NCBI GenBank assembly: GCA_016181525.1
Contig: JACOZD010000003.1
Location: 1-38,250 of the forward strand
Source: Candidatus Tayloriibacteriota bacterium
Lineage (GTDB): Bacteria > Patescibacteriota > Minisyncoccia > Phycocordibacterales > JACOZD01
Length of the DNA: 38,250 bases
Direction of reading: 5' to 3'
The position numbers and the translations under genes were made by a program. This document shows, piece after piece, positions 1 through 38,250 of this stretch; the stretch's first letter is position 1, and each line of letters begins with the position of its first letter. The notes below the pieces were generated by a model. That model saw only the letters and a program-made list of their open reading frames with translations. It searched no databases and was not told the DNA's origin.

Positions 1-2
1 TT

Positions 3-473
3 GCCCTTGCTCAAAATCTGAAACAAGAGATTGAGGATTTAGACGAGCGATTGGATAAACTCCTTGATACGCATTTGGACGGACTTATTCCAAAAGTGGA
101 GTATGCCGAGAAAAAGCAAAAAATCCTCAATCGCAAAATTGATGTTTCAGAAAAATTGAAGGATTTTGAGCAAAATGGCGATCATCGGCTCGAACCGGTG
201 CGACTTTTCATTTTAGACAGCAAACAAGCCGGAATTATCGCTTCCGGAGAAAATTTTGAGGACAAGAAAAATTTTCTCACAAAGATTGGCTCGAACCCCC
301 GCCTCGCGCAAAGGGCTCTGCATTTCTCTCCGAAAAAATCGTGGGAAATCCTTTTGAATTCTTGGGATTCCGCCACTCCCGCAACACTCACTCGCGCTTC
401 GCGCGAGCCGAATTTTGGGCTTCATACTAACTGGCTCCGGAGGCTGGATTCGAACCAGCGACCAATCGCTTAA
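3..473 (+). CDS. Serine site-specific recombinase, C-terminal fragment (5' end outside window)
   Basis: The reading frame is open from the window edge, so only the C-terminal part is present. It shows a charged coiled-coil-like stretch (KQEIEDLDERLDKLL), then a YAEKKQKILNRK segment and the block KIGSNPRLAQRALHF followed by KKSWEIL. This is how large serine recombinases (resolvase/recombinase/zinc-ribbon type) end in CPR genomes; the catalytic domain would lie upstream. The last ~35 residues (ending LRRLDSNQRPIA) do not look like a folded domain: they are translated antisense through the 3' half of tRNA-Asn, giving the familiar DSNQRP peptide. This suggests the protein's native end was replaced when an element joined the tRNA gene. 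The family call is good; whether it is functional cannot be judged from a fragment. Confidence 0.7.
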   Translation, partial: ALAQNLKQEIEDLDERLDKLLDTHLDGLIPKVEYAEKKQKILNRKIDVSEKLKDFEQNGDHRLEPVRLFILDSKQAGIIASGENFEDKKNFLTKIGSNPRLAQRALHFSPKKSWEILLNSWDSATPATLTRASREPNFGLHTNWLRRLDSNQRPIA

Positions 474-506
474 CAGGCGATTGCTCTACCGCTGAGCTAC
501 TCCGGA
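432..506 (-). tRNA. tRNA-Asn (GTT)
   Basis: Read on the minus strand this folds as a full cloverleaf. The acceptor stem TCCGGAG/CTCCGGA is perfect, the D-arm contains AGCTCAGCGGTAGAGC, the anticodon stem ATCGC/GCGAT encloses the loop CTGTTAA with anticodon GTT, and the T-arm is GCTGG-TTCGAATC-CAGC. Discriminator G and an encoded CCA end the gene. Its 3' half is overlapped antisense by the recombinase gene. Its 5' half is repeated immediately upstream. Confidence 0.96.
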
Positions 507-557
507 ATATATTCTTATTCCTCTACCGCTGAGCTACTCCGGAATATATTCTTATTC
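484..557. repeat. 37-bp perfect tandem duplication covering the tRNA-Asn 5' half and its -10 region
   Basis: Bases 484-520 and 521-557 are identical. Each copy contains the D-arm and acceptor 5' strand of tRNA-Asn plus the AT-rich upstream stretch. A further 17-nt partial copy (GCTACTCCGGAATATAT) is at 701-717. Only the copy joined to the anticodon half makes a tRNA. Confidence 0.95.
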
Positions 558-571
558 CAAAGTAGCGTCAA
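543..571 (-). promoter_or_regulatory. Promoter of tRNA-Asn
   Basis: On the minus strand TTGACG (566-571) and TATATT (543-548) are separated by 17 nt, a near-consensus sigma-70 promoter. It lies upstream of the duplicated tRNA 5' segment, so the predicted primary transcript starts near 536 and carries a partial copy of the tRNA D-arm in its leader. The duplication also copies the -10 box (506-511) but not the -35. Confidence 0.7.
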
Positions 572-603
572 AAAGGTGCAGTCGCCTGAACAGGCCATGT
601 CAT

Positions 604-662
604 GCATATTTTCCTGCTGAAAAATTGCGCGGCCCCTCCTCGCGCCGGCGCGCTGCGGCCTT
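604..662. repeat. GC-rich dispersed repeat, copy A
   Basis: This stretch is alignable with 4985-5040: both have GCAT, a small hairpin with a CTGCT/TGCT loop, TTGC, then CTCGCGCCG and an alternating CGCG block. The hairpin stem differs (TTTTC/GAAAA here, TTGCC/GGCAA there) but stays paired. The rest of 558-868 holds the tRNA promoter, the partial tRNA repeat at 701-717 and the AT-rich promoter zone of the next gene. I see no credible gene in it. Confidence 0.5.
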
Positions 663-868
663 GCGGCTCGGGTCCCTACCCAAGTCTCACTCCACCACTC
701 GCTACTCCGGAATATATCTCATCCCTGAAGGCTCAACGGCAAATGCCGCGAAGCTTCCGGGATGCATAAATTTTTTAAAGAACGATGTTATTTTAGCAGT
801 TTTTTGAGGAATTTGGAATCTATGCATTACGCCTAAATATCGAGTTATAATGTAATAAGAAATAAGTT

Positions 869-1429
869 ATGAACCTCCGCTTTCTTACTTTTTTCATTAT
901 AATAGTCATATTGCCGGCGACTGGTTATTATTTGTTTTTCCAAAGGTCGAACGAGAATGTTATCTTAGACCAGAAATCGAGCGGTAATATGACTATTGAG
1001 AGCTCCGCCTTTCGGAATAACGAACTTATTCCTTCAAAGTACACTTGCGACGGAGATAATATAAATCCGCCTCTGGACATTAAGGGCGCGCCTAAAGGGA
1101 CGAAAAGTTTGGTCTTTATCGTTGATGACCCGGACGCGCCGGGCGGCACCTGGGTTCACTGGACAGTTTGGAATATTTCTCCGGATACTGCAGAAATAGC
1201 CGAGGGAAGTTCCCCGGTCGAAGGAGTGGAGGGCGAGACAGATTTCGGGAGGCCGGGTTATGGCGGCCCCTGTCCGCCCTCTGGCGCTCATCGATACTTT
1301 TTCAAGGTATACGCTCTGGACGGCTCTCTCAATCTCTCTCCTCAAGCTCGAAAACCGGCGCTCGAGAGGGCCATGGCGGGGCATATTTTGGATAAGGCGG
1401 AACTGATTGGTCTCTACCGGCGAAACTAA
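869..1429 (+). CDS. YbhB/YbcL-family PEBP-like protein, membrane-anchored or secreted
   Basis: The 186-aa protein begins with a hydrophobic segment (about residues 5-23) without an obvious lipobox, so it is either an uncleaved anchor or a signal peptide. The rest is a phosphatidylethanolamine-binding-protein fold of the bacterial YbhB/YbcL (Raf kinase inhibitor-like) type. Diagnostic pieces are the start FRNNELIPSKYTCDG, the ligand-pocket motifs DDPDAP and WVHWTVWNI, and GPCPPSGAHRYFF. The substrate of bacterial members is generally unknown, so no reaction is assigned. A TATAAT at 846-851 lies 17 nt before the ATG, implying a short leader. The gene converges with the TrmB-like gene downstream, with only 24 nt between them and no terminator hairpin. 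Confidence 0.92.
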   Translation: MNLRFLTFFIIIVILPATGYYLFFQRSNENVILDQKSSGNMTIESSAFRNNELIPSKYTCDGDNINPPLDIKGAPKGTKSLVFIVDDPDAPGGTWVHWTVWNISPDTAEIAEGSSPVEGVEGETDFGRPGYGGPCPPSGAHRYFFKVYALDGSLNLSPQARKPALERAMAGHILDKAELIGLYRRN

Positions 1430-1453
1430 AATAAATTTTCTTATGTCCGGTTT

Positions 1454-2179
1454 CTATAACAGTTCGTAGAGGGTTTTGAAGATCCTTCGCTGAAAGTCGG
1501 CAATAGTTTTGTTCTGAATTAGCACTACTGACTCGCTATCAAAATCAACGATGGCCGTCTTGTCGTTGTAGATGAGCTCGGCGATGTTCTCCTTGAAGAG
1601 GCCGGCACCCGAGGGAAGTAATTTGTGGGCCCGATTGAGTTTCGGTGTTTCCTGCCACTCCGTCAGTTTGTCGGTAACCATGTAGCGCTGGAGATTCTTG
1701 GTCTCTCTCCTTTGACGGAAATCTTTGGGGAGGTATTTTTCCAGAGCCAGGGCGGATTTGTGTGAGCTGAATCGGTAGTATACGCCCTCGCGGTCGAGGG
1801 TGGAAACCAAATCCTCCAGCACCATTTGGATGCCTTTCTTGCCCTCGAAAAATTTTACAGTCGGTCGAGTTTTTCGTCTTTCATAAGCGGAGGTCAGGTC
1901 TGCAAGGGCTGATTCGAGGAGATTTTTGTTTTGTTCAAATGTCTCCTTAAGCCGCGCAGGTGACTCTGCCACGTAGTAATTTCTTTTACTGCGCTGGACA
2001 CTTGAGACCAAGTTTTTGGCTTGGAGAGAAGTAAGCGCTCTGTAAACCGCCGGTCTGTGGATTTGAGCTGATTTTGCAATATTGGAGATCAAACTTGGCC
2101 CTTGGTTTACAAGGCAAACGTAGATTTTACCTTCTAAATCCGTGAGTCCGAAGCGTTTTAGAAAGTGATAATTATCCAT
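1454..2179 (-). CDS. TrmB-type winged-helix transcriptional regulator
   Basis: The 241-aa protein has an N-terminal helix-turn-helix of the TrmB family (about residues 8-75: LTDLEGKIYVCLVNQGP, SNIAKSAQIHRPAVYRALTSLQAKNLV), a coiled-coil linker (about 80-110) and a C-terminal region of a phospholipase-D-like or sensor-like type (about 110-241). TrmB relatives are sugar- or metabolite-responsive repressors in archaea; the effector here is unknown. The gene is alone on its strand. A perfect palindrome ends one nucleotide before the ATG and a TATAAT lies just upstream, which suggests autoregulation. Three small genes lie upstream on the other strand and might share the operator, but this is inference. 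Confidence 0.85.
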   Translation of the reverse strand: MDNYHFLKRFGLTDLEGKIYVCLVNQGPSLISNIAKSAQIHRPAVYRALTSLQAKNLVSSVQRSKRNYYVAESPARLKETFEQNKNLLESALADLTSAYERRKTRPTVKFFEGKKGIQMVLEDLVSTLDREGVYYRFSSHKSALALEKYLPKDFRQRRETKNLQRYMVTDKLTEWQETPKLNRAHKLLPSGAGLFKENIAELIYNDKTAIVDFDSESVVLIQNKTIADFQRRIFKTLYELL

Positions 2180-2219
2180 AAAGTGTACTGGAATAGTACA
2201 CTTTTAATTTAGCATTATA
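2180..2219 (-). promoter_or_regulatory. TrmB-like gene promoter with perfect operator palindrome
   Basis: AAAGTGTACT (2180-2189) and AGTACACTTT (2195-2204) form a perfect 10-bp inverted repeat with a 5-nt spacer. On the minus strand the -10 box TATAAT is at 2214-2219, so the palindrome lies between the predicted transcription start (near 2207) and the start codon at 2179. A bound protein would block initiation or early elongation, and no Shine-Dalgarno can be seen apart from the palindrome. No strong -35 was found. Confidence 0.75.
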
Positions 2220-2402
2220 CCTAGATTTAAAGCAAGCTCTTTGTTTCTTTACAGAAAGTCATTCAGAAAATGCTTTTTTAACCACAGTTCCCCGATTAGG
2301 TATGTTAAGCTCAGATTAGACAGGACCTTTACAAAAAACGGTTGTAGGGGTTCAGGTAAGAAAAAATTGACAAGTTGCGAACCAAGAAGAAAGATACTGC
2401 AT

Positions 2403-2621
2403 ATGAGAGACGAAGATGTTGTGAAAGATAAAGATATGTGGATGAACCGTGCGGCTGACGGGACCATCCTGTTTGGAGTACGAGGAGCCGACAGCCACAT
2501 TCACGAGACTGGGTTCGGAACCGGCGAAATTAAGGTTCAAAGCACAGGTGAGCATATTCCTTTCAATAATTTCGTACGGGAAGTAGACGAATTGTTGCCG
2601 CCCGAGTGGCGCCTGAAGTAG
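2403..2621 (+). CDS. Small hypothetical protein (72 aa)
   Basis: I do not recognise this protein. It is soluble, slightly acidic and without cysteines: MRDEDVVKDKDMWMNR at the start, a Gly-rich middle (GTILFGVRGADSHIHETGFGTG) and LLPPEWRLK at the end. The frame is open further upstream, but that part (2241-2402) is Lys/Arg/Cys-rich and reads like non-coding DNA, so I take the ATG at 2403. A consensus TTGACA at 2367-2372 is the likely -35; the matching -10 is poor (GATACT, 20-nt spacing). It is first of three small same-strand genes that end in a terminator. Confidence 0.5.
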   Translation: MRDEDVVKDKDMWMNRAADGTILFGVRGADSHIHETGFGTGEIKVQSTGEHIPFNNFVREVDELLPPEWRLK

Positions 2622-2696
2622 CTGGTTTTGAGAAAATTTTTGAGAAAATCAAGAAAGGTTAATGAAAATTATGGACTGGGAAACGAAAGGAAAGTC

Positions 2697-2900
2697 ATGC
2701 TCGACAATCAACATTCAAATCCACTAAGGAACAACCTGCCTACTCTCCGAGATATCGAAAGGGATAGGCGTAGAATCAGCGATCTGAGACTAACCGCTGG
2801 GTTGACTGGTGATGTTTCGTGCCTTCTAAAGGCACAGAGATTGGAGATGAAAATGAGATATCCATTTCTAGCGAAACCAGAATCTCCTTTCAGATCATAG
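2697..2900 (+). CDS. Small hypothetical basic protein (67 aa)
   Basis: Unrecognised and Arg-rich (RDIERDRRRISDLRL), with a Leu/Lys-rich C-terminal part, no membrane segment and no cysteine pair. The ATG at 2697 is preceded by GAAAGGAAAG, a reasonable ribosome-binding site, so I prefer it over an upstream TTG at 2628. It lies 75 nt after the preceding small gene and 11 nt before the next. It has no transposon or phage hallmark I can name. Confidence 0.45.
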   Translation: MLDNQHSNPLRNNLPTLRDIERDRRRISDLRLTAGLTGDVSCLLKAQRLEMKMRYPFLAKPESPFRS

Positions 2901-2911
2901 AAAGTAAAGCT

Positions 2912-3094
2912 ATGGACATTGAGACTCAAGTAATGTTTCAACAAGCAGCCGGCGGCACTCCGCTCCGCATGCAGTTTCAGAGGCCTGTGATGTTTCAGAG
3001 GCCTGTGATCGAGCGCCGGGAGTTCCCGAAAAACACCCACTATCTTTCTTTGAGAAGATGGATAGACGAGAAGGAAGAGAAATCAGGAAAGTAA
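2912..3094 (+). CDS. Small hypothetical protein with internal duplication (60 aa)
   Basis: Unrecognised. The central part contains FQRPVM twice because of a perfect 18-bp in-frame tandem duplication (2974-2991 and 2992-3009). The C-terminus is charged (RRWIDEKEEKSGK). The start at 2912 follows the preceding stop by 11 nt; a longer version from 2819 would overlap the previous gene by 80 nt and is less likely. The intrinsic terminator six bases after the stop shows transcription of this small cluster ends here. Confidence 0.45.
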   Translation: MDIETQVMFQQAAGGTPLRMQFQRPVMFQRPVIERREFPKNTHYLSLRRWIDEKEEKSGK

Positions 3095-3100
3095 TTGCCC

Positions 3101-3127
3101 AGACCGGAGGAAACTCCGGTCTTTTTT
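3101..3127 (+). terminator. Rho-independent terminator of the small-gene cluster
   Basis: Perfect 9-bp stem AGACCGGAG/CTCCGGTCT (3101-3109 and 3114-3122) with a GAAA tetraloop, followed by a T-tract. Confidence 0.9.
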
Positions 3128-3132
3128 ATTTT

Positions 3133-4080
3133 TTATGGAGTCGTCAAAGACTGAACCGTGCTTGTTGCCGAATTGCCGGCAGCATCTTTAGAATTAGCGA
3201 GAAACTGGTAAGTGGTACTTGCTGTAAGACCGGTCAGTGACACACTATGACTCAAAACCAACCCATCGGCCGATGCATGGGCAGTACCGACGGTGACTTG
3301 GAAGGGCGTGGTTGTTCCATACCAAACATCGCTGGTCGCCGGTTCATCTGTGGCCCAGGTGATAGTGGCTCCTGTTGACCCTGTAGAGCTGGCGGTCAGA
3401 TTTGAGATTGTCGGGGCAGTAACGTCACCGGCCGGCGGGGTGGTGGTAGCGGCGCCGCCGCAGCCGCCGACGGTATCGCCATGCCTAAGATGCGCTCTGA
3501 CGGCCGGCAGACCGATAACGACAGTGTGCTTAGCGGCAGGATTGCCGGGCGGGATGTGACAAATCTCCACTTTGGTCTCACCCCTGCCTCCGCCTGGAGT
3601 AGTGGTGCCGGTAATTGGAGGAGTAGTGGTGCCGTTTGGAGGAGTAGTGGTGCCGGAGACGAGCAAGTTAATCCTTCTGATTATATCTGCCGGCAGAGGA
3701 GCATCATCATTAGTCAGAAAAATGACGACAAGCCGGGCTCGAGTGGCCGGCCCGACGATGCCGATAGTATCAATGCCATGCTTCTTTTGGAATTTCTTGA
3801 CCGCTTTCTCGGTTAGAGGGCCGAACCGGCCGGTAATGATGGCCTCCGGATAGACCTCTGGGTCTCTAGCCAGAAGCTCCTGCAGAAGTCTTACGTCCTC
3901 GCCCGACATACCGAAGCGAAGCGTCCTCTCGAGCTTTTTATCAGTTACGTTCACTATCTGTCTTGGCTTCTGCTCTTCGATTGGCGGTTTCTTCCTCCGA
4001 TGAAAGAAGGCCTCGGCCTGATACGCGCCGAGGAACATCGAGGTGGCTAGAAGCGTCAAAAATAATGTTTTTTTATTCAT
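3133..4080 (-). CDS. Secreted peptidoglycan-binding / fibronectin-III protein
   Basis: The 315-aa protein starts with a clear signal peptide (Lys-rich N-terminus, hydrophobic core LFLTLLATSMFLGA, AEA cleavage region). Residues about 50-120 form a PG_binding_1-type repeat (LRFGMSGEDVRLLQELLA, TGRFGPLTEKAVKKFQKKHGI, GIVGPATRARL). A Thr/Pro linker follows with three GTTTPP-like units, then a module with the pattern VEICHIPPGNP, HTVVIG, HLRHGD and GGCG that is frequent in bacterial surface proteins. A second Thr/Pro linker leads to a C-terminal fibronectin type III domain (about 225-315: APTISNLTASST, WATDEPATSDVWYG, HSVSLTGL). No cell-wall sorting motif is visible. The likely role is envelope-associated binding; no catalytic domain is seen. 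Confidence 0.85.
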   Translation of the reverse strand: MNKKTLFLTLLATSMFLGAYQAEAFFHRRKKPPIEEQKPRQIVNVTDKKLERTLRFGMSGEDVRLLQELLARDPEVYPEAIITGRFGPLTEKAVKKFQKKHGIDTIGIVGPATRARLVVIFLTNDDAPLPADIIRRINLLVSGTTTPPNGTTTPPITGTTTPGGGRGETKVEICHIPPGNPAAKHTVVIGLPAVRAHLRHGDTVGGCGGAATTTPPAGDVTAPTISNLTASSTGSTGATITWATDEPATSDVWYGTTTPFQVTVGTAHASADGLVLSHSVSLTGLTASTTYQFLANSKDAAGNSATSTVQSLTTP

Positions 4081-4188
4081 AAGATAGCGGTTTATCTTGT
4101 AAATCAGACCGTAAATAAAGTCCTTCGACCTTTATATATTACCAGACGGGGCGATGCGGTTAATTCTTACGAAGTGGATAACTTGATG

Positions 4189-4216
4189 TTGACTTAGAGG
4201 CGAAGACGGCTATCAT
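4189..4216 (+). promoter_or_regulatory. Promoter of the structured RNA
   Basis: TTGACT (4189-4194), 16-nt spacer, TATCAT (4211-4216). This predicts a transcript start at about 4222-4225, immediately before the first paired base of the RNA at 4226. Confidence 0.75.
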
Positions 4217-4222
4217 TCTCCC

Positions 4223-4422
4223 GAGCGCTGTTTGCATGGGTGGGAGACTGTGAAGTTGTGCCTTGGGGCGGCAATGGAGTCGGAAAAACGTTTCCTCTCC
4301 TTTCTCGCAACAATAACGTTGAGACAGGCTAAGAAGGAGTGGTTAAGACCACCATTATCGTCAAGTCAGCGAAAGAAGTGCCCCGGCCGGTTTCTGTTCT
4401 GTTTTGGCGGCCGGGGTTTTTT
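4223..4422 (+). ncRNA. ~200-nt structured non-coding RNA upstream of raiA
   Basis: Promoter and terminator define a ~200-nt transcript without a credible ORF. By hand it folds into a closed multi-branch structure. Ends: CGCTG (4226-4230) with CAGCG (4367-4371), TTG (4232-4234) with CAA (4362-4364), ATGGgTGG (4236-4243) with CCACCAT (4349-4355). Inner helices: CTGT (4248-4251) with ACAG (4324-4327); hairpin TTGtGCC/GGCggCAA (4256-4274); hairpin GGA..GGAAA/TTTCC..TCC (4276-4300); hairpin near 4304-4323 (CTC..AAC/GTT..GAG). The segment GTGGT-TAAG-ACCAC (4339-4352) can form its own hairpin, which competes with the outer helix. It lacks hallmarks of tmRNA, RNase P RNA and SRP RNA. Size, branching and position beside raiA resemble the published raiA RNA motif of Firmicutes and Actinobacteria, but I cannot test its consensus here. 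Confidence 0.65.
4381..4422 (+). terminator. Intrinsic terminator of the structured RNA
   Basis: Perfect 9-bp GC stem CCCCGGCCG/CGGCCGGGG (4381-4389 and 4408-4416) with an 18-nt loop, followed by six T. Confidence 0.92.
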
Positions 4423-4513
4423 AATTGGTCTTTACAAATACTCCACCCGATGCTCCTTTTAGGTTTTGAAGTGTTTCGTTTTCATCGGTTGTTATAAAAT
4501 ATGGGCGCGAGGT

Positions 4514-4939
4514 ATGCGAGTAAACACACCCAAAGCCACCAATATCACCTTAACCGACGATATTCTCCGTTATCTCGGCAAGAAACTGGAGGGGTTTCGG
4601 CGTTTGGTGCCTTCTCAAGACGAGAGCGTTCTTCTCGATGTGGAGCTCGCTAGGACCACTCTCCATCACCGAGCCGGCGAGATTTACCGGGCTGAGCTGA
4701 CCTTGACCATGAGCGGCAGGCAACTCCGGAGCGAGGCCGAGCGGGCGGACATCTACAGCGCCATTGACGCGGCCAAGGATGAACTGGCCGAGAATCTTAG
4801 TTCCAGCAAAGATAAAAAAATGAGTCTCCTGCGCCGGAGCGGGGTGCAGATTAAAAACTTTCTTAAGGGTATTTACGAGCTCCGGCCGCGGCGGTGGCTC
4901 CGGATGCCGCGTTTTCCTCGCCGCTCTAGCCGCAAGTAG
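4514..4939 (+). CDS. raiA: Ribosome hibernation promoting factor / RaiA (S30AE family)
   Basis: This 141-aa protein binds the 30S decoding channel and silences or dimerises ribosomes in resting cells. The S30AE fold is recognised from MRVNTPKATNITLTDDILRY at the start, then LDVELARTTLHHRAGEIYRAELTL, SEAERADIYSAIDAAKDELA and the typical end of the short form (KDKKMSLLRRSG, IKNFLKGI), with a basic tail rich in Arg. It lacks the long C-terminal dimerisation domain of long HPF. The ATG at 4514 follows a weak GAGG-type site and lies 13 nt after a TAAAAT -10 box (4495-4500). It has its own promoter after the terminator of the structured RNA, so that RNA is not simply its leader. Confidence 0.93.
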   Translation: MRVNTPKATNITLTDDILRYLGKKLEGFRRLVPSQDESVLLDVELARTTLHHRAGEIYRAELTLTMSGRQLRSEAERADIYSAIDAAKDELAENLSSSKDKKMSLLRRSGVQIKNFLKGIYELRPRRWLRMPRFPRRSSRK

Positions 4940-4954
4940 GGTGAAAGACAGAGG

Positions 4955-5061
4955 AAACTAAGAACCTGCGTTTTTTCAGCTGCAGCATGTTTGCCTGCTG
5001 GCAAGTTGCCCTGCTCGCGCCGTCGCGCCGCGCAAGGCCTCAAAACGCGGGTTCTTAGTTT
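4955..5061. repeat. 20-bp inverted repeat with GC-rich inner repeat (copy B), between convergent genes
   Basis: Arms at 4955-4974 and 5042-5061 pair over 20 bp with one G-T wobble. Between them 4985-5040 is copy B of the dispersed repeat, with the inner hairpin TTGCC-TGCT-GGCAA. The right arm overlaps the fmt stop codon and is followed by T's. It probably works as a terminator for the convergent raiA and fmt transcripts, but it is much longer than an ordinary one. Confidence 0.7.
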
Positions 5062-5912
5062 TTGAAACCCCTTAAGAATTCGTCATAACTCATCTCTTTT
5101 CGCCCCTCGGGGACGACTTTCTTGATTATTAATTTCTCGTTTTCAAATGAGGCGTCGGTTATTTTGACTCTGATTTTCTCCTCGCCCTTTTCAGCAAAAA
5201 AGTGGGCGCCCGGCCACTCGGCCATGGCCTGAATTCTCAAGAAGTTTTGATATGGGTCGGCTGATGAATCTATTTCGCCGTCTTTTTTGCTCAATTTTTT
5301 GGTGTAAGTCGCTTTATCATGGTCCTGCGGAGCAGATTTAATTTTTCCGGAGATCCATTTTGGGATGGTTTCGGCCAAGAGTCTGCCTCCAACTCTGGCC
5401 AATTCTCTCTCAAGTTCCTGCGATTTTGTCGGCCAAAGCTTAAAGCTTGAAGCTTGGAGCTTGCAGCTCGAAACTATTGGACCGTGGTCCGTCTTTTCGT
5501 CCGCGAGCATGATGGTTACCCCGACCTCTTTTTCGTCGCGCAAAATCTGGGTTTGAATCGGGGACGGTCCGCGGTACTTAGGGAGAAGGGAAGGATGGAG
5601 ATTTAGAGTGCCGTGTTCCGGGATATCCAGAATATTTTTAGGAATAATTTTGCCGTAGGAGGCGACGAGAAATAAGGTGCAGGATTTGGCGGACAGGGTA
5701 GAGAGAAAAGCCGAGTCTAATTTTTGAGGTTCGAGGCAGGGGAGATGGTGGGCTTTTGCCCAGTTTGTGACGATATTCGAAGAAACTTTAAGGCCGCGGC
5801 CTTTGGGAGACGGCGGCAGAGAGACAATAAGGAATGGAGTCAAACCGGCTTTGGCCAGCTCTTCCAAAACGTAAACAGAGAATCGGGAACTGCCGAAGAA
5901 AACGAATTTCAT
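5055..5912 (-). CDS. fmt: Methionyl-tRNA formyltransferase
   Basis: Formylates Met-tRNA(fMet) using 10-formyl-tetrahydrofolate, providing the initiator for translation. The catalytic triad is in place: N104 and H106 in LNLHPSLLPKYRGPSPIQ and D142 in ADEKTDHGPI. The N-terminal Rossmann half (1-200) is followed by a C-terminal OB-like tRNA-binding domain (about 205-285). Length 285 aa is slightly short of the 310-315 usual in proteobacteria. Residues 149-159 (CKLQASSFKLW region) are encoded by a heptameric AGCT repeat and look like an insertion. The ATG overlaps the def stop by 4 nt (ATGA), so translation is coupled. Confidence 0.96.
   Translation of the reverse strand: MKFVFFGSSRFSVYVLEELAKAGLTPFLIVSLPPSPKGRGLKVSSNIVTNWAKAHHLPCLEPQKLDSAFLSTLSAKSCTLFLVASYGKIIPKNILDIPEHGTLNLHPSLLPKYRGPSPIQTQILRDEKEVGVTIMLADEKTDHGPIVSSCKLQASSFKLWPTKSQELERELARVGGRLLAETIPKWISGKIKSAPQDHDKATYTKKLSKKDGEIDSSADPYQNFLRIQAMAEWPGAHFFAEKGEEKIRVKITDASFENEKLIIKKVVPEGRKEMSYDEFLRGFKN
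5437..5468. repeat. Heptameric tandem repeat inside fmt
   Basis: AGCT occurs five times with an exact 7-bp period (5437, 5444, 5451, 5458, 5465), separated by TTR-like triplets. A change of one unit would shift the fmt frame. Confidence 0.85.
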
Positions 5913-6454
5913 ATTTTTGCCGCCGGCCCTTTTTCGGCCGGAGGCATGTCAATAATATCCTTGGCCTTGTCGGTAAAGATGATGCCGTCGAGATGGTCAA
6001 TCTCGTGCTGAAATATCTGGGCCAGCAGGCCGGAAGCGCCGCGTCTTAAGAGCCGGCCGTTCTCGCCGAAGGCCCTGACGCTGACCTTATCCGCTCGCCT
6101 GACCCTGCCGTAAAGGAAGCGCATGGACAAACAGCCCTCCTCCACCCACTTTTTTTTCTTAGAGGATTTGGTGATGACCGGATTGATGAGCACGATGTCT
6201 TTGCCGTCCGGAGATGTTTCTCCTTCTCCATTCTCGTCTCTGGACACCCTTTTGGAGACGATGATAATTCTCCAGGGTTCGCCGACCTGCGGGGCGGCGA
6301 TAGCCACCCCATCCTCCTCCGCCATCAAGGCCTCTTTCATTTTCCTCACTATTTCTCTGAACTTAGGCGAAGTAACCTCGCTTATCGGCACCTCTTTTGC
6401 CGGGGACCTTAGAATATTCTCGCCTTTTCCGTCATACTGAATAATTTGTGTCAT
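5909..6454 (-). CDS. def: Peptide deformylase
   Basis: Removes the N-formyl group from new proteins. All three motifs are present: GVAIAAPQ (residues 49-56; usual first motif GxGxAAPQ with the second Gly changed to Ala/Ile), EGCLS (106-110, metal ligand C108) and QHEIDHLDG with H150, E151, H154. At 181 aa it has normal length, with a short insertion (about 70-85) rich in Glu and Gly. It is first in the def-fmt operon, the classical partner of formyltransferase. The start has no Shine-Dalgarno; a near-consensus promoter ends 6 nt before the ATG. Confidence 0.97.
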   Translation of the reverse strand: MTQIIQYDGKGENILRSPAKEVPISEVTSPKFREIVRKMKEALMAEEDGVAIAAPQVGEPWRIIIVSKRVSRDENGEGETSPDGKDIVLINPVITKSSKKKKWVEEGCLSMRFLYGRVRRADKVSVRAFGENGRLLRRGASGLLAQIFQHEIDHLDGIIFTDKAKDIIDMPPAEKGPAAKI

Positions 6455-6460
6455 GTCAAT

Positions 6461-6489
6461 AGTCTAGGGCAAACCTTCTCTTAAGTCAA
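6461..6489 (-). promoter_or_regulatory. Promoter of def-fmt (leaderless type)
   Basis: On the minus strand TTGACT (comp. 6484-6489), 17-nt spacer, TAGACT (comp. 6461-6466), then six nucleotides and the def ATG. Transcription should start at or within a base or two of the ATG. Confidence 0.8.
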
Positions 6490-6493
6490 AAAA

Positions 6494-8368
6494 TTAAAGG
6501 AGGCTCTCGGGGTTGACGTTGACGGTGAAGGATAGAGGGAGAGAGGCGAGTTTCCCGAAAAGTTTTTCGTCAATCCACCGGCCTTCTCGGAGTTTGAGAA
6601 GACAGTGCATGACGTACTTGCCTTTGACGGTGTGAATGAAGGCCGGAAAGATAACGAAATCCTCGCCGGCCAGAGCGGCTGACAGCTTCCCCATCTCCTC
6701 TTTGACCCTCTCCCTTTTGCCGCTCCGAGTCACTTTGATTAGGGTGGAGAAGGGCGGGTATTCGAAGGTTTTGCGCTCGGCCAGTTCTTGTCTGTAAAAA
6801 TCGGTCAAGTTGCCCTTGAGGGCGTAGTCGAAAACTTTTTGCTCCGGCTGGCGGGTCTGGATGAGAAAGTTTTTTTGGGCCATTTGCTTGAGGCGGAAGA
6901 GAATGTTTAAGATTTTTTCGTTCGTCCTGAAATCCGGCAAGGCGAAAAGCGAATCGAGGGAGACCGCCGCCGCACTCCCGACCGGAGAGAGATAAGAAAG
7001 AGTCATCTCGGTGCCGAGGAGAACACCGCCGGGGGAGTCTTGCCAGGCGGCGGCGGTCTCGGCGGCTTCGGCGGAGCCCGTTCGGTCTTTATTGATGACG
7101 AAAAGCTTTATATTTTTGAAGTTCTGGCGAATTTCGGCCTCCACCCGCTCGATGCCGACGCCGTAGGCCTTGAGATTCCAGCTGCCGCACCGAGCGCAAC
7201 GGGCTTCGGCTGGCCTGGTTTCAGCGCATTTATGGCAGAGAAATCGCCTGGGCGAATCGTGGAGAATCATGGGAGCGGAGCATCGCGGGCAGGCGATGAA
7301 CGAGCCGCAGTCGAGGCAGATGGTTTCCGGCGCCAGTCCCCGTCTGGCGGCGAGGATAAAGAGATGGTCGTTGCTTTCTTTGGTCTCGACGATGAGTCTT
7401 TTGAGTTCTTCGGAGAGAGTGGCGAAGGAGCCATCGGCGGCGGCCTTGGAGCGCATGTCCACCACTTCTTCACGGGCCACTCGGCTGGCCCGCAGTTTGA
7501 GAGGACTAAATTCCAGGAGCTCTCCTTGTTTCAGCCGATGGATGAGCTCTGTTCTAAGGAGAACGTCGCCGAAAATCAGTCTGGCGCCGCTCCGCTCGCA
7601 GAGAAACTCGGCGAAGGTGCGCAGGTCAACAAAAGGCCGGCGGGGAATCTTCCAGGCCGAGGTGCTCTCCCGCTCAATGACAATGGTCTCGAGGTCGGAG
7701 CGCGGCAGAGCGAGAAAGGCGCCGGTCCCGAGAACCAGAACGGGGTGTTTCTCTCGAGCCGCCGCCTGCCAGCGCTCGAGAAGAGTTTTTTTTGAGAGTC
7801 GGCTGTGGAGGATGAAGGTGAACTTCTCGATGCCTTTAGGCAGTTCTCTGGCGGCTCGAACGATGTCCTCAATGGTCGGCAGACATAGATAAACGGAGCG
7901 GCCGCGGGCGAATTCTTCTCTGATAAGACTGCGGTAGATGTTAAAACGCTCTTCTTCGCCCGCTTGGAGGGCAAGCTTCTCCGGAGAAACTTTTTTCTCT
8001 TTTTGGACGCCGGCCGGAGCGCGGAGTTCGCCGGCGCTTTCTCTCACGGCCTCGGAGGTAACACACTCAAGGACGGCGCCGGTGGTGGACACAAAATATC
8101 TGGCCGTCTCTCTGGCGGCGGAGATGAAGCTTTGAGAAAGAAAGCTTTCCCCCACAGTCTTCCCAATTTTTTTTAGGGCGTAGGGCATAGCTTTGAGCTC
8201 GCTCTTGACCGCCGGCAAATCCTCGGTCGAGATTACCATGGCTAGCCGGTTCTTGCCCCGCAAGGGGGCCTCGACCAGCGAACCCTCTTTCAGATTATTC
8301 ATGCTCCAGTAGGTGAGAGTCTCTTTGGCCGCAGCTCTCATGAGCGGGATGACTTTGACAATCTTCAT
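6494..8368 (-). CDS. priA: Primosomal protein N' (PriA), helicase motifs degenerate
   Basis: PriA loads the replicative helicase at stalled forks. The zinc-binding core is intact, with eight cysteines at residues 351, 354, 360, 363, 378, 381, 391 and 394 and the preceding ARRGLAPETICLDCG. The C-terminal domain (about 500-624) has the family pattern EYPPFSTLIKV. The ATPase motifs, however, are lost: where GxTGSGKT should be (about 135-150) there is AGEEERFNIYR, and the DEEH box reads IERES (231-235). Length 624 aa is below the ~730 of E. coli. The protein may keep a structural, DNA- or DnaB-binding role without unwinding. It sits divergent to murA and upstream of def-fmt, the usual priA-def-fmt order. 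Confidence 0.9.
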   Translation of the reverse strand: MKIVKVIPLMRAAAKETLTYWSMNNLKEGSLVEAPLRGKNRLAMVISTEDLPAVKSELKAMPYALKKIGKTVGESFLSQSFISAARETARYFVSTTGAVLECVTSEAVRESAGELRAPAGVQKEKKVSPEKLALQAGEEERFNIYRSLIREEFARGRSVYLCLPTIEDIVRAARELPKGIEKFTFILHSRLSKKTLLERWQAAAREKHPVLVLGTGAFLALPRSDLETIVIERESTSAWKIPRRPFVDLRTFAEFLCERSGARLIFGDVLLRTELIHRLKQGELLEFSPLKLRASRVAREEVVDMRSKAAADGSFATLSEELKRLIVETKESNDHLFILAARRGLAPETICLDCGSFIACPRCSAPMILHDSPRRFLCHKCAETRPAEARCARCGSWNLKAYGVGIERVEAEIRQNFKNIKLFVINKDRTGSAEAAETAAAWQDSPGGVLLGTEMTLSYLSPVGSAAAVSLDSLFALPDFRTNEKILNILFRLKQMAQKNFLIQTRQPEQKVFDYALKGNLTDFYRQELAERKTFEYPPFSTLIKVTRSGKRERVKEEMGKLSAALAGEDFVIFPAFIHTVKGKYVMHCLLKLREGRWIDEKLFGKLASLPLSFTVNVNPESLL

Positions 8369-8408
8369 AATGTTACAATACTGTCAGAAAGCCGGCTAAA
8401 CTCAAAAC

Positions 8409-8437
8409 TTTTCATTTCAGCCGACTCCGCTTAGAAT
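8409..8437 (+). promoter_or_regulatory. Promoter of murA (leaderless type)
   Basis: TTTTCA (8409-8414), 17-nt spacer, TAGAAT (8432-8437), then six nucleotides to the murA ATG at 8444. No Shine-Dalgarno is possible within this distance. Confidence 0.6.
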
Positions 8438-8443
8438 TGGCGC

Positions 8444-9775
8444 ATGGACGATTATTTTGAGATTGAAGGTTTGGCGGGGAAGAAGCTTCTCTCCGGCGAG
8501 GTGGAGATTTCCGGGGCCAAGAACGCCGTTCTGCCCTTGCTTGCGGCCGGGGTGCTTTTTGACGGCAAAGTTTCGCTCGAAAACGCGCCGATTATCAACG
8601 ACACTCGGCGGATGCTCGAGTTGCTCTCGGCTCTGGGCGCCAAGACTGAATTTGACGAGTTCGCCGGAGTGGCTTCGGTAAACTGCGCCTCGCTTGATTC
8701 TCATTCTCTGGACGTCGAAATCTCTAAACGTTTGCGGGCTTCCATCATTCTCTCCGGTCCCATTCTGGGGAGATACGGAGAGGTGGAGTTTCCTCACCCC
8801 GGCGGATGCGTCATCGGCGAACGGCCGATTGACATCTTTGTGGAGTGTTTCTCCAAGATGGGCGCTCGGGCAGAAGAGCGAGACGGGATCTACCGCCTGG
8901 AGTGTTCGGAAGGGCTTAAGGGGACAGAGGTATTCATGAGGATTCAGAGTGTTACGGCCACTGAAACTCTGATGATGGCCGCCGCTCTGGCCAAGGGGGA
9001 GACCAATCTCAAAAACTGCGCCATGGAACCGGAGGTGGCGGCGCTGGCCGGCTTCTTGCGGCAGTCGGGAGTGGAGATTGAAGGGGCGGGTACTCCAACG
9101 ATTAAAGTCAAAGGGCGCGCCGGCCGCTTGCTTTCGCCGCGTGGCAGAGCCAAAATTATACCTGACCGAATCGAGGCGGGTAGTTTTATCATCCTGGGAG
9201 CTCTTTGCGCGGATGAGCTTGTCGTTAAAAACTGCGTCCCCGCCCACCTTGAGGCCGTAACCTCGCTCCTCGCCGCCGCCGGCGTGCCTCTGGATATCGG
9301 CCAGGATTTCATCCGGCTCTCCGGCAATGGCCGCACTGCCAACTCGGTTTTCAAAAACTTTAATGTTCGGACGCATGAATATCCCGGTTTCCCCACTGAT
9401 TTGCAGGCCCCGATGGCGGTCTTTCTCACTCAAGCTTCCGGCGAAGGGCTGATTTTTGAGACAATTTTTGAAGGGCGGCTTGGCTATACCGAGGACCTGA
9501 TTAAGATGGGAGCCGGCATCAAGATTTGGGATGCTCACCGCGCCTCCGTCAAAGGCCCCACTCCGCTTAATGGGAGATTGTTGGAAGGCCCGGACATCCG
9601 GGCCGGTTTGGCCTTAGTCATCGCCGCCTTGGCGGCGGAAGGCCGCTCTCAAATTACCAATGTCCGTTATCTTGACCGCGGCTACGAGCGGATAGACGAG
9701 AAATTGCGCTCCCTCGGCGCCCTCATTGAGCGCAAAACTTTGACCCGTTCGAAAGACTCTGCTCTTATTTTTTGA
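8444..9775 (+). CDS. murA: UDP-N-acetylglucosamine 1-carboxyvinyltransferase
   Basis: First committed step of peptidoglycan synthesis: transfers enolpyruvate from PEP to UDP-GlcNAc in the cytoplasm. The EPSP-synthase fold is recognised over the full 443 aa: SGAKNAVLPLLAA (K26, N27 substrate contacts), the catalytic loop HPGGCVIGERPIDIF with C122, and EYPGFPTDLQAPM with the general-base Asp. The catalytic residue is Cys rather than Asp, the form that fosfomycin can alkylate. It heads a plus-strand run murA-mreB paralogue-holB-like-frr-rseP with very short gaps, probably one operon. Confidence 0.97.
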   Translation: MDDYFEIEGLAGKKLLSGEVEISGAKNAVLPLLAAGVLFDGKVSLENAPIINDTRRMLELLSALGAKTEFDEFAGVASVNCASLDSHSLDVEISKRLRASIILSGPILGRYGEVEFPHPGGCVIGERPIDIFVECFSKMGARAEERDGIYRLECSEGLKGTEVFMRIQSVTATETLMMAAALAKGETNLKNCAMEPEVAALAGFLRQSGVEIEGAGTPTIKVKGRAGRLLSPRGRAKIIPDRIEAGSFIILGALCADELVVKNCVPAHLEAVTSLLAAAGVPLDIGQDFIRLSGNGRTANSVFKNFNVRTHEYPGFPTDLQAPMAVFLTQASGEGLIFETIFEGRLGYTEDLIKMGAGIKIWDAHRASVKGPTPLNGRLLEGPDIRAGLALVIAALAAEGRSQITNVRYLDRGYERIDEKLRSLGALIERKTLTRSKDSALIF

Positions 9776-9789
9776 TAGACTGGTTGATA

Positions 9790-10725
9790 ATGGGATTTTT
9801 TATCAGAAAACTCGGAGTGGACCTGGGCACGACTAACACCCTCGTCTTCGTGCCCGGCAAAGGGGTGGTCTTGAACGAGCCGTCGGTGGTGGCGGTGTCC
9901 GAGGCGGATAAACGCATTCTGGCCGTGGGGGCCGAGGCCAGGCAGATGCTCGGTAAGACGCCCGAAAGCATTGTGGCCTACCGGCCCATGCGAGACGGTG
10001 TCATCGCCGACTACAAGGTGACGGAGATAATGCTGCGCTACTATATACGCAAGGCCTTGGGGCCTTGGAACATCTGGCGGCCGGACGTTATGGTCTCGGT
10101 GCCGGCGGGCGTAACCTCAACTGAACGAAGGGCGGTTATTGAGGCGGCCGTCAAGGCCGGCGCCCGCAACGCCTACGTCGTCAAAGAGCCGATTTTAGCG
10201 GCCATCGGGGCGGGCATTCCCATCCAGGAGCCGGTCGGGCATATGGTGGTGGACATCGGCGGCGGGACGAGCGACGCGGCGGTAATCTCTCTCGGCGGCA
10301 TCGTGGCCTCGACCTCGGTTAAGTGCGCCGGCAACAGACTGGACGCCGCCATCGCCGATTACATCAAAAAAACTTTTAATCTGGGCATCGGCGACAAGAT
10401 GGCGGAGGATATCAAGATTCAGGTTGGCTCGGCTGTGCCGGTCGAGGAGGAGTTGTCTATGGTCATTAAAGGCCGGGACTTTATCTCCGGCCTGCCCCGG
10501 ACGGCGGAGGTCAGGACCAACGAGATTGTCAAAGCCATTTCCAAGGAACTGCGAGAGATGATTAAGGCCGTCAAGGATGTTTTGCAGGAGACGCCGCCGG
10601 AGCTTGCCGCCGACATCATTGGGTGGCTTTGGAACATCTGGATACGTATAAGAAGTCAATTTTGGCAAAACGCTGACCGAATTTTAATTTTTTTTAATTT
10701 TGAATTTTTAATAAATAATTTTTAA
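9790..10725 (+). CDS. MreB/actin-like paralogue, C-terminally truncated
   Basis: The first ~275 residues are clearly MreB: phosphate-1 motif GVDLGTTNTLVF, NEPSVVAV, MRDGVIADYKVTE, SVPAGVTSTERRAV, phosphate-2 motif VDIGGGTSDAAVISLGG and KGRDFISGLPRTAEV. After ETPPELAADII the homology stops and ~34 unrelated residues follow (WLWNIWIRIRSQFW...), read from AT-rich low-complexity DNA. The adenosine-binding GGGALLRG motif and final helices present in the other mreB (15616) are missing. The product is therefore probably unable to bind nucleotide normally; it is a pseudogene, or a truncated partner. A 13-bp direct repeat TTGGAACATCTGG (10065-10077, 10629-10641) lies at the break. I chose ATG 9790; a TTG at 9772 overlapping murA is possible. 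Confidence 0.85.
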   Translation: MGFFIRKLGVDLGTTNTLVFVPGKGVVLNEPSVVAVSEADKRILAVGAEARQMLGKTPESIVAYRPMRDGVIADYKVTEIMLRYYIRKALGPWNIWRPDVMVSVPAGVTSTERRAVIEAAVKAGARNAYVVKEPILAAIGAGIPIQEPVGHMVVDIGGGTSDAAVISLGGIVASTSVKCAGNRLDAAIADYIKKTFNLGIGDKMAEDIKIQVGSAVPVEEELSMVIKGRDFISGLPRTAEVRTNEIVKAISKELREMIKAVKDVLQETPPELAADIIGWLWNIWIRIRSQFWQNADRILIFFNFEFLINNF

Positions 10726-10729
10726 AAAT

Positions 10730-11392
10730 TTGGGCTTAAAAATTGAAAATCTAGAGGCGCATCATGCTTATCTTGCGGAGGGTAATCTGGAGGCCAACCT
10801 CGAGACAATTCTTTCCGTTTTGGAGAAGAAGTACGGCATCGGCCGGACCGGCAATCCGGACTTGTTTGTTGAACGTTCTGCTGCCTTGACCGTGGACGAG
10901 GCCAGAGAGCTTAGGTCAAGGGCCTATACTAAGCCGGTAACGCAGAAAAAAATTTTCATCCTGGCCTTTGAGGCGATTACTCGCGAAGCCGAGAACGCCT
11001 TGCTTAAACTCTTTGAAGAACCGCCATCTTCGTCGCTCTTTTTTATCCTCATTCCCAGAGGGGCGCGGCTCTCGGGGACGATGCGCTCCCGTCTTTACCT
11101 TTTGAATCAGGCGGGGAAAAATGTCGAGGCCGAGGATGAGGAAGCCAGACGTTTTTGCGCCGGCTCGCCTCGCGAGCGACTGGAGATGTCGGCCGGTCTT
11201 GCGGGCAGGGTGGAGAAGGGAGAACTCTCCAGGCAGAAAATCTTTGATTTCTTGAACTCGGTGGAGAGTCTCTTGGCCAGAAAGAGTATGGCCGCGGAGA
11301 GTCTCCGGGCGCTTCTTGAAATTAAACCCTTCATTCTTGATAAAGGTTCTTCAGTCAAGATGATTCTTGAATATTTAGCATTTTCTCTATAA
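10730..11392 (+). CDS. DNA polymerase III delta'-like subunit (HolB-like)
   Basis: Clamp-loader-related AAA+ protein, 220 aa. Seen: HHAYLAEGN near the start, TVDEARELRSRAYTKPV, KKIFILAFEAITREAENALLKLFEEPPSSSLFFILI and the RSRLYLL arginine region. These are the central delta'/gamma-type motifs; the N-terminal P-loop found in gamma/tau is absent, as in delta' and the short CPR versions. The start is uncertain: the only in-frame initiator near the homologous region is TTG at 10730, and the DNA just upstream is AT-rich low-complexity sequence that also truncates the preceding mreB paralogue, so the N-terminus may have been altered too. Confidence 0.8.
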   Translation: MGLKIENLEAHHAYLAEGNLEANLETILSVLEKKYGIGRTGNPDLFVERSAALTVDEARELRSRAYTKPVTQKKIFILAFEAITREAENALLKLFEEPPSSSLFFILIPRGARLSGTMRSRLYLLNQAGKNVEAEDEEARRFCAGSPRERLEMSAGLAGRVEKGELSRQKIFDFLNSVESLLARKSMAAESLRALLEIKPFILDKGSSVKMILEYLAFSL

Positions 11393-11414
11393 GCTATTTT
11401 GACCAGTTTGAGCC

Positions 11415-11972
11415 ATGAGCCCTTATAACTTCACCAGTCTCAAGAACAAAGGAGCAGAAGCCGAGGAGTGGCTCAAGCGGGAGAATCTCCAGATTCGGAC
11501 CTCTAGGGCCTCGCCCTCCATCTTGGACGCCGTTCGGGTTGAGAGTTACGGCAGTATGGTTCCCTTGAGAGAGGTATCGACCCTAAGCGTCGAGGACCCG
11601 AGGACCATCGTGGTCTTGACCTGGGATGAGGCTCAAAACAAGGCCATTGAGAAAGCCGTTATCGCCGCCAATCTCGGTCTCTCCGTCTCGGTTAATGAGC
11701 GTGGAGTGAGAGTCGGCTTTCCGCCGCTCACGGCCGAGAGGCGCTCGGAGCTCTCCAAGTTGGCCAAGCGCAAGTTTGAAGAAGCCAAGATTTCGGTTCG
11801 GCAAAAGCGCGATGAAGTTTGGAACGAGATTCAGAAACTGGAAAAGAGCAAAGTCATCGGCGAGGACGAAAAGTTTCGGCTTAAGAACGAGATGCAAAAG
11901 ATTGTTGATGAGATTGTGACCAAGCTCGATGCTCTCTCGGCCAAGAAGCAGAAAGAAATTTTAGGGATTTAG
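11415..11972 (+). CDS. frr: Ribosome recycling factor
   Basis: With EF-G, splits post-termination ribosomes. The 185-aa length and sequence are typical: long alpha-helices with RTSRASPSILDAVRVESYGSM near the N-terminus, PLREVSTLSVEDPRTIVV, the hinge ANLGLSVSVNERGVRVGFPPLTAERR split across residues about 90-115, then KLAKRKFEEAKISVRQKRDEVW and the C-terminal helix ending KKQKEILGI. It lies 22 nt after the holB-like gene and 4 nt before the protease gene, so is likely cotranscribed with both. Confidence 0.97.
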   Translation: MSPYNFTSLKNKGAEAEEWLKRENLQIRTSRASPSILDAVRVESYGSMVPLREVSTLSVEDPRTIVVLTWDEAQNKAIEKAVIAANLGLSVSVNERGVRVGFPPLTAERRSELSKLAKRKFEEAKISVRQKRDEVWNEIQKLEKSKVIGEDEKFRLKNEMQKIVDEIVTKLDALSAKKQKEILGI

Positions 11973-11976
11973 TTTT

Positions 11977-13074
11977 ATGTCCGTCATTATTTTTCTTATC
12001 GTTTTAACCGCCCTGGTTTTTGTCCATGAGATGGGGCATTTTCTGGTGGCCAAGAGGGCGGGTATCAGGGTTGATGAGTTCGGTCTCGGCTTTCCGCCCC
12101 GCCTCTGGAGCTTTCGGCGGGGCGAGACGACATACTCTTTGAACCTCGTGCCCTTCGGCGGCTTTGTTAAAATTTTCGGCGAGAATCCGGACGACCAGGC
12201 GCGTTTCGGCCCCGATGCCGGCCGCAGTTTTATTAACAAAAATCGCGGAGTTCAGGCGGCCGTTTTGGTTGCGGGGGTGGCGGCTAACATCGTTTTCGCC
12301 TGGCTCCTTATCTCCGTGGGTTTTATGTCTGGTTTGCCGAGCTCGGTCGGGGAGATTTCTGGAGCACCGGTGGAGAATCCGGCTCTAGTCATCATCAATG
12401 TTCTGTCTGACTCTCCAGCCGCTCTGGCCGGCCTTAAGCCCGGCTTCATCATGAGCGCCCTTTCGGCGCCGGGAGAGAAAGTGCAGAACCCGACGGTGGA
12501 AGAGGCGCAAAAGTTTATCGCCTCGCACGGGAGCAAGGAGATATTAGTCCATTATCGAACGCCGGGGAGCGATTCCATTGAGGTTAAATCTGTTACTCCC
12601 AGAGGCGGGATTATTCCAGACAAGCCAGCCATCGGCATCTCAATGGACATGGTGGGGACGGTAAAGCTCCCGGCGCCCAAGGCCTTATTCGAAGGAGCGA
12701 AGCTCACGGCTGGTCTCACTGTGGCTGTGACTGAAGGGCTTTACAGCTTTATTTATGGAGCGCTTACTGGAACAGCCGACTTCTCACAAGTTACCGGCCC
12801 GGTCGGCATCGCCAAGGTGGCGGGGGAGGCGAAGGCTTTTGGCTTGATTTATCTCCTCTCCTTCACTGCCTTTATCTCCATTAATTTGGCGGTCATAAAC
12901 CTTATTCCTTTTCCGGCCTTGGACGGCGGGCGGCTGCTTTTTGTCGGTATCGAGGCCATTAAGCGAACCCCCATCAATCCCAAAGTCGCCACGGCTCTAA
13001 ACAGCGTCGGTTTTGCTCTTCTTATCATCCTCATGATTCTGGTTACCTACCAAGATGTCGTTCGATTGTTTTAA
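11977..13074 (+). CDS. rseP: Site-2 membrane metalloprotease (RseP/RIP family) with PDZ domain
   Basis: Intramembrane zinc protease of 365 aa. The HExxH zinc motif is at H17-E18-H21 (VFVHEMGH) in the first TM segment; VPFGGFVKIFGE follows. A PDZ domain spans about residues 125-225 (VLSDSPAALAGLKPGFIMSAL). The third zinc ligand is in the C-terminal TM region in NLIPFPALDGGRLLF (about 310-325), and a last TM ends the protein. Four TM segments are expected. Family members cleave anti-sigma factors or signal peptide remnants; no rseA-like substrate is seen nearby, so the target is unknown. It is the last gene of the murA-led run. Confidence 0.94.
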   Translation: MSVIIFLIVLTALVFVHEMGHFLVAKRAGIRVDEFGLGFPPRLWSFRRGETTYSLNLVPFGGFVKIFGENPDDQARFGPDAGRSFINKNRGVQAAVLVAGVAANIVFAWLLISVGFMSGLPSSVGEISGAPVENPALVIINVLSDSPAALAGLKPGFIMSALSAPGEKVQNPTVEEAQKFIASHGSKEILVHYRTPGSDSIEVKSVTPRGGIIPDKPAIGISMDMVGTVKLPAPKALFEGAKLTAGLTVAVTEGLYSFIYGALTGTADFSQVTGPVGIAKVAGEAKAFGLIYLLSFTAFISINLAVINLIPFPALDGGRLLFVGIEAIKRTPINPKVATALNSVGFALLIILMILVTYQDVVRLF

Positions 13075-13094
13075 GAAGTGATATAATAGTTTCC

Positions 13095-13211
13095 ATGAAT
13101 CGGTCTAAGAAATCAAAAGAGATTATATGGAGTAGGGGTAAATCTGTTCAAAGAATATCAAAAACGAAAAATTGGATTAAAAAAGCCCCGATTTTTCGTC
13201 GAGGCTTTTAA
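13095..13211 (+). CDS. Possible leaderless small basic peptide (38 aa)
   Basis: A TATAAT (13082-13087) stands 7 nt before an ATG that opens a 38-codon frame with 13 Lys/Arg (MNRSKKSKEIIW, KKAPIFRRGF) and no acidic residue but one Glu. The stop codon is inside the right arm of the terminator hairpin. The spacing fits the leaderless promoters seen elsewhere in the window, which is the main support. I recognise no family. It could equally be a chance frame in a short terminated RNA. Confidence 0.3.
   Translation: MNRSKKSKEIIWSRGKSVQRISKTKNWIKKAPIFRRGF
13181..13209 (+). terminator. Terminator after rseP / small peptide
   Basis: AAAAGCC-CGA (13181-13191) pairs with TCG-GGCTTTT (13199-13209) with one mismatch. 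The A/T ends of the stem serve as the U-tract, and the hairpin could act in both directions. Confidence 0.65.
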
Positions 13212-13212
13212 A

Positions 13213-13297
13213 TGTTCAACACTCGGTGTTGCACATTTTGTCGGTGTTGCACATTTTGTTCAATCTTTGTTCAATGTTCAACACCGAGTGTTGAACA
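13213..13297. repeat. 19-bp perfect inverted repeat enclosing 18-bp tandem repeats
   Basis: Arms at 13213-13231 and 13279-13297 are perfect reverse complements. CGGTGTTGCACATTTTGT is repeated head-to-tail at 13224-13241 and 13242-13259, and TTGTTCAAT-like units follow. It lies between the two terminators at the 3' ends of convergent transcription units and has no coding support. Confidence 0.9.
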
Positions 13298-13300
13298 AAA

Positions 13301-13323
13301 AAGACCGTACGGGGTACGGTCTT
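13301..13323 (-). terminator. Terminator of the two-TM membrane protein gene
   Basis: Perfect 10-bp stem AAGACCGTAC/GTACGGTCTT with a 3-nt loop. On the minus strand it is followed by a T-run (complement of 13297-13302). Confidence 0.9.
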
Positions 13324-13345
13324 CCAGGTTATGAGCGGATTTCGA

Positions 13346-14197
13346 TTATGAGCGGATTTCGAAGTAAGAGCGGCAGATGTCCACCGGGTATTGTTTGAGC
13401 CATTCCCGGGCCTCTTGGTAAAGAAGCTCGCGATAGCGCGCCTGGTAAATATGGTTGCGCTCACCGTGCATGAGGTCTTTCAAGTCTCCCTTGCGCTCCT
13501 CCGAAAACTTCTGGAGAAAGGCGTGAGTGGCCTCCGAAAGGCGTTTAATCTCACTCTCGGTTGTGTCCGGATGGAGGCAAAGAAAGAGATTATGGACAAA
13601 GGCCTCACCGATTTCCCCTCGGCCGCAGTATGTCGGATAGACCGTTTTGACGATTTTGATTTCCCTGACATGTTTTACTGTCGGCTTCTTCGACTCCGCC
13701 TTGGGCGGCAGTTTAGGGCTCTTCGGCGGGCACTCCGGTCTTCTCTCCGTCGGGTCTGTCTGCCTAGCTACGATGATTTCCTTCTCAACAACATTGGTGA
13801 CGGTGACCTCTGCATAGTTCGTCACCATAATCGTCCGTCTTTCCTCCTTACTTTTGGACGGTTCCTCGCGCGCCTCCGGAGGAGGGCCTTTAAGGTAACT
13901 TTTTAAGTCCTTAAAGCCCTCCTTAATCTCCTCCACGAGCAGATGCGTCCGGTCGCGGGCGTCGGCTGACCTCTGTCTTATCTTGTCGAAGAAAAAAACA
14001 TGGAGGAGAAGATAAATCGCGAGGAGAGCGACCAGGCCGATTCCCAATTTGTAGATGGTCTCGATGGTCGTCTCCGGCCGAGCGAAGATTCTTACCATGA
14101 AAGCGGTAACGAACCCGATAACAAGAATAACAATAAAGAGCAGTAGAAAATCAGACCAGTGGCTGATAGTTACAAGAGCGATAAAAGTCCCGTTCAT
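13346..14197 (-). CDS. Hypothetical membrane protein with two TM segments
   Basis: Unrecognised, 283 aa. Two hydrophobic segments (about residues 13-35, LLLFIVILVIGFVTAFMV, and 47-70, LGIGLVALLAIYLLLHVFFF) are followed by a charged helical region, a Pro/Lys-rich linker (about 105-175) and a C-terminal domain with three Cys (YCGRGEIGEAFVHNLFLCLHPD and VDICRSYF) and many aromatic and Arg residues. The soluble part is probably cytoplasmic if both TM segments form a hairpin. AAAGGA 8-9 nt before the ATG is one of the few good Shine-Dalgarno sites here. Its stop codon lies in a 17-bp tandem duplication (13331-13362). Confidence 0.75.
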   Translation of the reverse strand: MNGTFIALVTISHWSDFLLLFIVILVIGFVTAFMVRIFARPETTIETIYKLGIGLVALLAIYLLLHVFFFDKIRQRSADARDRTHLLVEEIKEGFKDLKSYLKGPPPEAREEPSKSKEERRTIMVTNYAEVTVTNVVEKEIIVARQTDPTERRPECPPKSPKLPPKAESKKPTVKHVREIKIVKTVYPTYCGRGEIGEAFVHNLFLCLHPDTTESEIKRLSEATHAFLQKFSEERKGDLKDLMHGERNHIYQARYRELLYQEAREWLKQYPVDICRSYFEIRS

Positions 14198-14327
14198 GCA
14201 TAATCCTTTCTCTATTTCAAAGTTCTAATGCGTGTCAGATGCCTGATGCCGAGATTATATTCCCGAAAGATTTTGTCAAGGTTATCTTCATTCGCATGCC
14301 CTATTCGTTAAGGGTTCTCGGCTTTTC

Positions 14328-14356
14328 TTGCAAGGCCGCTTCGGCGACTGTACACT
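14328..14356 (+). promoter_or_regulatory. Promoter of proS-mreBCD (leaderless type)
   Basis: TTGCAA (14328-14333), exactly 17 nt, TACACT (14351-14356), then seven nucleotides to the ATG at 14364. Confidence 0.7.
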
Positions 14357-14363
14357 TGAGACT

Positions 14364-15623
14364 ATGAAGCAGTCACGTCTTTTTGAGAAGACGCGCCGAG
14401 AGGCGCCTGCCGAGGGAGAGGCCGAGAACGCCCGCCTCCTCACTCGAGCCGGGTTCATTCATAAGGAACTGGCCGGCGTTTACACCTTTCTGCCTCTGGG
14501 GCTAAAAGTCCTTCGCAAAATTGAGCATATCATCCGGCAGGAGATGGGCGCCTTGGGCGCCGAGGAGATGCGTCTCACCGTTCTCCAGGACCGCGGAGTG
14601 TGGGAGAAGACCGGCCGCTGGAGCGACCAGGCGGTCGACAATTGGTTTAAGACCAAGGTTAGAGGAGGGGGAGAGGCGGGCCTCGGCTTTACTCATGAGG
14701 AGCCCTTGACTCGTCTGATGACGGGGCACATCCGCTCTTGGCGCGACCTGCCGGTTTTTGTCTACCAGATTCAGACCAAGTTCCGCAACGAGGAGCGGGC
14801 CAGGAGCGGGCTCCTGCGCGGCCGGGAGTTTTTGATGAAGGACCTTTATTCGTTTTGCCGCAGCCGAGAGGAGCACGAAGAATTTTACGGGAAGGTCAAA
14901 CAATCGTACTTGAGAATTTTTGACAAGGCGGGACTCTCCGGCAAAGTGGCGGTTACTCTGGCCTCCGGAGGGAGTTTCTCCAAACACTCGCACGAGTTTC
15001 AGGTGCCGGCGGAGGCCGGGGAGGATACCATTCACGTCTGTGAGAAGTGCGGCACCGGTGTCAATGATGAGATTAAATCCGAGACGGCGGTCTGCCCCGA
15101 ATGCGGAGGCGGAAGTTTCAAAAAGAGAAAGGCCATCGAGGTTGGTAACATTTTCAGCTTAGGCACTCGTTTTTCCGAGGCCTTGGGACTCTCTTTTGAC
15201 GATGAGAGCGGCCGCGCCAAGAGCGCGGTTATGGGCAGTTACGGCATAGGAGTTTCGCGGCTCATGGGCACGGTGGCGGAACTTTTTTACGACCAAAAAG
15301 GCGTCATCTGGCCGCCGGCTCTCGCTCCCTTCGATGTTCATCTCCTTGAGGTTGGCGGCGGCGCGGAGACGCGCCGCCGGGCCGAAGAGATTTACAAAGA
15401 ACTCCTTGCCCACGACCTTGAAGTCCTCCATGATGACCGCGAAGCAAGAGCCGGCGAGAAGTTTGCCGACGCAGACCTCATCGGCGTCCCCTGGCGGGTA
15501 ATTGTGGGAGAAAAAAGCGGCCAGGAGGGAGAACTCGAGGTGGAGAGGCGGGGAGAAAAAAGTTCGATGATGCCGCTGTCTAAGTTTGTCCGGGCCGCCA
15601 AATCGGGTCAAAGCCATGTTTGA
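14364..15623 (+). CDS. proS: Prolyl-tRNA synthetase, short form
   Basis: Class II synthetase charging tRNA-Pro, 419 aa. Motif 1 region GFIHKELAGVYTFLPLGLKVLRK, motif 2 KFRNEERARSGLLRGREFLMKDLYSF and motif 3 GSYGIGVSRLMGTVAE are present, followed by the anticodon-binding domain (about 320-410). The ~180-aa editing (INS) domain that bacterial ProRS normally carries between motifs 2 and 3 is absent. In its place is a short segment with two CxxC pairs (HVCEKCGTG and AVCPECGGG), a putative zinc ribbon. ATG 14364 is preferred over an upstream TTG at 14328 because the TTG is part of the -35 box. Its 3' end overlaps the mreB start by 8 nt. Confidence 0.95.
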   Translation: MKQSRLFEKTRREAPAEGEAENARLLTRAGFIHKELAGVYTFLPLGLKVLRKIEHIIRQEMGALGAEEMRLTVLQDRGVWEKTGRWSDQAVDNWFKTKVRGGGEAGLGFTHEEPLTRLMTGHIRSWRDLPVFVYQIQTKFRNEERARSGLLRGREFLMKDLYSFCRSREEHEEFYGKVKQSYLRIFDKAGLSGKVAVTLASGGSFSKHSHEFQVPAEAGEDTIHVCEKCGTGVNDEIKSETAVCPECGGGSFKKRKAIEVGNIFSLGTRFSEALGLSFDDESGRAKSAVMGSYGIGVSRLMGTVAELFYDQKGVIWPPALAPFDVHLLEVGGGAETRRRAEEIYKELLAHDLEVLHDDREARAGEKFADADLIGVPWRVIVGEKSGQEGELEVERRGEKSSMMPLSKFVRAAKSGQSHV

Positions 15624-16662
15624 CCGGATCGCAAAATTTTACAACCTGTTTTCGAGCGACATCGGCATTGATTTAGGGACCGCCAACACTTTGGTTTACG
15701 TCCGGGGGCAGGGGATTGTCATTAACGAGCCGTCGGTGGTGGCGGTCAATCAAAAAACAGGACGGGTGGTGGCCGTGGGCAGCCAAGCCAAACTTATGCT
15801 CGGCCGCACTCCTTCGCACATCTCCGCCGTCCGACCGCTCGTTGACGGAGTTATTTCCGACTTTGAGGTAACGGAGGAGATGATGGCTTATCTCATGAGC
15901 AAGGCCCTGCATGGCTCGCGCAAGTTTTTCGGCCCGCGGGTTATCGTTGGGGTGCCCTCCGGCATCACTAATGTCGAGACCAGAGCGGTCAGGGACGCGG
16001 CCAAGAACGCCGGCGCTAGAGAGGTGCACATCATCGAAGAGCCCATGGCCGCGGCCCTGGGGGTGAAGCTGCCGGTTTTAGACCCGGTGGGGAGTATGGT
16101 GGTGGACATGGGCGGGGGCACCACTGACATCGCTGTTATCTCTTTGGGAGGCATTGTCCAGTCAAAGAATCTCAAGGTGGCTGGCGACCGGCTGAACAGC
16201 GACATTATTTCTTACATCAGGAGCCAGTTTAAGATTCTGATCGGCGAGAAAACGGCCGAGAGCGTCAAAATCGCTATCGGTTCTGTCTTGCCCAGCACTG
16301 ATACGGCCGAGTCGATTATCAAGGGCCGGGACCTTATCACCGGCCTCCCGCGCGAAGTGATTATCACCGACGCGGACGTGAGAGAGGCCGTTTACCCCTC
16401 GGTGGACATGGTGGTTGAGTCGGTTAAGGAGGTTCTCGAAATCACCCCGCCCGAGATTATCTCCGATGTTATGCACCGAGGCATCTTTATGGTCGGCGGG
16501 GGAGCGCTCCTGCGCGGCTTCCCGGAGATGCTTATGGAAAGCGTTAAAATCCCGGTTCACGTGGCCCCCGACCCTCTCACGGCCGTGGCTAGAGGGGCGG
16601 GAGTGGTGCTCGAGGATTTTGAGACGTACCAGGATATTTTGATTCAAAATGACGAAGAGTGA
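15616..16662 (+). CDS. mreB: Rod shape-determining protein MreB
   Basis: Bacterial actin that guides lateral wall synthesis. It is complete at 348 aa: phosphate-1 GIDLGTANTLVYV, NEPSVVAVN, GVPSGITNVETRAV, phosphate-2 VDMGGGTTDIAVISLGG, EEPMAAALG and the adenosine motif MVGGGALLRGFPEML near residue 295. An N-terminal amphipathic stretch (MFDRIAKFYNLFS) fits membrane binding. The ATG at 15616 lies inside the proS 3' end; earlier in-frame starts would extend the protein with no MreB homology. It leads mreC, an mreD-like gene and mrdA in one tightly packed operon. Confidence 0.97.
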   Translation: MFDRIAKFYNLFSSDIGIDLGTANTLVYVRGQGIVINEPSVVAVNQKTGRVVAVGSQAKLMLGRTPSHISAVRPLVDGVISDFEVTEEMMAYLMSKALHGSRKFFGPRVIVGVPSGITNVETRAVRDAAKNAGAREVHIIEEPMAAALGVKLPVLDPVGSMVVDMGGGTTDIAVISLGGIVQSKNLKVAGDRLNSDIISYIRSQFKILIGEKTAESVKIAIGSVLPSTDTAESIIKGRDLITGLPREVIITDADVREAVYPSVDMVVESVKEVLEITPPEIISDVMHRGIFMVGGGALLRGFPEMLMESVKIPVHVAPDPLTAVARGAGVVLEDFETYQDILIQNDEE

Positions 16663-17458
16663 TAAAGTTTACGAATGGCGGAGGGTTAAGGATAAGAGAA
16701 GGAGCGCCGTGTCATTGACCCTCATGGGGGCGGGCTTTCTGGCGGCGGCCTTGCTTATAATGCTCCTTGCCCCGTCCTTTCTCCCAAGAGTCTCCGGCTA
16801 CATCTCCTTTCCGTTTCTGCAGACCAAGATTTTTCTTGGCGAGAGATTGGCCGGTTCGGCGGCCGGCTTTCGCGCCAAGAGTTCGCTTTTCAGGGAGAAT
16901 CAGATTTTAAAAGAGCGATTAACGCTCCTTTCGGTGGAGCTTCGGGAGGCAGGGGATTTGAGGCGCGAGAACGAGTATCTGCGCGGTCTCGGTCCTAGCG
17001 GCAGGCCGAGAGGTCTCCCGGCAGCCGTTCTGTCTCGGCCGCCGCGCCTCACCTACGACACGTTTCTCCTTGACTCGGGCCGTTTGTCGGGAGTTTTAGA
17101 GGGGGCCAAGGTAATCTCCGGCCGGGTGGCTCTAGGCGAAGTGGAAAGAGTTTATCGCCACTCGTCGCTTGTAAAACTCTATTCTTCTCCCGACCGTGAA
17201 GTTGACGTCGAGCTCTCGGGACTTTCTGCTCCGACTGTTGCCCGGGGGCGGGGCGGCGGAGGTTTTGAGATGGAACTTTCCAAAGAGGCGCCGGTTGTGG
17301 CGGGTGACCTCGTATATCTCCCAGGCGGCCAGGCCATGCTCGGGGCGGTTGAGTCAATAGAGTCCAGAGAGACTGACGCCTTCAAAAAAGTGTTCTTCAA
17401 GACGCCTCTTAATCTTTTTGAGATTCGGTTCGTGGAGATTAAAAACAATGAAGAATAG
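16649..17458 (+). CDS. mreC: Rod shape-determining protein MreC
   Basis: 269 aa. A cytoplasmic basic N-terminus, one TM segment (about residues 22-45, LTLMGAGFLAAALLIMLLA), a coiled coil (about 75-115: FRENQILKERLTLL, LRRENEYLRGL) and a beta-rich periplasmic domain (about 120-265: TYDTFLLDSGRLSGVLEGAKV, GDLVYLPGG). This architecture is that of MreC, which links MreB to PBP2 on the outer face. It overlaps mreB by 14 nt and the mreD-like gene by 11 nt. Confidence 0.93.
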   Translation: MTKSDKVYEWRRVKDKRRSAVSLTLMGAGFLAAALLIMLLAPSFLPRVSGYISFPFLQTKIFLGERLAGSAAGFRAKSSLFRENQILKERLTLLSVELREAGDLRRENEYLRGLGPSGRPRGLPAAVLSRPPRLTYDTFLLDSGRLSGVLEGAKVISGRVALGEVERVYRHSSLVKLYSSPDREVDVELSGLSAPTVARGRGGGGFEMELSKEAPVVAGDLVYLPGGQAMLGAVESIESRETDAFKKVFFKTPLNLFEIRFVEIKNNEE

Positions 17459-17720
17459 TTTTGCAGTCAGGGCGGTCGGCGGCGTTATACTCTTCTTTTT
17501 GGCCTTTCTCACGCCGGCCCTGGCGGCCGTGGCGGGGGTGGCGCTCATTTTTACTTTCCCTTTCTATTTTGAGTCGGCCGTGGTCGCTCTTATCTTGGAT
17601 AACCTTTTTGGTGTTGAACCTTTCGGTTTTTCTCTGCCGCCTCTGGTTCTTACTTTCTTGGCTGTTCTTCTGGTCTGGACGGCTCATTTTCTCAAGAGGC
17701 GGCTTTTTTGGGCCAGATAA
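17448..17720 (+). CDS. Small membrane protein in MreD position
   Basis: 90 aa with three hydrophobic stretches (about residues 9-35, 38-55 and 62-80). It is much shorter than MreD (about 160 aa) and I see no specific MreD motif; the call rests on its place between mreC and mrdA and on its topology. The start at 17448 overlaps the mreC stop and gives a Lys-bearing N-terminus followed at once by the first TM. Confidence 0.6.
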   Translation: MKNSFAVRAVGGVILFFLAFLTPALAAVAGVALIFTFPFYFESAVVALILDNLFGVEPFGFSLPPLVLTFLAVLLVWTAHFLKRRLFWAR

Positions 17721-17721
17721 C

Positions 17722-19431
17722 ATGTTTGAGAGAAGGATTAAAAATATTTGGCGGCTGATTAGACCTTTCTCGCGCGACTCCAAGGAGATTTTTCCCGATG
17801 AGATTTTTCTGGATTCGTCCAATTTGCCCCAGTTTGACATCCATCAGTTTGAGGGCCGTCTGGAGCGGCCGATTTCGCGCTTTTCAATCATCGCTCTTAG
17901 CGCGGCTTCCCTGGCCGTCCTTCTCCTCTTCACCGCCAAGCTCGGCTCGCTCCAGATTGTGCAGGGAGGGAATTTGAGGGAGCGCAGTTTGAAGAATACT
18001 CTCCGATACACTTATATTTTTCCGGAGCGAGGAGTAATAACCGACCGCAGGGGAGAGATATTGGCTTGGAACAAGGGCAGTTTTGAAAAGGAATTTTCTT
18101 TAAGGGAGTACAACCGCTCGCCTGGCCACGCCCACGTCTTGGGGTATCTGCGTTACCCGGCTAGAGACAGTGCCGGCTTTTACTGGAAGGTTTCGTACGA
18201 GGGCGTGACCGGCGCGGAGAAGTTTTTTTCAGACCGGCTTCACGGCCGGCTGGGCAAGAAGGTGATTGAGGTCGACGCTTTGGGCGAGGTTAAGTCGGCT
18301 AGCTTAGTCGAGCTACCCGGAGTCGGAGCCGACCTCAAACTTTCGGTGGACGCCGCCCTCGAAGCGAAATTGCACGCTCTCATTTCTGAAGTGGCGGATG
18401 AGAGAGGGTTCCCCGGCGGCGCGGGGGTAATCATGGACGTCGAGAGCGGCGAGATTTTGGCTATGACGAGTTATCCGGAGTACGACCCCGGCATTCTCAC
18501 CGAGGGCAAGGACGCTCGCGCCATCGAGAGCTACTTAAGCGATGAACGCAAACCTTTTTTGAACCGCGTCACGGCCGGGCTCTACACCCCAGGTTCGATT
18601 ATCAAACCCTTTTTGGCTCTGGCGGCTCTCTCGGAGGGCATCATCTCGCCATCGGAAAAAATATTGAGCGACGGGGAACTGGAGATACCGAATCCCTACG
18701 ACCAGACCAAAGTCTCCATTTTCACCGACTGGCGGGCTCATGGTTTGGTGGACATGAGGCGAGCTCTGGCCGTTTCCTCCAACATTTACTTTTACGTGGT
18801 GGGCGGCGGTTTTGAGGAAAGAAGGGGTTTGGGTATAAGAAACATCGAGCGATACATGCGTCTCTTCGGTTTCGGTGAAGAGAGGCAAGATTTTTTTTCT
18901 GGAGAAGAAGGCGTTATTCCTAATCCGGAGTGGAAGGCGGAGCGTTTCGGCGGAGATGAGTGGAGAGTGGGCGATACTTATTTGAGCGCCATCGGACAAT
19001 ACGGCTTTCAAGTGACGCCTCTTCAAGTGGTCAGAGCGATGGCGGCCATCGCCAATGGCGGCAAATTGTTAAAACCCGCGATTCTCGCCGGAGAGGCCGG
19101 TGCAGTCGAGGCGGTGCTCCCATTCGACCCGGCGCATCTCTCGGTTGTCCGCGAGGGCCTGCGTTTGGCGGTTACGAGCGAGGGCGGAACGGCGGCCGGC
19201 CTCAATGTGCCTTATTTGGCCGTGGCCGCCAAAACCGGCACGGCCGAGATAGGCGTCTCCAAACAAACCGTCAACTCCTGGGTTACGGGTTACTTTCCAT
19301 ACGGCCGGCCGCGTTACGCCTTTGCTGTGGTCATGGATCGGGGGCCGCGCTCGAACAGAGTGGGCTCGGTGCGAGTAACGCTTGACCTCCTCGATTGGAT
19401 GGCGGCGGAGCGGACGGAGTATCTCAATTGA
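17722..19431 (+). CDS. mrdA: Penicillin-binding protein 2 (elongation transpeptidase)
   Basis: 569 aa, class B PBP of the elongasome. A single TM segment (about 52-72) is followed by the dimerisation domain with PERGVITDRRGEILAWN (101-117). Transpeptidase motifs: SxxK at S292-IIK295 (TPGSIIKPF), SxN at 352-354 (SSN) and KTG at 504-506. The long cytoplasmic N-terminus (about 50 aa, acidic) is unusual for PBP2. ATG 17722 follows the mreD-like stop by one nucleotide. An upstream extension in the same frame overlaps mreC/mreD-like codons and is rejected. No rodA follows; its partner SEDS protein must lie elsewhere. Confidence 0.94.
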   Translation: MFERRIKNIWRLIRPFSRDSKEIFPDEIFLDSSNLPQFDIHQFEGRLERPISRFSIIALSAASLAVLLLFTAKLGSLQIVQGGNLRERSLKNTLRYTYIFPERGVITDRRGEILAWNKGSFEKEFSLREYNRSPGHAHVLGYLRYPARDSAGFYWKVSYEGVTGAEKFFSDRLHGRLGKKVIEVDALGEVKSASLVELPGVGADLKLSVDAALEAKLHALISEVADERGFPGGAGVIMDVESGEILAMTSYPEYDPGILTEGKDARAIESYLSDERKPFLNRVTAGLYTPGSIIKPFLALAALSEGIISPSEKILSDGELEIPNPYDQTKVSIFTDWRAHGLVDMRRALAVSSNIYFYVVGGGFEERRGLGIRNIERYMRLFGFGEERQDFFSGEEGVIPNPEWKAERFGGDEWRVGDTYLSAIGQYGFQVTPLQVVRAMAAIANGGKLLKPAILAGEAGAVEAVLPFDPAHLSVVREGLRLAVTSEGGTAAGLNVPYLAVAAKTGTAEIGVSKQTVNSWVTGYFPYGRPRYAFAVVMDRGPRSNRVGSVRVTLDLLDWMAAERTEYLN

Positions 19432-19456
19432 CTCTGAAAACGTCTCGTTATAGAAT
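19428..19456 (+). promoter_or_regulatory. Promoter of greA-lysS
   Basis: TTGACT (19428-19433), 17-nt spacer, TAGAAT (19451-19456). The -35 overlaps the mrdA stop codon. The leader to the greA ATG is ~15 nt. Confidence 0.82.
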
Positions 19457-19477
19457 GGAGTCCAATCTTTTTCAACT

Positions 19478-19945
19478 ATGCAAGGCCGAGGCGAATACCT
19501 GACCAAGGAAAAGTTTGAGGAGCTTTCTCAAGAGCTTGACCATCTCAAAAAAGTCAGGCGCCGGGAGGTCGCCGAGAGTTTGGAGTACGCTAAGTCCTTG
19601 GGCGACCTTGCCGAGAACGCCGAGTACCATGAGGCTCGGGGCGCTCAAGCGGCTCTCGAGGACCGGATTATGCGATTAGAGGCGATGCTCAAGTCAGCCG
19701 TCATTATGGCGGAGAAACACGGTGATGTGGTCGGCGTCGGCTCGACCGTGACGGTCAGGCGCGCCGGCACCAAAGAAAACATCACTTACAAACTGGTGGG
19801 CTCCGAGGAGTCCGACATCGCCGCCGGCAAACTCTCTATTCACTCTCCGCTCGGCGATGCCCTCATGGACAAAAAGAAAGGCGAAACTTTTACCTTTCTC
19901 ACTCCTAAGGGTAAGGCGGAGTACGCGGTGGTGGAAATTGAGTAG
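19478..19945 (+). CDS. greA: Transcription elongation factor GreA
   Basis: 155 aa; stimulates RNA cleavage by backtracked RNA polymerase. The N-terminal coiled coil carries the tip acidic residues in SLGDLAENAEYHEARGAQ (D and E at the hairpin loop) and the C-terminal FKBP-like domain starts at GVGSTVTVRR and contains SPLGDALMDKKKGETFTF. Full family length. It lies 3 nt upstream of lysS and shares its promoter. Confidence 0.97.
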   Translation: MQGRGEYLTKEKFEELSQELDHLKKVRRREVAESLEYAKSLGDLAENAEYHEARGAQAALEDRIMRLEAMLKSAVIMAEKHGDVVGVGSTVTVRRAGTKENITYKLVGSEESDIAAGKLSIHSPLGDALMDKKKGETFTFLTPKGKAEYAVVEIE

Positions 19946-19948
19946 TTT

Positions 19949-21415
19949 ATGTCTTCTTTGGAAGAAATCAGGAAAGTGAGATTAGAGAAGCTCAAACGCC
20001 TGCGGACGGGCGGTTTGGAGCCGTATCCTCTTTCATCTAAACGTTCCATGAGCTGTCTCGAGGCGCTTCTACGCTTTGAAGAACTCTCGAAGAGCGGGGA
20101 AGTTCTTACTCTGGCCGGCCGGGTGACGGCTTTGAGAGATCAGGGCGGCGTTTTTTTTGTCGACATTGATGATGGAGAGAAAGACATTCAGGTAATGCTC
20201 CGAAAGAGCGACCTGGGAGAGGAGAACTTTGCTTTGTGGCAGGAGGGAGCCGATATCGGCGACCAGGCGGAATTCGCGGGCAAGCTCGCTCTCACCAAAA
20301 AAGGGGAGAAGACCCTCACGGCCTTGACCTGGCGGATGCTCGCTAAAGGTCTCCGCCCTCTGCCGGAGAAGCGCTCTGGCCTCAAGGACCCGGAGGAGAG
20401 ATACAGGCGCAGATACCTCGACCTCCTCTCGCAGAAGGAATCTAAAGAGAGGTTCCTCACGCGCTCCAGGATCGTCTCTCTCCTTCGCGGCTACCTCGAG
20501 AAGGAAGGGTTTGTTGAGGTCGAGACCTCCATCCTCCAGAATGTTCCGGGCGGGGCCTCGGCCGAGCCGTTTAAAACCGCTCATAAAGCTCTTGGTATTG
20601 ATTTGTATTTGCGCATCGCGCCGGAACTTGACCTTAAAAAGACCATCATCGGGGGTTTACCCAAGGTTTTTGAGATAGGACGGAGTTTCCGCAACGAGGG
20701 CATTGATGTTACCCATAATCCGGAGTTCACCACCTTGGAGTGGTACCGGGCTTGGAGCGACGCCGCCCGCGAGCGGGCGGCGGTGGAGAAACTTTTCAAG
20801 TGGTTGGTTAGGAAGCTCGCTCCCGGGGCCAAAATTCCTTACGAAAAAGAAACTATCGATTTCTCTCGCAAGTTCAACGTGGTCAGTTACCAAGAATTAC
20901 TCGAAAGATACGCCCTTTTGCCGAATCCTTTTTCCGCTCCGGCCGCGGAGGTGGAACTCAAGGCCAGGCAACTCGGAGTGGCGGCGGGGGCAGGCGAGGT
21001 GCCATTCAAAATTCTGGAGAATATCTTTAAAAGAATCTGCCGGCCGAAACTCGTTCAGCCGACCTTCGTCGTTGACTGGCCGGCGGAGATGCTTCCTCTG
21101 GCCAAGCGCAAAGAGGGCGGAAAGATGGCCGACGCCTTTCAGTTGATTGCCGGCGGACTTGAGCTCGTCAAGGCCTTCTCGGAGCAGAACGACCCGCTCG
21201 AGCAGCGGGAGCGATTCGACTTAGAGGAGAAACTGCGCTCTGGCGGCGATCCGGAGGCCCAGCGCAGTGATGAAGAATTTTTGGAGGCCTTGGAGTACGG
21301 CATGCCGCCGACGGGCGGGGTGGGCATCGGCATTGACCGGCTGGTAATGCTCATGACCAACCAGCATAACATCCGCGAGGTTATTCTCTTCCCGACCCTC
21401 CGCCCGAAAAAATAA
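19949..21415 (+). CDS. lysS: Lysyl-tRNA synthetase, class II
   Basis: 488 aa. The N-terminal OB-fold anticodon domain (about residues 50-150: LAGRVTALRDQGGVFFVDIDDG) precedes the class II core with motif 1 (FLTRSRIVSLLRGYLEKEGF), motif 2 (FRNEGIDVTHNPEFTTLEWY) and motif 3 (GIGIDRLVMLMTNQHNIREV, closing FPTLRPKK). The aspartate-type OB fold and the PEFTTLEWY signature separate it from AsnRS and AspRS. The greA-lysS pairing is common in bacteria. No terminator follows directly; the first hairpin is the 34-bp palindrome 80 nt downstream. Confidence 0.97.
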   Translation: MSSLEEIRKVRLEKLKRLRTGGLEPYPLSSKRSMSCLEALLRFEELSKSGEVLTLAGRVTALRDQGGVFFVDIDDGEKDIQVMLRKSDLGEENFALWQEGADIGDQAEFAGKLALTKKGEKTLTALTWRMLAKGLRPLPEKRSGLKDPEERYRRRYLDLLSQKESKERFLTRSRIVSLLRGYLEKEGFVEVETSILQNVPGGASAEPFKTAHKALGIDLYLRIAPELDLKKTIIGGLPKVFEIGRSFRNEGIDVTHNPEFTTLEWYRAWSDAARERAAVEKLFKWLVRKLAPGAKIPYEKETIDFSRKFNVVSYQELLERYALLPNPFSAPAAEVELKARQLGVAAGAGEVPFKILENIFKRICRPKLVQPTFVVDWPAEMLPLAKRKEGGKMADAFQLIAGGLELVKAFSEQNDPLEQRERFDLEEKLRSGGDPEAQRSDEEFLEALEYGMPPTGGVGIGIDRLVMLMTNQHNIREVILFPTLRPKK

Positions 21416-21495
21416 TCTTTAAAATAATCTTTCGAAATCTTTCGAAGAAGCTCGAAGAAAAGTTAAAATTTTCTCCGGTGGTAATTCTGGTGGTA

Positions 21496-21533
21496 ATGGT
21501 AAAATAAGCTGCGATCGCAGCTTATTTTACCAT
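21496..21533. repeat. Perfect 38-bp palindrome, copy 1 (34-bp core shared with copy 2)
   Basis: Each half of the 34-bp core reads GGTAAAATAAGCTGCGA; here AT/AT extends the symmetry by two on each side. The centre is GCGATCGC. The left flank (21465-21495) holds two GGTGGTAAT-like units. It sits between lysS and the mraZ regulatory zone. As RNA it would fold into a long hairpin with an AU-rich base, so it could terminate in either direction. The rest of 21416-21603 is AT-rich with short duplications (TCTTTCGAA twice) and no gene. Confidence 0.95.
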
Positions 21534-21603
21534 CTGAATTTTTACCTTCTGAATATTGAATAATTGAATAGTAGAGGCGGGGTGTGGATAACTATGTGTT
21601 GCG

Positions 21604-21648
21604 GTGGGAAGAAGTGTAATATAATACAATGCAAGTGGGAAAAAGTGG
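21604..21648 (+). promoter_or_regulatory. mraZ promoter with two MraZ-box-like repeats
   Basis: GTGGGAAGAAGTGT (21604-21617) and GTGGGAAAAAGTGG (21635-21648) are direct repeats of GTGG/GTGT spaced 10 bp, the kind of site MraZ binds in other bacteria. TATAAT at 21620-21625 lies between them, so MraZ could repress its own operon. Transcript start is expected near 21632, ~26 nt before the ATG. Confidence 0.7.
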
Positions 21649-21657
21649 TAATATACC

Positions 21658-22092
21658 ATGTTTCTTGGCGAGTATAGACACTCCTTCGACGAGAAGAAGC
21701 GCATCTCATTGCCGGTTAAGTTCCGGCAGGAAACCGGCAGGAAGATTGTCGTTACTCGCGGTTTAGATAACTGCCTCTTTATTTATCCGGTGAGGGAATG
21801 GGCGCGTATCGCCAAAAAGCTCGGAGCCCTGCCCATGGGGCAGGCCGACACCAGAGGATTCTCGCGTTTTATGCTTAGCGGCGCGGTCGAGCTCGCGGTT
21901 GATTCGGTCGGACGCGTCCTTATTCCCGACTTTCTAAGAAGTTTTGCGAGCTTAAATGAAAAAGTCGTTTTCGCAGGAGTCAATGATCGGGTGGAGATTT
22001 GGGACGAGGAGCGATGGAACGAGTACAAGTCGCGCATTGAGCGTCAGGGAGATCAATTTGCGGAGAAGCTGGGAGAGATCGGGATTCTCTAG
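21658..22092 (+). CDS. mraZ: Transcriptional regulator MraZ
   Basis: 144 aa with two AbrB-like SpoVT repeats: MFLGEYRHSFDEKKRISLPVKFR (first) and AVELAVDSVGRVLIPDFLR (second). MraZ represses the division and cell-wall cluster it heads, binding GTGG direct repeats, and two such repeats lie upstream. The start fits the conserved FxGxYxHxxDxKGR opening, here with KKR in place of KGR. Confidence 0.96.
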   Translation: MFLGEYRHSFDEKKRISLPVKFRQETGRKIVVTRGLDNCLFIYPVREWARIAKKLGALPMGQADTRGFSRFMLSGAVELAVDSVGRVLIPDFLRSFASLNEKVVFAGVNDRVEIWDEERWNEYKSRIERQGDQFAEKLGEIGIL

Positions 22093-22096
22093 CGCC

Positions 22097-22987
22097 ATGC
22101 ACACTCCCGTCTTAGCCGAGGAAGTTTTCGAGGCGCTCGATTTTAAGGCGGGGGAGATTTTTGTCGATGCCACGGTCGGCAGTGCCGGTCACTCGGCCTC
22201 AGTAGCCGAGAGAACGCAGGGGGCAGTGCGGATTATCGGCCTTGACGCCGACAGCGCCGCGCTGGAGCGGGCCGGGGAGCGGCTGCGTCTCACCGCCGTG
22301 AGCTTCCATCTCGTCAACGAGAACTTTCGCCATTTCGGCCGGGCGCTGGACTCTCTCGGAGTATCTCGCGTGAACAAAGTCCTCTTTGACCTCGGCATGA
22401 GCAGCGACCAGTTGGAGAAGAGCGGGCGGGGTTTCAGTTTCGAGAGAGATGAGCCGCTTCTCATGACGTACGCCGCCAGTCCCGGCCCGGCCGACCTGAC
22501 GGCCGAGAAACTCCTTGCCACTATGAGCGAGGAGGCGCTGACCGACGCTCTCTTTGCCTACGGCGACGAACGGTACGCTCGGCGCATCGCCAGAGCCATT
22601 GTGGAGAGGAGACGCCGGTCGCCTTTGAGGACCACCTTTGATTTGGTTCGGGTTGTGAGAGGCGCCGTGCCTCTCTCTTATGAACGCGGGAGAATTCATT
22701 TCGCCACCCGCACCTTTCAGGCCCTGCGAGTGACTGTCAATGACGAATTTAGGGCGCTTGCCGACGGTCTCAAGAGCGCCTTCAAGCGTCTGACTCCTCG
22801 GGGACGATTGGCGGTGATCGCCTTCCACAGCGGTGAAGACCGGATCGTCAAAAACACCTTCAGGCAGTGGTCCAAGGCGGGTCTCGCTCACCTCGTCACC
22901 AAAAAGCCCATTGGCCCGAGAGAAGACGAACTTTTGCAAAACCGCAGGGCTCGAAGCGCCAAACTCCGCGTTATCGAAAAAAAATGA
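22097..22987 (+). CDS. rsmH: 16S rRNA (cytosine1402-N4)-methyltransferase
   Basis: 296 aa. Opens with MHTPVLAEEVFEAL, the standard RsmH start, with the SAM motif FVDATVGSAGHS, LDADSAALERA, the FDLGMSSDQLEKSGRGFSF block and the C-terminal LAVIAFHSGEDRIVKNTFR. It methylates the P-site region of 16S rRNA. ATG 22097 is 4 nt after the mraZ stop; an upstream extension within mraZ has no homology. Its stop overlaps the next start as ATGA. Confidence 0.97.
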   Translation: MHTPVLAEEVFEALDFKAGEIFVDATVGSAGHSASVAERTQGAVRIIGLDADSAALERAGERLRLTAVSFHLVNENFRHFGRALDSLGVSRVNKVLFDLGMSSDQLEKSGRGFSFERDEPLLMTYAASPGPADLTAEKLLATMSEEALTDALFAYGDERYARRIARAIVERRRRSPLRTTFDLVRVVRGAVPLSYERGRIHFATRTFQALRVTVNDEFRALADGLKSAFKRLTPRGRLAVIAFHSGEDRIVKNTFRQWSKAGLAHLVTKKPIGPREDELLQNRRARSAKLRVIEKK

Positions 22988-23310
22988 ACATCTTATCCAT
23001 AACTCACATGCGGCTGTGGATTCCGGCTTTGATGGCCGCCGCTCTCGGTCTGGTTTTGTTTTATGCTCTGGCTTTTCAAAGAACGGTGGTGAATGCCGTC
23101 TCTTCCGCCGAGATGAATGAGCAGGCGTCTAAAATCCAAGTCAAATTGAGCGCCCTGGAGGCCGAGGAAACGGTTTTGGCTTCAGCCGTCACTCTGGAGC
23201 GGGCCGGGCAGCTCGGTTTTGTGGACGACGGTCTCCTGACATTTATCCCGTTAGACAAAACTCCGGCCGTTCTCTCGGTCGGGCTGGGGCTGACTTATGT
23301 CCCGAATTGA
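22984..23310 (+). CDS. FtsL-like small bitopic division protein
   Basis: 108 aa: short cytoplasmic N-terminus, one TM segment (about residues 11-32, LWIPALMAAALGLVLFYALAF) and an extracellular helical region (about 40-75) with heptad spacing, then a short C-terminus. Sequence alone is not diagnostic; position between rsmH and ftsI and topology are those of FtsL, the partner of FtsI/FtsW. It overlaps rsmH by 4 nt and ftsI by 14 nt. Confidence 0.7.
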   Translation: MNILSITHMRLWIPALMAAALGLVLFYALAFQRTVVNAVSSAEMNEQASKIQVKLSALEAEETVLASAVTLERAGQLGFVDDGLLTFIPLDKTPAVLSVGLGLTYVPN

Positions 23311-24988
23311 GATTTCTCGGCTGCGGCTCGTCTCCGGAGCGGTTTTTCTTTTTGCCTTTGTTCTCATCTTCCGCCTCTACGTTCTCCAGATTGAGAATCA
23401 CGAGGCTCTGGCTCTGAAGGCCTCGGATAATAGCGCGGGCGGACGCTTCGACCGGGGAAAAATCTTTTTCAGCCGCAAGGACGGCACGGAGGTGCCGGCG
23501 GCTGCCGTCAGGGACGGCTTCGCTCTGGCCATAAATCCCTCGAGTCTGAAGAATCCAGAACGCGCCTATCGCGCTCTCTCCCAAGTGGTGGATATTGACA
23601 AGAATGATTTCTTAAGCAAGGCGGCCAAGAGCGGCGACCCTTATGAAGAAATTTTGGGGCGTCTGGACGACAGGGCGGCGGAGGGGGTGAAAGAGCTCGC
23701 TATCCCCGGAGTTTTGCTCCCGCCGGTCGGCGTCAGAGTTTACCCGGCCGGGAAACTCGGGAGTCACGTCGTCGGATTCGTGGGCTCGGATGGCCAATCG
23801 GTTTCAGGCCGATACGGTCTTGAGCGGTATTACGATTATCTTTTGGTTAGAGATAAAAGGCCGCTCTTTGAGAACTCTCTAGCCGAGATTTTCAAAAGCG
23901 CCAAGCGGCTCTCTTCTGCCGGAGAGGCGGACATTGTCACCTCGATCGAGCCGGACGTTCAGGCCGCGCTGGAGAAGGAATTGGCGGAGCTCTCGGCCAG
24001 ATACTTGTCGGAGAGTTCCGGCGGCATGGTTCTCGACCCGCAGACGGGGGAGATTGTGGCTATGGCCGCCTACCCGACTTTTGACCCCAACCTCTATGGC
24101 CGAGAAAAAGATAGCGGCGTTTTTTTGAATCCGTTGGTGGAAAATATTTTTGAATTCGGCTCGATTATGAAGCCCTTGACGGTGGCGGTTGGTCTCGACA
24201 CCGCGGCTATATCGGAGAGCAGCACTTTTGATGATAAAGGAGAGCTTATGGTTGACGGCGAGCTAATCTCGAACGTCGGCGAGCCGCGCGGCCTCTCCAC
24301 CATTCAGGACATTTTGAATTATTCTCTCAATACCGGCGCCGCTTTTATGGTGGAGCAAGTGGGATATGAAACCTTCGGCAGGTACTTAAGAGAGTTCGGC
24401 TTCGGTGAGGAGACGGGTATTGACCTTCCCGGGGAGGTGGCGGGTCTCGTCGGTAATTTGAAAAGCCCTCGCAAGCTGGAATACCTCACGGCCTCCTTCG
24501 GTCAGGGCATCGCCGTCACTCCTATCGGTATGGCTCGAGCCTTGTCCGCCTTGGCTAACGGCGGCTACCTCGTCCGGCCCCATCTGGCGCGGAGCACGGT
24601 GTCGGCTAGCGGCCTCACCGCCGCGCTTTCTTACGATGAAGACAAAAAACGAGTGATCAAGGAATCCACTGCCAGCAAGGTGACAGCCATGCTCATCCGC
24701 GTGGTGGATGAGGCCCTCCTCGGCGGCAAGGCCAAGATGGCCAGGTACCGCATCGCCGCCAAGACCGGCACCGCCCAAATTGCCAAAACAGACGACAGAG
24801 GTTATTATCCTGACAGGTTTCTCCATTCCTTTTTTGGTTACTTTCCGGCCGAGAAGCCGAGGTTCCTCATACTTATGTACACAGTCTGGCCGCGCGGGGT
24901 CAGTTTTGCCTCGAACACCTTGACCGAACCCTTTATGAGAATGGCCAAGTTTCTCATCGGTTTTTATAACATTCCTCCCGACCGATAG
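23297..24988 (+). CDS. ftsI: Penicillin-binding protein 3 / FtsI (division transpeptidase)
   Basis: 563 aa class B PBP that cross-links septal peptidoglycan. One TM segment (about 10-30); transpeptidase motifs SxxK at S289-IMK292 (FGSIMKP), SxN at 343-345 (SLN) and KTG at 489-491. The usual RGxIxDRNGxxLA near residue 53 is weak here (RGKIFFSRKDG). The C-terminal part ends with FFGYFPAEKPRF, typical of FtsI. No PASTA domain. ATG 23297 lies inside the ftsL-like 3' end. Confidence 0.94.
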   Translation: MSRIEISRLRLVSGAVFLFAFVLIFRLYVLQIENHEALALKASDNSAGGRFDRGKIFFSRKDGTEVPAAAVRDGFALAINPSSLKNPERAYRALSQVVDIDKNDFLSKAAKSGDPYEEILGRLDDRAAEGVKELAIPGVLLPPVGVRVYPAGKLGSHVVGFVGSDGQSVSGRYGLERYYDYLLVRDKRPLFENSLAEIFKSAKRLSSAGEADIVTSIEPDVQAALEKELAELSARYLSESSGGMVLDPQTGEIVAMAAYPTFDPNLYGREKDSGVFLNPLVENIFEFGSIMKPLTVAVGLDTAAISESSTFDDKGELMVDGELISNVGEPRGLSTIQDILNYSLNTGAAFMVEQVGYETFGRYLREFGFGEETGIDLPGEVAGLVGNLKSPRKLEYLTASFGQGIAVTPIGMARALSALANGGYLVRPHLARSTVSASGLTAALSYDEDKKRVIKESTASKVTAMLIRVVDEALLGGKAKMARYRIAAKTGTAQIAKTDDRGYYPDRFLHSFFGYFPAEKPRFLILMYTVWPRGVSFASNTLTEPFMRMAKFLIGFYNIPPDR

Positions 24989-24993
24989 TTTTT

Positions 24994-26292
24994 ATGTTAA
25001 TTTTGAAGTCATGGGCGAAGAGAGTCGTCTCTGCCGTTCTCTCTCTTTTGGCCAAGGCGGCTCTCGTCCGTTTCCGGCCGAAGGTGGCGGCGATTACCGG
25101 CTCGGTGGGTAAAACCTCAACCAAAGATGCCATCTTCACCGTTCTCTCCCAGTTCTATCACACCCGTAAAAGTGAGAAGAGCTACAACAGCGAGATCGGT
25201 ATCCCTCTGACCATTCTCGGCATGCCGAACGCCTGGAGCAATCCCGTGCTCTGGGTTAAGAACTTTCTCGGCGCTTTAACTCTTCTTTTCTTCAAATCGG
25301 AGTATCCGGACTGGTTAGTTCTTGAGGTCGGGGCCGACAGACCCGGCGACGTCGCCTCTTTGTCGTGGCTTAAGCCCCACGTGGCAGTGGTGACGCGTCT
25401 TCCCGAGGTGCCGGCGCACGTGGAGTTCTTTTCGTCCCGAGATGCCCTCGTCTTAGAGAAAAGCGGGCTTGTAAGGGCCGCTAGGCCGGATGGCGCCATT
25501 GTTCTTAACGCCGATGACCCGGACGTTCTGGCCATGGGCAGGAGCTACTCCGGTCGGATCATTACTTTTGGCCTTGGGTCGCGAGCCGATATTAGAGGAC
25601 TTGCGGCCGAGTTTGTCTACGACCAGGCCGGGAGGCCCGCGGGCATGAGATACAAGATTAAAAGCGGCGAGGAGGTGGCGGTCGTTCATCTCCCGGGCGC
25701 TTTGGGGGAACATCATCTTTACCCCGTCTTGGCGGCGATGGCGGTTGGAGAATCCTTGAAGCTGAACTTCGGGCAGATGGTCGAGGTGCTCGGCAGGCAC
25801 GTCTCGCCGCCTGGTCGGATGAGAATAATCCCCGGGCTTAAGGGTGCGACCGTGATTGACGATTCATACAACTCCTCGCCGGCGGCGGCCAAGGAGGCCC
25901 TAACGACCTTAAAGAATCTCAAGGCCGGAGGCCGAAAAGTCGCCGTTCTCGGCGATATGCTTGAACTCGGCAGGTTCGCCGCCGCCGAGCATGAAAAACT
26001 TGGCCGGTATGCGGCCGCCTGCGCCGACTTGCTTGTGGCGGTTGGTCTCCGGGCGCGCTCCATCGCCGAAGGAGCGCTCGAGGCGGGTCTTGTTAAAGAT
26101 AAAATCTTCCAGTTCGATGAGGCGCTCGAGGCGGGGCAATTCGTTCAGAATCTTATCTCCGGCGGCGACGTTGTTTTGGTTAAAGGCTCGCAGGGCATCA
26201 GACTGGAGAAAGTGGTGGAGGAAGTTATGGCCGAGCCGGAGCGCCGGGCCGAGCTTTTGGTGCGGCAGGAGCCGGAGTGGACCAAACGCTAG
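24994..26292 (+). CDS. murF: Mur ligase, MurF-like, lacking the N-terminal domain
   Basis: Expected to add D-Ala-D-Ala to UDP-MurNAc-tripeptide. The ATP loop AAITGSVGKTSTKD is at residues 33-46 (K40), followed by SYNSEIGIPLTIL, LEVGADRPGDVASL, LNADDPDVLAM, the central-to-C-terminal DDSYNSSPAAAKEAL and AVLGDMLELG. These last two are MurF-type. MurF normally has ~100 residues of UDP-binding domain before the P-loop; here there are only ~32, forming a hydrophobic helix (VVSAVLSLLAKAALV). Total length is 432 aa. The substrate could therefore differ, and another Mur ligase role cannot be excluded. It ends the cluster; mraY, murD, ftsW, murG and ftsZ do not follow. Confidence 0.85.
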   Translation: MLILKSWAKRVVSAVLSLLAKAALVRFRPKVAAITGSVGKTSTKDAIFTVLSQFYHTRKSEKSYNSEIGIPLTILGMPNAWSNPVLWVKNFLGALTLLFFKSEYPDWLVLEVGADRPGDVASLSWLKPHVAVVTRLPEVPAHVEFFSSRDALVLEKSGLVRAARPDGAIVLNADDPDVLAMGRSYSGRIITFGLGSRADIRGLAAEFVYDQAGRPAGMRYKIKSGEEVAVVHLPGALGEHHLYPVLAAMAVGESLKLNFGQMVEVLGRHVSPPGRMRIIPGLKGATVIDDSYNSSPAAAKEALTTLKNLKAGGRKVAVLGDMLELGRFAAAEHEKLGRYAAACADLLVAVGLRARSIAEGALEAGLVKDKIFQFDEALEAGQFVQNLISGGDVVLVKGSQGIRLEKVVEEVMAEPERRAELLVRQEPEWTKR

Positions 26293-26326
26293 CTGCTGGC
26301 GTTGTCGCCCCCGGGGTTTTTCTTTT

Positions 26327-26360
26327 GGTAAAATAAGCTGCGATCGCAGCTTATTTTACC
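26327..26360. repeat. Perfect 34-bp palindrome, copy 2
   Basis: Identical to the core at 21498-21531. The conserved flank (ATTACCACC, then AAACCGGA repeated, AAATTTCAAC) is on the right, as the reverse complement of the flank on the left of copy 1. The two elements are thus inverted with respect to each other. It starts 35 nt after the murF stop and is the first strong hairpin there. Confidence 0.95.
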
Positions 26361-26467
26361 ATTATCATTACCACCAGAGGAAACCGGATGAAACCGGAGG
26401 AAATTTCAACTTTTTCCGACAATTTTTTCCGACGATTCCAGGCATCAATTCCCGATAATATTCCGAT

Positions 26468-26543
26468 TGGTGACCTCACGGGGATTTGAACCCCGGTTTC
26501 TACCGTGAGAGGGTAGCGTCCTTAGCCGCTAGACGATGAGGCC
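26468..26543 (-). tRNA. tRNA-Glu (CTC)
   Basis: Minus-strand cloverleaf: acceptor GGCCTCA/TGAGGTC (one G-T pair), D-arm GTC..GGAC, anticodon stem CTACC/GGTAG with loop CTCTCAC (anticodon CTC), T-arm CGGGG-TTCAAAT-CCCCG, discriminator A and an encoded CCA. A TAAAAT -10-like box lies upstream near 26553-26558. Confidence 0.96.
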
Positions 26544-26597
26544 GAGTCGGCTATTTTAATATTTTAACATGAAAGCACGCCACTTTCCAATGAAAAA

Positions 26598-26633
26598 CCG
26601 CCTCGGGGTTGCACACCCGTGCATCCGAGGCGG
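26598..26633 (-). terminator. Minus-strand terminator or first hairpin of a small RNA
   Basis: CCGCCTCGG (26598-26606) pairs perfectly with CCGAGGCGG (26625-26633), with an inner TGCAC/GTGCA helix. On the minus strand five T follow (complement of 26593-26597). Confidence 0.75.
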
Positions 26634-26647
26634 AGCAACAAACATTC

Positions 26648-26699
26648 AAGGCGGGTCGGCACCACTAGTCTCTCTAGTGTACTCGCCTTTTTGTTTTTG
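26648..26699 (+). terminator. Plus-strand terminator upstream of mpg
   Basis: AAGGCG (26648-26653) pairs with CGCCTT (26684-26689), and CACTAG with CTAGTG inside (26663-26668, 26674-26679). A T-rich tract follows (26688-26699). It would stop plus-strand transcription coming from murF before mpg. Bases 26544-26806 otherwise hold only the two hairpins and promoter-like AT-rich DNA. Confidence 0.8.
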
Positions 26700-26806
26700 T
26701 CTGTATGGCGGAAATAATTGACTTTCTGTCTCCGCTTTTAAGGATACAAGCTTAAGTCTCGATGTCAAGAAGACAAAAAGGGCGATGCGGATAAAATAAA
26801 AGGAGC

Positions 26807-27346
26807 ATGTCTGTTTTAAGGAGGGAGTTTTTTGAACGAGAGGCCGAGGCGGTGGCGCAAGCGCTTTTAGGTCAGCTCCTGGTGAGGAAACTTAACGGCA
26901 GAACGCTCCGTCTGCCGATAACAGAGGTTGAGGCCTACGCGGGCGAGAAGGACTTGGCCTGCCACGCCTCTCACGGTCGGACAAAGCGCAATGCGGTGAT
27001 GTTCCAAGCGGGCGGCGTTTTCTACGTTTATTTTATTTACGGAATGTACGAGATGCTGAACATCGTGACCGGCCCCGAGGGGTCCGGTCAGGCCGTCTTA
27101 ATCAGAGCGGCCGGGGAGCTTATAGGCCCCGGCCGCCTGACCAGAGCTCTTCGAATCACTCGGCGCTTGAACGGCCTCCCGGCGGCCCCCGAAAGCGGTC
27201 TTTGGGTTGAGAAAGGGGAAACGGTGCCGGAAAAGAGAGTTTTGAAAATGGAGAGAGTCGGAGTGAACTATGCCGGGCCAGTCTGGTCTAAGAAAAAATA
27301 TCGCTTTAAAATCACTCTCCCAAGATTGAGTCAACGACAGCCTTGA
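26807..27346 (+). CDS. DNA-3-methyladenine glycosylase (AAG/MPG family)
   Basis: 179 aa base-excision repair enzyme that removes alkylated purines. Family blocks: ARALL-like VAQALLGQLLVRKL, catalytic ITEVEAYAGEKDLACHA, HGRTKRNAVMF, VYFIYGMYEMLNIVT and AVLIRAAGEL, GPGRLTRAL. Slightly shorter than the usual 190-200 aa. AAAGGAG 5-6 nt before the ATG is a good Shine-Dalgarno. The 3' end overlaps the convergent yqeY gene by 35 nt. Confidence 0.95.
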   Translation: MSVLRREFFEREAEAVAQALLGQLLVRKLNGRTLRLPITEVEAYAGEKDLACHASHGRTKRNAVMFQAGGVFYVYFIYGMYEMLNIVTGPEGSGQAVLIRAAGELIGPGRLTRALRITRRLNGLPAAPESGLWVEKGETVPEKRVLKMERVGVNYAGPVWSKKKYRFKITLPRLSQRQP

Positions 27347-27770
27347 TTTCAGCGCCCGAAGCCTGTCCCTTAAGCTCCTTGGCCACCGCCCCGATAAGGG
27401 GCCCTGCCTTGGCCTCACTCTTTCCGCCGAGTTCATCTATCTTGGCTTTGACCGCCTTCTCAATTTCTTCGCGGCCGGGGGGCTTGGGCAAGAGGGTTTT
27501 GAGAACCTCAACTTCTCTCATTTCGCTCTCCACCAGGTCTTCTCGCTTGCCTTTCTTAAACTGGGTAATGGCGTCCCGGCGCTGTTTTATCGCTCGACGG
27601 ACAAGCGCCACGGTCTCCTCGTCCGAGAGATCATCGCTCGGCGAGCGGCCCAGAGAGAGAAGTTCATTGGTCATCGAGGCGCTAAGCATCCTAAAGACCG
27701 AGAGTTCGACGGCGTTTTGCTGGATAAGCGAGGCCTTGAGTTTGTCTTTGACCGTCCCGTGCAGTGACAT
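27312..27770 (-). CDS. yqeY: GatB/YqeY-domain protein
   Basis: 152 aa, all helical, standard YqeY length. Seen: VKDKLKASLIQQNAVELSVFRML, the SDEETVALVRRAIKQRRDAITQF block, ESEMREVEVLKTLLP and the C-terminal AKAGPLIGAVAKELKGQASG. It is related to the tRNA-binding tail of the GatB amidotransferase subunit; its cellular role is not settled. TATGAT in a TGGTATGAT context upstream (minus strand, near 27806-27815) is the probable promoter, divergent from rmuC. Confidence 0.92.
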   Translation of the reverse strand: MSLHGTVKDKLKASLIQQNAVELSVFRMLSASMTNELLSLGRSPSDDLSDEETVALVRRAIKQRRDAITQFKKGKREDLVESEMREVEVLKTLLPKPPGREEIEKAVKAKIDELGGKSEAKAGPLIGAVAKELKGQASGAEIKAVVDSILGE

Positions 27771-27823
27771 ACGTGAAAATTAGTTTCTAACGCTGACATC
27801 ATACCATACTCGGCCGTAATTGA

Positions 27824-27829
27824 TATAAT
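27824..27829 (+). promoter_or_regulatory. -10 box of rmuC (leaderless type)
   Basis: TATAAT followed by GGGGAA and the ATG at 27836, a 6-nt gap. No clear -35. Confidence 0.55.
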
Positions 27830-27835
27830 GGGGAA

Positions 27836-28906
27836 ATGAATGAGATTTGGTTTTTGATACTCGGCTTCTTGGTTTTGGTCGCCTTGGCGGCTAATGCCTA
27901 TCTTTGGCGTCGGCTCTCGAGAGGCAGACCCGCCGACGAGACGGGTCTTAAGCTCATCTTGGAGCAGGTTAATAATCTCTCCCGGACTCTCGACGTCAAA
28001 ATCTCCGAGGCCAACCGGATGGTCCACGACTCGGTAAGACACCAGTTCGGCGAGTCAGCCAAACTCATCAAGGAGGTGACGGCGGGGCTTGTCAAGCTCG
28101 ATGAGACCAATAAGCAAGTGGTCTCGTTCGCCGACCAGCTCCAGAGTCTTCAGGAAATCTTGAAAAATCCCAAACAGCGGGGAGTCCTCGGTGAGTACTA
28201 TCTCGAGACCCTCCTCAAAAACGTCCTGCCGCCAGGCAGTTTTAAGATGCAGTACGCCTTCAGCGACGGCACGGTGGTTGACGCGGTCGTCTTCGTCAAA
28301 GATAAAATTATTCCCATTGACTCCAAGTTTTCGCTTGAGAACTACAATCGTTTGACTGCCGAACGCGATGCAAACGAGCGCGAGCGGTTGGAGCGACTCT
28401 TCAGACAAGACCTCAAAAACCGCATTGACGAGACGGCCAAATACGTCAAGCCGGAGGAGGGTACTATGGAATTCGCCTTCATGTTCATCCCGCACGAGGC
28501 CATCTATTACGACCTGCTGGTCTCGGAGGTCGGAGCGGTCAAGGTGAGCACCAGAGACCTCATCGAGTACGCCTTTAAAGACCGGCACGTCATTATCGTC
28601 TCACCCACTTCCTTCTTGGCCTATCTCCAGACGGTTCTTCAGGGCCTTAAGGCTCTGCAAATCGAGGAGTCGGCCAAAGAAATCCGGAACCGAGTGGAAG
28701 ACCTTGGGAGACATCTCAAACAGTACGACCAGTATATGCTCTCGCTCGGCAAATCCCTCGGCACCTCCGTCTCGCACTTTAACCGCGCCAGCAAAGAATT
28801 TCGGCTGATTGATAAGGACGTTTTGCGTATTGCCGGCAGCGCGCCCGGCCTCGAGCAGTTGACGGTTGATAAGCCGGGAGATTCTGAAGGTTCGGACGGC
28901 GACTGA
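27836..28906 (+). CDS. rmuC: RmuC-family protein
   Basis: 356 aa. One N-terminal TM anchor (about 3-22), a coiled coil (about 40-105) and the RmuC nuclease-like domain: KQRGVLGEYYLETLLKNVLP, FSDGTVVDAVVFVKDKIIPIDSKFSLENY, FAFMFIPHEAIYYDLL and IVSPTSFLAYLQTVLQGL. The D/DSK pattern is that of a PD-(D/E)xK fold. In E. coli RmuC limits inverted-repeat rearrangements; the biochemical role is still inferred. It is followed 46 nt later by rplU with its own promoter. Confidence 0.94.
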   Translation: MNEIWFLILGFLVLVALAANAYLWRRLSRGRPADETGLKLILEQVNNLSRTLDVKISEANRMVHDSVRHQFGESAKLIKEVTAGLVKLDETNKQVVSFADQLQSLQEILKNPKQRGVLGEYYLETLLKNVLPPGSFKMQYAFSDGTVVDAVVFVKDKIIPIDSKFSLENYNRLTAERDANERERLERLFRQDLKNRIDETAKYVKPEEGTMEFAFMFIPHEAIYYDLLVSEVGAVKVSTRDLIEYAFKDRHVIIVSPTSFLAYLQTVLQGLKALQIEESAKEIRNRVEDLGRHLKQYDQYMLSLGKSLGTSVSHFNRASKEFRLIDKDVLRIAGSAPGLEQLTVDKPGDSEGSDGD

Positions 28907-28916
28907 AGAGGTGGCT

Positions 28917-28944
28917 TTGACCGCTCAAAAAAATGGTGTAGAAT
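28917..28944 (+). promoter_or_regulatory. Promoter of rplU
   Basis: TTGACC (28917-28922), 16-nt spacer, TAGAAT (28939-28944), then 8 nt to the ATG at 28953. The leader is at most 1-2 nt. Confidence 0.75.
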
Positions 28945-28952
28945 GGCCATTT

Positions 28953-29288
28953 ATGACCGCCGAAGCGAAAAAAGAGTTTGCCGTTTTTGAAACCGGCGGC
29001 AAGCAGTATCAGGTCTCCGTGGGAGACACTCTTCGAGTTGAAAAGATTCGCGGTCAGTTCCGCAAGGGCGACACTATCACCTTCAGTAAGGTTCTTTTGG
29101 TTGAGAGCGGCACCGACACCACTCTCGGCACTCCCTACATCTCCGGCGCGGTCGTGGAAGCCGTCTACGAAGAAGAAGGGCGTCTTCCTAAAGTGAACGT
29201 CATTAAGTACAAGCAAAAGAGCCGTTACTTTGTGAAGCGCGGTCATCGGCAACCGTTTTTCAAAATCAGGATAGTAGCTATCAAATAG
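28953..29288 (+). CDS. rplU: 50S ribosomal protein bL21
   Basis: 111 aa. FAVFETGGKQYQVSVGDTLRVEKI is the L21 signature start, preceded here by a 9-residue extension (MTAEAKKE). KYKQKSRYFVKRGHRQPFFKIRI is the conserved C-terminus. The frame continues upstream of 28953, but that part overlaps rmuC and lacks homology, and the promoter points to 28953. The usual neighbour rpmA is 7 kb away on the other strand. Its end overlaps the convergent DUF1189-like gene by 8 nt. Confidence 0.96.
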   Translation: MTAEAKKEFAVFETGGKQYQVSVGDTLRVEKIRGQFRKGDTITFSKVLLVESGTDTTLGTPYISGAVVEAVYEEEGRLPKVNVIKYKQKSRYFVKRGHRQPFFKIRIVAIK

Positions 29289-30135
29289 CCGGTTTTTTCC
29301 TTTCAGCCGCCCGGGCCTTGGTCAGGGCGATGATTATGGCCGCGGCAGATATGAGCATGAGGGAGAACGCCGGCGAAACCAGAGGGTTTAAGAAAAAGTC
29401 GAGGGCTAAGCCGGCCGTGGCGGCGTAGAGAATATATCGGTAGGTTAGCCCAAAATTCAGCTTAAGACCTCTGGCGAAGTTGAGGAGATAAACAATAAAA
29501 GCAAGAAGCGCGAAGAAAACAAGATAAGAAGCGTATTTGAGGAGACCGAGAACGGCCAGACCGATGGCGGCGCCGGGGATGATAAGGGTGCCCCACTTTC
29601 TGACCTTGGAGGTCAGGTTGGTCAGGGACTCTCGACTGACCTCCATGTCAGGGAAGCGGCTCAAAGGTTCGACCGTGATGCGATGATTGGGGTCTTTGTA
29701 AACGACGGCGTCTTTAGTGATGAGAATGAATGTCTTATACGACTCGAAGGCGGCCAATGAAAAATTTAATCTGGTGAGACGAGTGTTTAAGGTAAAGATG
29801 TTGTCAATGCCCGATTTGGGCTTGAGGAAAGGGTGATTTTCGGGCATTTTCACGAAGTACGGCTCTCGGACGTTGGTGGCGGCTTGGCCGTTCTTGACGA
29901 TGATTTTGAGTTCGGCCGGGAAGAGAGAGAGTAATCCGTCAATCGAGTCGGATGAGAAAATGGCGAAATAAGTCGGCAGGAAAAGGGCCGTGAGGACGAT
30001 GGCCGAGGCCACCGAGAGAAAGGTGCCGAGTCGAGCGTAATACTTGAAAGCGGCGCTCGGGGGCTCTTTAGCCACTTGAGCGTAAAGTGAGGAGTCGTAA
30101 GCGCTCCGCACGGCTCTGTCTAGGAACTCTCTCAT
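29281..30135 (-). CDS. DUF1189-like integral membrane protein
   Basis: 284 aa. N-terminal amphipathic SLYAQVAKEPPSAAFKYYARLG, one TM (about 35-58), an extracellular region of ~125 aa (PAELKIIVKNGQ, EPYFVK, NIFTLNTR, ILITKDAVVYKDP) and four further TM segments from about 180 to 275. This resembles the DUF1189 family (TM, pass-through soluble domain, TM bundle), whose function is unknown. It is the third gene of the dnaB-recR operon, 12 nt after recR; no functional link is evident. Confidence 0.7.
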   Translation of the reverse strand: MREFLDRAVRSAYDSSLYAQVAKEPPSAAFKYYARLGTFLSVASAIVLTALFLPTYFAIFSSDSIDGLLSLFPAELKIIVKNGQAATNVREPYFVKMPENHPFLKPKSGIDNIFTLNTRLTRLNFSLAAFESYKTFILITKDAVVYKDPNHRITVEPLSRFPDMEVSRESLTNLTSKVRKWGTLIIPGAAIGLAVLGLLKYASYLVFFALLAFIVYLLNFARGLKLNFGLTYRYILYAATAGLALDFFLNPLVSPAFSLMLISAAAIIIALTKARAAERKKPAI

Positions 30136-30147
30136 CTCCTGAATATA

Positions 30148-30768
30148 TCACACGCCGGAGCGGCGCTCCAGAGCGTTTTTGATTGTCTCGGGGTCGGAGT
30201 ACTCGAGCTCAAGGCCGGTGGACAAACCCCTCCCCGGCGCGGCCAGCTTCAAGCTGTGCTCCTTGACGAGTTTCTCCAGGCGCGAGCGCAGATAGCTGGC
30301 GGTGTTCTCGCCCTCCGGGTTGACGTTCATGGAGATGATTATCTCGCGGAGCTTGTCTTTCTTTACTCTTTCGAGAATCTGCGCCAGCAGTTCTCTGATT
30401 CGAATTTTGCGCTCCGGCTCTTTTTCCAAGATGGGCACGGTGCCGCCGAGAACGAAGTAAAGTCCTTTATAAACCCCGCTCTGCTCGATAGCCGAAAGGT
30501 CGCTGTCTTTAGAGATTACAAGGAGGGTGGAACGATCTCGCCCTTTATCCCGGCAGATGGCGCAAACAGCCGCTCCGGAACTGTGAAAGCGGCAGCACAG
30601 AGAGCAGGTCTTAACCAACTTTTTGAGCTCGCCCACAAGGTCGGAGAATTCTTTAAGCTGGCTTTCACTTCTCCCGAGGAGATGATAAACAAAACGTCTG
30701 GCCTGCCTAGGGCCGATGCCGGGGAAATCCTTGAAAATCTTGGCTAGTTTTTCGAAGACATCGGGCAT
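30148..30768 (-). CDS. recR: Recombination protein RecR
   Basis: 206 aa, close to the usual 200. N-terminal helix-hairpin-helix (FPGIGPRQARRFVYHLL), zinc finger with four Cys (CSLCCRFHSSGAAVCAIC), Toprim domain (TLLVISKDSDLSAIEQSGVYKGLYFVLGG) and the C-terminal LGLS-type ending (APGRGLSTGLELEYSDPETI). Acts with RecO/RecF in gap repair. Its ATG directly abuts the dnaB stop (TAAATG), which couples translation. Confidence 0.97.
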   Translation of the reverse strand: MPDVFEKLAKIFKDFPGIGPRQARRFVYHLLGRSESQLKEFSDLVGELKKLVKTCSLCCRFHSSGAAVCAICRDKGRDRSTLLVISKDSDLSAIEQSGVYKGLYFVLGGTVPILEKEPERKIRIRELLAQILERVKKDKLREIIISMNVNPEGENTASYLRSRLEKLVKEHSLKLAAPGRGLSTGLELEYSDPETIKNALERRSGV

Positions 30769-32136
30769 TTAGAGACCGGTGAATTCGCCCTTCTCGAGGG
30801 AGAGAAAGGTGGTGCGCTTTTCGTCGAAATAAAGCTCCACCGAGCCGGTGGGGCCGTTGCGGTGCTTTTCTATCATAATCTTGGCGATGTTCGGCCGGTC
30901 GGACTCTTTGTTGTACTTGTCCTCGCGGTGAATGAACATCACCACGTCGGCATCCTGCTCGATACTGCCCGAATCGCGAAGGTCGGAGAGCCGGGGGGCG
31001 CCGCCGCGGGACTCGACCGCCCGGGAGAGTTGGGAGAGAGCCAAGACGGGCACGTCAAGCTCTCTGGCCAGGTTTTTTAGAGAACGCGAAATCTCCGTCA
31101 CCTGCTGGACCATGGAGTCAGAGTTTCGAGTGTAGACAGCCGACATGAGCTGAAGATAATCAACGACAATAAGCGAGAGCCCTTTGTCACTTTTCAATCG
31201 GCGAGCCACGCTCCGCATCCTGATAATATTGTTGCCCGGCTGGTCGTCAATGTAGATCGGAGCGGCCGAAAGTTTATCCATGGCGTCTCTGATTCGCTGA
31301 AAGTCGTGCTCGATGGAGAGATTGTGGCCGGTGCGGAGTTTCCAGGAGTCAACCTGGGACTCGGCGCTAAGCATCCGGTCGACGAGCTGTTGGGAGCTCA
31401 TTTCGAGCGAAAAAATGCCGACCGGAATGCCCGACTGGACGGCCGCTTTGCGGGCGATGTCCAGAGCCAAGGAAGTTTTGCCCATGGAGGGCCTAGCGGC
31501 TAGGATGATGAGGTCGGATTTCTGGAGTCCAGCCAGCCTGTTGTCAAGCTCTTTGAAGCCGGTCGGCACGCCGCGGAGTTCGTGACTGGTTTTATGCAAG
31601 CGGTCCAGCCGTTCCCAGGCCTCGGCCAGAGTGTCTTTGAGTTCCACGAACTTGTGGGTGCCGGGCGAATTGGTCAGCTCAAAAATCCGCTTTTCGGCTC
31701 GGTCCAAGATGTCCTCGAGCTCGCCGCTCTCACTCCAGCCGATTTCGCTTATCTCATTGGCGGCGTTGATGAGACTGCGGAGCATGTACTTTTTGTGGAT
31801 GATATGGGCGTAGTTAGCAATATTGGCGACCGACGGCACCAGGGCGACTAATTCGCTTAGGTAAGAACTGCCCCCGGCTCGCTCAAGGAGCCCGCGCTCG
31901 CGGAGCTCCGTCGAGAGGGAGAGGAGGTCAATGGGCGCGCAGCGCTTCATTAACTCCACGCATCCCTCCCAGATGATTCGGTGTTTGTCGGAATAAAAAG
32001 ACTTCTCGTTTATAAAGTCAATGACGTCATGAATGACCTCTGAGCGAATGAGAATGCCGCCGAGGAGCGCTTGCTCGGCCTCGATGTTTTGGGGCGGCAC
32101 CCGGAGAATGCTGGTAAGGAGACTTTTTTCCGGCAT
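30769..32136 (-). CDS. dnaB: Replicative DNA helicase DnaB
   Basis: 455 aa hexameric helicase. N-terminal helical domain (PPQNIEAEQALLGGIL) and C-terminal RecA-like motor: Walker A ARPSMGKTSLALD (K220, T221), SLEMSSQQLVDRML, Walker B SLIVVDYLQLM, the ALSQLSRAVESR loop and SGSIEQDADVVMFIHRED. Length is standard and there is no intein. It heads dnaB-recR-DUF1189-like. Confidence 0.97.
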   Translation of the reverse strand: MPEKSLLTSILRVPPQNIEAEQALLGGILIRSEVIHDVIDFINEKSFYSDKHRIIWEGCVELMKRCAPIDLLSLSTELRERGLLERAGGSSYLSELVALVPSVANIANYAHIIHKKYMLRSLINAANEISEIGWSESGELEDILDRAEKRIFELTNSPGTHKFVELKDTLAEAWERLDRLHKTSHELRGVPTGFKELDNRLAGLQKSDLIILAARPSMGKTSLALDIARKAAVQSGIPVGIFSLEMSSQQLVDRMLSAESQVDSWKLRTGHNLSIEHDFQRIRDAMDKLSAAPIYIDDQPGNNIIRMRSVARRLKSDKGLSLIVVDYLQLMSAVYTRNSDSMVQQVTEISRSLKNLARELDVPVLALSQLSRAVESRGGAPRLSDLRDSGSIEQDADVVMFIHREDKYNKESDRPNIAKIMIEKHRNGPTGSVELYFDEKRTTFLSLEKGEFTGL

Positions 32137-32142
32137 GCCGAC

Positions 32143-32170
32143 ATTTTAGCACACCAGCCGCTTAGGCAAG
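32143..32170 (-). promoter_or_regulatory. Promoter of dnaB-recR (leaderless type)
   Basis: On the minus strand CTTGCC/TTGCCT (32164-32170), 15-16 nt spacer, TAAAAT (32143-32148), then six nucleotides to the dnaB ATG (32136). Confidence 0.65.
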
Positions 32171-32210
32171 AGCGAGCGGTTCCAGAGTGTGCCTAATCTG
32201 TGGATAGAAA

Positions 32211-33608
32211 TTAAAGTTTGTAGATTAGGGTGCCGGCGGGGGTGTCTTCGAGGCGAAAATCCTTCTCCGCCAGCATAAGCCGCAGTTTGTCGGCCAAGAC
32301 GAAGTCCCCGTTTCTTCTGGCTGTCTCCCGCTCCTCGAAGAGCTTGAGGGCGTCAGCCGGCAGTTTTTCTCTCGGGATGAGCGAGGGCAGGAGATTCCTA
32401 AACAGTGCTTTGAGTTCATGGAGACCTAATCCGAGGACGGAGTCAAAGCGGAGGACAGTGGCTTTTTTCTCCGCCTCGGAGAGTTCTTTGTCTCCTAAAA
32501 CCTCCTGAATGAGCGAGAGAATGGCCGGAGTATCGAGGTCGTTCCCCGCCGCCTCCTCGAATCTCTTGATGTAGCCCGATACCGGCTGACCTTCCTCTCG
32601 GCAATCAGTCAATCTGGAAGCCAGTCGAACTAGAGCTTTCCCTCCGGCGGCCACTGCCCCGAGGGTGAAGTCCACTCTGGTGCGATAGTGAGCGGAGAGA
32701 AGCCAAAAGCGGTACGCTAACGGGGGAATATTAAGTCGGGTCAGACTGTCGAGAGTAAGAAGAACACCCTCGGATTTGGCCAGTTTGGCGCCTTGACTTA
32801 TGACATGTTCGCAGTGGAGCCAGTAACGGGCCGGGACTTTGCCGCTCACGGCCTCGGACTCCGCAATCTCGTTTGAGTGGTGGATAGGGATATGGTCAAC
32901 ACCGCCGGTGTGAATGTCAAACACTTCACCCAAGAACCGTCTCGACATGGCCGAGCACTCGAGATGCCAGCCGGGGAAGCCCGCCCCTAAGGGCGAGGGC
33001 CAGCCGAGTGAGACATTTTTTTTCCACAGGGCGAAATCTTTGGGGTTGCGCTTCCCGGAATTGCTCCTGACTCGGGACAGGCCGCTTGAGAGCGTGCTTA
33101 GACGTCCGTAAGGTTTGAACTTAGCGGTGTCGAAGTAAAGTCCGTCGGAAATCTCATAGACGTAACCCTTCGAGGCTATTTTTTGGATTAACTCAATGTC
33201 TTCCTTGATGTAGTCGCTGGCTCGAGGCATCTCATGGGGCGGCAGGATGTTTAGGGCGTCGAGGTCTTTTTTGAACTCGGCGGCGTAGGTTTGACCCAGC
33301 CGAATCATATTTTCTCTGGTTACTTCCATTCCTTCCCGCCGCAAACCTTTGGACATCTTGTCTTCGCCTTCGTCGGCGTCCGAGGTCAAATGACCGACGT
33401 CCGTGATGTTGACCACGTGCCTGACGCTGTAGCCCGCGTACTCCAGAGTGCGCCGAAGAACGTCGGCGAAGACGTAGGCGCGGAGGTTGCCGATATGAGG
33501 CCGGGAGTAGACTGTCGGACCGCAAGTGTAGATGCCGACTTGAGGCGGATTTATCGGCTTAAATACCTCTTTTTGTTTTGTTAGAGTATTAAAAAAACTT
33601 ATTTTCAT
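32211..33608 (-). CDS. cysS: Cysteinyl-tRNA synthetase
   Basis: 465 aa class I synthetase. Zinc and HIGH-type motifs at the N-terminus (YTCGPTVYSRPHIGNLRAYV; HIGN version), the zinc residues in WHLECSAMS and IPIHHSNEIAESEA. The KMSKS loop is KLAKSEG, an unusual form (KMSKSLGN is typical) though the lysines are kept. C-terminal DALR-type and short anticodon domain (about 330-465). I start at 33608; a longer frame would run into the corA-like gene, whose stop is 2 nt upstream. Both genes are probably one transcript. Confidence 0.95.
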   Translation of the reverse strand: MKISFFNTLTKQKEVFKPINPPQVGIYTCGPTVYSRPHIGNLRAYVFADVLRRTLEYAGYSVRHVVNITDVGHLTSDADEGEDKMSKGLRREGMEVTRENMIRLGQTYAAEFKKDLDALNILPPHEMPRASDYIKEDIELIQKIASKGYVYEISDGLYFDTAKFKPYGRLSTLSSGLSRVRSNSGKRNPKDFALWKKNVSLGWPSPLGAGFPGWHLECSAMSRRFLGEVFDIHTGGVDHIPIHHSNEIAESEAVSGKVPARYWLHCEHVISQGAKLAKSEGVLLTLDSLTRLNIPPLAYRFWLLSAHYRTRVDFTLGAVAAGGKALVRLASRLTDCREEGQPVSGYIKRFEEAAGNDLDTPAILSLIQEVLGDKELSEAEKKATVLRFDSVLGLGLHELKALFRNLLPSLIPREKLPADALKLFEERETARRNGDFVLADKLRLMLAEKDFRLEDTPAGTLIYKL

Positions 33609-33609
33609 T

Positions 33610-34527
33610 CTAAAGCCACTTCTTGTAAATTTTAAAATAAATGTAGCTGCCGAGGGCGGCGGCGGCCATAAGCCCCACGATAATCCAAAAGTCGTTTTGC
33701 TGTCCGACGATCGGCCGCGAGACGGCCTCAATTTGAAAGAGGGCGGCAATGACGCCCAAGGGCAGAGCAATAAAAGAAACTACGGTCAAGCTTTTCATAA
33801 TCTCATTTTGTTTGGTGGAAAGAAGAGAGTTGTTGGTTTCTCGGAGTTCCACCAGCGAACCTCTGGCGCTTTCCAGCGCTCCCTCGATTTTGTAGTACTC
33901 GCTGGTCAGTGACTGCAGATAGAAAACGAAATCATCTCCGAAGAATTTGCGGCCGGCGGTCTCGAAGGACTCGAGGACTTGGCGGTGGAGTGAGAGGGCA
34001 TGGGCGCTGTCGAGAAGAGTCCTCGATATGTCGGAAAGGGCTTGCACCATCTCGCGCTCCCGGCCGGAGAAAATCTTGCTCTCAATGTCGGTCAGACGAT
34101 TGCGGATAACCTCCAGCCGGTCGAGAATGCCGCTGTAGAGGTCCTTGAGCATAGCCGAAAAAACAAAACCAGCGTGGCTCCCCTCGGAAAACTTGTCGCC
34201 GAGGAGTCCCTTCATCTCGAAGATTTTGGTGAAGCGGAGAAGAGTGTCGCGCGAGCCGAAACGATTGGTGATGATGAAGTTTCGTCCGACGATAAAATCT
34301 ATCTCGGCCGTGCCGGCCACAGAGGTTTTTTCAAAAACGGGGAAGTGGAGAATAAGATAGATGCAGTTGCGGTAAAGGTCGACCTTAGGCCGCAGGGTCG
34401 GCGTTAAAAGCTCCTCGCCGACCAGGGGATGAATGGAGTAGTCGTCGAGAACCTGCTTGACTTCGAGCGGAGTCGGTGATTCCATGTCGAGCCAGACGAT
34501 GCTGTTTTGCCTATAGGTGCGAATCAC
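33610..34527 (-). CDS. CorA-like divalent-cation transporter without GMN motif
   Basis: 305 aa. N-terminal cytoplasmic alpha/beta domain (1-150), long helix with coiled-coil character (about 150-240; SEYYKIEGALESARGSLVELRE) and two C-terminal TM segments (about 245-266 and 280-300), the CorA architecture; the KKWL end is basic as in the family. The GMN signature that forms the selectivity loop after TM1 is absent: the loop reads ALFQIEAVSRP. Ion selectivity therefore cannot be inferred. The start is GTG at 34527. A TATAAT (minus strand, 34609-34614) gives a leader of ~75 nt with small inverted repeats. Confidence 0.85.
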   Translation of the reverse strand: MIRTYRQNSIVWLDMESPTPLEVKQVLDDYSIHPLVGEELLTPTLRPKVDLYRNCIYLILHFPVFEKTSVAGTAEIDFIVGRNFIITNRFGSRDTLLRFTKIFEMKGLLGDKFSEGSHAGFVFSAMLKDLYSGILDRLEVIRNRLTDIESKIFSGREREMVQALSDISRTLLDSAHALSLHRQVLESFETAGRKFFGDDFVFYLQSLTSEYYKIEGALESARGSLVELRETNNSLLSTKQNEIMKSLTVVSFIALPLGVIAALFQIEAVSRPIVGQQNDFWIIVGLMAAAALGSYIYFKIYKKWL

Positions 34528-34661
34528 AATTTTTTAGTTACAAGTTATAAACTGCTTGTTTATTGCTTCACTGGTTATCAGTCATTCATTGTTCAGTTAT
34601 TGGTGAATATTATACCTCGATTTAGAGAAGTTCGCACCTCGGCTGTTTTTGATATATTTGA

Positions 34662-34667
34662 TATAAT
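34662..34667 (+). promoter_or_regulatory. -10 box of ctpA (leaderless type)
   Basis: TATAAT, then GGCGGG and the ATG at 34674 (6-nt gap). The GGCGGG could be misread as a Shine-Dalgarno but is too close to the start. Confidence 0.55.
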
Positions 34668-34673
34668 GGCGGG

Positions 34674-35942
34674 ATGAAATCATCCGGCCGAGCGGTCTGG
34701 TTCGTGGTTCTAGCCGCAGTGCTGGCGGGCGGCGCTTTTTTCTTTGGCCTTAATGTGGGCGTTACCCGCATCCTCGAGAGTTACGGGGCCGAGTCTGTAC
34801 TCAACCGCGAGCCGGCGGCGGGAGTGACCGCCGACTTTTCGCCCTTTTGGCGGGTCTGGAACATTTTGAATGAAAAACACGTTGACGCCACCTCCACTCC
34901 GGACAGCGCCAAAGTGTGGGGAGCGATAGACGGCCTGGCCGCTTCTTTCAACGACCCTTATACCGACTTTCTGCCGCCGGACGAGACTAAACAGTTTAAC
35001 GAGGAGATAAGCGGCAAATTCGAGGGCATTGGCATTGAGATAGCTATCAAGGAAGATGCGCTCACGGTAGTGGCTCCGCTCAAGGATACCCCGGCTTATC
35101 GGACGGGCATTCTCTCGGGCGACAAGATTCTCCAGATTGACGGCACGCCGACCCTGGGCATGAAGGTCGAGGATGCGGTCAGGCGCATTCGCGGCAAGAA
35201 AGGCACCAAGGTTACCTTGACTCTCGGCCGAGAAGGGAAGAAGGAGCCATTGAATCTGACGGTAACTCGCGACACCATTCGCATCCCGACCATCGACACC
35301 GAGATTCGCAAGCCCGCCGGGGCGGCCGGAGCGAAGCCGAGCAGAGAAGCCGAGCTTCGCAAGAAGGGCGTCTTCGTCATCAAACTCTATAATTTTTCGG
35401 CCGAGTCGCCGGACCTCTTTCGCGACGCTTTGCGGGAGTTTATTCTCTCCGGCTCGAAAAAACTGATTATCGACCTTAGAAGCAACCCCGGCGGGTATCT
35501 GAACGCCGCCGTGGAGATCGCGAGCTATTTCTTGCCCAAAGACACTATAGTGGTCCGGGAGGATTACGGTCCTAAAGCGTCCGAAAGCGTCTACAAGAGC
35601 AAGGGTATTTTAAGCTTCCCCAAAACCTACAAAATCGTCGTTCTGGTGAACAAGGGTTCGGCCTCGGCCTCCGAAATCTTGGCCGGAGCGCTCCGCGAGC
35701 ATAAGGCGGCCGTCTTGGTGGGGGAGAGGACCTTCGGCAAGGGTTCGGTTCAGGAACTCATCCCGGTCACCGACGACACCTCAATCAAGGTGACCATTGC
35801 CAGATGGCTGACGCCAAACGGCGTCAATATTTCCAAAGAAGGTTTGATGCCTGACCTTGAGGTTAAAATGACGCCGGAGGACATAGAGAAAAAACGCGAC
35901 CCGCAGATGGACAAAGCCGTGGAGTTGCTCCTGAAGCCGTAA
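34674..35942 (+). CDS. ctpA: Carboxyl-terminal processing peptidase (S41 family)
   Basis: 422 aa, exported by an N-terminal signal anchor (about 8-30). PDZ domain about 112-200 (GKFEGIGIEIAIKEDALTV, GILSGDKILQIDGTPT), then the S41 protease core with LIIDLRSNPGGYLNAAVEIA, the serine in NKGSASASEILAGAL (S331) and its general-base Lys in ERTFGKGSVQ (K356), 25 residues later as in Prc/CtpA. It cleaves proteins at their C-terminus outside the membrane; the substrate is unknown. A Pro/Ala-rich insert lies at about 212-228. Confidence 0.95.
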   Translation: MKSSGRAVWFVVLAAVLAGGAFFFGLNVGVTRILESYGAESVLNREPAAGVTADFSPFWRVWNILNEKHVDATSTPDSAKVWGAIDGLAASFNDPYTDFLPPDETKQFNEEISGKFEGIGIEIAIKEDALTVVAPLKDTPAYRTGILSGDKILQIDGTPTLGMKVEDAVRRIRGKKGTKVTLTLGREGKKEPLNLTVTRDTIRIPTIDTEIRKPAGAAGAKPSREAELRKKGVFVIKLYNFSAESPDLFRDALREFILSGSKKLIIDLRSNPGGYLNAAVEIASYFLPKDTIVVREDYGPKASESVYKSKGILSFPKTYKIVVLVNKGSASASEILAGALREHKAAVLVGERTFGKGSVQELIPVTDDTSIKVTIARWLTPNGVNISKEGLMPDLEVKMTPEDIEKKRDPQMDKAVELLLKP

Positions 35943-35989
35943 TCTGATAGTTTGGGGATTTATTTGAAATAAAAGTTTTATTAGGAATC

Positions 35990-36436
35990 ATGAAGATAAT
36001 TCTCCTACATGATGTGCCCAAAGTCGGCAAGAAGTACGAAATTAAGGAGGTCTCACCGGGTTTCGCCGAAAATCTTCTTATTCCCAAAGGTTTTTCTGTG
36101 CCAGCCACCCCCGAGGCGGTGAAGAGACTTAAAGAGCGCAAGAAGCGCGAGGAAGATGAGAAAGCAGTCAGAGAAGAGCTGTTGAAAAACAGTTTGAAAT
36201 CTTTGGACGGGGGAACAATAGAGCTTAAAACCAGGGTCTCCGACAAAGGTCATCTTTTCTCTTCTGTTCATAAGGAAGATATCGCCAAAACGCTCTTCGA
36301 GCAAAAACACTTAGAGATTCCGGCCGAGAGCATCGTTTTGGATAGAAACATCAAAGAGGTCGGCGAGCACAAAATCACCGTCAGAGTGGGGGAAAGTCAG
36401 GTCAGTCTGACCCTCAAGGTTACGGCCAGCCGCTAA
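35990..36436 (+). CDS. rplI: 50S ribosomal protein bL9
   Basis: 148 aa, typical length. [32 protein letters not shown] is the conserved N-domain (split by the long helix [21 protein letters not shown]), and the C-domain has [19 protein letters not shown] and [12 protein letters not shown]. Several CPR lineages are reported to lack bL9, so its presence is mildly informative for placement. TTAGGAATC before the ATG is a moderate ribosome-binding site. It converges with rpmA; their stop codons overlap. Confidence 0.97.
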
Positions 36437-36705
36437 AACACGCTTACCTGGCTTTTAACGACTGCCTTTCCGTCGAAGCGGAGCTTGCGTTTAAACTTGA
36501 ACGAGACCTTGCCGCCGGCCTTGGCGTAGAGAGTGTGGTCGCGGCCGACCCCAACGTTTTTGCCGGGCAGAAATCGTGTGCCTCGCTGGCGGACGATGAT
36601 ATCGCCGACCTCGGCCTTCTCTCCATCAAAAAGCTTGACCCCTAAATATTTCGGGTTGACGTCAGCGACGTTCTTGGTTGAACTGCCCGCTTTTTTAGTA
36701 GCCAT
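36433..36705 (-). CDS. rpmA: 50S ribosomal protein bL27
   Basis: 90 aa. [24 protein letters not shown] and [27 protein letters not shown] are the L27 signatures (the first is split by length limits). The N-terminus begins directly with the mature sequence, with no cleavable Firmicutes-type extension. It stands alone, away from rplU and obg, with a promoter region of 67 nt shared divergently with the next gene. Confidence 0.97.
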
Positions 36706-36772
36706 ATGTTTAGTTTGCGGCTGGTATTCAGTAGCTTTTAGCCCGCGGCTTTCTTATACTTATACTTGAAAT

Positions 36773-37141
36773 ATGAATATACGCCAAATCTGGGAGAAAT
36801 GCAAAGACAAGGGAATTTTTACCGTTTTGATTATTATTCTCGTGGCCCTGGGTTCCTTCGGTCTTGGCCGGCTCTCGATGATTGAGTTCCGAGATTCGCC
36901 GCTCTCCATTACCGCCAACTCCGAGGCTCTTTCCGCAAAATCTTTGACAGAGGATTTAACCCGGCGGATTGAGACGCAAAGCGGAGCGGTGCTCGGTTCC
37001 AAAAACTCGAAAAAATACCACTTCCCGTGGTGCGGCGGGGCGGCCAGATTAAACGAGAAAAACAAAGTCTGGTTTTCATCCATCGAGGAGGCCAAAGCGG
37101 CCGGCTACTCGCCGGCCGCGAACTGCAAGGGACTCAAATAA
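36773..37141 (+). CDS. Membrane-anchored protein with Ada-like/"sunset" metal-binding-type domain
   Basis: 122 aa. One N-terminal TM segment (about 15-36), a short linker and a C-terminal domain of ~45 aa: GSKNSKKYHFPWCGGAARL, NKVWFSSIEEAKAAGYSPAANCKGL. The spacing YHxPxC ... F.S.EEA.AAGY.P..NC is that of small extracellular domains related to the Ada zinc-binding fold, common next to nucleases or as stand-alone proteins in CPR. Function unknown. TATACT-like -10 boxes lie 10-20 nt before the ATG. A bidirectional terminator follows. Confidence 0.75.
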   Translation: MNIRQIWEKCKDKGIFTVLIIILVALGSFGLGRLSMIEFRDSPLSITANSEALSAKSLTEDLTRRIETQSGAVLGSKNSKKYHFPWCGGAARLNEKNKVWFSSIEEAKAAGYSPAANCKGLK

Positions 37142-37151
37142 GGCGCAGGCA

Positions 37152-37203
37152 AACAAAAAACCCGACTCTCTTTCGCTTTGGCGAATCGAGAGTCGGGGTT
37201 TTT
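37152..37203. terminator. Bidirectional terminator
   Basis: CCCGACTCTC (37161-37170) pairs with GAGAGTCGGG (37188-37197) and TTCGC with GCGAA inside. An A-run lies on the left and a T-run on the right, so it serves both convergent genes. Confidence 0.93.
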
Positions 37204-37208
37204 AGGTT

Positions 37209-38183
37209 TTAGGGACGATATTTGTCCCCCACCTCATACGGGCCGGCGACCTCTCCCAAAACTTCGTCGGAGAGAGCGCGAAAGAGGTACCAACCGGGTT
37301 TTGCTTCTCGCGGAATTCTTCCTTTCACCACAAGCTCATGTCCCCTCGAGTTCCCGATAACGGTAACATTGCCGGTCTCCGGCTCTATCATCTGGATGTA
37401 GGTTACGGTGCTTGCCGGGTCGGGAGCGTTTATAACGAAGGCGTAAAGGTGGCGGGGCTTCAGGGCGCGGCCGGAAGGATTGAAGACCGAGAGCCGGAGA
37501 ATCTCCGGCATAACGGCAACATTCTTCGTCAGGCTGTAAGCGCCGAAGATGCCGTACTCCGTCTTCCACCAGATGTCGAGGTCGTAGAGACCAGGCGGGA
37601 GGTGGACCTTCCAGAGATACTGGCCGCTGTTGACGTTCGAAGCGTAGAGGTCGCTTCCAAGTTCGGAATGCCGGTCAAACTCTCTTGAACCGAGATAAAC
37701 AAGCGAGTCGAGAGGGATGGCCGAAGAGCTCCAGCGAACGGTCGTCCAGGTGTTCGAATAGATGGCGCCGCCCGGAGCGGGGGAGAGAATACTTAAACTC
37801 CTGGTCACTCCCTCGGGCAGGATGATACTGAAAGGCGCGTCACTCCAGTCTTTGAGGAGAGAATCTGCGACCTTAATCTCGATTAGGTATCTCTCGCCTG
37901 ATTCTCTAAGGACCCTGGGCATCCAGAGGTAGCTTTGATTACTAATCGGAATATTCCTCCCGACCTCATAACCCCAGCAAACGCAGTCGCCGATCAGGCC
38001 TTTAACCTCGATACTGACCAGAGAGTCCGATGCCAGCCAGTCCGGAAACGTCCATCTAATCTCGCTCGGCTCGCCGTCTAGGAGCGCCTCGCCACCGTTT
38101 GGGAAGGTGATGTTTACGGCTCTCGCCGGCATGAGGCCAAAGAGAGATGAAACAAGCCACACTACGACAATTTTTCCAATCAT
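37209..38183 (-). CDS. Secreted protein with Kre9/KNH-like Ig domain
   Basis: 324 aa. Signal peptide (about 1-22, cleavage near ARAVN). ITFPNGGEALLDGEPSEIRW starts a domain (about 24-120) matching the PNGGE..G....I.W pattern of the Ser-Thr-rich Kre9/KNH-like family often seen in CPR surface proteins; a second related repeat begins near 130 (LSILSPAPGGAIYSNTWTTVRW). The C-terminal third is beta-rich and unassigned. No anchor or sorting signal is seen, and only two cysteines (CVC at about 67-69). Probably an extracellular binding or structural protein. Confidence 0.78.
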   Translation of the reverse strand: MIGKIVVVWLVSSLFGLMPARAVNITFPNGGEALLDGEPSEIRWTFPDWLASDSLVSIEVKGLIGDCVCWGYEVGRNIPISNQSYLWMPRVLRESGERYLIEIKVADSLLKDWSDAPFSIILPEGVTRSLSILSPAPGGAIYSNTWTTVRWSSSAIPLDSLVYLGSREFDRHSELGSDLYASNVNSGQYLWKVHLPPGLYDLDIWWKTEYGIFGAYSLTKNVAVMPEILRLSVFNPSGRALKPRHLYAFVINAPDPASTVTYIQMIEPETGNVTVIGNSRGHELVVKGRIPREAKPGWYLFRALSDEVLGEVAGPYEVGDKYRP

Positions 38184-38250
38184 TGCTAACCCTTTCTGTT
38201 TTCTGTTTTGGTTTTTTTAAAGAACGAACAACTTCATATTATATCATATA

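Follow-up and report, generated by a model that had tools for sequence, protein, structure and literature searches.

The window, that is, the whole stretch of DNA analysed, comprises 38,250 nt of contig JACOZD010000003.1 (GCA_016181525.1) of Candidatus Tayloriibacteriota bacterium, an ultra-small member of the CPR. The following features were recognized at the locus considered here:

4189-4216, plus strand: sigma-70-type promoter TTGACT-16-TATCAT (match 10/12), with a predicted transcription start at ~4223
4223-4422, plus strand: predicted free-standing RNA gene of ~200 nt, composed of a folded domain (4226-4371) and a terminator
4226-4238, plus strand: 5' strand of the closing stem P1 (predicted folds)
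4231-4282, plus strand: L1-stalk module, i.e. H76 5' strand, H77 and H78 (model R1, alignment A1, blastn to 23S rRNA of relatives)
4239-4243, plus strand: H76 5' strand GGUGG, whose partner is CCACC at 4349-4353 (family covariation, fold energy)
4246-4281, plus strand: H77 (4246-4249/4278-4281) around H78 (4256-4262/4267-4274, one bulge, loop UUGG) (fold, A1, covariation)
4282-4339, plus strand: insertion between H77 and the H76 3' strand, with hairpins 4282-4295 and 4297-4339 (predicted fold)
4339-4352, plus strand: alternative local hairpin GUGGU-UAAG-ACCAC, exclusive with the H76 pairing (predicted folds)
4349-4353, plus strand: H76 3' strand CCACC (fold energy, family covariation)
4359-4371, plus strand: 3' strand of P1 (predicted folds)
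4381-4422, plus strand: intrinsic terminator (9-bp GC stem, 18-nt loop, six T)
4514-4939, plus strand: raiA, a separate downstream gene encoding an S30AE ribosome hibernation factor (PF02482, E 5.6e-11)

By chance, 0.7 promoter-like sites are expected in the region, as compared with TTGACT-16-TATCAT found at 4189-4216. The terminator stem CCCCGGCCG/CGGCCGGGG (4381-4389/4408-4416) is followed by TTTTTT, and thus both the promoter and the strong terminator postulated in the original prediction are present. The minimum-energy fold of 4223-4378 is a single closed multibranch domain, consisting of P1, an H77/H78-like arm and three more hairpins, in agreement with the closed multi-helix structure proposed earlier. 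The pairs of P1, taken from predicted folds of one sequence, are 4226-4230/4367-4371, 4231-4234/4362-4365 and 4236-4238/4359-4361. The two mutually exclusive folds foreseen for this RNA were both recovered, with energies of -43.4 kcal/mol for the local hairpin 4339-4352 and -42.6 kcal/mol for the pairing 4239-4243/4349-4353. In the latter, the H76 3' strand sits past a 67-nt insertion; hairpin insertions at the joint of H77 and the H76 3' strand also occur in two related loci (L215 and L293). The fold energy was not above chance when compared with shuffled sequences (z = -0.43 without and -0.98 with the terminator), so thermodynamic stability was dropped as support for the RNA and a comparison among relatives was needed. 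The predicted architecture of the window RNA (P1 and two inserted hairpins) should be regarded as a model built on one sequence, the relatives compared being of order level or wider. One segment, CTCCTTTCT (4297-4305), resembles the 16S anti-SD; it pairs inside a predicted hairpin and was therefore taken as a coincidence.

The raiA gene has an apparent promoter of its own (TATAAAAT, 4493-4500) and a ribosome-binding site. Since it also lies behind the terminator, the region 4223-4422 is considered a separate gene, and a raiA leader was rejected in view of this apparent promoter and the unconserved upstream regions. The RNA had originally been considered a possible raiA motif, which was described from Bacillota and Actinomycetota and has 8 helices and two pseudoknots (PMC11751092, PMC11706538). 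Rfam covariance models run on 4000-4560 gave nothing meaningful even at E<=10, with RF03072 unmatched; the models of 6S, SRP, RNase P and tmRNA, named for comparison in the same prediction, as well as that of T-box, gave no match either, and these identities were rejected. The stalk motif described below was not found upstream of raiA in the examined loci of ~30 relatives, and the adjacency to raiA, earlier read as a meaningful arrangement, is unconserved, the homologous RNAs adjoining many different genes. That the window RNA belongs, as a divergent form, to the raiA-motif family, as its length of ~200 nt and its position beside raiA could suggest, is hardly credible, given the irrelevance of all Rfam matches at E<=10, a fold unlike that of the motif and the location of the relatives' RNAs away from raiA. 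Between raiA and fmt, which are convergent, there is a long inverted repeat, CTAAGAACC...GGTTCTTAG (window 4958-5060).

The nature of the RNA core was revealed by comparison with rRNA. When 4180-4430 was compared by blastn with 60 relatives, each representing one family, the best matches all fell at 4234-4282 and lay inside 23S rRNA genes (E 4e-6). The segment 4231-4282 corresponds to the full L1-stalk head of 23S rRNA (H77-H78 and the H76 5' strand), with 57.7 bits and E ~1e-13 in covariance model R1, which was built from 14 sequences including the window stalk itself; the blastn E value of 4e-6 is independent of this model. Alignment A1 showed that the window module has retained the loops GGUGGGAGACU, UGAAG and UGGAGUC, and with them the sequence core of interdigitated T-loops as in the L1 stalk (strings GGGAG, UGAAG and GGAG), while the window H78 differs in sequence from every 23S H78 and still pairs. 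The original prediction is supported as to a structured RNA with promoter and terminator and unsupported as to the raiA motif; the L1-stalk module had gone unrecognized.

The module is not located in a 23S gene, and Rfam found no LSU rRNA match in the window. The genome's own 23S rRNA is encoded on another contig (C19) and has a different stalk, GGCGG/CCGC versus GGUGG/CCACC in the window module, which shows that the latter is distinct from that gene and has not been copied from it recently. In the 23S gene itself (L175, G000:C19:31000-37800), a group I intron and another insertion, ~2 kb long, interrupt the sequence ahead of the L1-stalk region. The homology to 23S, together with the finding of nothing convincing in the window RNA beyond the 52-nt module, might be explained by a decaying, functionless fragment of 23S (a pseudogene or recombination scar). 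We consider this very improbable, because the homology covers the stalk domain and not an arbitrary piece, the window copy keeps the conserved loops and has an H78 that is altered yet paired, and the free-standing copies share covariation, terminators and a T-arm at a fixed distance (see below).

Model R1 was applied to 397 genomes of the order, and doubtful hits were sorted by blastn of their flanks against 23S. Stalks outside 23S were detected in 13 other order genomes (loci L211, L212, L214, L215, L217, L218, L219, L220, L221, L225, L276, L286, L293 and L301; genome G295 has two). The first pass took few candidates per genome, so the order counts are lower bounds; at least about 14 of the 397 genomes carry a free-standing stalk RNA, which suggests a patchy distribution. 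A strict stalk pattern over the same 397 genomes matched the window only, the more diverged relatives being then found by the covariance model, and in a pattern scan of genome contigs with 23S exclusion, the matches listed were all 23S, the exclusion position shifting between phyla. A second model (R2), used over 380 genomes of the phylum, revealed seven more RNAs in other classes (L310, L314, L317, L327, L336, L337 and L340); its score does not split RNAs with a T-arm from 23S, and every locus was therefore checked against 23S by blastn. None of the family RNAs of the order or of other classes gave an Rfam match above cut-off.

The 15 order stalks, the window copy included, were cut by hand to the stalk portion and placed in the 23S register (alignment A3), where 89.6% of cells are standard pairs. 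The stalk module shows the covariation among homologues that the original prediction proposed as a check. Of its 16 pairs, 13 changed on both sides, and 65 cells are doubly changed, versus 15.6±3.7 in shuffles and 9-12 in slid registers. For instance, H76 occurs as GGUGG/CCACC, ACCGA/UCGGU, AGGCU/GGCCU, GGCGG/CCGCC and GAUAG/CUAUC. An intrinsic terminator lies within 260 nt downstream in 17 of 22 members, as compared with 19 of 109 random places. What defines the proposed family is an L1-stalk module that lies outside 23S and shows covariation in H76, H77 and H78; the window RNA has such a module. Very probably it is a genuine member of a new, free-standing L1-stalk RNA family, which supports the earlier statement that the RNA, if not of the raiA motif, would be a new class. 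No description of an L1-stalk RNA family was found in the literature searched (L1-stalk mimics, CPR non-coding RNAs and L1-stalk small RNAs), in which few subscription journals were covered. The free-standing stalks may have arisen repeatedly and independently from 23S. A viral origin was rejected, since there was no phage or plasmid match and the strict stalk pattern was absent from viral contigs; three T-arm+GGYGGGAG matches in the viral search were chance hits in tRNA arrays. Some MAGs contain two different 23S stalks (L206, L207, L208, L209, L213 and L216; e.g. in G128, G170, G092 and G339), a probable sign of strain mixture, contamination or divergence among rRNA copies.

Most members of the family also carry a canonical tRNA T-loop hairpin (UUCRANN, 5-bp stem), the start of which precedes the stalk by 46-55 nt. 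Among 14 free-standing stalks that had been identified irrespective of the T-arm, 8 showed a strict T-arm pattern at -40 to -60, versus 0 of 74 23S stalks and 0.67% of shuffles (P 1e-14). The T-arm is absent from the window copy and from L211, L217, L218 and L220, and some of the T-arm RNAs (L314, L327 and L336) are closed by a long P1. The window copy being among those without a T-arm, T-arm and stalk-only RNAs are only presumed to form one family. Covariation, terminators and the recurrent T-arm at a fixed distance show that free-standing stalk RNAs are under selection. The T-arm raised the question of tmRNA, which was ruled out as the identity of these relatives by the regular tmRNA located elsewhere in genomes with the RNA (e.g. 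C12:6597-6978); ARAGORN detected no tRNA, tmRNA or tag frame in the T-arm RNAs, and in L327 only the T-arm stub of the tmRNA model was matched, below cut-off.

The family members have no fixed neighbours. The window RNA is flanked by raiA and a gene for a peptidoglycan-binding protein, and elsewhere the adjoining genes encode an S1-domain protein, a translational GTPase, bL33/tRNA-Trp, bL27 and bL9, two aminoacyl-tRNA synthetases, TrmD, a topoisomerase, CorA and others (bL33 and bL27 were identified from the translated sequence). Such variable neighbourhoods favour a trans-acting RNA. The stalk-only RNA of L217 (1501-1673) is located between rpmG (bL33) and tRNA-Trp, with which it may be co-transcribed, and the second copy of genome G295 (L219, T-arm type) between the genes of two aminoacyl-tRNA synthetases, one of class II (D/K/N type) and one of class I (W/Y type). 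In L218, a stalk RNA (1440-1610) is placed between rpmA (bL27) and rplI (bL9). In L276/L308 (G011:C12), the tmRNA gene is followed after ~260 nt by the stalk RNA, encoded on the same strand. We conclude from these sequence comparisons that the family probably represents a new trans-acting structured RNA family of Patescibacteria (CPR).

The ribosomal L1 stalk is bound by protein uL1. We found uL1 to be absent from 60/60 relatives and from all 14 order members, and present in 7/7 members outside the class; the search recovered 14/14 positive controls, and the own genome is 82% complete. Loss of L1 in 'OD1-L1' has already been published (PMC5220378). As uL1 is absent from every order genome tested, it cannot be the ligand here, and the occurrence of the family both without uL1 (in the order) and with it (in other classes) indicates that the RNA does not depend on this protein. 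Operators of uL1 in mRNA mimic the 23S site (PMC10931766), and by analogy the RNA could serve as decoy or operator for a protein that binds the L1 stalk, a role now taken by a different stalk-binding factor. The T-arm relatives of other classes, which occur where uL1 is present, and the few members lying by translation genes (L217 before tRNA-Trp, L218 between rpmA and rplI) would fit this explanation. Nevertheless, we regard it as unlikely, considering that uL1 is missing from the window genome and all 60 relatives tested, that the described operators are an irregular stem-loop whereas the family RNAs carry H78 too, and that the neighbours are other than rplK-rplA. Another possibility is a ribosome-associated RNA, whose stalk (with the T-arm in relatives) would dock at the 50S E site/L1-stalk region and modulate hibernation or tRNA release, partly replacing uL1. 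The loss of uL1 in the order and the raiA gene beside the window copy are in line with such a role, which the unconserved raiA adjacency and the presence of the family in bacteria with uL1 again make rather unlikely.

In the L1 stalk, RNase P and T-box, interdigitated T-loops bind the tRNA elbow (PMC4810234; PMC5309774). The loops conserved in the stalk RNA are those that build interdigitated T-loops, and by this analogy recognition of a tRNA elbow or T-loop appears to be its likeliest mechanism. In this model, a closed domain would hold the core, an L1-stalk head (H76-H77-H78) that is autonomous and folds as in the ribosome; its two interdigitated T-loops would offer a flat face on which the elbow or T-loop of a tRNA can stack. 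Translation or hibernation might be tuned in this manner: the RNA may serve to hold or to sense tRNA, probably in its deacylated form, or it may rival the stalk of the ribosome itself at the E site. In the window copy, the H76 pairing and the local hairpin, being of near-equal energy, could act as an open/closed switch. Taken as a whole, the statement that 4223-4422 encodes a trans-acting RNA with an autonomous L1-stalk head, acting by a tRNA-elbow/T-loop mechanism, is put forward tentatively, with a little less than an even chance of being right. More speculative, and in our opinion rather doubtful, is its extension to a phylum-wide CPR class that exported the L1-stalk head, often with a T-arm, as a free tRNA-elbow gripper kept after the loss of uL1, i.e. 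a fourth interdigitated-T-loop RNA. Three RNA classes with interdigitated T-loops on the tRNA elbow have been described, and more were predicted (PMC4810234); if the proposal is true, the free-standing family built from the stalk is one of them. Its retention in bacteria lacking uL1 makes the role of a stalk RNA without the protein testable, and bears on how 'OD1-L1' bacteria run ribosomes without uL1.

Among known systems, (i) the raiA motif RNA/ModT (RF03072) is likewise structured, of ~200 nt and adjacent to raiA, but its model does not match the window RNA, and the motif is described from other phyla with 8 helices and two pseudoknots; (ii) tmRNA resembles the T-arm members in being structured, T-arm-bearing and several hundred nt long, whereas the genomes with stalk RNAs have a regular tmRNA besides and ARAGORN finds no tag frame in the T-arm RNAs; (iii) the uL1 operators in L11-L1 mRNA share the mimicry of L1-stalk rRNA outside rRNA, but are cis leaders binding uL1, while the window RNA does not precede rplK or rplA, comes from a genome without uL1 and also carries H78; (iv) T-box Stem I and the RNase P specificity domain presumably share the tRNA-elbow-stacking device, but gave no Rfam match and use another scaffold, the window motif being of the 23S type; and (v) the 23S L1 stalk (H76-H78) has the same core loops (GGGAG/UGAAG/UGGAG), covarying H77 and H78 pairs and order of elements. 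In contrast to the 23S stalk, the window RNA is a free-standing gene with promoter and terminator, no H75/H79 context and hairpin insertions at the H76/H77 joint, and many of its relatives have a T-arm hairpin.
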